DNA of 47,275 nucleotides from Pseudomonadota bacterium (lineage in GTDB: Bacteria > Pseudomonadota > Gammaproteobacteria > Steroidobacterales > Steroidobacteraceae). Shown piece after piece: positions 1 to 47,275 of the stretch (position 1 is the stretch's first letter; every line of letters begins with the position of its first letter). The DNA is taken from contig JAJZVF010000002.1 in assembly GCA_021845825.1 (NCBI GenBank), positions 1-47,275 of the forward strand, read 5' to 3'. The notes below the pieces were generated by a model. It searched no databases, was not told where the DNA came from, and worked only from the letters and a program-made list of their open reading frames with translations. Both the position numbers and the translations under genes were made by a program.

Positions 1-84
1 GCGCCGCCGGCAGGCAAACCACGGCGCGGGTGAGCGCCTGAGGAAGGCCGGGGGGAGACGGCCCCCGCGTTCGGACCGGACGAT

Positions 85-483
85 CTACGCCGACGCCCGC
101 TGTGCGGTCGAAGGCATCGCGACCGCTCCGCCGAGTTTCGCCCCGCAGGCGATCAGACGCTCCCTGACATCGGCTTCGGCGGCCGCGAAGTCCAGGCCGA
201 TTCCGCCGCCGCCGTGGTGCGTCAGCGTACAATCGCTGAAATCCACCGCGATGCCCGTGCGGCCGCGAATGCTGGCGCGAGCATCGTCGCGGTTTTGCGC
301 CGAGCCTCCAAGCCGCTCCATGTCGAGCACGAGATCCGCCGCCGGCACGGCCGCCGCATACGACAGCAGATAGACGCCAATGAAGGCGCGATACGACAGC
401 TCATCGTCGCAGGGTTGCACCACGGCGTTGAGCGACTCCATCTGCCGTTGCACGCTCCTCGCCCAGGGCGAGAGCCGCGGCAA
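85..483 (-). CDS. hypothetical protein
   Basis: 132 aa ORF with reasonable amino acid composition; no family recognised. Confidence 0.4.
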   Translation of the reverse strand: MPRLSPWARSVQRQMESLNAVVQPCDDELSYRAFIGVYLLSYAAAVPAADLVLDMERLGGSAQNRDDARASIRGRTGIAVDFSDCTLTHHGGGGIGLDFAAAEADVRERLIACGAKLGGAVAMPSTAQRASA

Positions 484-597
484 CCTGGGGCCGCGCGCCA
501 GGGCGGCGGCACTGTCGGGCAGTGGGTATAAGGACGCGCCGCTCGGCGCCTCAAGCCTTGCAGGTGTCGCTCCGCATCCACACGCTGCGCGCCGTTC

Positions 598-618
598 AAA
601 ATCGCTCCCGGCGATTTT
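598..618 (-). terminator. hairpin downstream of tRNA-Arg, possible weak terminator
   Basis: Perfect 8 bp stem AAAATCGC-TCCCG-GCGATTTT about 50 nt past the tRNA 3' end; the T-run is only 4 nt. Confidence 0.4.
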
Positions 619-666
619 GTCGAACCAGCGACCCCCGCCTGACTCGCTCAGGCCGTCGTGATGATT

Positions 667-743
667 TGGCGCGCCCGACTGGATTCGAACCAGCGACCTG
701 CAGCTTCGGAGGCTGCCACTCTATCCAACTGAGCTACGGGCGC
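667..743 (-). tRNA. tRNA-Arg (anticodon CCG), CCA encoded
   Basis: Reverse complement GCGCCCGTAGCTCAGTTGGATAGAGTGGCAGCCTCCGAAGCTGCAGGTCGCTGGTTCGAATCCAGTCGGGCGCGCCA folds as a cloverleaf; anticodon loop CTCCGAA. Confidence 0.95.
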
Positions 744-947
744 GCCGCGCGGCGACCGGGTGATCCCGGCCGGGGTCGGTGATCATACGCGGCTCGCCGC
801 TCGCGCGTCCATTTTCAGGATTCAGCGGCGAGCACACCCGGAAAGCCGTCCTGCCCTGCGGCAAAGGCTTCGCATATGCCTCAGCCGGATCGCGCATAAA
901 CGGCTATACTCTCGGCTCCGTGTTCACCGATTCCCCAGAGAGGTATC

Positions 948-1508
948 GTGAGCAATCAGGATAGTCATTTCGTCAAAGTGTTCAGTCTGGTGATCGGCAT
1001 GCTTGCCACGATCGCCATCCTGCTCTTCTTTCTGGCCCGCTACGTCGGCAGCCACACGCAGGGGAGGGAGATCCTGGCGGAGACCGAACACATCAAAAGC
1101 GTCTCCAAGCAGCTTGCCCCTTCTGCCGGCGAGTCCTCTGCCGGGCATAAAAATGCTGCGCCTGCGACCATGCCTGCGGTAGGCGCTGCGAATTCCGCCA
1201 CCGCCGGCAACGGCCCTCCGGGTATTCCGACCACCGGCAAGCAGCTGTTCGAGCAGACCTGCAGCGTCTGTCACGGGCCGGGTATCGCGGGCGCGCCTAA
1301 GGCGGGCGACAAGGCGGCATGGGCGCCGCACATCGCCAAGGGGTTGCCGACGCTCTATGAACATGCGTTGCATGGTTTCACCGGGCGTACCGGCACCATG
1401 CCGGCCAAGGGCGGACGGCCGACCTTGCCGGATGCGCTCGTGAAGCGGGCGGTCAACTATATGGTGTCCCTGGTCGACCCCGCCCTGGTCAAGGGCAAAG
1501 CGAAATAG
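948..1508 (+). CDS. membrane-anchored cytochrome c5-like protein
   Basis: N-terminal TM segment, heme motif CSVCH, C-terminal mono-heme domain (GTMPAKGG...AVNYMVSL); GTG start. Confidence 0.88.
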   Translation: MSNQDSHFVKVFSLVIGMLATIAILLFFLARYVGSHTQGREILAETEHIKSVSKQLAPSAGESSAGHKNAAPATMPAVGAANSATAGNGPPGIPTTGKQLFEQTCSVCHGPGIAGAPKAGDKAAWAPHIAKGLPTLYEHALHGFTGRTGTMPAKGGRPTLPDALVKRAVNYMVSLVDPALVKGKAK

Positions 1509-3021
1509 TGCGCTCCCGGTCCATGCATCGCAGCATCACCGCCTCGCTCACATGCGCGGCAGTGATGTCCGGCCGGCCATCGAGGTCGGCAATGGTACGG
1601 GCCAGTTTCAGGATACGCTGGCGGGCGCGGGCCGAGAGGCGCAGGCGCTGCATGGCCTGATCGAGCAGAGCGCGGGCGCGGGCATCCGGTGCGCACCACT
1701 GGTCCACCTGCGCGTCCGTCAGGCGCGCGTTGCACCGTCCCTGGCGCTGCAGCTGCAAGGCTCTGACTCGCGCCACGCGCTCGGCCAAGACGGCGCTGGC
1801 CTCACCGCGCGGCCCCTCGCTGAAGTCCCCAGCCACAAGACGCGGCACTTCGATATGCATGTCCAGCCGGTCGAGGAGCGGTCCGGAGAGGCGGGAGCGA
1901 TAGTTGCGCACCTGGGCCGGCGTACAGCGGCAATTCGCGCCCGGATCGCCTTGGTGGCCGCAGGGACAGGGATTCATGGCGGCGATGAGCTGGAATGCCG
2001 CCGGGTACTCGGCATGCACCGCCGCCCGCGATACCGTCACCGTCCCGGCCTCAAGGGGCTCGCGCAGCGCCTCGAGCACACGCCGATCGAATTCCGGAAG
2101 CTCATCGAGAAACAACACCCCATGATGGGCCAGGCTGATTTCGCCGGGGCGTGCCTGGGCGCCACCACCGACCAGCGCAATCGCCGAAGCCGTGTGATGC
2201 GGGCAGCGGAAGGGCCGCTCGCCGAACGCCCCGGCATTGAAGCCGGCCGTGCTGACCGAGGCGATGCCCGCGCAGTCGAGTGCCTCTGCGTGTGTCAGGG
2301 GCGGAAGCAGACCCGGCAGGCGCTGTGCCAGCATGCTCTTGCCGCTGCCGGGCGGACCGATCATGAGCAGGCTGTGGGATCCGGCCGCCGCAATGAGCAA
2401 GGCGCGTTTGGCTTGCAATTGCCCGCGCACATCCGTCAAGTCGGGAGTTGATCCTCGCGAGGGTGTCGGGGGCCGGAACGAGGCGCGCCCCGGCGGCAGC
2501 AGGGCACGACCCGCCCAGTGATCGCAGACTTGTTGCAGGTGCTCGGCCGCCCGGACATGGCCGGACGCGACGATGAGGGCTTCCCTCAGATTGGCGCTCG
2601 GGACGATCAGCTCGTGTCCGTCGCCCCGGGCATGGGCGGCCGCCAGGAGGATGCCGCGGACCGGCTTGACCTCACCATCCAGACTGAGTTCGCCGTATAG
2701 CTCGCACAGCGGCAGCGCAGCCCGCGGCGCAAGCTGCCCGGAGGCCACCAGGATGCCGAGGGCCATCGGCAGCTCAAAACGCCCGCCTTCCTTGGGAATC
2801 TCCGCCGGTGCGAGATTGACGATGATCCGCCCGGCCGGATACTCGAAGCCGCAGGAAAGCAGCGCGGCTCTCACACGCTCGCGGCTTTCCTTTACGACCG
2901 TGGCCGGCAAGCCCACGATGTAAAACACGGGCAGGCCGCTCGCGAGCGTCACTTCCACCTGCACCAGCGGTGCCGACAGGCCCACCTGGGCGCGACAGGC
3001 AAGGCGCGCGACGGTGGCCAC
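1489..3021 (-). CDS. comM: YifB/ComM family Mg chelatase-like AAA ATPase
   Basis: 510 aa; GPPGSGKSMLAQRLPGLLPPL, FRCPHHTASAIALVGGG, AMNPCPCG motifs. Confidence 0.95.
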   Translation of the reverse strand: MATVARLACRAQVGLSAPLVQVEVTLASGLPVFYIVGLPATVVKESRERVRAALLSCGFEYPAGRIIVNLAPAEIPKEGGRFELPMALGILVASGQLAPRAALPLCELYGELSLDGEVKPVRGILLAAAHARGDGHELIVPSANLREALIVASGHVRAAEHLQQVCDHWAGRALLPPGRASFRPPTPSRGSTPDLTDVRGQLQAKRALLIAAAGSHSLLMIGPPGSGKSMLAQRLPGLLPPLTHAEALDCAGIASVSTAGFNAGAFGERPFRCPHHTASAIALVGGGAQARPGEISLAHHGVLFLDELPEFDRRVLEALREPLEAGTVTVSRAAVHAEYPAAFQLIAAMNPCPCGHQGDPGANCRCTPAQVRNYRSRLSGPLLDRLDMHIEVPRLVAGDFSEGPRGEASAVLAERVARVRALQLQRQGRCNARLTDAQVDQWCAPDARARALLDQAMQRLRLSARARQRILKLARTIADLDGRPDITAAHVSEAVMLRCMDRERTISLCP

Positions 3022-3051
3022 GGAGCCGGGCCTGCCGAATCGTGGAGCCCG

Positions 3052-3312
3052 CTAGTGACCCGTCGGTGGCGGGCCGCCTTCCAGCGCCTGAAGCCGTGCC
3101 TCGAGCTCGGCCAGACGCTCGCGTGTGCGCTGCAGCACCCGTGCCTGGGTGGTGAATTCATCGCGGGTCACCACATCGAGCTTGCTCAGGCTGGCGCGCA
3201 ACACGGCCCGGAAATTGTCCTCCAGGTCCTTCTGCATGGTGCGCAGAGCCGGTGGAACATTCTCGGCGAGCCGGCGGGCAATCGCATCGATACCAAAAAT
3301 ATCCATCATCAC
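3052..3312 (-). CDS. ubiK: ubiquinone biosynthesis accessory factor UbiK (YqiC/BMFP family)
   Basis: 86 aa; LE.NFRAVLRASLSKLDVVTRDEF...VLQRTRERLAELEARL pattern; adjacent to comM. Confidence 0.85.
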   Translation of the reverse strand: MMMDIFGIDAIARRLAENVPPALRTMQKDLEDNFRAVLRASLSKLDVVTRDEFTTQARVLQRTRERLAELEARLQALEGGPPPTGH

Positions 3313-3361
3313 TTACCTCAAAGATACCTGCCCCACTTTAGGGCGAATGAACATTCGAGCG

Positions 3362-3376
3362 GCACCATCTCGGTGC
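3362..3376. promoter_or_regulatory. candidate NtrC binding site
   Basis: GCACC-ATCTC-GGTGC, a perfect inverted repeat matching GCAC-N7-GTGC, about 54 bp upstream of the candidate sigma54 promoter. Confidence 0.6.
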
Positions 3377-3429
3377 GCAAATCCGTGCAAACCCGATACA
3401 ACCTACGGAAACCGCAGTGATATTCCCGG

Positions 3430-3445
3430 TGGCATGGATTCTGCA
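3430..3445 (+). promoter_or_regulatory. candidate sigma54 (-24/-12) promoter of amtB
   Basis: TGGCATGGATTCTGCA keeps GG-N10-GC spacing and matches TGGCAYR-N4-TTGCW with one mismatch; 110 bp upstream of the amtB ATG. Confidence 0.65.
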
Positions 3446-3555
3446 CTACCGGCCACGTCATCAGCTTACGCGCGTCGTGGCCGACCGGGCAGCCCACATT
3501 TGTACTCCGATCGTCTCGAAACGCGCTCGGCACGAGAACCGCCCTGGGAGAAGAC

Positions 3556-4935
3556 ATGCGCATTGCTCCAAAGTACATCAAATTCCTCTTCGTGATGGGA
3601 GGCGCCGTCCTCGCGGCGCTAGGTCCCACGATGGCCTGCGCGGCCACGCCCGTGCCGAACAAGGGCGACATGGCCTGGATGATGACCTCCACCGCTCTGG
3701 TGCTGCTGATGTCGGTGCCGGCGCTGGGTCTGTTCTACGGCGGCTTGGTGCGCACCAAGAACATGCTCTCGGTGCTGATGCAGGTATTCGTCGGCTTCTC
3801 GCTGATTACGGTCCTGTGGTGCATCTACGGCTACTCCCTCGCCTTCACCGCGGGCACCCCCTTCATCGGAGGCCTGAGCCGTCTCTTCCTCGCCGGCACG
3901 TTCAACGCAGCAACGGGCGCGTTCTCCACGATCGGCACCTTCGACAAGGGTGTCGTGCTCAATGAGCTGGTGTACGTGAGCTTCCAGGCGACCTTCGCTG
4001 CCATCACCTGCTGCTTGATTCTTGGCGCCCTGGTCGAGCGGGTGAAGTTCTCGGGCATTCTTTTGTTCCTGGCGTTCTGGTTCACCTTTTGCTACTGCCC
4101 GGTGGCGCACATGGTGTGGTACTGGCCGGGCCTCGATACCGCGCCGGGCGCGCATCCGGTGGGCGGGTTCCTGTGGAAATTGGGCGCGCTCGACTTCGCG
4201 GGCGGCACAGTGGTGCACATCAACGCCGGCGTTGCCGGTCTGGTCGGTGCCATCGTTCTCGGTAAGCGCATTGGTCTCGGCAAGGAGCCGATGCCCCCGC
4301 ACAGCCTCACGATGACCATGATCGGCGCCTCGCTCCTGTGGTTCGGCTGGTTCGGCTTCAACGCGGGCTCCGCCCTCGAGGCCAACGGCTCGGCGGCGCT
4401 CGCTTTCCTGAATACCTACCTCGCCACCGCCTGCGCGGTGCTCTCCTGGATGGGCACGGAGTGGATCATCAAGGGCAAGCCATCGATGCTGGGTGCCGCC
4501 TCCGGTTCGGTGGCCGGCCTGGTGGCCATCACGCCGGCTGCGGGCAACGTCGGCATACCTGGCGCATTCCTGATCGGGCTCGGTGTCGGTCCGCTTTGCT
4601 TCTGGGGCGTCACCGGCCTGAAGAAGATGATCCGCACCGATGACGCGCTCGACGTATTTGGGGTACATGCCCTGGGCGGCATCTTCGGCGCCCTGACCAC
4701 CGGCATCTTCAACGATCCGACGCTCGGCGGGCCGGGCGGGAGTGCCTACCCCGGCATCTGGCACCAACTACTCGTCCAAGCTGAAGCCGTCGCTGTGGTG
4801 GTCGTGTGGACCGCCGTGGTTTCGGCCATCGGTTTCTACCTCGTCAAGTCGACCATCGGCCTGCGCGTCAGCGAGGACGAGGAGCGGGAGGGGCTAGACA
4901 TCACCGTGCACGGCGAGCGCGCTTACGATATGTAA
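3556..4935 (+). CDS. amtB: ammonium transporter (Amt family)
   Basis: 459 aa polytopic protein; signal peptide, GLFYGGLVRTKNMLS, DFAGGTVVHINAG, FGWFGFNAGSAL, DDALDVFGVHALGGIFG. Confidence 0.97.
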   Translation: MRIAPKYIKFLFVMGGAVLAALGPTMACAATPVPNKGDMAWMMTSTALVLLMSVPALGLFYGGLVRTKNMLSVLMQVFVGFSLITVLWCIYGYSLAFTAGTPFIGGLSRLFLAGTFNAATGAFSTIGTFDKGVVLNELVYVSFQATFAAITCCLILGALVERVKFSGILLFLAFWFTFCYCPVAHMVWYWPGLDTAPGAHPVGGFLWKLGALDFAGGTVVHINAGVAGLVGAIVLGKRIGLGKEPMPPHSLTMTMIGASLLWFGWFGFNAGSALEANGSAALAFLNTYLATACAVLSWMGTEWIIKGKPSMLGAASGSVAGLVAITPAAGNVGIPGAFLIGLGVGPLCFWGVTGLKKMIRTDDALDVFGVHALGGIFGALTTGIFNDPTLGGPGGSAYPGIWHQLLVQAEAVAVVVVWTAVVSAIGFYLVKSTIGLRVSEDEEREGLDITVHGERAYDM

Positions 4936-5074
4936 AGCTCTACCGCGCCGCGGGAACTACCGGGTACACCGCCTGCGGCCCGGGAGGTTTCGTTTTTGGG
5001 ACCCCGGTCCATCTGCCGTCCTCGGCACGCGGCTTTACAATGGCGCGACTAGGCGGGTACCGCCATGGCGGGAG

Positions 5075-5542
5075 ATGCACATGTCACGCACCGCACTCTT
5101 GATCCTGCTGTCGGGATGCATGCTTGCCGGCATGCTGGGGCTGGCCCGCGCCGATGTCTATCGCTGGGTCGGTAAAAACGGCGTGGTGCACTACAGCGAC
5201 CAGTGGGTGCCGGGGGCCCGGCTGGTCATGAGGACCTCAGAGTCGCTCCAGGCGGGCAGCTCAGCCGCTGCGCTGCGGGGGATTGCGTCCGAAAGCAAGG
5301 TGGCCGACCGGCAGATCCGGCAGGCAGCGGACGAGCGCACCGTGCAAGCCACCGAGGCCAAACTGCAGGCGGAACGCTGCAAGAAAGCGAAGGCGGCCTA
5401 CCAACGGCTGATCTATGCCCGCCGCCTCTTCACCACCGGCAAGCACGGCCGGCGACACTATCTCTCTGGCACGCAGGCGGACGCCGCCCGGGCCAAAGCG
5501 CTCGCGACCATGAACCGGCTCTGCGCGACCCACCCACGCTAG
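5075..5542 (+). CDS. DUF4124 domain-containing protein
   Basis: Signal peptide followed by ADVYRWVGKNGVVHYSD, the DUF4124 signature. Confidence 0.75.
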   Translation: MHMSRTALLILLSGCMLAGMLGLARADVYRWVGKNGVVHYSDQWVPGARLVMRTSESLQAGSSAAALRGIASESKVADRQIRQAADERTVQATEAKLQAERCKKAKAAYQRLIYARRLFTTGKHGRRHYLSGTQADAARAKALATMNRLCATHPR

Positions 5543-5680
5543 CTCGAGCGGTGCCGATTGCGGGCGGGAAATCTGCGCGACATTCTCGGCCTCCGGCCTG
5601 AATCGATTCCCGATCGCCCGCTGAGCCACTATAGTGAAGGCGCGGCCGGCCGGCCGCTTCCCTCGAGGGGCGGGCGAACC

Positions 5681-6565
5681 ATGCGGGTAGGCTTCGTCGG
5701 ACTGGGCGCGATGGGTCTGCCCATGGCCCGCAACCTGCACCGTGCGGGGCTTCTGACTGCCGTCTGGAACCGCACGAGCGAGAAAGCGTGGACACTGGCC
5801 ACCGAAATCGGCATCGAGGCGCCGGTCACCCTGGCGGAACTCGCCGCCGGCGTCGATGCGGTGGTGAGCTGCGTGTCCGCCGATGCCGATGTGCTCGAGG
5901 TCGCCGGCGTGCTCGCGCCGGCGCTGGCTCCGGGCACGATGATGATCGACTGCTCGACCGTCGCCGCCGATACGGCGCGCCGTACCGCCGAGCTGTTGCA
6001 GCGCCGGGGAGCCGAGTTCCTCGACTGTCCGGTGAGCGGCGGCGTGGAAGGGGCACGCGAGGGTACGCTCGCCATCATGGCGGGTGGTGCGCCCGAGACG
6101 TTCGAGCGCGCCCGGCCCGTGCTTGCGGCCATGGGACGCACCATCACCCTGTTCGGTCCGGTGGGCGCCGGCCAGGCGGCCAAGGCCACCAACCAGATCA
6201 TGTGCGCCGGCATCATCGAGGCGGTCTCGGAAGCGATGGCGTTCGCGCGCGCGCAGGGTCTGCCGCTCGAGAAGCTGATCGACACCCTCGGCAAGGGCGC
6301 CGGCTCGAGCTGGTATCTCGTGCATCGCGCGCCCAACATGGTACGCGGCAGCTATCCGGCCGGCTTTCGTGTGCGCCTGCACGCCAAAGACCTGGCGATC
6401 TGCCGCGACATGGCAGCGCGCTTCGGTGTCGCGTTGCCGGTGGTCGAGCGCATGCTGGGCGAGTACGCCGAGCTCATTGCCCGCGGTCACGGTGATGAGG
6501 ATATCTCGGCGACTTTCCGTCTCAAGTCAGAGCTGTTCGCGCCCGCCCGCGACAACCCGGTCTGA
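5681..6565 (+). CDS. NAD(P)-dependent beta-hydroxyacid dehydrogenase (3-hydroxyisobutyrate dehydrogenase / tartronate semialdehyde reductase family)
   Basis: MRVGFVGLGAMGLPMARNL Rossmann start, DCPVSGGVEGAREGTL, GAGQAAKATNQIM. Internal ATG at 5681 preferred over the longer ORF. Confidence 0.92.
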   Translation: MRVGFVGLGAMGLPMARNLHRAGLLTAVWNRTSEKAWTLATEIGIEAPVTLAELAAGVDAVVSCVSADADVLEVAGVLAPALAPGTMMIDCSTVAADTARRTAELLQRRGAEFLDCPVSGGVEGAREGTLAIMAGGAPETFERARPVLAAMGRTITLFGPVGAGQAAKATNQIMCAGIIEAVSEAMAFARAQGLPLEKLIDTLGKGAGSSWYLVHRAPNMVRGSYPAGFRVRLHAKDLAICRDMAARFGVALPVVERMLGEYAELIARGHGDEDISATFRLKSELFAPARDNPV

Positions 6566-6566
6566 C

Positions 6567-7202
6567 TCAGATTGCGTCCGGTTGCGCGGCGGGCGCCGCC
6601 CGCGCGAACTCGGGCAGCGCCTCCAGGTGCCCGCTGATGGCCCGCAGAGTCGGATAGGGCTCGAGGTCGCAGTCGAAACGGCGGGCGTTGAACATCTGCG
6701 GCACCAGACAGACGTCCGCCAGGGTAACCTCATCGCCGAACAGATGCCGGGTACTGCCATGGCGCTGCGCCTCCTCCTCCAGGGCCGCGAAGCCCTGCGC
6801 GATCCAATGGCGGTACCAGCTGTTGACGGCGTGCTCATCCTGTCCCAGGACCGAACGCAGATAATTCAGCACCCGCAGGTTGTTGAGCGGGTGCAGATCG
6901 CACGCGATGGACAGAGCGAGCGAGCGGACATGGGCACGCTCTGCCGGTGAGTACGGCAGGAGCGGCGGCTGCGGATGGGTTTCATCCAGATACTCCAGGA
7001 TGGCGAGCGACTGGCCGAAGACCGTTCCGCGGTCCTCGAGCGCCGGCACCAGCCCCTGGGGATTCATCGCCAGATACGGCCGCCCGTGCTGCGTCCCGGC
7101 GCGCAGGTCGACGGCGACAGGCTCGTAGGCGATGCCTTTGAGGTTGAGCGCGATACGGACGCGGTACGCCGCGGAGCTGCGAAAGTAGGTATAGAGCTTC
7201 AT
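6567..7202 (-). CDS. maiA: maleylacetoacetate isomerase / zeta-class glutathione S-transferase
   Basis: MKLYTYFRSSAAYRVRIALNLKGI...YLAMNPQGLVPALEDRG...VTLADVCLVPQMFNARRF. Confidence 0.9.
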   Translation of the reverse strand: MKLYTYFRSSAAYRVRIALNLKGIAYEPVAVDLRAGTQHGRPYLAMNPQGLVPALEDRGTVFGQSLAILEYLDETHPQPPLLPYSPAERAHVRSLALSIACDLHPLNNLRVLNYLRSVLGQDEHAVNSWYRHWIAQGFAALEEEAQRHGSTRHLFGDEVTLADVCLVPQMFNARRFDCDLEPYPTLRAISGHLEALPEFARAAPAAQPDAI

Positions 7203-7308
7203 GATGATTCCCGCGCCACCGGAGCCCGGCAGGCGCCAAGGGTGCCATGGCGGCCGCGCTCCGGAAAGGGCCGAGACGGGACGGCTGCGCGGCGGCTAGA
7301 ATTCCGCC

Positions 7309-7746
7309 ATGCGCATCTGGCACCGTGAAGTCACACCGCAATCCCTGGAGCGGGCCGCAGACGGCGGTTTCGCGCAGCGCATCGGTATCCGGATCGCCGA
7401 GATCGGCGCGGATTACCTGTGCGCCACTCTGCGGGTCACGCCCGATCTGCACCAGCCTTATGGCATCCTACACGGAGGAGTTTCTGCTGCGCTGGCGGAA
7501 ACCGCCGGCAGTCTCGCGGCGAGTCTGTGCGTGGACCCTGAGCGCTTCATGTGCCTCGGGCAGGAGCTCAACGCCAATCACCTGCGCCCGGTGAGCGAGG
7601 GCGTCATCACGGCCACGGCTCGTCCCTTCCACATCGGCCATCGCAGCCAAGTCTGGGGCATTGAGATCCGCGACCAGGAAAGCAGGCTGACTTGCGTATC
7701 CAGACTGACGATGGCCGTCGTGCCGCACCGCGCCTCGGCGCCCTGA
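7309..7746 (+). CDS. hotdog-fold thioesterase (PaaI/YdiI-like)
   Basis: HQPYGILHGGVSAALAETAGSLAA motif; 145 aa. Confidence 0.88.
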   Translation: MRIWHREVTPQSLERAADGGFAQRIGIRIAEIGADYLCATLRVTPDLHQPYGILHGGVSAALAETAGSLAASLCVDPERFMCLGQELNANHLRPVSEGVITATARPFHIGHRSQVWGIEIRDQESRLTCVSRLTMAVVPHRASAP

Positions 7747-7753
7747 GGCTCCG

Positions 7754-7972
7754 ATGAGAGCTCGCATGCTCATCGCCGGACTGAGCGCTGCGCTCGGCTG
7801 CGCGGCCTGCGGCTTCAAGGGACCTCTCTATCTACCCGGCCGCAGCGCTGCGGTGGTCACGCATCCGGCGCCGGCCGCCGAAGCCGCGCCCAATCAGCCG
7901 CAAAGTCCCGCCCAGCCCAAGCGCCGCGCCGGCGAGGCGCAGACCGCACAGGGCAGTCCCGGGTCGAACTGA
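7754..7972 (+). CDS. lptM: LptM-like (YifL) small lipoprotein
   Basis: Lipobox followed by CGFKGPLYLP, the LptM signature; 72 aa. Confidence 0.85.
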   Translation: MRARMLIAGLSAALGCAACGFKGPLYLPGRSAAVVTHPAPAAEAAPNQPQSPAQPKRRAGEAQTAQGSPGSN

Positions 7973-8007
7973 GCGGTCCGCGCGGGCACGGTCCGTATAC
8001 TGCGCGC

Positions 8008-10800
8008 ATGGAACTGCCCACTTCGCCCGATCTCGTTCTCATCGACGCCTCTTCCTACCTATACCGGGCCTTCAACGCCCTGCCGCCGCTCACCAGCTCG
8101 CGCGGCGAGCCGACCGGTGCGCTGCTCGGCGTGCTGAACATGCTTTCCAAGTTCCTGAAGGAATGCCGGCCGCGTCATCTCGCTCTGGTATTCGACGCTC
8201 CGGGACGCACTTTCCGCGACGAGCTGTTCGCCGAGTACAAGGCGCATCGCCCGCCGATGCCCGACGCCCTGCGAGCGCAGATCGAGCCGCTGCTCGCAGT
8301 GCTCACCGCGCAGGGGCTGCCGCTGCTGCGCATCGAGGGCGTGGAGGCGGATGATGTGATCGGCACCCTGGCGCGCCGCTGCGCGCAGGTCGGCGAGCGG
8401 GTGCTGATCTCGACGAGCGACAAGGATATGGCGCAGTTGGTCGACGACTCGATCACGCTGGTCAACACGATGAGCAACACGGTGCTCGACCGCGCCGGCG
8501 TCAAAGCGAAGTTCGACGTCTTTCCGGAACAGATCGCCGACTATCTCGCTCTGGTCGGAGACAGCGCCGACAACATCCCCGGCGTCGACAAGGTGGGCGC
8601 CAAGACGGCGGCAAAGCTGCTCGGCCAATACGGCACGCTGGACAATCTCATCGCACACGCGGATGAGGTCGGCGGCAAGGTGGGCGAGAACCTGCGCGCA
8701 GGCCTCGCGACGCTCGAGCTCTCACGCAAGCTCGCGACCATCGACACGGATGTCAGTCTGCCCGTGACGGCGGACGATCTGCAGTCCTCCCCGCCGGACC
8801 TCGAGCGGCTCCGGGAGTTGTATACGCGGTACGAGCTTCGCTCGCTACTGCGCCAGCTCGATGGGAGCGATACGGTGGCCGTGATGCCGGCCCACGACAG
8901 CGGCCCGCACAGGCCGGATGCCGTATCGACGCCGCTCGAGCGCGCCCGGCCCGGCGATGCACCGCAGGAGCCGGCCGAATCGCTTCGGCCGCTTCGCCAT
9001 TACGACACGGTGCTTACACGCGCGCACTTCGCTCAATGGCTGCAGAAGCTCCGTGCCGCCGAGCTGATCGCGTTCGACACCGAGACCACCAGCCTTGATT
9101 ACATGCGGGCCGAGATCGTCGGCGTATCGTTTTGCCTTACGCCGGGCGAGGCCGCCTATGTGCCGCTCGCGCACGCGTACGCCGGGGCACCGGCGCAGCT
9201 CGACCGCGCCGAGGCGCTCGAGGCGCTGCGGCCCATGCTGGAGGATCCGGCAAGACCGAAAGTCGGCCACCACCTGAAATACGATGCGCACGTGCTCGCC
9301 AATCACGGCATTCGCCTAGCAGGCATGAGATACGACACCATGCTCGAGTCTTATGTGTGGGACAGCGTGGCGACACGACACAACATGGATGCCGCGGCAC
9401 GGCATTATCTGGGCGTGCAGACCATCACCTACGAGGACGTGGCCGGCAAGGGCGCAAAGCAGATCCCCTTCGCGCAGGTGCCGGTGGAGAAAGCCGGCGA
9501 GTATGCCGCGGAAGACGCCGATGTGACGTTGCGGCTGCATCGGACGCTATGGCCGAAGATCACCGCCGTGCCCGCGCTCGAGCGACTCTACGAGACCATC
9601 GAACAGCCGCTGGTGCCGGTTCTGCAGCGCATGGAACGTCGCGGCGTGCTGGTCAATGCCGAACGGTTGCGCGCGCAGAGCACGGAGATCGCCGGCAAGC
9701 TCGTGGCGCTCGCCGAGCGGGCACGCCGGGAGGCGGGGACGGACCTCAATGTCGACTCCCCGAAGCAGCTCCAGCAGGTGCTGTTCGAGAAGCTCGGCCT
9801 GCCGGTGCTGCGCAAAACGCCCAAGGGACAGCCCTCCACCGCCGAGGACGTCCTGGAGGAGCTTGCGACCTCCTACCCGCTACCGCGGACGGTGCTCGAA
9901 TACCGCGCGCTTGCCAAGCTCAAATCCACCTACACCGAGAAGCTCCCCGAGCTCATCAATCCGGTCACCGGACGTATTCACACTTCCTATCATCAGGCCG
10001 TCGCGCAAACCGGGAGGCTTTCCTCGACCGATCCCAACCTTCAGAACATCCCGATCCGCACGCCTGAAGGCCGGCGCATTCGCCAGGCCTTCGTCGCGCC
10101 GGCCGGCCATGTGCTGCTGGCGGCCGATTACTCGCAGATCGAGCTACGCATCATGGCGCACTTATCCGGCGACGAAGGGCTGCTCGCGGCTTTCGCCGAG
10201 GAGCGCGACGTACACCGGGCCACCGCGGCCGAGGTATTCGGGGTACCGCTCGATGCGGTGACATCCGATCAGCGACGCCTCGCCAAGACCATCAATTTCG
10301 GGCTGATCTACGGCATGTCGTCATTCGGCCTGGCCCGTCAGCTCGGCATCGATCGAGCCTCGGCGCAGCGCTACGTAGAGCGCTACTTCCAACGTTACCC
10401 GGGCGTCCGCCGCTTCATGGACGAGACCCGCGCGCAGGCGCGGGAGCGCGGCTACGTCGAAACGGTGTTCGGACGGCGGCTGTATCTGCCCGATATCCGC
10501 TCCGGTAATCAACAGACCCGCCAGTACGCCGAGCGCAGCGCAATCAACGCTCCCATGCAAGGCACCGCTGCCGATATCATCAAGCGGGCAATGATCGACG
10601 TGGATGCCTGGTGTATCGCACAGGAGGCGCCGGCGCGGTTAATCATGCAGGTGCACGATGAGCTGGTGCTCGAAGTTCTCGAGGATGCCGCCGGCGCCGT
10701 GATCGAGGCAGTTCGAACTCATATGACAGATGCTGCCGCGCTCAAGGTACCGTTGCGCGTGGATATCGGTACGGGCGCAAATTGGGACGAAGCCCATTGA
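8008..10800 (+). CDS. polA: DNA polymerase I
   Basis: 930 aa with 5' nuclease domain, 3'-5' exo (AFDTETTSLDYM) and polymerase motifs (ADYSQIELRIMAHLSGD, KTINFGLIYGMS, QVHDELVLEV). Confidence 0.98.
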   Translation: MELPTSPDLVLIDASSYLYRAFNALPPLTSSRGEPTGALLGVLNMLSKFLKECRPRHLALVFDAPGRTFRDELFAEYKAHRPPMPDALRAQIEPLLAVLTAQGLPLLRIEGVEADDVIGTLARRCAQVGERVLISTSDKDMAQLVDDSITLVNTMSNTVLDRAGVKAKFDVFPEQIADYLALVGDSADNIPGVDKVGAKTAAKLLGQYGTLDNLIAHADEVGGKVGENLRAGLATLELSRKLATIDTDVSLPVTADDLQSSPPDLERLRELYTRYELRSLLRQLDGSDTVAVMPAHDSGPHRPDAVSTPLERARPGDAPQEPAESLRPLRHYDTVLTRAHFAQWLQKLRAAELIAFDTETTSLDYMRAEIVGVSFCLTPGEAAYVPLAHAYAGAPAQLDRAEALEALRPMLEDPARPKVGHHLKYDAHVLANHGIRLAGMRYDTMLESYVWDSVATRHNMDAAARHYLGVQTITYEDVAGKGAKQIPFAQVPVEKAGEYAAEDADVTLRLHRTLWPKITAVPALERLYETIEQPLVPVLQRMERRGVLVNAERLRAQSTEIAGKLVALAERARREAGTDLNVDSPKQLQQVLFEKLGLPVLRKTPKGQPSTAEDVLEELATSYPLPRTVLEYRALAKLKSTYTEKLPELINPVTGRIHTSYHQAVAQTGRLSSTDPNLQNIPIRTPEGRRIRQAFVAPAGHVLLAADYSQIELRIMAHLSGDEGLLAAFAEERDVHRATAAEVFGVPLDAVTSDQRRLAKTINFGLIYGMSSFGLARQLGIDRASAQRYVERYFQRYPGVRRFMDETRAQARERGYVETVFGRRLYLPDIRSGNQQTRQYAERSAINAPMQGTAADIIKRAMIDVDAWCIAQEAPARLIMQVHDELVLEVLEDAAGAVIEAVRTHMTDAAALKVPLRVDIGTGANWDEAH

Positions 10801-10934
10801 TAGTCGGAAAAATTCCACTAATTTGAACGCAATTCGATGCACTTCTTTGCGAAATTCCCGCAGATTACAGAATGTATGGGTGAATGGGCCGAATCCAGCG
10901 CGAACGTCGGAACTTCCATGGAGCCTTCGGGTCG

Positions 10935-11056
10935 AAATCATTGAGCACCAAGGTGCTCCCCGCTTCCCTCCCTGAGCGGGTCAAAACCCGGTTCACAACG
11001 AGACCTGTGCCGGGTTAGTCTGCCCCGGTGGCCCCTAAGGCCATCGGGGTCTTTTA
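10935..11056 (+). ncRNA. candidate structured sRNA in the polA-engB intergenic region (5' end not defined)
   Basis: Consecutive hairpins at 10943-10958, 10959-10980 (loop TCCCTCCCTG) and 10985-11016, followed by a terminator hairpin; positional analogue of Spot 42. Confidence 0.55.
11023..11056 (+). terminator. Rho-independent terminator, + strand
   Basis: CCCCGGTGGCC-CCTAA-GGCCATCGGGG (11 bp stem with one G-U) followed by TCTTTTA. Confidence 0.85.
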
Positions 11057-11641
11057 TTGCTCGCCGCCCACGAGCCATGCCGAGAGCACTCGCTGTGCCT
11101 CTTCGACCCCGACGCCGGCGTGCGCAGAGAATAACTGCACGGGCACCTCTTCGCCCACGCCCGTAGTGGCGGCCAGGAATGCCCGCCGCACATCGGTACG
11201 GCTCAACTTGTCCGTCTTCGACAGCAGCACATGCGTCCGCTGCCGCTGGCCGGCCCACTCGAGCAGCGCCCTATCGCCTTCGGTGATGCCGCGACGCGCA
11301 TCCACGATCACGAACAGCCCCTGCAGCGAGCTGCGCTGCCGCAACGCCTCGAGCAACCGGGGCCAGGCGCGCCGGTCGCTTTCGGGTGCGCTCGCATAGC
11401 CATAGCCGGGCAGGTCGACCAAACGCCGCCCGGCCGAAAGCTCGAAGAAATTGATGAGCCGGGTACGCCCCGGAGTCTTGCTCGTCCGCGCCAGCGCCTG
11501 CCGGCCCAAGATGGCGTTGATAGCGCTTGACTTGCCCGCGTTCGATCGACCCGCGAAGGCGACTTCGGCACCGGAATCGGCGGGAAAATGCGCCGGCGCG
11601 GCGGCGCTCAGCAGGAACCGTGCTTGGGGGAATCGTGCCAC
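11054..11641 (-). CDS. engB: ribosome biogenesis GTP-binding protein YihA/YsxC
   Basis: EVAFAGRSNAGKSSAINAI, SKTPGRTRLINFF, VDLPGYGYA motifs; next to polA. Confidence 0.96.
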   Translation of the reverse strand: MARFPQARFLLSAAAPAHFPADSGAEVAFAGRSNAGKSSAINAILGRQALARTSKTPGRTRLINFFELSAGRRLVDLPGYGYASAPESDRRAWPRLLEALRQRSSLQGLFVIVDARRGITEGDRALLEWAGQRQRTHVLLSKTDKLSRTDVRRAFLAATTGVGEEVPVQLFSAHAGVGVEEAQRVLSAWLVGGEQ

Positions 11642-11699
11642 GGTCGTAGTGTACTATTGTCGACTTTCGCATCACGGGTCGAAACGAGAAAGAACGGGC

Positions 11700-11995
11700 C
11701 ATGGCGAAAAGAACTTCTCTCGCTTCCATGCCGGCGGTACCGGCAGCCTCGGTTTTTCTGGCGCCGGCGTCCTCATGCGCCGGCGCGGCTGCGAACGGCT
11801 ATCCGGCACTTCGGGCACAGCATTCGGTCTATGTCCTGACGCAGCTTACGAGCGACACCGACGGCACCCGACCCGCTACCGTGGACCAGACGCGACCATC
11901 ACGCCCCCCAAACAGCCATCATGTTCGACACCACCATACCCCCGATGGCGGCGGAAACGCCCGCCGTCGCGTTCTGCGTGCGAGGCCTGCCATGA
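11700..11995 (+). pseudogene. decayed cytochrome c4 C-terminal domain (frameshifted, heme motif lost)
   Basis: Three consecutive frames carry c4-like pieces: GEKNF (11706-), ANGYPALRAQHSVYVLTQLT (11791-11850), and MFDTTIPPMAAETPAVAFCVRGLP-stop (11921-11995). Sits between engB and dsbA, where c4 lies in pseudomonads. Confidence 0.55.
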
Positions 11996-12020
11996 GCAAC
12001 CCTCGGGAGACCTGCCGCTC

Positions 12021-12863
12021 ATGACCCGTACGCTCGTACTCTCCGCTGCGCTCGTTCTCGCCTTGGGCGCCTGCAGCTCGCGTCCGGGGCAGACCTCTCG
12101 GGCCGCGCCACCGGCCTCGCCGTCCGGGCGAACGTCTTCCGGCGCGACGGCGCAGCCCAGCGCATCGGGTGAGAACGCCGCGGAAAATGGCGGCAGTGCC
12201 CGGAGCGCATCGAGCAGCGCCGCCGCACAAGGACCCCTCGCCCTGCCCATGAGCAGCCGGTGGAAGCCGGGCGTCAATTACGACGTGATCGCGCCGGCCC
12301 AGCCGACCAATGCGCCGCCCGGCAAGGTGCAGGTGATGGAGGTGTTCTGGCTCGCCTGCCCGCGCTGCTACGCGCTCGAGCCCTACATGCGGGCCTGGCG
12401 CAAGTCCAAACCCGATTATGTCCAGTTCGTGCGCGTGCCGGTGATGTGGGGCCCGGTTCAGCAGGCCCAGGCGAGGCTGTTCTACACGCTGAAGGCGCTC
12501 GATCGCGACGATCTGGTGGACACCGCCTTCAAAGCCATCCACGACCTCGAGACGCAGACGGGCACCGAGTCGCTCATGATCGGCAGCAGCCGGGCGAGCA
12601 CGATGAGGATGCAGGAGGCGTTCGCGGTCCGCAACGGGCTGAGCGCCGCCGCCTTCAAGAGCGCCTACAACTCCTTTGATGTCCGCGCCGAGCTGCAGCA
12701 CGCCGAGCAGATCACCCAGCTCTACGAGATCCGCTCGGTGCCGACAACCATCGTTGACGGCCGCTACAGCACCGACCCGGCCAAGGCCGGCGGCGACAAG
12801 CAAATGATCGCGCTGATCGACTTCCTGGCAAAATGGGTCCACGACCACCGGAGTGCGCCATGA
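12021..12863 (+). CDS. dsbA: DsbA-like thiol:disulfide interchange lipoprotein, active site CPRC
   Basis: Lipobox LGACSS, Ser/Ala-rich linker, QVMEVFWLACPRCYALEPYM, cis-Pro region RSVPTTIVDGRY. Confidence 0.88.
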   Translation: MTRTLVLSAALVLALGACSSRPGQTSRAAPPASPSGRTSSGATAQPSASGENAAENGGSARSASSSAAAQGPLALPMSSRWKPGVNYDVIAPAQPTNAPPGKVQVMEVFWLACPRCYALEPYMRAWRKSKPDYVQFVRVPVMWGPVQQAQARLFYTLKALDRDDLVDTAFKAIHDLETQTGTESLMIGSSRASTMRMQEAFAVRNGLSAAAFKSAYNSFDVRAELQHAEQITQLYEIRSVPTTIVDGRYSTDPAKAGGDKQMIALIDFLAKWVHDHRSAP

Positions 12864-13612
12864 GGGCAATGCCCATATCGAAAGCGAATCGCGTCCTGGC
12901 TCTTGCCGCTACGCTGCTGCTCGCCGCAGCCGCCGGCGCGCCGCCGGCAATTGCGGCCAACGTGCCGCTGCCGGTGAGCAGCCGCTGGAAGGCGGGCGTC
13001 AACTACAAGGTGATCTCGCCCGCCGTGCCGACCAACGCGCCTGCGGGCAAGGTGCAGGTCATGGAATTCTTCTATCTCGCCTGCCCGTTCTGCCATGCGC
13101 TCGAGCCGCACATGCTCGCTTGGCGCAAGACCAAGCCTGCCTATGTTCAGTTCGTGCGCGTGCCGGTCATGTGGGCGCCGTTGCAGGTAGCGGATGCCCG
13201 GCTCTTTTACACGCTGGAGGCGCTGGGTCGGGATGACCTGGTCGAGACGGCGTTCGACACCCTTCATCAGATGGAAAAGCAGGCCGGTACGGAAGCAGTC
13301 ATGGTCGGCAGCACACCGGCGCGCACGCTCGCGCTTCAGGAAGCCTTCGCCGAGCAGCATGGTGTCAGCGGCGCCGCTTTCGTCAATGCTTATAACTCCT
13401 TCGACGTTCACGTCGAGCTTGGCCGGGCGCGCCAGCTCGGACGGATGTACGAGGTCACGGGCACCCCCACGATCGTCATCGACGGGCGTTACCGGACCGG
13501 CCCGTCGTTTTTCCGCTTCCGCGCAGGCAGGGCGCCGCGTGCCAGCGGCGACAATCGGACCATCGAGCTGATCGACTTCCTCACCCGGTGGGTCCACGAC
13601 CATTCGCGCTAG
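12860..13612 (+). CDS. DsbA-like thiol:disulfide interchange protein, active site CPFC
   Basis: Signal peptide ending AIAANVPLP; QVMEFFYLACPFCHALEPHM; ATGA overlap with the upstream paralog. Confidence 0.9.
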   Translation: MRAMPISKANRVLALAATLLLAAAAGAPPAIAANVPLPVSSRWKAGVNYKVISPAVPTNAPAGKVQVMEFFYLACPFCHALEPHMLAWRKTKPAYVQFVRVPVMWAPLQVADARLFYTLEALGRDDLVETAFDTLHQMEKQAGTEAVMVGSTPARTLALQEAFAEQHGVSGAAFVNAYNSFDVHVELGRARQLGRMYEVTGTPTIVIDGRYRTGPSFFRFRAGRAPRASGDNRTIELIDFLTRWVHDHSR

Positions 13613-13731
13613 GCGGCTCTTCCCTGGCGCCGCGCGCCGAGATCGCCGGCCGGTGCAGCACAAACGGCGCCGAGGTTCGACTCAGTCAGCGAGCGACGGC
13701 GCGCGCAGCTCCCGTCACTCGATTGGCGTCG

Positions 13732-15069
13732 CTACAGTATGTAGCGGCTGAGGTCCTCGTCCTTGGCGAGGGTGCCCAGGTGCTCGTCGACATACTTCGC
13801 GTCGAGGACGATCGCCACGCCCGACTGCTCGGAGGCATCGAACGAAACCGACTCGAGCAGCCGCTCCATGACGGTGTGCAGGCGCCGCGCGCCGATATTC
13901 TCCGTGCGCTCGTTCACCTGGTAGGCGATCTCGGCGATGCGCTGCACGCCGTCGGCGGAGAACCGCACTGACACGCCCTCGGTCTGCATCAGCGCCTGGT
14001 ATTGCGCCGTGAGCGAGGCGTCAGGTTCCGTCAGGATGCGTACGAAGTCGCCCACCTTCAGCGAATCGAGCTCCACCCGGATGGGCAACCGCCCCTGCAG
14101 CTCGGGGATCAGATCCGAGGGCTTCGACAGACTGAATGCGCCCGAGGCAATGAACAGCACGTGGTCGGTCTTGACCGGACCGTACTTGGTCGCCACCGTC
14201 GAGCCCTCGACCAGCGGCAGCAGGTCGCGCTGCACGCCCTCGCGCGAGACATCCGCGCCGAGCGTTTCCTGGCGGCGCGTGACCTTGTCGATCTCGTCGA
14301 TGAACACGATGCCGTTCTGCTCGGCATTGGCGATAGCCTTGATCTTCAGCTCGTCCTCGTTGATGAGCTTGCCGGCCTCCTCCTCGAGGAGCAGCTTCGC
14401 CGCCTCGCGCACCTTGACCTTGCGGGTGCGCGTGCGATTACCGCCCAGGTTCTGGAATATGGCCTGAAGCTGCTGCTGCATTTCCTCCATGCCCGGCGGC
14501 GCCATGATCTCCACGCCCACCGGGAGTGAGCGCATCTCGATTTCGATCTCGCGCTCGTCGAGTTCGCCGGCACGCAGCATGCGGCGGAATTTCTCGCGCG
14601 TCTCCGCATCGCGCGGCTGCGCCGGCTCGTCGGTCGAGAAACCCAGCATGCGCGGCTTGGGCAGCAGCGCATCCAACACCCGCTCCTCGGCGGCCTCGGC
14701 GGCGCGCTGGCGGACTTTCTCCATTTCCTGCTCGCGCGTCATCTTGACCGCGACGTCAGCCAGCTCTTTGACGATGGAGTCGACATCCCGGCCGACATAC
14801 CCGACTTCGGTAAATTTGGTCGCCTCGACCTTGACGAAGGGCGCATGGGCGAGGCGTGCCAGGCGGCGGGCGATTTCGGTCTTGCCCACTCCGGTCGGAC
14901 CGATCATGAGGATGTTCTTGGGCGTGATCTCCTGGCGTAGCGACTCCTCGACCTGCATGCGCCGCCAACGGTTGCGCAGCGCAATGGCTACGGCTCGCTT
15001 GGCGGCGTCCTGGCCGATGATGTGCTTGTCCAGCTCCTGGACGATCTGGCGGGGAGTGAGCGATGACAT
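13732..15069 (-). CDS. hslU: ATP-dependent protease ATPase subunit HslU
   Basis: [17 protein letters not shown]...[15 protein letters not shown]...[19 protein letters not shown]-terminus DLSRYIL. Confidence 0.98.
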
Positions 15070-15092
15070 GGCGTGCGCGCTGCAGACGTGCC

Positions 15093-15656
15093 TCAGGAGG
15101 CGGCCTGCTCCAGCTCCTCGATGGTGAGATTGCGGTTGGTATAGATGCAGATGTCGGCGGCGATATCGAGCGAGCGCTGGACTATCTCGCGCGCACCGAG
15201 ACCGGTCGCGTCGAGCAGCGCGCGTGCGGCGGCGAGGGCGTATTGACCGCCCGAGCCGATCGAGGCGGCATCGGTCTCAGGCTCGATGACATCGCCGTTG
15301 CCCGAGATCACCAGCAGCTTGGCGGGATCCGCGACCAGCAGCAGCGCCTCCAGGCGGCGCAGATACCGGTCCGCGCGCCAGTCCTTGGCGAGCTCGATGG
15401 CCGCGCGGGTGAGGTTGCCGTACTTCTCCAGCTTGCCCTCGAAGCGCTCGAACAGCGTAAAGGCGTCCGCCGTGCCGCCGGCAAATCCGGCGAGGATTTT
15501 GTCGTTGTAGAGCCGGCGTACCTTGCGGGCATTGCCCTTCATCACCGTGTTGCCGAGAGTCACCTGGCCGTCTCCGCCAAGGGCCACGATGCCGTTGCGG
15601 CGGACGCCGAGGATGGTGGTGCCATGGGGGTCGAAGAACGAGGGTGAATGGGTCAT
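15093..15656 (-). CDS. hslV: ATP-dependent protease subunit HslV
   Basis: [51 protein letters not shown] at 15656 preferred. Confidence 0.97.
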
Positions 15657-15708
15657 GGAATGGCCTGGGTCAAGCAACCGATGTCAGAGAATCATCCGGG
15701 CGAGAATC

Positions 15709-16647
15709 TCAAGGTCTGCGGCGCGCCCGAGGATGAGCGGCATCGTAGATGCGGGCGAGATGCTGAAAATCAAGATGCGTGTAGATCTGGGTGGTGGCGA
15801 TGTCCGCGTGGCCCAGTAGCTCCTGTACGCCGCGCAGTTCCGCGCCGGACTCGAGCAGGTGCGAGGCGAAGGAATGACGGAACAGATGCGGATACACGTG
15901 TTGAGGCAGGCCTTGTCGGCGTGCCCAATAGGCCACCCGCTGCTCGATCATCCGGCGGCCGAGCCGCCGGCCGGAGCGGCCGATGAACAACGCAGGCTCA
16001 TCGGGCCTCACCCACTGCTGCCTCTGCGCCAGCCAGCGCCTCAGAACCTCCACGGCGATTCGGCCCACCGGCACGGCCCGCTCCTTGCGTCCCTTGCCCA
16101 GCACCCGCACGGTCCGGTCCCTGAGGTCGAGGCGGCTCACGTCGAGACCGGTGAGCTCCGCGAGGCGCAGTCCCGAGGAATACAGCAACTCCATGATGGC
16201 ACGATCGCGGAGCGCCGCCGGCGAGTCCTCGGCGATGGCGAGGAGTCTCGCCATTTGATCGGCGTCCAGCGTCTCGGGCAGGCGACGCGCGGCCTTGGGC
16301 GCGCGCACCGCATGCGCCGGGTTGGCGCACAGACCGGCAATGCCCTCGCTCCCGCCCGTCCCTGCCGCCCGCGCCTCGCGCAGCAGAAAGTCGTAAAAGC
16401 TGCGCACCGCCGACAGACGCCGCTGGATACTGCGCGGTGAAAGCCCGCAGGCGTGCAGACGGGCAGCGAATGTGCGCAGCTGCGCCGTGTCGAGGTCGGT
16501 CCAGCGAGTCACTCCGGCGCGATCGCAATGCAACACCAGCGATCCAAGGTCGCGCAGGTAGCTTGAGACCGTGTGCGGGGAGCTGCGCCGCTCGGTGCTC
16601 AGGTAGCGCCGAAACCGCTCGAGCCATGCGAGGTCCTCGGGAATCAT
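15709..16647 (-). CDS. xerC: tyrosine recombinase XerC
   Basis: LLYSSGLRLAELTGL, HLFRHSFASHLLESGAELRGVQELLGHADIATTQIYTHL; dapF-DUF484-xerC gene order. Confidence 0.95.
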   Translation of the reverse strand: MIPEDLAWLERFRRYLSTERRSSPHTVSSYLRDLGSLVLHCDRAGVTRWTDLDTAQLRTFAARLHACGLSPRSIQRRLSAVRSFYDFLLREARAAGTGGSEGIAGLCANPAHAVRAPKAARRLPETLDADQMARLLAIAEDSPAALRDRAIMELLYSSGLRLAELTGLDVSRLDLRDRTVRVLGKGRKERAVPVGRIAVEVLRRWLAQRQQWVRPDEPALFIGRSGRRLGRRMIEQRVAYWARRQGLPQHVYPHLFRHSFASHLLESGAELRGVQELLGHADIATTQIYTHLDFQHLARIYDAAHPRARRRP

Positions 16648-16653
16648 CGCCCG

Positions 16654-17358
16654 TCAGTTTCGCATGGACAGCAGATCGGTGATCAGGTCGGCCATGCGCG
16701 CCAGGAACTCCGTGCTCATCCCGGGGTGGAAGCGGTCCCGGTCGGGGCTGCCGAGCGCGAGCAAGCCGACAGCCGCGCCCTTGTCGGCAAGCGGCACGAG
16801 CGCCACGGAGCCGATTTGGGCGGACTCGGGACCGAACAGCAGCTCACGCTGCGAGTCGCGCGCCTGGCCGCATCGCGGCCTGCCGCCGGCGAACAGCGAG
16901 TCGAAGGATTTCAGTCCCGGCTCCTCGCGCGCCAGCGTCCGTACGAACCGCTGCGGGCTCAGATCGGGGTGTTCACCGATCAACAGCAGCACACTGTGAA
17001 AGGCGTCGAAATCCTCCCGAAGACCGGCTTCGATCCGCGCCACGGCATCGCTACGGGAGGAGGCCTTGAGGAGCCGGCGGGTGAAGCGGTGCAGCTTCTC
17101 GGCGATCGCGTCATTGGCGCGGGCGACGCTCACCAGGTCCGCGAGCTTCGCTTCGAGCGCCGCATGCTTCTCGCGCATGACCTCGATCTGCCGCTCCACC
17201 AGCGAGATCGTCGAGCCGCCGCGCGCGTGCGGCAGGCGCAACTTGAGGAGCAACCCTTGGTGGCGCTCGAAGAAATCCGGATTGCGCTGCAGGTAGCCCA
17301 CGACGGATTGCTCGTCCATCTCGTTGGCCGCCACGCCGTGTGCTTCGCGTGTTGTCAT
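16654..17358 (-). CDS. DUF484 family protein (YigA-like)
   Basis: VVGYLQRNPDFFERHQGLLLKLRLPHARGGSTISLVERQIEVMREK signature. Confidence 0.92.
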   Translation of the reverse strand: MTTREAHGVAANEMDEQSVVGYLQRNPDFFERHQGLLLKLRLPHARGGSTISLVERQIEVMREKHAALEAKLADLVSVARANDAIAEKLHRFTRRLLKASSRSDAVARIEAGLREDFDAFHSVLLLIGEHPDLSPQRFVRTLAREEPGLKSFDSLFAGGRPRCGQARDSQRELLFGPESAQIGSVALVPLADKGAAVGLLALGSPDRDRFHPGMSTEFLARMADLITDLLSMRN

Positions 17359-17370
17359 GGTGATCCCGAT

Positions 17371-18204
17371 CTAGGAGATTTCAATTTCGCCCTCGAAGAC
17401 GATCTGCGCGGGGCCTGTCAACCAGATGGACTCGCGCGGCCCCGTCCAGCTCACCCGCAGCTCGCCGCCGCGCGTGCTCACGGTCACCATCGGCTCGAGC
17501 AGCCCCCAGCGCCGTCCCACCGCGACCGCGGCACAAGCGCCGGTGCCGCAAGCGAGCGTCTCGCCCACGCCGCGCTCATGCACGCGCAGCCGGATGTGCG
17601 AACGATCCACAATCTGCATGAAGCCGGCGTTCACCCGCCTCGGAAAGCGCACATGTCCTTCGATCGCCGGCCCCAGCCGAGCCACCGGCGCCGCGTCGAT
17701 CGAGTGCACCGCAAGCACGGCGTGGGGATTGCCGATCGAGACCGCGCCGATCTCGAGCGTCTCGGTCCCGACGTCCAGCCGGTACTGATCGGCTTCCGCA
17801 GCCGCCTCGAAGGGCAGCGCCGCCGGAGCGAAGCACACCGGCCCCATCTCCACCGAAACGCACCCGCCGGTGTCGGTGCGCGCCCGGACCAGGCCCGCCG
17901 GGCTGTCCATCGTGAGGCCCCCCTCGCGCGCCAGTCCCCGCAAGGCGAGCAGCGCCGCGATGCACCTTGCGCCGTTGCCGCACTGCTCGACCTCCATGCC
18001 GTCGGCATTGAAAATACGATAGAAAACCGCGGTCTCGGGTTGCCTGGGCGGCTCTAGAATGAGCGCCTGATCGAAGCCGATGCCCGTGTGGCGGTCCGCG
18101 AGGCGGCGCAACTGCGCGCCGGAGAGGGGCGCGCCGCCGGCCGCAGTCTCGAACAGCGCGAAATCATTGCCCAGGCCGTGCATCTTGGTGAACGCGATGC
18201 GCAT
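17371..18204 (-). CDS. dapF: diaminopimelate epimerase
   Basis: FTKMHGLGNDFALFE, FNADGMEVEQCGNGARC, ACGTGACAAV. Confidence 0.98.
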   Translation of the reverse strand: MRIAFTKMHGLGNDFALFETAAGGAPLSGAQLRRLADRHTGIGFDQALILEPPRQPETAVFYRIFNADGMEVEQCGNGARCIAALLALRGLAREGGLTMDSPAGLVRARTDTGGCVSVEMGPVCFAPAALPFEAAAEADQYRLDVGTETLEIGAVSIGNPHAVLAVHSIDAAPVARLGPAIEGHVRFPRRVNAGFMQIVDRSHIRLRVHERGVGETLACGTGACAAVAVGRRWGLLEPMVTVSTRGGELRVSWTGPRESIWLTGPAQIVFEGEIEIS

Positions 18205-18227
18205 GAGCGCGAGGATACCCCAATACC

Positions 18228-18959
18228 CTAAATCTTGAAGCGCTCGAGCAGCTCGCCGGCCAGACGCCGACTGACCGGCAGCGCCGCGGCGCTGCCGCGC
18301 AGTCTCACCGAATAGCGTCCGTCGGGAGCGCGCTCGATGCGCTCCAGATGCCGCACATTGACCAAGGCGTTGCGATGGATGCGCACGAAGCCGTTGCCGA
18401 GATCCTCTGCCAGCGTACGCAGCGACTCCTCGATCAGGTCCTCACCCTGCAAGTGCCGCACGGTGGTGTATTTCTGCTCGGCCTGGAAATAGAGGATCTC
18501 AGCGGTGGGAATGAGGCGAACCTCCTCGCGGCGACGGGCGGCGATATGGGTGCGGCGCGGCTCACCGGCCGCCGCGGCAAGGTACTGCAGCTGTGGCCGC
18601 GTCAGTCGGTTCGCCTGGGCGAGGGCCGCGGCGAGCTTGTCCTTGTGCACCGGTTTCAGCAGGTAGCCCACGGCGCGGGTCTCGAACGCATTGACGGCAT
18701 ACTGGTCGAAGGCGGTGGTAAAGATCACCGCGGGCGGCTCTTGGAGAACACTCAGGTGGCGCGCGGTCTCGATGCCGTCCATACCGGGCATTCGGACATC
18801 GAGCAATACCACATCCGGCGAGCACCGCGCGGCGAGCTCCAGTGCCTCCCGGCCGGTGGCGGCTTCGCCGGCGACCCCGACGCAGCCGATCTCGGCAAGC
18901 AGGCGCCGCAAGCGCTCGCGCGCCGGAAGCTCGTCATCGGCGATGAGGACCGTGAGCAT
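18228..18959 (-). CDS. LytTR-family response regulator (AlgR-like)
   Basis: MLTVLIADDELPARERLRRLL receiver domain plus C-terminal LytTR domain (FVRIHRNALVNVRHLERIE). Confidence 0.93.
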   Translation of the reverse strand: MLTVLIADDELPARERLRRLLAEIGCVGVAGEAATGREALELAARCSPDVVLLDVRMPGMDGIETARHLSVLQEPPAVIFTTAFDQYAVNAFETRAVGYLLKPVHKDKLAAALAQANRLTRPQLQYLAAAAGEPRRTHIAARRREEVRLIPTAEILYFQAEQKYTTVRHLQGEDLIEESLRTLAEDLGNGFVRIHRNALVNVRHLERIERAPDGRYSVRLRGSAAALPVSRRLAGELLERFKI

Positions 18960-18978
18960 GCTACCCCCTCCGGACGCG

Positions 18979-20160
18979 CTATTGTTCCGGCGAACCGGGC
19001 GCCGCATGCGCGGGCCGGGTGCCACCGGCCGGCGGTGCGCTCGCAATGTAGGGAAATCTCAGAGTCACGATGTACTCCTCGTCGAAGCGGCCGGCCTTCA
19101 CCAGCGCGCGCGCGCCATAAAGGAGCGCCAGGCGCTCGCGGATGTTGGCAAGCGCCACGCGGTTGCCCTCGCGCTCGGCCTGCCGCTCGCCGAGCGGATT
19201 GCGCACCACCAAGGAGATCAACTGCGCGGTGCGCTCACCCGTGACGGTGACCGTCCCGCCTTGCGGCCGCGGCTCGATGCCATGATAGATCGCATTCTCC
19301 AGCAGCGGCTGCAGCATCAGGCCCGGTACGCGCGCATCCGGCGGCAGGCCCCGCACATCCCAATGCACTCGCAGCCGCTCGCCGAGGCGCAACTGCTCGA
19401 CGCGCTGGTAAGTGCGGGCGATCGACAGCTCCTCGGCGAGCGTGATCGTCTGGTGCCGGTCGCTCAAGGACGCGCGGAACAGATCCGCCAGATCCTGCAC
19501 CGCCTGCTCCGCCAGGGCCGGGTCCGAGCGGGTGAGCGAGGCGATGGTGTTCATGCTGTTGAACAGGAAATGCGGGCGAATGCGCGCCTGCAGCGCATGC
19601 ACTCGGGCGGCGGCGCGCATCTCGATGTTGCGCCGCCACTGATATGTGACATAGAAGTAGCGCAGCGCCACCGCGCTGATGACGAAGCCTATGACCGTGT
19701 TGCGCGCCACGAAGGGCCAGAGCTGGCGCGGGAAATACGCACCGGTCCCGGCACTCGCCACCAATCGGCTGTGCCCGAGCAGAGACACGCACGCGGAAAT
19801 CGCCGCGACCACGAGCGTCAACAGTGCGAGCGCCGCCACCGAGCCGGGACCCACCCCGAGCCTGGCCAGCCGGGGACGCAGCCAGCACAGCAGCGCCGCG
19901 CTCACCAGGCCGACCCACAGCAGGAACAGCGCGGCGCGCGCGAGCTCCCCCCAGAAGCCCACCGCGGCGCTTTGCCGGGCGATCGACAGCACGATGGCGG
20001 TGAGCTCCGCGATCAGCACGATGGCGAAGGCGGCGCGCGAGTCGCAGAAGTCGGGCAGGTAGAACGAAGCGGCGTCGCCGCGGAAAGTGCCGCCTGCAGT
20101 GGCCACTGGTTTTTTCGGCTGATCGCTCAGGACGAATCGCTTATGGGCCCGCGCGGGCAT
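18979..20160 (-). CDS. sensor histidine kinase, LytS/AlgZ-like (His_kinase)
   Basis: ALQARIRPHFLFNSMNTIASL and LQPLLENAIYHGIEP motifs; N-terminal TM segments; 19 bp upstream of the regulator. Confidence 0.92.
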   Translation of the reverse strand: MPARAHKRFVLSDQPKKPVATAGGTFRGDAASFYLPDFCDSRAAFAIVLIAELTAIVLSIARQSAAVGFWGELARAALFLLWVGLVSAALLCWLRPRLARLGVGPGSVAALALLTLVVAAISACVSLLGHSRLVASAGTGAYFPRQLWPFVARNTVIGFVISAVALRYFYVTYQWRRNIEMRAAARVHALQARIRPHFLFNSMNTIASLTRSDPALAEQAVQDLADLFRASLSDRHQTITLAEELSIARTYQRVEQLRLGERLRVHWDVRGLPPDARVPGLMLQPLLENAIYHGIEPRPQGGTVTVTGERTAQLISLVVRNPLGERQAEREGNRVALANIRERLALLYGARALVKAGRFDEEYIVTLRFPYIASAPPAGGTRPAHAAPGSPEQ

Positions 20161-20355
20161 GAGCCCGTCGATGAGATCACGGCCGGGAACGCGCCCGCGA
20201 GCGGACTTTCCCGGGACGCCGCCGGTACACCCCCGTGGGCTCGCGAGCCGGCTCCCGCCGCGAAGCGCCCGGGAACTTGAGTGCTTCGGCCGTGTTCGTA
20301 TTGTATGGGCTATGGGCCGGCCGGGCCATCGGCCGGGTTCGCGAACTCGATCACA

Positions 20356-21906
20356 CTACTTGGCGACCGGCATATGGAAGTCCGCGCCGCTCAAGCCTCG
20401 CGGCCAGCGCTGCATGACGGATTTCTGCCGGGTGTAGAACCGCACCCCTTCCTCCCCATAGGCGTGCATGCCGCCAAACAGGCTGCTCTTCCAGCCGCCG
20501 AAACCGTGCCAGGCCATGGGGACCGGGATAGGCACGTTGATGCCCACCATCCCGACCTCGATGCGCCGCGCAAACTCGCGCGCCGCGCCGCCGTCCCGGG
20601 TGTAGCAGGCCACACCGTTCGCGAACGGATGCCCGTTCACCAGTGCGATGGCCTGCTCGAGATCGGCCGCCCGCACGCAGCACAGCACCGGGCCGAAGAT
20701 CTCCTCCTTGTAGAGGGTCATGTCCGGGCGGACCTCATCGAACAGCGTGCCGCCGAGAAAGAACCCGCCTTCGTGGCCCGCTACCTTCAGGCCCCGGCCG
20801 TCCACCACCAGCTTTGCGCCCTCGCGCACGCCCGTGTCGATGTAGTGGCGGATCCGCTCCAGCGCCGTCCGCGTGACCACGGGTCCCATCTCCACCCCGG
20901 GCTGCATGCCATCGCCGATCTTGAGCGCCCGCGTACGCTCGGCAAGCTTCCCGACGAGGTGATCCGCCGTTTCACCCACCAGCACCGCCACACTGATGGC
21001 CATGCACCGCTCGCCGGCCGACCCGTACGCGGCGCCGATCAACCCATCGACGGCCTGGCCGACGTCCGCGTCGGGCATGACCACCAGATGGTTCTTCGCT
21101 CCGCCGAGGGCCTGCACGCGTTTGCCGAACTCGGCGCCCCTCTGGTAGAGATGCCGCGCAATAGGCGTGGAGCCGACGAAACTGACCGCCTTGACGTCGG
21201 GGTGGGCAAGCAGGGACTCCACCGCCTCCTTGTCGCCTTGCACGACGTTGAACACGCCGTCCGGCAGGCCGGCTCGCTGCAGCAGGTCCGCCATCAAAAG
21301 CGACGCCGACGGATCGCGCTCGCTGGGTTTGAGCACGAAGGTATTGCCCGCGGCGATAGCCAGCGGAAACATCCAACAAGGCACCATGCAAGGGAAGTTG
21401 AACGGCGTGATGCCGGCGACGACGCCGAGCGGCTGGCGCATGGTCCAATTGTCGATGCCGGTCGAAACCTGCTCGGTGAAATCCCCCTTGAGGAGCTGTG
21501 GGATGCCGCAGGCGAACTCCACGACCTCTATGGCGCGCATGACCTCGCCCTGCGCATCGGAGAGCACCTTGCCGTGCTCCTCGGTGATCAGCTTCGCAAG
21601 GTCGTCCCGATGCTCGTTGAGCAGGGCAAGAAAGCGGTTCAACACCCGGGCGCGCCGGATGGGCGGAGTGTCGGCCCAAGCGGGCGAGGCCGCAGCCGCC
21701 GCGCCCACGGCCCGGCTCACGACCGCGGCATCGGCCATGCAGACGCGGCGCACGACCCGCCCGGTAGCGGGGTTGAAGACATCCTGCAAGCGGCCGGCGC
21801 CGGCGGCGATGCGGCCGCCGATCCAGTGCCCGATGTCCCCGGCATGGGCACTGGGCGGGTCGGTATAGGTGTCTGCAACGGTGGCCATGGGATCGTCCGC
21901 AGGCAA
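20356..21906 (-). CDS. mmsA: CoA-acylating methylmalonate-semialdehyde dehydrogenase
   Basis: [55 protein letters not shown] active site. Confidence 0.95.
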
Positions 21907-21971
21907 AACGGAATGGGCATGAGTGTAGGCCCTGCCGGCAGAATTGAGAATCCGCCCATGTCGACTACACT

Positions 21972-21987
21972 GTTCAGATAATTGAAC
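21972..21987. promoter_or_regulatory. candidate LysR operator
   Basis: GTTCA-gataat-TGAAC inverted repeat (T-N11-A type) in the mmsA/lysR divergent promoter region. Confidence 0.45.
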
Positions 21988-22001
21988 GAAGGAGAATAGT
22001 C

Positions 22002-22973
22002 ATGGGCGCACCGGAAATCGCCGCCATACTGCCTGATCTGTACATGCTGACGGTGATCGCCGAGACGCGCAGCCTCACCCAGGCGGCGCGGCGGCTCGGC
22101 GTGGCCAAGTCCTCGGTCAGCATGCGCCTGAAGGACCTGGAGCGGGCACTGGGCGTGCCGCTCGTGCGCCGCACGACGCGCTCAATCACACTGACCGCGG
22201 CCGGGCAGCAGTTGGTGAGCGAGACGCGCGGCTCGCTCATGCACATCGAGCAGGGAGTAACCGGCGTGCAGGACCTCGCCGGCGCGCCGCGCGGACTGGT
22301 ACGGGTGAGTGCGCCGGTGGCGCTGGGGCGGCAGCACATCGCGCCCGCCATCCCCGCGCTGCTCAAGCGCCACCCCGACATTCGCCTCGAGCTCGAGCTG
22401 AGCGATCGGTTCGTCAACCTCGTGCAGGAGGGCTTCGATCTCGCCATCCGTCACGCCAGCCGCGTGCCGGAATCGCACATTGCCACGCCATTGTGCGAGT
22501 CGCGTTCCGTGCTGCTGGCGAGCCCGGAGTACCTCGCGCGACGTGGCTCGCCCGAGCACCCGGCGCAGCTGGCGCACCACGACTGCCTGCTCTACCTGCG
22601 GGACGGCGCGCCCGTCTGGTCGTTCGAGCGTACCGCGAGCCGCAGGCGCCTGGAGCGTGTGAGCGTGCCGGTGCGCGGACCTCTCAAGGCGAACAACAGC
22701 GAGGTGCTGCTCGAGGCCGTTTCGGGCGGCCTCGGCATCGGCCTGGTGCCGGACTTTACCGCCTGGAGCCGTGCAGCCTCGCAAGGTCCGGTGCAGGTGT
22801 TGGCGGCATGGAAGCCGGTGGGCTTCTTCGGCGAGCGGCTGCAGGCCATCCGGCCCTGGGCCCCCCGCACTCCGCGCGCCGTTCAGTGCGTGATCGATCA
22901 CTTGCGCGAAGTACTGCAGGGAGGATTCAATCGGTCAACGCTTGCTTCGCGAGAGACCGTTTGTCGAGCGTAG
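22002..22973 (+). CDS. LysR family transcriptional regulator
   Basis: N-terminal HTH SLTQAARRLGVAKSSVSMRLKDLERALGVPLVRRTTR; divergent from mmsA. Confidence 0.93.
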   Translation: MGAPEIAAILPDLYMLTVIAETRSLTQAARRLGVAKSSVSMRLKDLERALGVPLVRRTTRSITLTAAGQQLVSETRGSLMHIEQGVTGVQDLAGAPRGLVRVSAPVALGRQHIAPAIPALLKRHPDIRLELELSDRFVNLVQEGFDLAIRHASRVPESHIATPLCESRSVLLASPEYLARRGSPEHPAQLAHHDCLLYLRDGAPVWSFERTASRRRLERVSVPVRGPLKANNSEVLLEAVSGGLGIGLVPDFTAWSRAASQGPVQVLAAWKPVGFFGERLQAIRPWAPRTPRAVQCVIDHLREVLQGGFNRSTLASRETVCRA

Positions 22974-22990
22974 CGGCAAACCGAGATCCC

Positions 22991-23182
22991 TCAAAGCAGC
23001 ATTTTCTCACCGACGACGAATGACACCCGCTCCGGCCAGATCGGGCACAAAGCCTCGACAACGGCCATGAGATCATCCAGGGCGCGGATCGGATCGTCCA
23101 CCGGAACCGCAGGCATCTGCATTCCGCCGTCTGCGGCCAGCGGCGGGTCTTTCCGGTCATTTGATTGCCTGAAGAAGGTCAT
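22991..23182 (-). CDS. small hypothetical protein coupled to the nucleotidyltransferase
   Basis: MTFFRQSNDRKDPPLAADGG...ALDDLMAVVEALCPIWPERVSFVVGEKMLL; start lies inside the 3' end of the upstream gene. Confidence 0.55.
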   Translation of the reverse strand: MTFFRQSNDRKDPPLAADGGMQMPAVPVDDPIRALDDLMAVVEALCPIWPERVSFVVGEKMLL

Positions 23183-23723
23183 CGAGAAGCGGCTCACGGT
23201 CGAAGAGGCGAAAATACTCGCGCACCTCCCCCATGTCCAGCCGGTCCCGGTTGGCTCTCAATAGCGCCCGGATATCTTCGAGATCCTGAGTCCGGCGCGG
23301 ATCGTTTGCCAGTCCCTGCAGCTTGAAGCCGATCAGCCCTTCGGTGCTGATCACGCGCAGGTCACCCAGCGATGTTGCCAATGCCCTCGCCCCTGCCAGT
23401 AGTCGCTTCGCGATCGGGCGATGGGCGTACAGAAGGTCCACGCGCTCGTCGTTACGCAGATAATTTGCCGCATCCTCGCTGCGATGCAGGCAGCGATAAC
23501 CGAGCCTCGTAAGCTCCGCGTCGATCGAGTCGGCTTGCTCCAGCTCCACCAGCAGGTCGACATCCTGAGTCGCACGGATCACGTTGTGCGATGCGAGCGC
23601 AAGACCACCTATCAGCGCGAATCGGGCGTCAATGCTCCCCAGAGCCGCGGTGACTTCATTGATCTGTCTGCCCAGACGGGATACTGCAGCCATGATGTCA
23701 ATCGTGTGCCGGGAGCGGAGCAT
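23157..23723 (-). CDS. nucleotidyltransferase (MNT/AbiEii-like fold)
   Basis: FALIGGLALASHNVIRATQDVDLLVE matches GG-S/A...T.DvDl; C-terminal helical EDIRALLRANRDRLDMGEVREYFRLFDRE. Confidence 0.75.
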   Translation of the reverse strand: MLRSRHTIDIMAAVSRLGRQINEVTAALGSIDARFALIGGLALASHNVIRATQDVDLLVELEQADSIDAELTRLGYRCLHRSEDAANYLRNDERVDLLYAHRPIAKRLLAGARALATSLGDLRVISTEGLIGFKLQGLANDPRRTQDLEDIRALLRANRDRLDMGEVREYFRLFDREPLLDDLLQAIK

Positions 23724-23920
23724 ACTCGCCGTGGCCTTGCTTCGACAGCTCGAGCGGCATGTGACTGTCTCTCGAGCGGAAAGCCTTGCGTCAGGCGAAC
23801 GTCATCGGCCGGCACCTGACCTCCTGAAATTTACATCGGAATGCGCAAACACCGGGGATATTTTTCGGCAAGGTAATTTCAGGGCGGGTCCAGAGCCTGC
23901 TGAAGCTCGACGGGACCCAG

Positions 23921-25111
23921 TCAACCGGACCCCTTCAGCCTCGCCGCCACACGCCGGTAGGCCTCGCGAAACGGAATGCCCTCGTCGACGACCAGGCGGT
24001 TGGCTTCCTCGGCGGCGTGGATGGCGGGATCGAGCTCGATCCGGTCCGGACGAAACTTCATGGCATCCAGGGCGGCAGGCAGGATCCCGAGCGTCTGCTG
24101 GGCGAGGTCGATGCTGCGGAATAGCGGGAATTTCAGCAGCTGCAGATCGCGCTGGTAGCCCGAGGGGAGCTTGGCGCAGATCGAGAGCGCCTCGGTCAGG
24201 CATGCTTGTGCCGTAGCGCTGCGGCCCCGGATCAGCTCGAAGACGTCCGGGTTGCGCTTCTGCGGCATGATCGAGGAGCCGGTTGTAAAAGCGTCCGGCA
24301 GCTCGAGAAAGCCGAACTCCCGGGTATAGAACAGCAGCACATCCGCAGCGAGGCGCCCGAGGTCCTGCATCAACAGGACGATTTGGAACAACACGTCCGC
24401 CTCCGCCTTGCCACGGGAGAGTTGCACGGCTGTTACCGGCGCGTGTACCGCCGCGAAACCGAGCTTGTGTCGGGTCGAATCCCGATCGATCGGCAAGCCC
24501 GGCGTGCCGTAGCCGGCCGCCGAGCCCAGCGGGCTGAGGCCCAGGCGGCGCTGAACCAGACGCAACCCTTCGGCATCGTCGCCGAGCTCGGCCGCGAAGC
24601 CGCCCGCCCACAGCGGCACCGAACTCGGCATGGCCTGCTGCATGTGGGTGTAACCCGGCAGAACCGTATCGCGCTCACGTCCGGCCAGCCGATCCAACGC
24701 CTCCGCCACGGCAAGCGCGCCTGTGATCAGCTCTGCGACGGCGTCCCGCAGATAAAGCCGCAGCGCCGTCAGCACCTGATCGTTCCGAGACCGTCCGAGG
24801 TGTACACGGCCGCCGGCCGGCCCGATCCGCTCGGTCAGGCGCCGCTCGAGAGCGGTCTGACCGTCCTCGTCCGCCAACTCTATCCGCCAGAGGCCGCGGG
24901 CATGCTCCTCGCCGAGAGCGGTCAGGCCGGTGCGGACCGCCTCGAGGTCCGCATCGGAGAGGAGCTTTTGATCACGCAGCATCTCGGCGTGCGCAATGGA
25001 TGCCCGTATGTCATACGGCACGAGGCGCTCGTCGAGGGGGAAGTCTTCGCCGGCAGTGTAGGTGAGCACCCGTTCATCCAGCGGCGCGCCCTTGTCCCAG
25101 AGACGAGTCAC
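23921..25111 (-). CDS. argH: argininosuccinate lyase
   Basis: GRSRNDQVLTALRLYLRD, GYTHMQQAMPSS, GSSIMPQKRNPDVFELIRGR; GTG start 2 bp after argB. The longer ORF to 25411 runs into argB. Confidence 0.95.
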   Translation of the reverse strand: MTRLWDKGAPLDERVLTYTAGEDFPLDERLVPYDIRASIAHAEMLRDQKLLSDADLEAVRTGLTALGEEHARGLWRIELADEDGQTALERRLTERIGPAGGRVHLGRSRNDQVLTALRLYLRDAVAELITGALAVAEALDRLAGRERDTVLPGYTHMQQAMPSSVPLWAGGFAAELGDDAEGLRLVQRRLGLSPLGSAAGYGTPGLPIDRDSTRHKLGFAAVHAPVTAVQLSRGKAEADVLFQIVLLMQDLGRLAADVLLFYTREFGFLELPDAFTTGSSIMPQKRNPDVFELIRGRSATAQACLTEALSICAKLPSGYQRDLQLLKFPLFRSIDLAQQTLGILPAALDAMKFRPDRIELDPAIHAAEEANRLVVDEGIPFREAYRRVAARLKGSG

Positions 25112-25113
25112 GA

Positions 25114-26049
25114 TCAAGCCTGCACGCTCTGCTCCGCCAACGTCAGCGCGTCGACATCCTCCACGATCAGCGTACCCGTGCCCTCGTTCGTGAACACTTC
25201 GCCCAGAATCCCCTCCGGAGCAGAGTACGACACCACGTGTACCCGCCGTACTCCGCCGCGGATCGCCGCCTCGATGGCTTTGGCCTTCGGCAGCATGCCG
25301 TCGGCGATACGGCCTGCCTCGCGCAGGCGCGCCAGGCCGCTCAGGTCGGTATAGGAAATGAGCGAGCCCGGATCGCCGAGCGCCGCCAGAATGCCGGGGG
25401 CCCCGGTGCACAGGATCAGCTTCTCGGCGCCGAGCGCTGCGGCGATGGCGGCAGCCACCGTGTCAGCATTGATGTTGAGCAGCGTGCCGCTGTCGTCCGC
25501 GGACAGGGGGCTCACCACCGGCATCAGGCCGTTGTCGAGGAGCTTGCGCAGCACCGTGGGATCGACCCGGTCGATGTCACCGACGAACCCGTAGTCCACC
25601 ACCTCGCCGCTCGACTGCACCGTCACCGGGGGTCGCCTGTGCGCGTGCACCAGACCCGCATCGACGCCGCTCACGCCGACCGCCTCTATGTTGAGCTCGC
25701 GGCAGATGCCGAGGATGGCGGTGTTGATGGTGCCGTTGAGCACCATGGCGGTCACGTCGATCGACTGCCGGTCGGTGACGCGCCTGCCCTCGACCATGCG
25801 CGTGGGGACCCCGAGCGCGTCAGCCAGCTCGGTGAGCTGCGGTCCTCCGCCATGCACGAACACGACGCGCACGCCGAAGTAGTGCAGGATGGCAAGCTGT
25901 TCGATGAGCACGCGTGTGGAGTCCTCGTCGGCGAACACCCCGCCGCCGGCCTTCACCACGAAGATCTTGCCGCGGTACATGCGGATATACGGAGCGGCGT
26001 TCTTGAGCGCGCGGATGGCGAGTGCCTGATCGCCCGAGTGCATGATCAT
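25114..26049 (-). CDS. argB: acetylglutamate (acylglutamate) kinase
   Basis: FVVKAGGGVF, FVHGGGPQLTE, NINADTVAAAIAAALGAEKLILCT; 311 aa, no GNAT domain visible. Confidence 0.93.
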   Translation of the reverse strand: MIMHSGDQALAIRALKNAAPYIRMYRGKIFVVKAGGGVFADEDSTRVLIEQLAILHYFGVRVVFVHGGGPQLTELADALGVPTRMVEGRRVTDRQSIDVTAMVLNGTINTAILGICRELNIEAVGVSGVDAGLVHAHRRPPVTVQSSGEVVDYGFVGDIDRVDPTVLRKLLDNGLMPVVSPLSADDSGTLLNINADTVAAAIAAALGAEKLILCTGAPGILAALGDPGSLISYTDLSGLARLREAGRIADGMLPKAKAIEAAIRGGVRRVHVVSYSAPEGILGEVFTNEGTGTLIVEDVDALTLAEQSVQA

Positions 26050-26055
26050 GTCGAG

Positions 26056-27057
26056 TCAAATCCCCTTCAGTAATCGATACAACACCGCCATCTGCGCCGT
26101 CAGGCGATTGTACGCCTCGAGCTGCACGATGCTGCGGCCGCTGTCGAGCACCTCGTCGGCGACGGCAACGTTGCGCCGCACGGGCAGGCAGTGCATCAGG
26201 CGGCAATCGGCCGCGGCGCGCGCGAACCAGTCGTTGCGCACACACCAGCCGGCGAGGCGGGCACGCAGCGCGGCATCGGCCTCGGCGTCGCCGTAACACG
26301 ACGTCGCGCTCCATTCCTTCGCATAAATGATGTGTGCGCCCGACAACGCCTCGTTCCGCTCGTCCGTCTCGCGCACCGATCCTCCCGACAGCTCGGCCGC
26401 GCGGCGCGCTTTGTCCATGAGCGCTTTCGGCAGCGCGAACCCCTCCGGCCGCAGCACCACGACCTGCATGCCGCGCAGCGCCGCCATGTGCAGTGCCGCC
26501 GCCGGCACCGCGAGCGGCAGCGGGCGCGGGTGGTATGCCCACGACAGGACGAACCGCCCGTCGCGCGGCACGCCCACCTCGTCCATAGTCTTCCAATCGG
26601 CGAGGGCCTGGCAGGGATGATTGACGGCGGACTCGAGGTTGATCAGCGGCTTGTCGACGAGCCCCGCCATGGCGTTGAATCTCGTTTCGGCGAGGTCCGC
26701 CCCGAGATCCTTGCCGTCCGCGAAGGCCCGGATCCCCAGTGCATCGCAGTAGGAGGCGAGCACCGGAATCCCCTCGCGCACGTGCTCAGCCGCCGCCCCG
26801 TCCATGACTGCGCCTCGCTTCGTCTCGAGCTGCCACGTCCCCTGGCCGGGGGTGATGACAAAGGAGGTGCCCCCGAGCCGCGCCATGCCGGCCTGGAAAG
26901 AGGCCAGGGTGCGCAGCGAGGGATTGAGGAAGAGGAGTCCCAGGATCTTGCCGGAGAGTGCGTGCGGTTCCGGTGAGCGCGTGAGCCGCCGTGCCAGCTC
27001 AAGCAGCGCGATGACTTCTTCGCGCCCGAGATCCGCCAGGTCGAGAAAGCGTTTCAT
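26056..27057 (-). CDS. argF': N-acylornithine carbamoyltransferase (AOTCase/SOTCase family)
   Basis: FLNPSLRTLASFQAGMARLGG, GQGTWQLETKRGAVMDG, NHPCQALADW, WAYHPRPLPLAVP, HCLPVRRN; no ordinary-OTC DxxxSMG motif seen. Confidence 0.85.
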   Translation of the reverse strand: MKRFLDLADLGREEVIALLELARRLTRSPEPHALSGKILGLLFLNPSLRTLASFQAGMARLGGTSFVITPGQGTWQLETKRGAVMDGAAAEHVREGIPVLASYCDALGIRAFADGKDLGADLAETRFNAMAGLVDKPLINLESAVNHPCQALADWKTMDEVGVPRDGRFVLSWAYHPRPLPLAVPAAALHMAALRGMQVVVLRPEGFALPKALMDKARRAAELSGGSVRETDERNEALSGAHIIYAKEWSATSCYGDAEADAALRARLAGWCVRNDWFARAAADCRLMHCLPVRRNVAVADEVLDSGRSIVQLEAYNRLTAQMAVLYRLLKGI

Positions 27058-28217
27058 AGGCCGGACAGCGCGTCCCGCAGCAGATCGACATGCTCCTCCT
27101 TCAGGATAAAGGGCGGCAAGAGGCGCACGATGCCCGGATCGCTCGCCCCGCCGACGAGGATGCCGCGCTGCAACAGCTCCGCCTGGATCTGCTTGGCCGG
27201 CCGGCCGGTACGCAGCCCCAGCAGGAAACCTTCGCCTTGGACGGCCGTGACCGGACCGACCATGCAGGTCTTGCGGATGTAAGCCGAGACCCTGCGGACG
27301 TTCTCGAGCAGCCTCTCGGACTCGATTGCCTCGAGCGCCGCGAGCAGGGTAGCGCAGGCCATCGGACCGCCGCCGTAGGTCGTGCCGAGCAACCCCACCT
27401 TCAGGGTGGCCGACACTTTGGCCGATGTCAGCAGCGCCGCCACCGGGAAGCCGTTGCCGAGGGCTTTCGCGGTCGTGAGCATGTCGGGCATCACGCCATA
27501 CAGGGTAGCGGCGAAAGGCGCGCCGCTCCGGCCAAAGCCGCATTGGACCTCGTCGAAAATCAACAGGGCGCCGACCTGCTCGCAGCGTCGGCGCAACGCC
27601 GCGAGGTAGCCGGCGCCGAGGTCCACCGCCCCTGCGAGACCTTGCACCGGCTCGACGATCACCGCCGCCGTGTGCTCGGTCACCCGGGCGTCGATGGCCG
27701 CGAGATCCCCCCGCGGCATGAAACTGACATCGAAGGGCTTGCGCGGAAAGCCGTACCACGCCTCGGCGCCCCAGGTGACCGCCGCGGCGCCCGCAGTGCG
27801 TCCGTGGAATGCGCCTTCGACGGCTGCAACGTGCGGGCGTGAAGTCATGCGCAACGCCAGGCGCAGCGCGTTCTCGTTGGCCTCGGCGCCGCTGCTCACC
27901 AGGAATACGCTGGCGAAATCCAGCCCGGAGAAATCGAGCAGTCGCCGCGCCGCGCGCGCACGGATCTGCATCGGCAGGGCGTTGGTCTGGAACTGGCATG
28001 CGCGCGCCTGCGCGATGAGGGCCTCCGTCCAGCCGCGGTGGCCGTAGCCGAGCGCCGCCACGGCATGGCCACCATACAGATCGAGCACGCGCTCGCCGCG
28101 GGGCCCCATCAGCCAGACGCCCTCGGCAGAGGCGACCTCGAATGGATATTGTGCGTAGACCGGCGCGAGGCCGTCGGACGGTGGCTCGAAGGGCGCCGGG
28201 AGCGCTGTGGCGTTCAT
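27054..28217 (-). CDS. argD: acetylornithine (acylornithine) aminotransferase
   Basis: VWLMGPRGERVLDLYGGHAVAALGYGH, FVSSGAEANENALRLA-like, IFDEVQCGFGRSG; ATGA overlap with argF'. Confidence 0.93.
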   Translation of the reverse strand: MNATALPAPFEPPSDGLAPVYAQYPFEVASAEGVWLMGPRGERVLDLYGGHAVAALGYGHRGWTEALIAQARACQFQTNALPMQIRARAARRLLDFSGLDFASVFLVSSGAEANENALRLALRMTSRPHVAAVEGAFHGRTAGAAAVTWGAEAWYGFPRKPFDVSFMPRGDLAAIDARVTEHTAAVIVEPVQGLAGAVDLGAGYLAALRRRCEQVGALLIFDEVQCGFGRSGAPFAATLYGVMPDMLTTAKALGNGFPVAALLTSAKVSATLKVGLLGTTYGGGPMACATLLAALEAIESERLLENVRRVSAYIRKTCMVGPVTAVQGEGFLLGLRTGRPAKQIQAELLQRGILVGGASDPGIVRLLPPFILKEEHVDLLRDALSGL

Positions 28218-28240
28218 GATATCTCGCTGTTGGGGACTGT

Positions 28241-29350
28241 TCAGGTCCAACCCGGGGCGGGCGCCGTGAGACCCTCGGTTTCGGGCCATCCCAGCATCCG
28301 GTTCATCCACTGCACGGCACCGCCGGCCGCGCCCTTGTTCAGGTTGTCGATGGCGCACATCACTGCCACCGTGCGACCGTCGGATGCAGCGGACAAATGC
28401 GCATAATTGGTGGCGGCAACGTCCTTTACCCTGGGCGCGGTGGTAGTAACCCGCACGAACGGCGAGCGGGCGTAGAACTCGCGCAAGGCGGCCAACACTC
28501 CCTCCGTGTCGAGCGGACTCGCCAGCTGCGCCTGCACGGTCACGTGAATGCCCCGTGCAAACGGCCCCGAGTGGGGCACGAACGCGAACTCGGCCTCCAC
28601 ACCGCTCGCCGCCCGCGCGCAGGCCGTGATCTCGGGCGCGTGCCGGTGCGACAACACGTTGTAGGCGTACAGATCGCTGTGCCGCAGCGGATGATGGGTG
28701 CCGGAGACCGGTTTGCGGCCCGAGCCGGTGCTGCCGGTGACACCGGCGACAAAGAGCGCGGGCGCGGTCAGCCCCAGCGAGAGCAGCGGCACGCTCGCCA
28801 GCAGCGTCGCAGTCGAAAAGCAACCTGGATGGGCGATGTGCGCGGTGTCGGGCTTCGCCAGGTGCTCCGGCACCGCGCAGGTGAATTCCTGCAGGCGCGC
28901 CGGGGCTCCGTGGGGATGCTTGTAGACCGCCTCGTAGTCCGCCGCGCGGCGGAAGCGGAAATCGGCCGAGATATCGACGACGCGCGGGCGCGTGCCGGCG
29001 CTCGCGGCCGCCGTCAGCAGCGAATCGATGAGTTGCGCGGATACGCCGTGCGGTGCGGCCGAGAACACCGCACACTGCGGAGCGCGCATGAGAAATTCGC
29101 GGACCTCGGTCTGCGGCCTGAAGCATGTGTCGCCGTAGACGGCCGCCAGGTGTGGGAATGCGTCGGCGAGCCTCTCGCCCGGCTGGCTGTCCGACATCAC
29201 CGCGGCCAGCGTCAGGCGCGGATGGGCCGCGATCAGACGGAGCAACTCCCCGGCCACGTAGCCGGTACCGCCGAGCACGACCGCCGGAATGGTGCTGCGC
29301 GGGTCCGCCCGTGCGCCGGCGAACGAATCCGCCCCCGGCGACAGGGTCAT
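28241..29350 (-). CDS. argC: N-acetyl(acyl)-gamma-glutamyl-phosphate reductase
   Basis: VVLGGTGYVAGELLRLIAAHP, AHPGCFSTATLLASVPL (catalytic Cys), ATNYAHLS...NLNKGAAGGAVQWMN. Confidence 0.92.
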   Translation of the reverse strand: MTLSPGADSFAGARADPRSTIPAVVLGGTGYVAGELLRLIAAHPRLTLAAVMSDSQPGERLADAFPHLAAVYGDTCFRPQTEVREFLMRAPQCAVFSAAPHGVSAQLIDSLLTAAASAGTRPRVVDISADFRFRRAADYEAVYKHPHGAPARLQEFTCAVPEHLAKPDTAHIAHPGCFSTATLLASVPLLSLGLTAPALFVAGVTGSTGSGRKPVSGTHHPLRHSDLYAYNVLSHRHAPEITACARAASGVEAEFAFVPHSGPFARGIHVTVQAQLASPLDTEGVLAALREFYARSPFVRVTTTAPRVKDVAATNYAHLSAASDGRTVAVMCAIDNLNKGAAGGAVQWMNRMLGWPETEGLTAPAPGWT

Positions 29351-30423
29351 TGCGCCGCTCCTCGCGGCAGACCAACGGCCTCCATCACGCGGTCGCCGAG
29401 CGCCGCGCCGTTGCCGATGGCGTTGAATGCGGCGACGCCCAGTTGGCTGGTGATCAGGTCTATCCCCACCTGATTGTCGGTGGCGGGCCCCGTGACGGCG
29501 CAGGGCTCGATACCGAAGCGCTCGCGCAGGAGCTTCACGCCGCCCCAGGCCGCGACCGGATCGTTGGCCGAGAGGACCACGCCGGTGAGCGCAGAGCGAA
29601 TGTCGGGGCACTCGAGGATGGCGTCTACACCATAGGTGCCGAGAATGCCGTCGCCGAGCTCGAACACGATCGCGTCCGGCTTGCCGGCCGAGAGCTCGGT
29701 CAGCATGGCGCGCGTCAGCGCCGGACCATTGTGCCGCGTGGTGGTGACCACACCGAAGTCGGTGAAGATCGCCGAGCGGCGCGCGCCTGCGTCCTCCATG
29801 GCGAGAATGTCGCGCCGCAGGGAGACTCCCGTCGCCTTGAATGCGTCGATGGTGAGCCCACGGTGGCGCATGCGGCTGATCATCGCGCAGGCGGCCGCGG
29901 TCTTGCCCGCCTCCATACACGTGCCGGCGAGCGCCACCACCGGCACTTGCCTCACGTCGAGTGCGCCGGCCTGGTCGAGCTGGCGCAGGCCCACCCGGGC
30001 CGGCACCCCGATACGCTCGCCGAGGTACGGAAAATGCAGCGCCACGCCGAGCACGCGGCAGTCGAACGGCTGACCCTTTTCCGGATTCACCGAGTCGCAC
30101 ACTCCGAGCACACCGCCGATGTTGAGCATCTGGATCACGTCGCCCGGCTTGACCGAGGCGGGTATGTGACCGGAGTAGCCGAACAGCGCCTTGCGGTGGC
30201 CGAGCGCGCCGACCACGATGTCGCCCTTGCCGACCTTGGCCATGCGGCCGCTGGTGAGCTCCAGAGTGTTGTAGGTGGACTTGTTGGTCAGTACTTCGAC
30301 CACGATCACCACGCCTTCCTCGGCGGGGATGTCCGGGGAGATGCGCACTTCGCGCGACAGGCGGCACGCCTGAGCCACGGAGGCGATCTTGTCGACGACG
30401 ACGTTTCTCATGCCATGGGTCAT
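29347..30423 (-). CDS. uncharacterised P-loop protein (BioD/DUF1611-like C-terminal domain), arginine-operon member
   Basis: AGTCMEAGKTAAACAMI P-loop (GTxxxxGKT spacing as in BioD GTDTxVGKT), AFKATGVSLRRD, DAIVFELGDGILG; 4 bp ATGA overlaps with argG upstream and argC downstream. Confidence 0.8.
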   Translation of the reverse strand: MTHGMRNVVVDKIASVAQACRLSREVRISPDIPAEEGVVIVVEVLTNKSTYNTLELTSGRMAKVGKGDIVVGALGHRKALFGYSGHIPASVKPGDVIQMLNIGGVLGVCDSVNPEKGQPFDCRVLGVALHFPYLGERIGVPARVGLRQLDQAGALDVRQVPVVALAGTCMEAGKTAAACAMISRMRHRGLTIDAFKATGVSLRRDILAMEDAGARRSAIFTDFGVVTTTRHNGPALTRAMLTELSAGKPDAIVFELGDGILGTYGVDAILECPDIRSALTGVVLSANDPVAAWGGVKLLRERFGIEPCAVTGPATDNQVGIDLITSQLGVAAFNAIGNGAALGDRVMEAVGLPRGAAQ

Positions 30424-31646
30424 TTCGAGGTCTCGCCGGCGCGCCGGTGGAACACGCCCGTCAGGGCGACGATCTTGGAGAACCCCAGGGCGTCCTGCGG
30501 CGTCCACTCGCCGGCCGCCTCCCCGTACACCCCCCTGGAGGCGGCCATGAGCGAGTGGGGCGAATCCACGCCCTCGACGAACAGGTTCCCCGGGCGGAAC
30601 GACACCCGAACCTCGCCCGTGACACGCGCCTGGGAAGACTCGAGGAGCGATTCGATGTCGCGGCAGACCGGATCGAGCAGCTGGCCCTCGTGCACCAGAT
30701 CGCCGTAGGGCTGTGCCACCAGCTCTTTGATGCGCTGCTGGCGGCCGGTGAGCACGAGCTTTTCCAGCTCCCGGTGCGCGGTGAGCAGCACTTCCGCAGC
30801 CGGCGCCTCGAAGGCCACCCGACCTTTGGTGCCGATGATGGTATCGCCAAGATGGATGCCGCGTCCGATGCCGAAGGGCGCGGCCAGCGCCTCCAGCGCC
30901 TCGATCAGCGCCACTGGGGAAAGCGGGCGGCCGTCGAGGCCGCTCGGCCGGCCGTGCTCGAACCGGATGAGGTGCGTTTCGGGGGCACGAGGCTTCGTAA
31001 ACGCATGCTTGGTGAGCACCCACGCGTGCTCGGGAATGCTGCCGGAGGAGCCGAGCGTCTCCTTGCCGCCGATGGTCACGCCCCACAGCCCACGGTTGAC
31101 CGAGTAGGCCGCCCCATACGGCGGCACGGGTAGGCCGCGCTCCTCGAGGTATTGAAGCTCTTCCTGGCGTTTGAACGCCCGATCGCGCACCGGGGCCAGA
31201 ACCTCGAGCTCGGGGGCGAGCGTGCGCATCGCAACCTCGAAACGCACCTGGTCGTTGCCCGCAGCGGTGCAGCCATGGGCAATCATGCTGGTGCCGAGCT
31301 TGCGCGCCATGTGCGCAATGGTCTGCGCCTGCATGACGCGCTCGGCGCCGACGCACAGCGGATAGAGCTGGCCGCGTCTGACGTTGCCCATGATGAGGAA
31401 ACGCAGCACCTGCTCGAAGTAATCGGCGCGCGCATCGACTTGGTGGTGCTCGATTGCTCCAAGGGCCCGGGCGCGCTCGCCGAGCGTGCGCGCGGCCGTC
31501 TCGTCTATGCCGCCGGTATCGACGGTGACGGTGATGATCGGACGGCCATAGGTGTCCTTCAACCAAGGCACGAGGAAGGAGGTGTCGAGGCCGCCGGAAT
31601 AGGCAAGAACGATGGGCTGCCCGCCCTGGGATGCGGATGTCGGCAT
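30420..31646 (-). CDS. argG: argininosuccinate synthase
   Basis: IVLAYSGGLDTSFLVPWLKD, AHGCTAAGNDQVRFE; resembles the Xanthomonas-type ArgG rather than E. coli ArgG. Confidence 0.95.
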   Translation of the reverse strand: MPTSASQGGQPIVLAYSGGLDTSFLVPWLKDTYGRPIITVTVDTGGIDETAARTLGERARALGAIEHHQVDARADYFEQVLRFLIMGNVRRGQLYPLCVGAERVMQAQTIAHMARKLGTSMIAHGCTAAGNDQVRFEVAMRTLAPELEVLAPVRDRAFKRQEELQYLEERGLPVPPYGAAYSVNRGLWGVTIGGKETLGSSGSIPEHAWVLTKHAFTKPRAPETHLIRFEHGRPSGLDGRPLSPVALIEALEALAAPFGIGRGIHLGDTIIGTKGRVAFEAPAAEVLLTAHRELEKLVLTGRQQRIKELVAQPYGDLVHEGQLLDPVCRDIESLLESSQARVTGEVRVSFRPGNLFVEGVDSPHSLMAASRGVYGEAAGEWTPQDALGFSKIVALTGVFHRRAGETSK

Positions 31647-31654
31647 GCGTCGCC

Positions 31655-32101
31655 TTAAATTCGAAAAACGGTCTGCAGCCGCGCGATGAGCTCGTCCTGC
31701 GCGCGGCCGGTGGCGGTGGCAATGAAAATGGTGTCGTCCCCGGAGATGGTGCCGGCGACCTCCGACCATTCGGCCCGGTCGATGGCCACCGCGACGCTCT
31801 GCGCGGCGCCGATGGTCGTCTTCAGCACGGTGAGCGAAGGTCCGGCGCGCTTCAGTCCACGCACGAACTGGGCCAGCATGCCGAAATCGCCTTGGGTGCG
31901 TGAGACCTCGTCGGGTGGCAGCACATAGCGACCGCTCGCCTTGAGCACCCCGAGGTCGCGCAAATCGCGGCTGACGGACGACTGGGTCACGTCGTAGCCT
32001 TCGGCACGCAACAGATGAACCAAGTCCTCCTGCCGGTGGACCACACCCTCGCGCAGGATGCGCACGACGGCTTGGCGGCGTTCGAGCTGCTCGGCGTCCA
32101 C
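31655..32101 (-). CDS. argR: arginine repressor
   Basis: DVTQSSVSRDLRDLGVLK HTH; C-terminal AVAIDRAEWSEVAGTISGDDTIFIATATGRAQDELIARL. Confidence 0.95.
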   Translation of the reverse strand: MDAEQLERRQAVVRILREGVVHRQEDLVHLLRAEGYDVTQSSVSRDLRDLGVLKASGRYVLPPDEVSRTQGDFGMLAQFVRGLKRAGPSLTVLKTTIGAAQSVAVAIDRAEWSEVAGTISGDDTIFIATATGRAQDELIARLQTVFRI

Positions 32102-32122
32102 GCGATCAGGGGAGAATGGTTA

Positions 32123-32169
32123 CGTGCATAAAGTTGCGTGTATTATGCATATTCATTCGCACGAGTCAA
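32123..32169 (-). promoter_or_regulatory. argR-operon promoter with tandem ARG boxes
   Basis: -35 TTGACT (32164-32169) and -10 TAATAC (32140-32145), 18 bp spacer. Candidate ARG boxes at 32144-32161 (TATGCATATTCATTCGCA) and 32123-32140 (weaker), exactly 3 bp apart. Confidence 0.6.
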
Positions 32170-32185
32170 GCGCGCATTCCGCCGC

Positions 32186-35100
32186 CTACCTCACTACGCT
32201 AAACACCAGATCCGCCCCGCCGATCTGGCCGCTCTTGCTCTGCCCCGCACCTTTGCCCTGGCCCGCCAGGATGCGGATCATCAGATGCCGGGTGAGGCTG
32301 TAGCGCAGCCTGATCTCGTTCAGCTGCTGGGTGAGCCCCACGCCATAGCTGACGTAAAGACGTGGCGAGAGATACTTGCCGAGCACAAGGGAGGTCACGT
32401 TGTTGAGATCGGTTTCGAGGCTCACGGCCGGCAAGCCGATTTTCTCACCCAGCTGCTGCGCGAGCAGCGCGCCGCCCTGCGCCAGCAGCTCGCCCGCCGC
32501 GGTGGTCTGCTGAGACTGCGCCGTGGCCCCGGTCTGCAGCGCCTGCAGCGAGCCGCCCCCGCCGGAGAACAGCAGCGACATGATCTGCGACTGCGACAGC
32601 GAGGGATTCGAGAAGAAAGATACCTGGGGCTGTTGCAGGGTCCCGCTCACATCTATGCCCGCGGTGACCTGCGGATAGCTTTTCACGGCGCGGATCTCGA
32701 TGCCGGGATCATCGAGCAGACCGCCCCTGAAAAGCAGCCGTCCGTACTCGATATCGAGCTTGCGCGCGTAGGCAGCGTAATGTCCCTGCACGATCAGCAG
32801 CTCGCCGGTGGCCCGCGTGCCGGTGCCGTATCCGCTGCGCACCGTGAATGCGCCCGTCAGCCTGCCGGTGAGGCCCATCGTATCGATGTTCACGTCGTTG
32901 CCGAGGCCCAAGGTGACCGTGCTCATGACCTGATAGCGGTGCATCGCAACGGCCGACCCCCCACCGACGATGACCTGGTCGGACGAAGTGTGCACCGCGC
33001 CGCTGAAATTCCTTGGATGGATGGATGCATACGGCACGAAGACCGTCCCCGACACCTCGATCCGGTGAGCGGCCACGTCGAAGCGGAGATCCGGCGAAGC
33101 GTCGACCTGCGCTTCCGGCGTGTCGACCACCAGCAGGTCGTTCCCGGTCAGATGCAGATGGCCATAGGGCAGCAGGCCGCGCCAGTGCATCTGGCCGGCG
33201 GCGTGCACAGTCCCCCGGCCGACGCGGGCCGAGCCGTCGAACTCTACGCCACCGTTGTTCAGACGCGCCTGGAGCGCCGCCCCCTGCAACCGCAGATTGG
33301 TCCGGTACCAGTTGGCGGTGCCGTCTGACACGCTGAGGAGCCCGGTGAGCCGCGGCGCGGCCAGCGTGCCGCTGATCGCGGCGTCGGCGAGCAGGTTGCC
33401 CGAGACCTCATCGATGCCGGGCAGGTAGATCGACACCAGGTCGAGTCTGGAAGTCCGGGCGCGCAACGTTCCCCGGATCGGCATGTTCCGCCAGCCCGTG
33501 CCGACCCTCCGTGCATCGAGCGTGGCGTTGAATGAGCCGACCGCCCCGGCGGTAAGCGATGCCTGGGCACGAACGGCGCCCGGCAGAGCCTCGATCGACA
33601 GCAGTCCCGAGCCCAGGGGAGTCCGATCGATCCGCCCGTTTACCAGACGGCGCGACAGCACGGCGTGTGTCAGGCTCGCGCGCAGCGAGCCTCGCACCGA
33701 TGCGCCGCCGCCACCTTCGAGCCGGGCCCGCGCGCCGATCGTCCCCTGATATTCGACCGCCGGAGTCATGCCCGCCGTCAGCGTCGCGAGCGGCAGGTGG
33801 CTGGCCGTCAGATACGCCGACCACGACGCCGGAGTCCAACTCCCGCCGACGCACAGTCCGGCGGGCGCTCCGCTCAGGCACAGATTCTCGAGCGCGCTGC
33901 GTGAGCGCGACAGGGTGAGCAAGGCAGGCTTGCGCAGGTGCAGATTCAACGCCTGTGCGCCCGTCAAGTGCAAGGCCGTGACCTGCCCGGCGAACACTCC
34001 GCCATAGAGGCTGCCGCGGGCTGCCGCATGCACGCTTAAGCCGGGTGCGCCCGCGGAAAGATGTGCCCGCAGATCCGAGGCGGGACCGTCCGCGGTCAGG
34101 TCGAGATTGCGCACCAGCCGACCGTGAAATCGCAGTCCGCGCAGATGAAGGGCAAGGACGGAGCGGCGGCGCGCTGACGGATGGAAATTCACCGTGGTAT
34201 CGAGGGAAGCGAGCTCGAGGCCGCCGATCTTCACGCCCGCACCGCGAGCCCACGCACGGATATCCGGGGCATTGCGCGGCCCGTCGACCGTGCCGGCCGC
34301 CTGCACCACGCCCCGATCACCGGCGGCCAGCATGTGCAGATTGCCCGCCGCCGAGAATCGTACGTCGGTCCGCCGGCGAGCGAGGTATCCGTTGAGCGCG
34401 ACCCGCACTGCACCCAGGCTGACTCTCACCCGTTCGAACCTCCAGGTCCGGTCCGAGTGGCTCAATCCACCGGCACCACTCGCCGGCAGCCCGTACAACC
34501 GCCCGTGCAGCCCATCGAGGCGCACCGCGAACGGGCTGTCGGCGTGAAACCCCTCTCCCGAGGCGCTCAGCGTAAAGCCGAGGCGTCCTCTGAGGAGCGG
34601 CCGTACCTGCCCAGGATCGAGCCTCTCGACGCGCGCGCGCAAAGTCCAGCGTTTGGGAGGCAACCACCTCACCTCGCCGTGCGCCAGCACCTGTCCGCCG
34701 AGCAGTCCAAGCTGCGCACGCTGCACGCTGAGCCCCTGGCTGCCGAGCGTGGCCACGATGCCGGAGGAGGTGAGCGCAAGCCGCCCGACACGGGCGATGC
34801 CGGTTGCGGTCAAGTTGACCGGCCAATCTCCCGCGAGGGTGAATGTGCCGGAGCGGCTATGAAAGGCGGCCTTGCCGGCAAGCGGCCAGCGCAGATGGCG
34901 CCAGCTGCCGCGCAGAGCAAGCTGTGGTCTGCCTGGACCGAGGCGCAGGCTCCCGCTCGCCGCAAGGTGCGCGCCCGAGGCAAGGTGGGTGATGGTGAGC
35001 CGGCGCGCGATCAGCACTCGTTTGGAGTGATTGCTCTCGAGCCGGCCATCGAGCCCGACACGGAAGATCCCCGCATGCAGACCGGTTGGATCGGCCGTGC

Positions 35101-35965
35101 CGCCAGCCTCGAATCCGCGCGCGTCGCCGGCCAAGGCGAGACGCGCGTCGATCGGACCGAGAATCCCGCTGCGATGCCAGGCGCGCAGATCCAGGTCGCG
35201 AACCCGGGCCTCGCCCCGCCAATGCCAGCGGCTCATCAGATCGAGCGCGAGCCCGTGCACGCTCATCCGGCAGGGCGCGAGCACCTTCGCGCTGAACTGA
35301 AGCCTGTGCAGATCACCGCCAAGCGAAGCCTCGATCAGCCACCGCGGCTGATGAGGCATCATCCAGATGATGCGTCCGTGGGCGGAAACCCCGAGCGCAT
35401 GGGCGGCGCGCAGGATGCCGGCGGCGGCGTAGCGCACGTTGCCCATGCGCAACCGGAGGCGATAGAAGCGTATTTCGCGAGAGGAGACATGCGCTGCGCC
35501 GTCGATGTCCGATCCTCTGAGCCTTCTGCCGTCGGGCAAAACCACCCATGCCCGGTCGATGTGCGCGTGACCGATCCGAATCCGCAGCCACCAGGGCAGG
35601 AAATGCGGGTGCGGGGGAGGAGGCAGGCGACGACGCTTGATCTCGATGTAGGCGGTGTCGGCGGAAATCTCCGGGACGTCGATCGTGCGCCAGTAAAGCG
35701 GTGGCAAAAGCATCCGGGCGAAAACGCCCCGGAACTCCATATGCTCCCGCAGCCCGTCGATCACGACCTGACGGGCGCGCACCCCGGCGGCAAGCGTGCC
35801 GCTCGCCCCCTCCACCCTCACCTCCACTGTGCCGAAGCGCCGCGGCATGTGGCCGACGATGAACCTCAACCCGCCCTGGGTGAAGACCGCGTAATAGAGG
35901 ATCGCGCCCGACAGCGCCACGGTCAGTATGATCAACAATCCGCTTACTGTCAGGAATCGGCGCAT
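32186..35965 (-). CDS. tamB: translocation and assembly module protein TamB
   Basis: 1259 aa, N-terminal TM anchor, beta-rich repeats, C-terminal DUF490 (LLFSGGGGSLQALQ...LGKYLSPRLYVSYGVGL). Confidence 0.95.
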   Translation of the reverse strand: MRRFLTVSGLLIILTVALSGAILYYAVFTQGGLRFIVGHMPRRFGTVEVRVEGASGTLAAGVRARQVVIDGLREHMEFRGVFARMLLPPLYWRTIDVPEISADTAYIEIKRRRLPPPPHPHFLPWWLRIRIGHAHIDRAWVVLPDGRRLRGSDIDGAAHVSSREIRFYRLRLRMGNVRYAAAGILRAAHALGVSAHGRIIWMMPHQPRWLIEASLGGDLHRLQFSAKVLAPCRMSVHGLALDLMSRWHWRGEARVRDLDLRAWHRSGILGPIDARLALAGDARGFEAGGTADPTGLHAGIFRVGLDGRLESNHSKRVLIARRLTITHLASGAHLAASGSLRLGPGRPQLALRGSWRHLRWPLAGKAAFHSRSGTFTLAGDWPVNLTATGIARVGRLALTSSGIVATLGSQGLSVQRAQLGLLGGQVLAHGEVRWLPPKRWTLRARVERLDPGQVRPLLRGRLGFTLSASGEGFHADSPFAVRLDGLHGRLYGLPASGAGGLSHSDRTWRFERVRVSLGAVRVALNGYLARRRTDVRFSAAGNLHMLAAGDRGVVQAAGTVDGPRNAPDIRAWARGAGVKIGGLELASLDTTVNFHPSARRRSVLALHLRGLRFHGRLVRNLDLTADGPASDLRAHLSAGAPGLSVHAAARGSLYGGVFAGQVTALHLTGAQALNLHLRKPALLTLSRSRSALENLCLSGAPAGLCVGGSWTPASWSAYLTASHLPLATLTAGMTPAVEYQGTIGARARLEGGGGASVRGSLRASLTHAVLSRRLVNGRIDRTPLGSGLLSIEALPGAVRAQASLTAGAVGSFNATLDARRVGTGWRNMPIRGTLRARTSRLDLVSIYLPGIDEVSGNLLADAAISGTLAAPRLTGLLSVSDGTANWYRTNLRLQGAALQARLNNGGVEFDGSARVGRGTVHAAGQMHWRGLLPYGHLHLTGNDLLVVDTPEAQVDASPDLRFDVAAHRIEVSGTVFVPYASIHPRNFSGAVHTSSDQVIVGGGSAVAMHRYQVMSTVTLGLGNDVNIDTMGLTGRLTGAFTVRSGYGTGTRATGELLIVQGHYAAYARKLDIEYGRLLFRGGLLDDPGIEIRAVKSYPQVTAGIDVSGTLQQPQVSFFSNPSLSQSQIMSLLFSGGGGSLQALQTGATAQSQQTTAAGELLAQGGALLAQQLGEKIGLPAVSLETDLNNVTSLVLGKYLSPRLYVSYGVGLTQQLNEIRLRYSLTRHLMIRILAGQGKGAGQSKSGQIGGADLVFSVVR

Positions 35966-35969
35966 CGGC

Positions 35970-37922
35970 CTACAGCTTGGGCGAGAAGTTTATGTAGAAG
36001 CGGGGCAGCTGATGGCCTCGCGCCGACAGGGGCTGAGCCACGTCGATGCCGAGCGTCATGACCGGCAAGCGCACCAGAAGGCCCAGCCCCGCGCCGTATT
36101 GCAGCAGCCGCGGAGTGTGAAAGCTGTTGAACGCATTGCCGTAGTCGAAGAATGCCGCGATGCCCAGGTGCTTCGGCAGATCCCGCTCGATCTCCACCGT
36201 GCCTGTGATCAGGTCCTTGCCGCCGGCCTGGGCGAGAAATGGGCATTGGTATTCGGCCTGGGCTTTTGCGATGCCCGGCTTGAGCGTTATGGTACGTCCA
36301 TTCTCACAGGGCAGCGTGCTCTCTGAGGCATCGAAGGACTGATATGGGCTCAGCGAGTCATAGGCGAAGCCGCGCACACTCCCCTCGCCGCCGGCGAAGA
36401 AGCGCATCACGGGCGGCAGCCGGTTGAAATGGGACGCGGCGGTGGCGCCGAAGTCGTTGCGCAGCAGCAGGTGCCACTGGGGTGCCAGGGTGAACACCCG
36501 CTCGAGCTCGACCTCGATCTGCAGAAAGTCCGACCCGGAGCCGAGCGTGGCGTGCGAGCCGCGCAACTGCACGAACACCTCATGCTGAAACACCGGCTCG
36601 CCGAGATAGCCCCTCGGCATCAGCGCGATGTCCACGCCCGGCACCAGCATGTTGGCGTCGCCCACGCCAGCGATGACGCTGCGCGGCTGCGGGTATTGCG
36701 CGTTTGGACACACTGCGCCGGCAGACTTGGCCGTGGACGTCTCCTCGCACGTGGTGCCGCTCACCGACCCGGTGGCATGCACGGCGTTGACGAACCAGAC
36801 CATCCGCCAGCGGTCGACGACCCGGGTGAGGCTCGGGCCGACGATCATCGTGCGGGCATCGACCGCAGCGAGCTGCCGCTGCTCGACGCTCGCCGCCAGC
36901 GCCAGGTTTTCGGTGGCGGGGTCCTGCAAGGGGATCACATAGCGGCTCTGCAGGCTGTATTTGATCAGCTTGGCGACCTGCAGGTCGACGCTCATCCGGT
37001 GGCCCTCGGCATCGAGCCTGCGGTCCTGCCAGCTCAAGATCGCGCGCGGACCGGTATCCGTCTCGTAGCCGCCCGCCAGGGAATAGATATTGGGCCGGCT
37101 TGCGCCGGCGCGGATATGCACCGGCACCGTGTGATCGACCGCGTCCGGCTTGCCCGGCAGCACCTCTAGATTGGAGAAATACCCCGAGTCATCCAGCGCG
37201 AACTGGGTCCGCAGCACCTGCGTCAGGTCAAAGAGCTGGCCCCGCCGGTAGCGCAGATAGCGGCGCACCAGCTCCGGCTTGACGGCGTCCTGATTGATCG
37301 CCGTCGTCCCGAACCGATAGCGCACCCCGGTAGCGAGTGTCAGCTCAATGGCCGCCCAGTGCTTTTGCGGATCGACCAGCAGCTCGTGTCGCGTGAGGCG
37401 CGCATCGAGGTAGCCGTAGGTGGCGGCAGTGCGCAACAGCTCGCTCTTGAGCTGCTCATAGGCCATCTCGTTCAGCTGCTCGCCCTGATGAAAGGGCATG
37501 TGCGCGGTGATGCGGGTAAACAGCGGATCGGTGGCCCCCGGCCCCGTGAGTCGCACGTCCGCCTTGCTCAAGATCACCGGCGAACCCGGCTTGATGTCGA
37601 GGATGACCCGCCAGTTCCCGGGGCTGGTCTGCGTGGCGGTCACGCGCGTGGTGGGCTGGAAGTAGCCGAACGGCTCGAGCCCCGAGCGCACCTCTGCATC
37701 AACCCGGTTCTCGAACCGCTCGATGGTATGCGCGGTGAGGTGTTTGCTGTTTCGGTATCTCTGGAAGCTCAGATACGCGAGAACATTGGTGCGGAGGGTG
37801 CCGCGCACGCCGTGGATGATCACCGTGATGCTTGCGCGCGCCAGAGGGCTGACGAGGAGCAATACGAGCAGACCCGAGGCTGCGCGCCGCCGAGCCCCGT
37901 GCAACGAATTGCGATTCGTCAT
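35970..37922 (-). CDS. tamA: autotransporter assembly complex protein TamA (Omp85 family)
   Basis: Signal peptide, POTRA-like region, FFAGGEGSVRGFAYDSLSP and C-terminal barrel FYINFSPKL; 4 bp upstream of tamB. Confidence 0.95.
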   Translation of the reverse strand: MTNRNSLHGARRRAASGLLVLLLVSPLARASITVIIHGVRGTLRTNVLAYLSFQRYRNSKHLTAHTIERFENRVDAEVRSGLEPFGYFQPTTRVTATQTSPGNWRVILDIKPGSPVILSKADVRLTGPGATDPLFTRITAHMPFHQGEQLNEMAYEQLKSELLRTAATYGYLDARLTRHELLVDPQKHWAAIELTLATGVRYRFGTTAINQDAVKPELVRRYLRYRRGQLFDLTQVLRTQFALDDSGYFSNLEVLPGKPDAVDHTVPVHIRAGASRPNIYSLAGGYETDTGPRAILSWQDRRLDAEGHRMSVDLQVAKLIKYSLQSRYVIPLQDPATENLALAASVEQRQLAAVDARTMIVGPSLTRVVDRWRMVWFVNAVHATGSVSGTTCEETSTAKSAGAVCPNAQYPQPRSVIAGVGDANMLVPGVDIALMPRGYLGEPVFQHEVFVQLRGSHATLGSGSDFLQIEVELERVFTLAPQWHLLLRNDFGATAASHFNRLPPVMRFFAGGEGSVRGFAYDSLSPYQSFDASESTLPCENGRTITLKPGIAKAQAEYQCPFLAQAGGKDLITGTVEIERDLPKHLGIAAFFDYGNAFNSFHTPRLLQYGAGLGLLVRLPVMTLGIDVAQPLSARGHQLPRFYINFSPKL

Positions 37923-38098
37923 CTAAATCCGCGAACCCGGCTTGGGAAGTCGTGCAGTCGAGAATTGTAGTCTTTCCTGACCGCCTGGACCGGGCACCGG
38001 TTCCCACCGTGCTAATCGGTACCCCTGGATCCGAGGTGATTTCGGACCGCGCTACCGGTAACGGCCGGCCGTAGCGCGTGGTGCGACTCGGGCCAAGC

Positions 38099-38890
38099 TC
38101 ACTGCGGCCACTGTTCGCCCTTCAGCCGATACTCGCTCTCACCGCTGCACCGGCCTTCGCTGTCGAAGCGCCGTTCGGCGAGCAGAAGACCTCCGGAGGG
38201 CTCGATCAGCGCCACGGTGGAGCAGCGTGTACCGTACAGCGAATGCCGCACGAACGGCGCCGACAGCGTTTTCTCCCACTCCGGCGGCAGACCCATGCGG
38301 GGCGGCCTCTCAGCCTCTGTGGCCGGGCGTGAGTCCCCGAGCAGCGCGAACAATACCGCGGCATCGGTATCGCACGCGGCGCTCTCGCGCAGCCAGGACT
38401 CGAAACCCGCGCGCACCCGACGCAGTTTGGGCCAGGGCGTATCCAGGCGCTCGTTGGACAGACCATAGACCCCGGGAGCAAGCTCTCGCGCAAAAGGCGT
38501 GACTCGGTTTGAGCCGTACCAAAGCGAGCGGCCATCGGCGAGCAGCAGGTTGAAACCGCCGTAAGCGGCGGCCTGGGGCTCGAGCGAGGACAGATACTCG
38601 CCCGCCCCGGCGTCCTGACGCATGAAGCGGGGAATCAGGCCGCCGCGGGACGGAGCGGTGGGTGCTGCGCGCCGCAGATCGTGGAAATTCGTTATGACAC
38701 CGAAGCGGCGGCGGCGATCGACGCCCAGCCAGGTGCCGCCAGCGCGCAAGTCACGGCCGGCGAGCATATCCTCGGGCGGCGGCCAGTTCCCAAGAGGCTC
38801 GGCGGGGCGATCGTGATACTCATCCCGGTTGGCCGCGACGATGAGCCGATAGCGGGGGTGCACGTTCCAGGCAAGCACGAGCAGACACAC
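38099..38890 (-). CDS. NRDE family (TANGO2-like) protein
   Basis: CLLVLAWNVHPRYRLIVAANRDEYHDRPAEPLGNW...GRDLRAGGTWLGV; GTG start overlapping the nudC stop. Confidence 0.9.
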   Translation of the reverse strand: MCLLVLAWNVHPRYRLIVAANRDEYHDRPAEPLGNWPPPEDMLAGRDLRAGGTWLGVDRRRRFGVITNFHDLRRAAPTAPSRGGLIPRFMRQDAGAGEYLSSLEPQAAAYGGFNLLLADGRSLWYGSNRVTPFARELAPGVYGLSNERLDTPWPKLRRVRAGFESWLRESAACDTDAAVLFALLGDSRPATEAERPPRMGLPPEWEKTLSAPFVRHSLYGTRCSTVALIEPSGGLLLAERRFDSEGRCSGESEYRLKGEQWPQ

Positions 38891-39822
38891 TAGCGCCTCC
38901 CCCGAGTGGCTCGGGCGGGGGGTGGCCCATGCAACCAAGTCTCGATCAGCCGGCGGGAAATGGAATGCGCGGGCGGAAGCAGCACGGCGCCGCCGCGGAT
39001 GTCCTGTCGCGTAAACCAGCGGGCATCTTCGAGCTCGCCGCCGACGCGCACCGGGTCCGGGAGGCCTACGGCGTGAAAGCCGGCCATCAGGGAGGCCGGA
39101 AACGGCCACGGCTGGGAGGAATCGTAGCGGGCGTTGGTGACCCGCACGCCGGTTTCCTCCATGACCTCCCGAGCGACGGCATCCTCCAGGCTCTCGCCCG
39201 GCTCGACGAAACCGGCGATGGTGGAATACCGTCCGGGCGGCCAAGCGCTCTGCCGTCCGAGCAATGCCCGCTCATCGTCCGCGACGAGCACGATGACAGC
39301 CGGCTCCAGGCGCGGAAAATACTCGGCTCCGCAGCCTTCCCGGGAGCACAACAGGCTGTGTCCGGCCCGCTTGGGGTAGGTCGCCGCCCCGCAGACGCCG
39401 CAATGCCGCTGGCGGGAACGCCAGATGGACAACGCCCGGGCATAGGCCAGAAGGCCGGCCTCCTCGGTGTCGAGCTGAGGCGAGAGTGCGCGCAGCTCCT
39501 CAAAAGCGCTACCCGGTGGGACTTCGGTCGCCTCGGACGTAGGCGGCAGCATCAGCAGCAGGCAACGCCGCCCCCGGAACCAGCCGAGCAACACGAACTG
39601 GTGCGCGGCGGCGGCCCTCACCGCCGAATGATCGGCGGAAACGAAAGCGATGTGCGGCTGCGGACCGGTGTAAAGGAGCTGGGCCGTGCCCCGGCTGAGC
39701 AGAAACTGCGTCTGCGGGTCCGCGAACGCCGCTGCCAGCCAATCGAACTCCTCGCGCGCCTCGGTGCACCGCTCGATGTACGGGCCCGAAAAGAAGTTCG
39801 GCTGGTCGGCAAGGATGCTCAC
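38890..39822 (-). CDS. nudC: NADH pyrophosphatase NudC
   Basis: CGVCGAATYPKRAGHSLLC zinc motif, Nudix GFVEPGESLEDAVAREVMEETGVRV; GTG start. Confidence 0.93.
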   Translation of the reverse strand: MSILADQPNFFSGPYIERCTEAREEFDWLAAAFADPQTQFLLSRGTAQLLYTGPQPHIAFVSADHSAVRAAAAHQFVLLGWFRGRRCLLLMLPPTSEATEVPPGSAFEELRALSPQLDTEEAGLLAYARALSIWRSRQRHCGVCGAATYPKRAGHSLLCSREGCGAEYFPRLEPAVIVLVADDERALLGRQSAWPPGRYSTIAGFVEPGESLEDAVAREVMEETGVRVTNARYDSSQPWPFPASLMAGFHAVGLPDPVRVGGELEDARWFTRQDIRGGAVLLPPAHSISRRLIETWLHGPPPARATRGRR

Positions 39823-39836
39823 TGGATGAGCGTATT

Positions 39837-40382
39837 TTAGCAGCCGGAGCGCCGGCGCCGGAAGCCGGGCTCGCAGTAATTGCAACGCCGCGGACCCTCC
39901 GGGAGCCGCTCGACGAGCAGCGGGATATTGCATTCGGCACAGCAGACAAGGCGCAGCTGATCGCCGCGTTGCAGGCACCGTGCCAGAAATACCGCGTGCT
40001 CGAACGAGATGACCGGCACCGACACCACCTGCCTGTAATACTCGTAGGCGTCCAAGAGCAGCTGGCCGGTGACAAGGCAGGCAAAGGCGGGCCCGGAGCA
40101 GGGCCCATCGAGCGACAGCCCGCAAGAGTAGAGCAGCCCTGCGAGAAGCGATGCCTGGTGGCGTACTTTAGGCGAGCGGGTGAAGTAGCCGGCCTGCTGC
40201 GGCGATTTGCCGCGGTGACGGTAGCTCGGATGCGCGTAATGGTGAGAGAGCTTGCGGATCCGATCATGGGACAACCCCGTGAACGCGCGGATGGTCGAGG
40301 TCCGCGCCTCCAGCCAGATGAATCGCAGTGCCAAGTCGATGCTGTCGGTCTCACGTTGATAACGGGCTTCTCCGGCGCGCAT
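39837..40382 (-). CDS. FlhC-like transcriptional regulator
   Basis: IDLALRFIWLEARTSTIRAFTGLSHDRIRKL; C-terminal zinc pattern VCCAEC...RRCNYCEP as in FlhC; GGAGGGG RBS before ATG 40382. Confidence 0.65.
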   Translation of the reverse strand: MRAGEARYQRETDSIDLALRFIWLEARTSTIRAFTGLSHDRIRKLSHHYAHPSYRHRGKSPQQAGYFTRSPKVRHQASLLAGLLYSCGLSLDGPCSGPAFACLVTGQLLLDAYEYYRQVVSVPVISFEHAVFLARCLQRGDQLRLVCCAECNIPLLVERLPEGPRRCNYCEPGFRRRRSGC

Positions 40383-40558
40383 ATCCCCTCCCCTTCCGTC
40401 CGGGTCGTGCTTTGGCCGCAATTGCGGCTTGGACGAACGATTTTCCGAATTATTTCGCACAATACAATCCGGCAAATCTGGGCAAAAAACAGAGAAATGC
40501 ACAGGTGGACTGCGGCTCCGGTCACGGTACTATCGGCCGGAGATCGCACGGAGTCGTT

Positions 40559-41200
40559 ATGCCACGTCGCGACTATATTGCCGGGGAATTGTCTCCGGAT
40601 ATGCTGCAGGCACTGAAAGAGCTCAATTTCGAATGTCTGGAGCTGCTCGCCGCGCAGTCGCGGGCAGCATCCAGGCGCGATTTTCCGCTCGCCAAGGTCA
40701 TCGAGATCTGGAATGGCCTCGACAATGAGGCTCGCGACCGAGCGATCGACTATCCCTATCTTTTGTTCAATGCAGGCTTCGCCGAGCCGCAGCGCTGGCG
40801 GCGACCGGCCGAGCAGCAGATTAACGAGGAGCGGGGCGAGCCGTACGAGACCTTCTTCACAGTCCCGGCTGCCGTGCAAGTTGCGCACCAGGTGTTCGTG
40901 CACGCCTGGTCGACGGCGCGGGAACACGTCCCAAGCGCGGTTTTGACGCTCGGCATGCACCCGCAGTGTGCGAAAATCATCGCCGCCCATACCTCGGTGT
41001 CCCTGTACAGAACGGTCGAGCGGCACTGGACGTGGCTGCGGCCGCGATGGCTCGACAGACCGCAAGTCTGGCAGGAGCTGCTGCTCGGCGGCATGGAGGG
41101 CGGAGAAGCCCGCGCGAGTGCGCTCATGCATGGCTTACAGCTCGTCGCTGCCGAGATCACGACCGCGACGCGCAAGCGCCGCGAGCACTTCCGAGTCTGA
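40559..41200 (+). CDS. hypothetical protein divergent from the FlhC-like gene
   Basis: 213 aa with good protein character (AVLTLGMHPQCAKIIAAHTSVSLYRTVERHWTWLRPRW). Confidence 0.65.
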   Translation: MPRRDYIAGELSPDMLQALKELNFECLELLAAQSRAASRRDFPLAKVIEIWNGLDNEARDRAIDYPYLLFNAGFAEPQRWRRPAEQQINEERGEPYETFFTVPAAVQVAHQVFVHAWSTAREHVPSAVLTLGMHPQCAKIIAAHTSVSLYRTVERHWTWLRPRWLDRPQVWQELLLGGMEGGEARASALMHGLQLVAAEITTATRKRREHFRV

Positions 41201-41228
41201 GCATCCCTCCTGCCGCTTCGGCCGGATT

Positions 41229-42131
41229 CTACAGAGCGATCTGCCTAAGACCCGCCGAATCTCGGGCACCGCGGAACATCCCCCGGGTGGTGAAGTCCAT
41301 CGCGATCCGGCCGGCACCGTCGACGGCAATCAGCCCTCCGCGGCCGCCGAGCTCGCTCAAGCGGGCGAGCGTCTCACGCATCGCCTCCTGGAGCGCGAGA
41401 CCGCGATATTCGACGCCCGCGCACAGATGGTGGGCGGCCACGATACGCATGAAATACTCGCCGTGCCCGGTGGCAGACACCGCACAGACACCATTTCTGG
41501 CATAAGTGCCCGCCCCGATGATGGGCGAGTCTCCCACCCGCCCGGTGCGTTTATTGACCACCCCGCCTGTGGAGGTGGCGGCGGCGAGATTGCCGGCCGC
41601 ATCCCGTGCGACCGCGCCCACCGTGCCCTGGGGCGAATGCTCGAGCTCCGGAGCCGCACGGCCGCTGTGCAGAGCATCGAGCTCCTCCCAGCGCTCCGGC
41701 GTGCGAAAGTAGGTATTGGGAACGAGGGCGAGCCCCTCTTCCAGCGCAAATTCCTCTGCACCGGCGCCGACCAAGAGCACGTGGTGGGATTTCTCCATAA
41801 TGCGGCGTGCAAGCTCGATGGGACTCTTCACGTGCCGCACTGCAGCCACCGCCCCGGCGCGCTGATCCCGGCCGTCCATGACGGCCGCATCGAGCTCCAC
41901 CGCACCCTCGCGCGTGAGGGCGGCGCCACGGGCCGCATTGAAGAGGGGGTTGTCTTCCAGGACACCGACAGCGGCCGTCACCGCATCGACGCTGTTGCCG
42001 CCGCGCTCGAGCACTTCGTACCCGCAGTCGAGGGCGCAGGCGAGACCGTCATGATAAAGGGCTTCCCGCGCTCTCGAGCGCATCTGCCTCGGCAGGTCTC
42101 CGGCACCGCCGTGAATCGCAATGGCATGCAT
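41229..42131 (-). CDS. iaaA: isoaspartyl peptidase / L-asparaginase (Ntn hydrolase)
   Basis: MHAIAIHGGAGDL; autocleavage region GTVGAVARDAAGNLAAATSTGG. Confidence 0.95.
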   Translation of the reverse strand: MHAIAIHGGAGDLPRQMRSRAREALYHDGLACALDCGYEVLERGGNSVDAVTAAVGVLEDNPLFNAARGAALTREGAVELDAAVMDGRDQRAGAVAAVRHVKSPIELARRIMEKSHHVLLVGAGAEEFALEEGLALVPNTYFRTPERWEELDALHSGRAAPELEHSPQGTVGAVARDAAGNLAAATSTGGVVNKRTGRVGDSPIIGAGTYARNGVCAVSATGHGEYFMRIVAAHHLCAGVEYRGLALQEAMRETLARLSELGGRGGLIAVDGAGRIAMDFTTRGMFRGARDSAGLRQIAL

Positions 42132-42207
42132 AATCAGCCTCGAAATGCTGCGCGCGAATCAACCGCGCTCGCTATGATCGGTCGGCATCTTAACGGTAGA
42201 CGAGCCC

Positions 42208-45200
42208 ATGTCGCAGAGGATTCGAAGCATTCTGGTCGCCAATCGGGGCGAAATCGCCATCCGTGTGATGCGGGCCGCGAGCGAGCTCGGGCTGCGCACC
42301 GTAGCCGTGTACTCGCAGGAAGACCGCTTCTCGCTGCACCGCACGAAGGCGGACGAGGCCTACCTTGTCGGGCAGGGCAAGGGACCGATCGAGGCATACC
42401 TCGACATCGAGGACATTCTGCGCATCGCCCGGGAGACCCGGGCGGATGCAATTCATCCCGGATATGGCTTCCTCTCGGAGAATCCGCTGCTCGCGGAAGG
42501 CTGCGCACGGGCGGGCATACGCTTCATCGGCCCCGAGCCCGAGACCATGCGCGTCCTCGGCAACAAGCTGAGCGCGCGCGATCTTGCCACCCGGGCAGGC
42601 GTGCCCGTGATGCCCGCCACGGCGCCGCTGCCGGAAAGTCTCGAGGGATGCCGGCATTTGGCGCACGGCATCGGCTATCCGCTGATGCTGAAGGCCAGCT
42701 GGGGCGGCGGCGGGCGCGGCATGCGCGTGGTAGAACGCGATGAGCAGCTCGAGCAGCTGCTGCCGGTGGCGCGCCGGGAGGCGAAGGCAGCGTTCGGCAG
42801 CGACGAGGTCTACCTGGAGAAGCTGGTGCGCCGCGCGCGGCACGTGGAGGTTCAGATCCTCGGCGACGCGCACGGCGGCCTCGTACACCTCTACGAGCGG
42901 GACTGCACCGTGCAGCGGCGCAACCAGAAAGTCATCGAGCGTGCCCCGGCGATCTTCCTCACCGGCGCCCAGCGCGCCGAGATCTGCCAGGCGGCGCTCG
43001 CGATCGGGCGCGCCGCCCGCTACCGCAGCGCCGGCACGGTGGAGTTCCTGCAGGACGCCGACAGCGGCAAGTTCTACTTCATCGAGGTCAATCCGCGCAT
43101 CCAGGTGGAGCACACCGTCACCGAGTGCGCCACCGGCATAGATCTAGTCAAGGCGCAGATCCGGATAGCGGACGGCGCACGCCTCGGCACGGCGGAAAGC
43201 GGCGTGCCGCCGCAGGAAGACATCCGCATCCACGCGCACGCGCTGCAGTGCCGGGTCACCACCGAGGACCCTGAAAACAATTTCATTCCCGACTACGGCA
43301 AGATCAGCGCCTACCGCAGCCCGGCCGGGTTCGGTATCCGCCTCGATGCCGGCACCGCGTACACCGGCGCCATCATCACGCGCTCCTACGATTCTCTGCT
43401 GGTCAAGGTGACCTCCTGGGCGTCCACGCCCGAGGAAGCGATTGCGCGCATGCACCGCGCACTGTGGGAATTCCGCATCCGCGGCGTCGTCACCAACCTG
43501 CGGTTCCTCGACCAGGTCATCACGCACCCGCGCTTCGCCCGCGGCGAGTACACGACCAAATTCATCGACGAGACGCCCGAGCTGTTTCGCTGGCAGCGCA
43601 AGCGCGACAGGGCGACCCGCATCCTCACCTACATCGCCGACACCATCGTCAACGGTCACCCGGAAGCACGCACTCGCCCACGCCCGCAGCGCCTCGAGAG
43701 CGCGAAGCTGCCGCCGGTGGTTCTGGGCGATCCGCCGGCCGGTGCCCGCCAGAGGCTCCAGACGCTGGGGCCGGCACGCTTCGCGCAGTGGATGCTGCAA
43801 CAGGAACGGGTGCTGCTCACCGACACCACAATGCGCGATGCGCACCAGTCGCTGCTCGCCACACGCATGCGCACGATCGACATGGCGGCCATCGCTCCGT
43901 ACTACGCCTGCCTCGTGCCCGAACTGTTCTCCGTGGAATGCTGGGGCGGAGCGACCTTCGATGTCGCCATGCGCTTTCTGCACGAAGACCCATGGCAGCG
44001 GCTGGCGACCCTGCGCGAGCGCATGCCCAATCTGCTGCTGCAGATGCTGCTGCGCTCGGCCAACGCCGTCGGGTACACCAACTACCCGGACGACGTGGTG
44101 CGTTTTTTCATCAAGCGCGCCGCCGCGGGCGGCATCGACCTGTTCCGGATATTCGACTCGCTCAACTGGGTCGAGAACATGCGGGTGGCCATTGATACGG
44201 TGCTCGAATCCGGCAAGCTTTGCGAGGCGGCAATCTGCTACACGGGCAACCTGAGCGATCCGCGTGAGAAGAAATACACTCTGGACTACTACCTGAGGCT
44301 CGCCCGTGAGCTGAAGGCCGCCGGGACGCACGTACTAGGCATCAAGGACATGGCGGGACTGTGCCGCCCGCGCGCCGCCTACAGCCTGGTCAAGGCGCTG
44401 AAGGAGGAGATCGGCCTGCCGGTGCACTTCCACACTCACGATACCAGCGGCATCGCCGCGGCGAGCGTGCTGGCCGCCGTCGACGCCGGCGTAGATGCCG
44501 TCGATGGGGCGATCGACGCGATGAGCGGGCTTACCTCGCAACCGAATCTCGGCTCGATCGTCGAGGCGCTGCGCTTCGGGCCGCGCGCCCCAGGTGTAGA
44601 TCCCGCGAAGCTGCGCATGCTCTCTTCCTATTGGGAGCAGGTGCGCCGGCTCTACGCCGCTTTCGAAAGCGACATCCGCTCGGGCGCCTCGGAGGTCTAC
44701 GTACACGGCATGCCCGGCGGCCAGTACACCAACCTGCGCGAGCAGGCCCGCGCCCTCGGCATCGACAACGCACACTGGCCGCAGGTTGCCCAGGCGTACG
44801 CCGACGTCAATTCGATCTTCGGCGACATCGTCAAGGTCACGCCCACATCCAAGGTGGTCGGCGACATGGCGCTGCTCATGGTGACGAGCGGCCTCACGCC
44901 GCAGCAGGTGCTCGACCCGCAGGTCGATGTGCCCTTCCCGGAGTCGGTGGTGCAGCTGTTCCACGGCGATCTTGGCCAGCCCGAGGGCGGCTTCCCGCAG
45001 GCGCTGCAGCGCAAGGTGCTCAAGGGCGCGGCGCCGCTTGCCGCCCGTCCCGGAGCCTTGCTTCCGCCGGTGGATCTCGAGGCGCAGCGCCGCAAGATCC
45101 AGCCGCTGGTGCCGCGGCCGGTCACCGATGACGACCTCGCTTCGTACCTCATGTACCCGCGAGTCTGGCAGGAATATGCCGCGGTGCGCACCCAGTACGG

Positions 45201-45654
45201 CGACGTGGGCATTCTGCCGACCCCGGTGTTTTTCTACGGCATGGAGCCGGGACAGGAGATCTGCCTCGACCTGGAGAAGGGCAAGACGCTGTTCGTGCGT
45301 TACGTCGCCTGCAGCGAGATACACGAAGACGGCACCCGCACGGTGTTCCTGGAGCTGAACGGACATCCTCGCTCGCTGCGGGTGCCCGACCGCAGCCAAG
45401 TCGCCCGGCGACCTCCCCAGCGCAAGGCCGAAGTCGGCAACCCGCGGGAGGTGGGTGCGCCGATGCCAGGCACCGTCACGACCATCGCGGTGAGTGTCGG
45501 GCGCAAGGTCAGCCGCGGCGACGTGCTGGCGACGCTGGAGGCGATGAAGATGGAAACCCAGGTGCGCGCCGAGACAGACGGCGAAATCGCCGAGGTCCTG
45601 GTCGCCCCGGGGCAGCAGGTCGATCCAAAGGATCTGTTGGTCGTGTTGCGGTGA
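42208..45654 (+). CDS. pyc: pyruvate carboxylase, single chain
   Basis: 1148 aa: biotin carboxylase (ILVANRGEIAIRVMRAA...GGGGRGMRVV), carboxyltransferase (DTTMRDAHQSLLATRMRT) and BCCP (EAMKMETQV). Confidence 0.97.
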   Translation: MSQRIRSILVANRGEIAIRVMRAASELGLRTVAVYSQEDRFSLHRTKADEAYLVGQGKGPIEAYLDIEDILRIARETRADAIHPGYGFLSENPLLAEGCARAGIRFIGPEPETMRVLGNKLSARDLATRAGVPVMPATAPLPESLEGCRHLAHGIGYPLMLKASWGGGGRGMRVVERDEQLEQLLPVARREAKAAFGSDEVYLEKLVRRARHVEVQILGDAHGGLVHLYERDCTVQRRNQKVIERAPAIFLTGAQRAEICQAALAIGRAARYRSAGTVEFLQDADSGKFYFIEVNPRIQVEHTVTECATGIDLVKAQIRIADGARLGTAESGVPPQEDIRIHAHALQCRVTTEDPENNFIPDYGKISAYRSPAGFGIRLDAGTAYTGAIITRSYDSLLVKVTSWASTPEEAIARMHRALWEFRIRGVVTNLRFLDQVITHPRFARGEYTTKFIDETPELFRWQRKRDRATRILTYIADTIVNGHPEARTRPRPQRLESAKLPPVVLGDPPAGARQRLQTLGPARFAQWMLQQERVLLTDTTMRDAHQSLLATRMRTIDMAAIAPYYACLVPELFSVECWGGATFDVAMRFLHEDPWQRLATLRERMPNLLLQMLLRSANAVGYTNYPDDVVRFFIKRAAAGGIDLFRIFDSLNWVENMRVAIDTVLESGKLCEAAICYTGNLSDPREKKYTLDYYLRLARELKAAGTHVLGIKDMAGLCRPRAAYSLVKALKEEIGLPVHFHTHDTSGIAAASVLAAVDAGVDAVDGAIDAMSGLTSQPNLGSIVEALRFGPRAPGVDPAKLRMLSSYWEQVRRLYAAFESDIRSGASEVYVHGMPGGQYTNLREQARALGIDNAHWPQVAQAYADVNSIFGDIVKVTPTSKVVGDMALLMVTSGLTPQQVLDPQVDVPFPESVVQLFHGDLGQPEGGFPQALQRKVLKGAAPLAARPGALLPPVDLEAQRRKIQPLVPRPVTDDDLASYLMYPRVWQEYAAVRTQYGDVGILPTPVFFYGMEPGQEICLDLEKGKTLFVRYVACSEIHEDGTRTVFLELNGHPRSLRVPDRSQVARRPPQRKAEVGNPREVGAPMPGTVTTIAVSVGRKVSRGDVLATLEAMKMETQVRAETDGEIAEVLVAPGQQVDPKDLLVVLR

Positions 45655-47275
45655 ATCCATGCGCCGCGCCGGTGTGCTGCCGGGTGCGGCCGCGCGCTGG
45701 AGTGGTGGCGTTCATCATCGGCGGCTCGGCCGCCTGTGGGCGTGCCCGGTGCCGACGCGCGGTAGCCGACATGGCCGCGCTGAACCAGCCGCCCGTGAAT
45801 TGAGCCCGGCGCAATCCGGCGCGTACATACGGATTGCGGCGCATGATCCGCCAGATCAGGCCGGTGCGCTGGTTCTCGATCATGGCGATGATCGGCCCCT
45901 GGTCGATGCCGAGGAATTTGTTATCGACCCAACCCCGGCCGGGAATGACGAAACCGTGACGGGCCAGTCGGGCATGGGTGAAGCTCGGATTGAAGGAGTC
46001 GAGGAAGCCGTAGCGGGTGTAGATGATGTCGCCGTACTTGCGCAGGAGCGCCTGGGTCGCCTGTGTCACGATCTTCGGGTCGAACGGCAGAGAGCCGAGC
46101 ACTGCGGTCGGCGCAAGGGTGCCGTCGTCGTCGGCCGGGTTGGTAATGCCGCGCGCGAAATACCCGTGGAACTGCCGCATCCGGCCATGGTAGGGGGCGC
46201 GGACATTCCCCGGCCCGTTGCAGGCCGTGAGTCCCCATATGTCAGGACCGTATCCCGCCCAGCCGTCAGGGTCGACGATGGCATACTGGCGTTGCGCGAG
46301 CGTCGCTCTGCGGCTGTTCTCGAAGTAGTCCTCTCCGTGGGCCCGCATGAATGGATCGGCGATGCCGCGCAGATCGATCCACACAGCGGTGTATTGCGGG
46401 CCGAACTGCGGACCGAAGGCAAGCAGCGTCTGGCCGTCGAGCTCCCGCCAGTCGTGCTCGTCCGTGGCGGTCCAGGCGCTCCACGCGTTGCTGCGCAAGG
46501 GGTACGTGGGCGAGCCCAGGCCGAGGATGTAAAGGATCGAAGCTTCGTTGTAGCCGGACCAGCGCGCCTGGGAGAAGCCATGATCGGGATACCACGCCAT
46601 GCTGACCCGCGGATCGGTGCCGGGTGCGGCCCATCCCCAATTGACGCGCAGATACAGCCGCTTGGCGAGGCGACGCACGCTCCGCTCCGTCGCGGTGGGA
46701 TGGTCGAAATAACTCTCCGCGGTGAGCACTCCCGCCATGAGCAGGGCGGTATCGATGGTGGAGAGCTCGCTGTTGCGATACCGAAGACCGCTGCGCATGC
46801 CGATGAAGTGGTAGAAGAATCCGTGGTAGCCGGCGTAGCCCTCGCGTCCTTTCCCTTGCGGGCGGCTGAGCAGAAAGGCAAGGATCTTGCGCACGCGTGC
46901 GGCAGCGGCGTGCCGGGTGACGTATCCCCGGTCGGCGCCGATCACGTATGCCGTCAGTTCAAAACCGACGGCCGCGATGCTCGAGGGGTCGCGAGACGGC
47001 CAATGATCCGGAGCGAGCCCGGTCACCGGGTCGGCCGTATCCCAGAAGTAATCGAATGTGCGCCGCTCGATGTCGCGATACATGCGCCGAGGATCGTTCG
47101 CCAGAGCCCGTACGCAAGCCTTGGAAATCAGCGCCACCGGGGTTGGCGGCCACGGTTTCCAGGACGTTGCCTTTGCACACGCAATCGTGACAATCGCGCC
47201 GGGCAAGGCGGCGCTCTCCATTGCCATTCGGGTGACCGGATCCGGAGTATCGTTTTTATCCCAGAACTCATCGGA
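45509..47275 (-). CDS. glucoamylase-family protein (PF10091-like), partial; N-terminus beyond window
   Basis: DIERRTFDYFWDTADPVTGLAPDHWP...YDHGFSQ-type core...SGYNEASILYILGLGSPTYPL...DNKFLGIDQGPIIAMIENQRTGLIWRIMRRNPYVRAGLRRAQF. Frame stays open to the window edge. Confidence 0.85.
   Translation of the reverse strand, partial: SDEFWDKNDTPDPVTRMAMESAALPGAIVTIACAKATSWKPWPPTPVALISKACVRALANDPRRMYRDIERRTFDYFWDTADPVTGLAPDHWPSRDPSSIAAVGFELTAYVIGADRGYVTRHAAAARVRKILAFLLSRPQGKGREGYAGYHGFFYHFIGMRSGLRYRNSELSTIDTALLMAGVLTAESYFDHPTATERSVRRLAKRLYLRVNWGWAAPGTDPRVSMAWYPDHGFSQARWSGYNEASILYILGLGSPTYPLRSNAWSAWTATDEHDWRELDGQTLLAFGPQFGPQYTAVWIDLRGIADPFMRAHGEDYFENSRRATLAQRQYAIVDPDGWAGYGPDIWGLTACNGPGNVRAPYHGRMRQFHGYFARGITNPADDDGTLAPTAVLGSLPFDPKIVTQATQALLRKYGDIIYTRYGFLDSFNPSFTHARLARHGFVIPGRGWVDNKFLGIDQGPIIAMIENQRTGLIWRIMRRNPYVRAGLRRAQFTGGWFSAAMSATARRHRARPQAAEPPMMNATTPARGRTRQHTGAAHGFTATRPTDPLDRPAAPGRPGPRRFRRLSRRAPGFPSSSPPASPARRRG

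Follow-up and report, generated by a model that had tools for sequence, protein, structure and literature searches.

A conserved P-loop protein in the arginine operon of Steroidobacterales as a candidate N-acylglutamate synthase

Several unrelated enzymes take the first step of arginine biosynthesis, and genes for this step are repeatedly missing from annotated pathways. Among proteins that act on glutamate, DgcN is said to be a D-glutamate N-acetyltransferase. In Bacteroidetes, ArgA2 (BT3761) is a GNAT-type N-succinylglutamate synthase (PMC9026213, PMC7311316), and NAGS-K of Xanthomonas is a fusion of ArgA and ArgB (PMC1865377). Most of the order Steroidobacterales is without every recognized form of the step that we searched for, and has instead one conserved, unnamed P-loop protein, here called X. 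The window, that is, the whole stretch of DNA that was analyzed (47,275 nucleotides), carries X within its arginine operon. On comparative evidence only, we consider it probable that X takes the first step of the pathway and N-acylates L-glutamate, most likely with a succinyl group.

Gene X and its operon

X is the third gene of an eight-gene operon, argR-argG-X-argC-argD-argF'-argB-argH (Table 1). Of its neighbours, ArgC, ArgB, ArgH, and the carbamoyltransferase score above their NCBIfam cut-offs. The 358-residue open reading frame that a first-pass annotation had placed between argG and argC is real and lies on the minus strand, which that annotation did not name. The ATGA overlaps it described at the X/argG and X/argC junctions were both found in the sequence, and we agree with it that argA, argJ, and argE are missing from the operon. 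As the overlap with argC is retained in 81 of 144 loci, it is not a product of chance. A chance reading frame is likewise ruled out by orthologues of X across most of the order, at 57–96% identity. The order of the eight genes is almost invariant in a separate collection of 80 loci and in over 30 additional loci drawn from across the order, and nearly so across more than 30 genera. X counts as one of the operon's most conserved genes, about level with ArgG and above ArgC or ArgD (59–76% to the window), where one average for X took in three paralogue loci.

Table 1. Features of the arginine operon in the window, and related loci elsewhere (L numbers denote loci outside the window)
Feature	Position	Strand	Remarks
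argR, arginine repressor	31655..32101	minus	first gene of the operon; Pfam
argG, argininosuccinate synthase	30420..31646	minus	4-bp ATGA overlap with X; above the TIGR00032 cut-off
X, 358 aa	29347..30423	minus	predicted N-acyl(succinyl)glutamate synthase, from genome comparison
P-loop GTCMEAGKT, X residues 167-175	29899..29925	minus	G167, G173, K174, T175 invariant in X and distant relatives
Lys196 of X	29836..29838	minus	aligns with Lys37, second lysine in the BioD active site
Glu255 of X, FELGDG motif	29659..29661	minus	family-invariant acidic residue
argC, N-acylglutamyl-phosphate reductase	28241..29350	minus	4-bp ATGA overlap with X; NCBIfam
argD, acylornithine aminotransferase (class-III)	27054..28244	minus	Pfam
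argF', acylornithine carbamoyltransferase	26056..27057	minus	NCBIfam match N-acetylornithine-type
argB, N-acylglutamate kinase	25114..26049	minus	without C-terminal acetyltransferase domain; NCBIfam
argH, argininosuccinate lyase	23921..25117	minus	last gene of the operon; NCBIfam
Cluster with type 1 paralogue of X	L159:5827-8661, L160:8402-11246, L207, L208, L209, L217
Type 2 paralogue of X	L161, L162, L218, L219, L343, L345
Cluster with a relative of X, Priestia megaterium plasmid	L344:1805-10493		NZ_CP085446.1
172-aa GNAT gene of G023	L152:2978-3493

Distribution of X and the succinyl signature

Orthologues of X occur in about 155 of the 196 genomes of the order; 164 genomes gave a match of any kind, 9 of them with weak or distant paralogue matches only. 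The X records that carry names come from MAGs; most bear the label Proteobacteria or Gammaproteobacteria, and some are assigned to Steroidobacteraceae or Nevskiaceae. The X matches of genomes G074, G117, G119, and G153 each contain one in-frame stop codon, a TAG common to two genomes of the same genus among them; these stops could be mis-set ends, assembly errors, or decay.

The ArgA acetyltransferase domain (PF04768) is found in 22 of the 196 genomes, none of which has an X orthologue, a mutual exclusion with a Fisher p of 3.5e-18 when shared ancestry is ignored. Within the order it is the whole operon that switches, so this exclusion amounts to one correlated change per switch and not to an independent test of X alone. 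Four X-less genomes of the order have a Xanthomonas-type operon, argF'-argG-argE-argAB-argC, in which argE and argAB fill the stretch between argG and argC, the place of X. A search of 78 genomes of the order for ArgJ returned none, and control genomes gave matches. In the 90.5%-complete genome from which the window comes, the whole-genome search found neither ArgJ nor an ArgA acetyltransferase domain, and a single M20 enzyme, DapE; a complete argA or argJ together with argE elsewhere in the genome, which the first-pass annotation had set against its own proposal, was thus not found in this assembly among the enzyme forms searched for. The results for ArgJ and the ArgA domain favor X as the only step-1 candidate where the rest of the pathway is present, with a short GNAT synthase of the ArgA2 kind, encoded elsewhere, as a possible competitor. 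Eight genomes with neither X nor the ArgA domain were checked: two are incomplete and have a stand-alone ArgB, and six (G010, G014, G043, G125, G166, and G190) are also without an above-cut-off ArgB and are likely arginine auxotrophs or assembly gaps.

In the X-containing genomes, the strong match to TIGR01890 spans the kinase part only and is ArgB, and weak matches of unrelated GNATs to the end of the same model are seen in some of them. These weak matches would suit a reading in which X regulates or chaperones ArgB/ArgC in a nucleotide-dependent way and the acylation is left to an unrecognized short GNAT elsewhere; SIMIBI P-loop proteins do include regulators and metallochaperones, and the fold of X matches FtsY/Ffh and HypB. 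One such GNAT gene lies directly downstream of argH in G023. However, it is absent from all other loci searched, by which we reject it as a true ArgA, and in four complete X-containing genomes (G011, G038, G049, and G074) no match to TIGR01890 was found beyond ArgB. X is, moreover, no less conserved than the operon's enzymes, and it retains acidic residues and a lysine that look catalytic. We consider the regulator reading improbable.

The carbamoyltransferase of the operon bears on the acyl group. Acetylornithine carbamoyltransferases carry Glu92, Asn185, and Lys302, and succinylornithine carbamoyltransferases carry A, S, P, V, or Q at position 92, P at 185, and V, I, or E at 302 (PMC4581275). 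We fixed the corresponding positions of ArgF' by alignment to crystal structures, position-92 mutants included. The ArgF' of the window has Ala90, Pro181, and Ala298 at reference positions 92, 185, and 302, respectively, and so has succinylornithine-type residues. At X-containing loci, Ala at 92 and Pro at 185 are found in 99 of 99 ArgF' proteins, and position 302 is A or V in 98 of 99 with a gap in the remaining one; Ala at this position is outside the published succinyl set, yet it is not the acetyl-type Lys. All four carbamoyltransferases from X-less loci show the Glu, Asn, Lys signature. From these residues, the predicted substrate of the window's ArgF' is succinylornithine, and the arginine pathway appears to be succinylated and not acetylated, a point missed in the earlier annotation. 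An ArgE elsewhere in the genome is rejected for the 90.5%-complete genome of the window and for the 100%-complete G038, in both of which the single M20 enzyme is DapE, the succinyl-diaminopimelate desuccinylase. The absence of ArgE would be explained if the succinyl group were also removed by DapE.

Transfer of X to another class

Among 399 genomes of the phylum, a single orthologue lies outside the order, in G463, a genome of another class, where it is the only one among 151 genomes of G463's own order. Its cluster reads argR-X-argC-argB, without argG, argD, argF', or argH. In a tree, the X of G463 nests inside the family of the window, and it was therefore acquired horizontally. ArgJ was not found in G463, which is rated 100% complete, and 16 of the 19 relatives searched have ArgJ. 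No second argB or argC was found in the part of the G463 genome covered, about half of it. The carbamoyltransferase of G463 is of the ordinary ornithine type, and no ArgE was recognized there above cut-off. G463 too needs its deacylase explained, and this counts against our main reading. It is also the only clearly independent event bearing on the function of X, and because the genes transferred together with X act in steps 2 and 3, it points to step 1 and not to a deacylase.

The same data bear on two further readings. In the first, X is a functional analogue of ArgJ that transfers acyl to glutamate from acylcitrulline (or acylornithine), so covering both the first step and deacylation. X-containing genomes without ArgA or ArgJ and, where checked, without ArgE are what this reading expects, as are the X-less relatives with both argE and argAB in the place of X and a G463 that has X with neither ArgJ nor an above-cut-off ArgE. 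Against it, a transacylase that works without ATP would not be expected to have a P-loop with the catalytic residues of BioD, the donor would have to differ between the order (acylcitrulline) and G463 (acylornithine), and desuccinylation is plausibly covered by DapE. It seems to us about as unlikely as a regulatory role. In the second reading, X replaces ArgE as the deacylase, or as an essential part of it, and frees citrulline from acylcitrulline. X does adjoin argG, as argE does in the X-less operons, and no ArgE was found in the two X-containing genomes checked. However, X moved into G463 with argC and argB and without argG or argF', which points to the early steps, DapE remains available for desuccinylation, and no P-loop NTPase fold is known to be an amidase. 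We rate this second reading as very unlikely, below the other two. Of the roles that the first-pass annotation had offered, that of an N-acylglutamate synthase is well supported, by the complementarity with ArgA, the absence of ArgJ, and the transfer to G463 with argR, argC, and argB; those of deacylase partner and regulator are less likely.

Fold, reaction and known systems

X consists of a β-rich N-terminal region (residues 1–145), which contains KGDIVVGALGHRKALFGYSGHIP, and a BioD-like SIMIBI P-loop domain (146–358). The motifs reported earlier, GTCMEAGKT (167–175), AFKATG (194–199), and FELGDGILG (254–262), are all present. AlphaFold models the 146–358 domain mostly with confidence, and a Foldseek search with it returned FtsY, Ffh, and BioD in the 1e-5 range of E, with HypB also matched; the model thus predicts a SIMIBI P-loop fold for the nucleotide-binding domain. 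The N-terminal region was modelled with low confidence twice, and its fold search against the PDB gave no match. With a family-wide profile, the best solved relative is BioD (E 0.0099), with Lys196 aligned to Lys37, and with an X-only profile the PDB sequence search gave no match. The BioD-like P-loop GxxxxGKT and second lysine are present, K174, T175, and K196 being invariant. X and its distant relatives all have the GK-T of the P-loop, K196, D205, D211, D222, and E255; in a larger set D211 is nearly invariant and the other P-loop, K196, and acidic residues remain invariant. The suggestion of BioD-type chemistry is thus backed by both profile and fold matches. Membership of DUF1611, also raised earlier, did not hold up: X scores 15.3 bits against PF07755 (E 0.014), where the Pfam cut-off is 25, and only 4 of 40 orthologues reach E < 0.01, the best at 3.2e-4. 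MobB is among the weak Pfam matches, at 13 bits. X exceeds the cut-off of no Pfam family and matches no NCBIfam model, including the BioD equivalog TIGR00347, so that plain membership of either DUF1611 or BioD is ruled out by the model cut-offs. Searches of X for a GNAT or NAT match (ArgA or NAGS-K), for PF01960 (ArgJ), and against PHROGs also gave none.

In the reaction that we favor, X would N-acylate L-glutamate, the acyl group most likely being succinyl, and ArgB, ArgC, and ArgD would then carry N-succinyl intermediates to N-succinylornithine. ArgF' would carbamoylate this to N-succinylcitrulline, and DapE, as a housekeeping desuccinylase, would probably strip off the succinyl group ahead of the ArgG and ArgH steps. 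We infer the reaction of X, its own acyl group, and the second job of DapE. BioD uses ATP to activate a carboxylate for attack by an amine, which suggests that X may be an ATP-dependent succinate-glutamate ligase. The P-loop would bind ATP-Mg, the succinate carboxylate would be converted to an acyl phosphate, and the glutamate amine would attack it. Given the synthase function, analogy with BioD leads us to lean slightly toward this ATP mechanism. The main alternative is a CoA-dependent one, with succinyl-CoA as donor and the P-loop holding the CoA phosphates. DgcN, a DUF1611 protein, reportedly uses acetyl-CoA, which, should X be a true relative of DgcN, speaks against the ATP mechanism.

Two types of distant paralogue occur in the order, with 24–29% identity to X. 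Type 1 forms a conserved cluster of three genes together with a flavin-reductase-like protein and a glutamate carboxypeptidase-like M20 enzyme. Type 2 adjoins ABC transporter or membrane-fusion genes, sometimes with an α/β hydrolase, and is annotated on plasmids as DUF1611 or dethiobiotin synthase. A further relative, at about 27% identity, is found on a Priestia megaterium plasmid, in a cluster with PEP-mutase-like, ThDP, two ATP-grasp, carbamoyltransferase, and M20 genes, apparently a phosphonate natural-product cluster. The repeated pairing of X relatives with M20 deacylases fits acyl protecting-group chemistry, though this is only suggestive. We put forward, tentatively and as less likely than not even to ourselves, that X is the first of a new class of enzymes for glutamate N-acylation, a SIMIBI P-loop ATP-dependent succinate-glutamate ligase with acyl-phosphate chemistry like that of BioD, which opens arginine biosynthesis in most of the order and belongs to a wider P-loop family whose N-acyl protecting groups are later taken off by M20 deacylases. 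The non-subscription literature searched does not mention any N-acylglutamate synthase of the P-loop type. If the assignment of X is true, glutamate N-acylation would gain a new fold and probably a chemistry driven by ATP, succinylated arginine synthesis would reach beyond Bacteroidetes into Gammaproteobacteria, a false predicted auxotrophy of X-containing genomes would be explained, and the wider BioD/DUF1611-like family would have a first functional handle.

Compared with known systems, X is like BioD and MobB in its P-loop GTxxxxGKT, its second lysine (Lys37/Lys196), and the fold match of its C-terminal domain. It differs in its extra 145-residue N-terminal region and its operon, structural identity is 13–15%, and X falls short of the curated BioD and MobB models. 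With DUF1611/DgcN it shares a weak PF07755 match at the start of the P-loop and distant relatives annotated as DUF1611, and glutamate N-acylation would be common to both; however, X lies in an anabolic arginine operon and presumably acts on L- rather than D-glutamate. ArgJ, the ornithine acetyltransferase, is an ATP-free transacylase of unrelated fold and is absent from the order of the window, and G463, unlike its relatives, lacks ArgJ and has X instead. The Xanthomonas NAGS-K type takes step 1 in members of the order without X; in contrast to X, it belongs to an acetyl pathway and has its GNAT domain fused to the kinase, and here the two never share a genome. ArgA2 has a GNAT fold and X a P-loop fold, and the proteins are unrelated, yet X is predicted to catalyze the reaction of ArgA2, and both would serve a succinylated pathway to arginine that includes a succinylornithine carbamoyltransferase.
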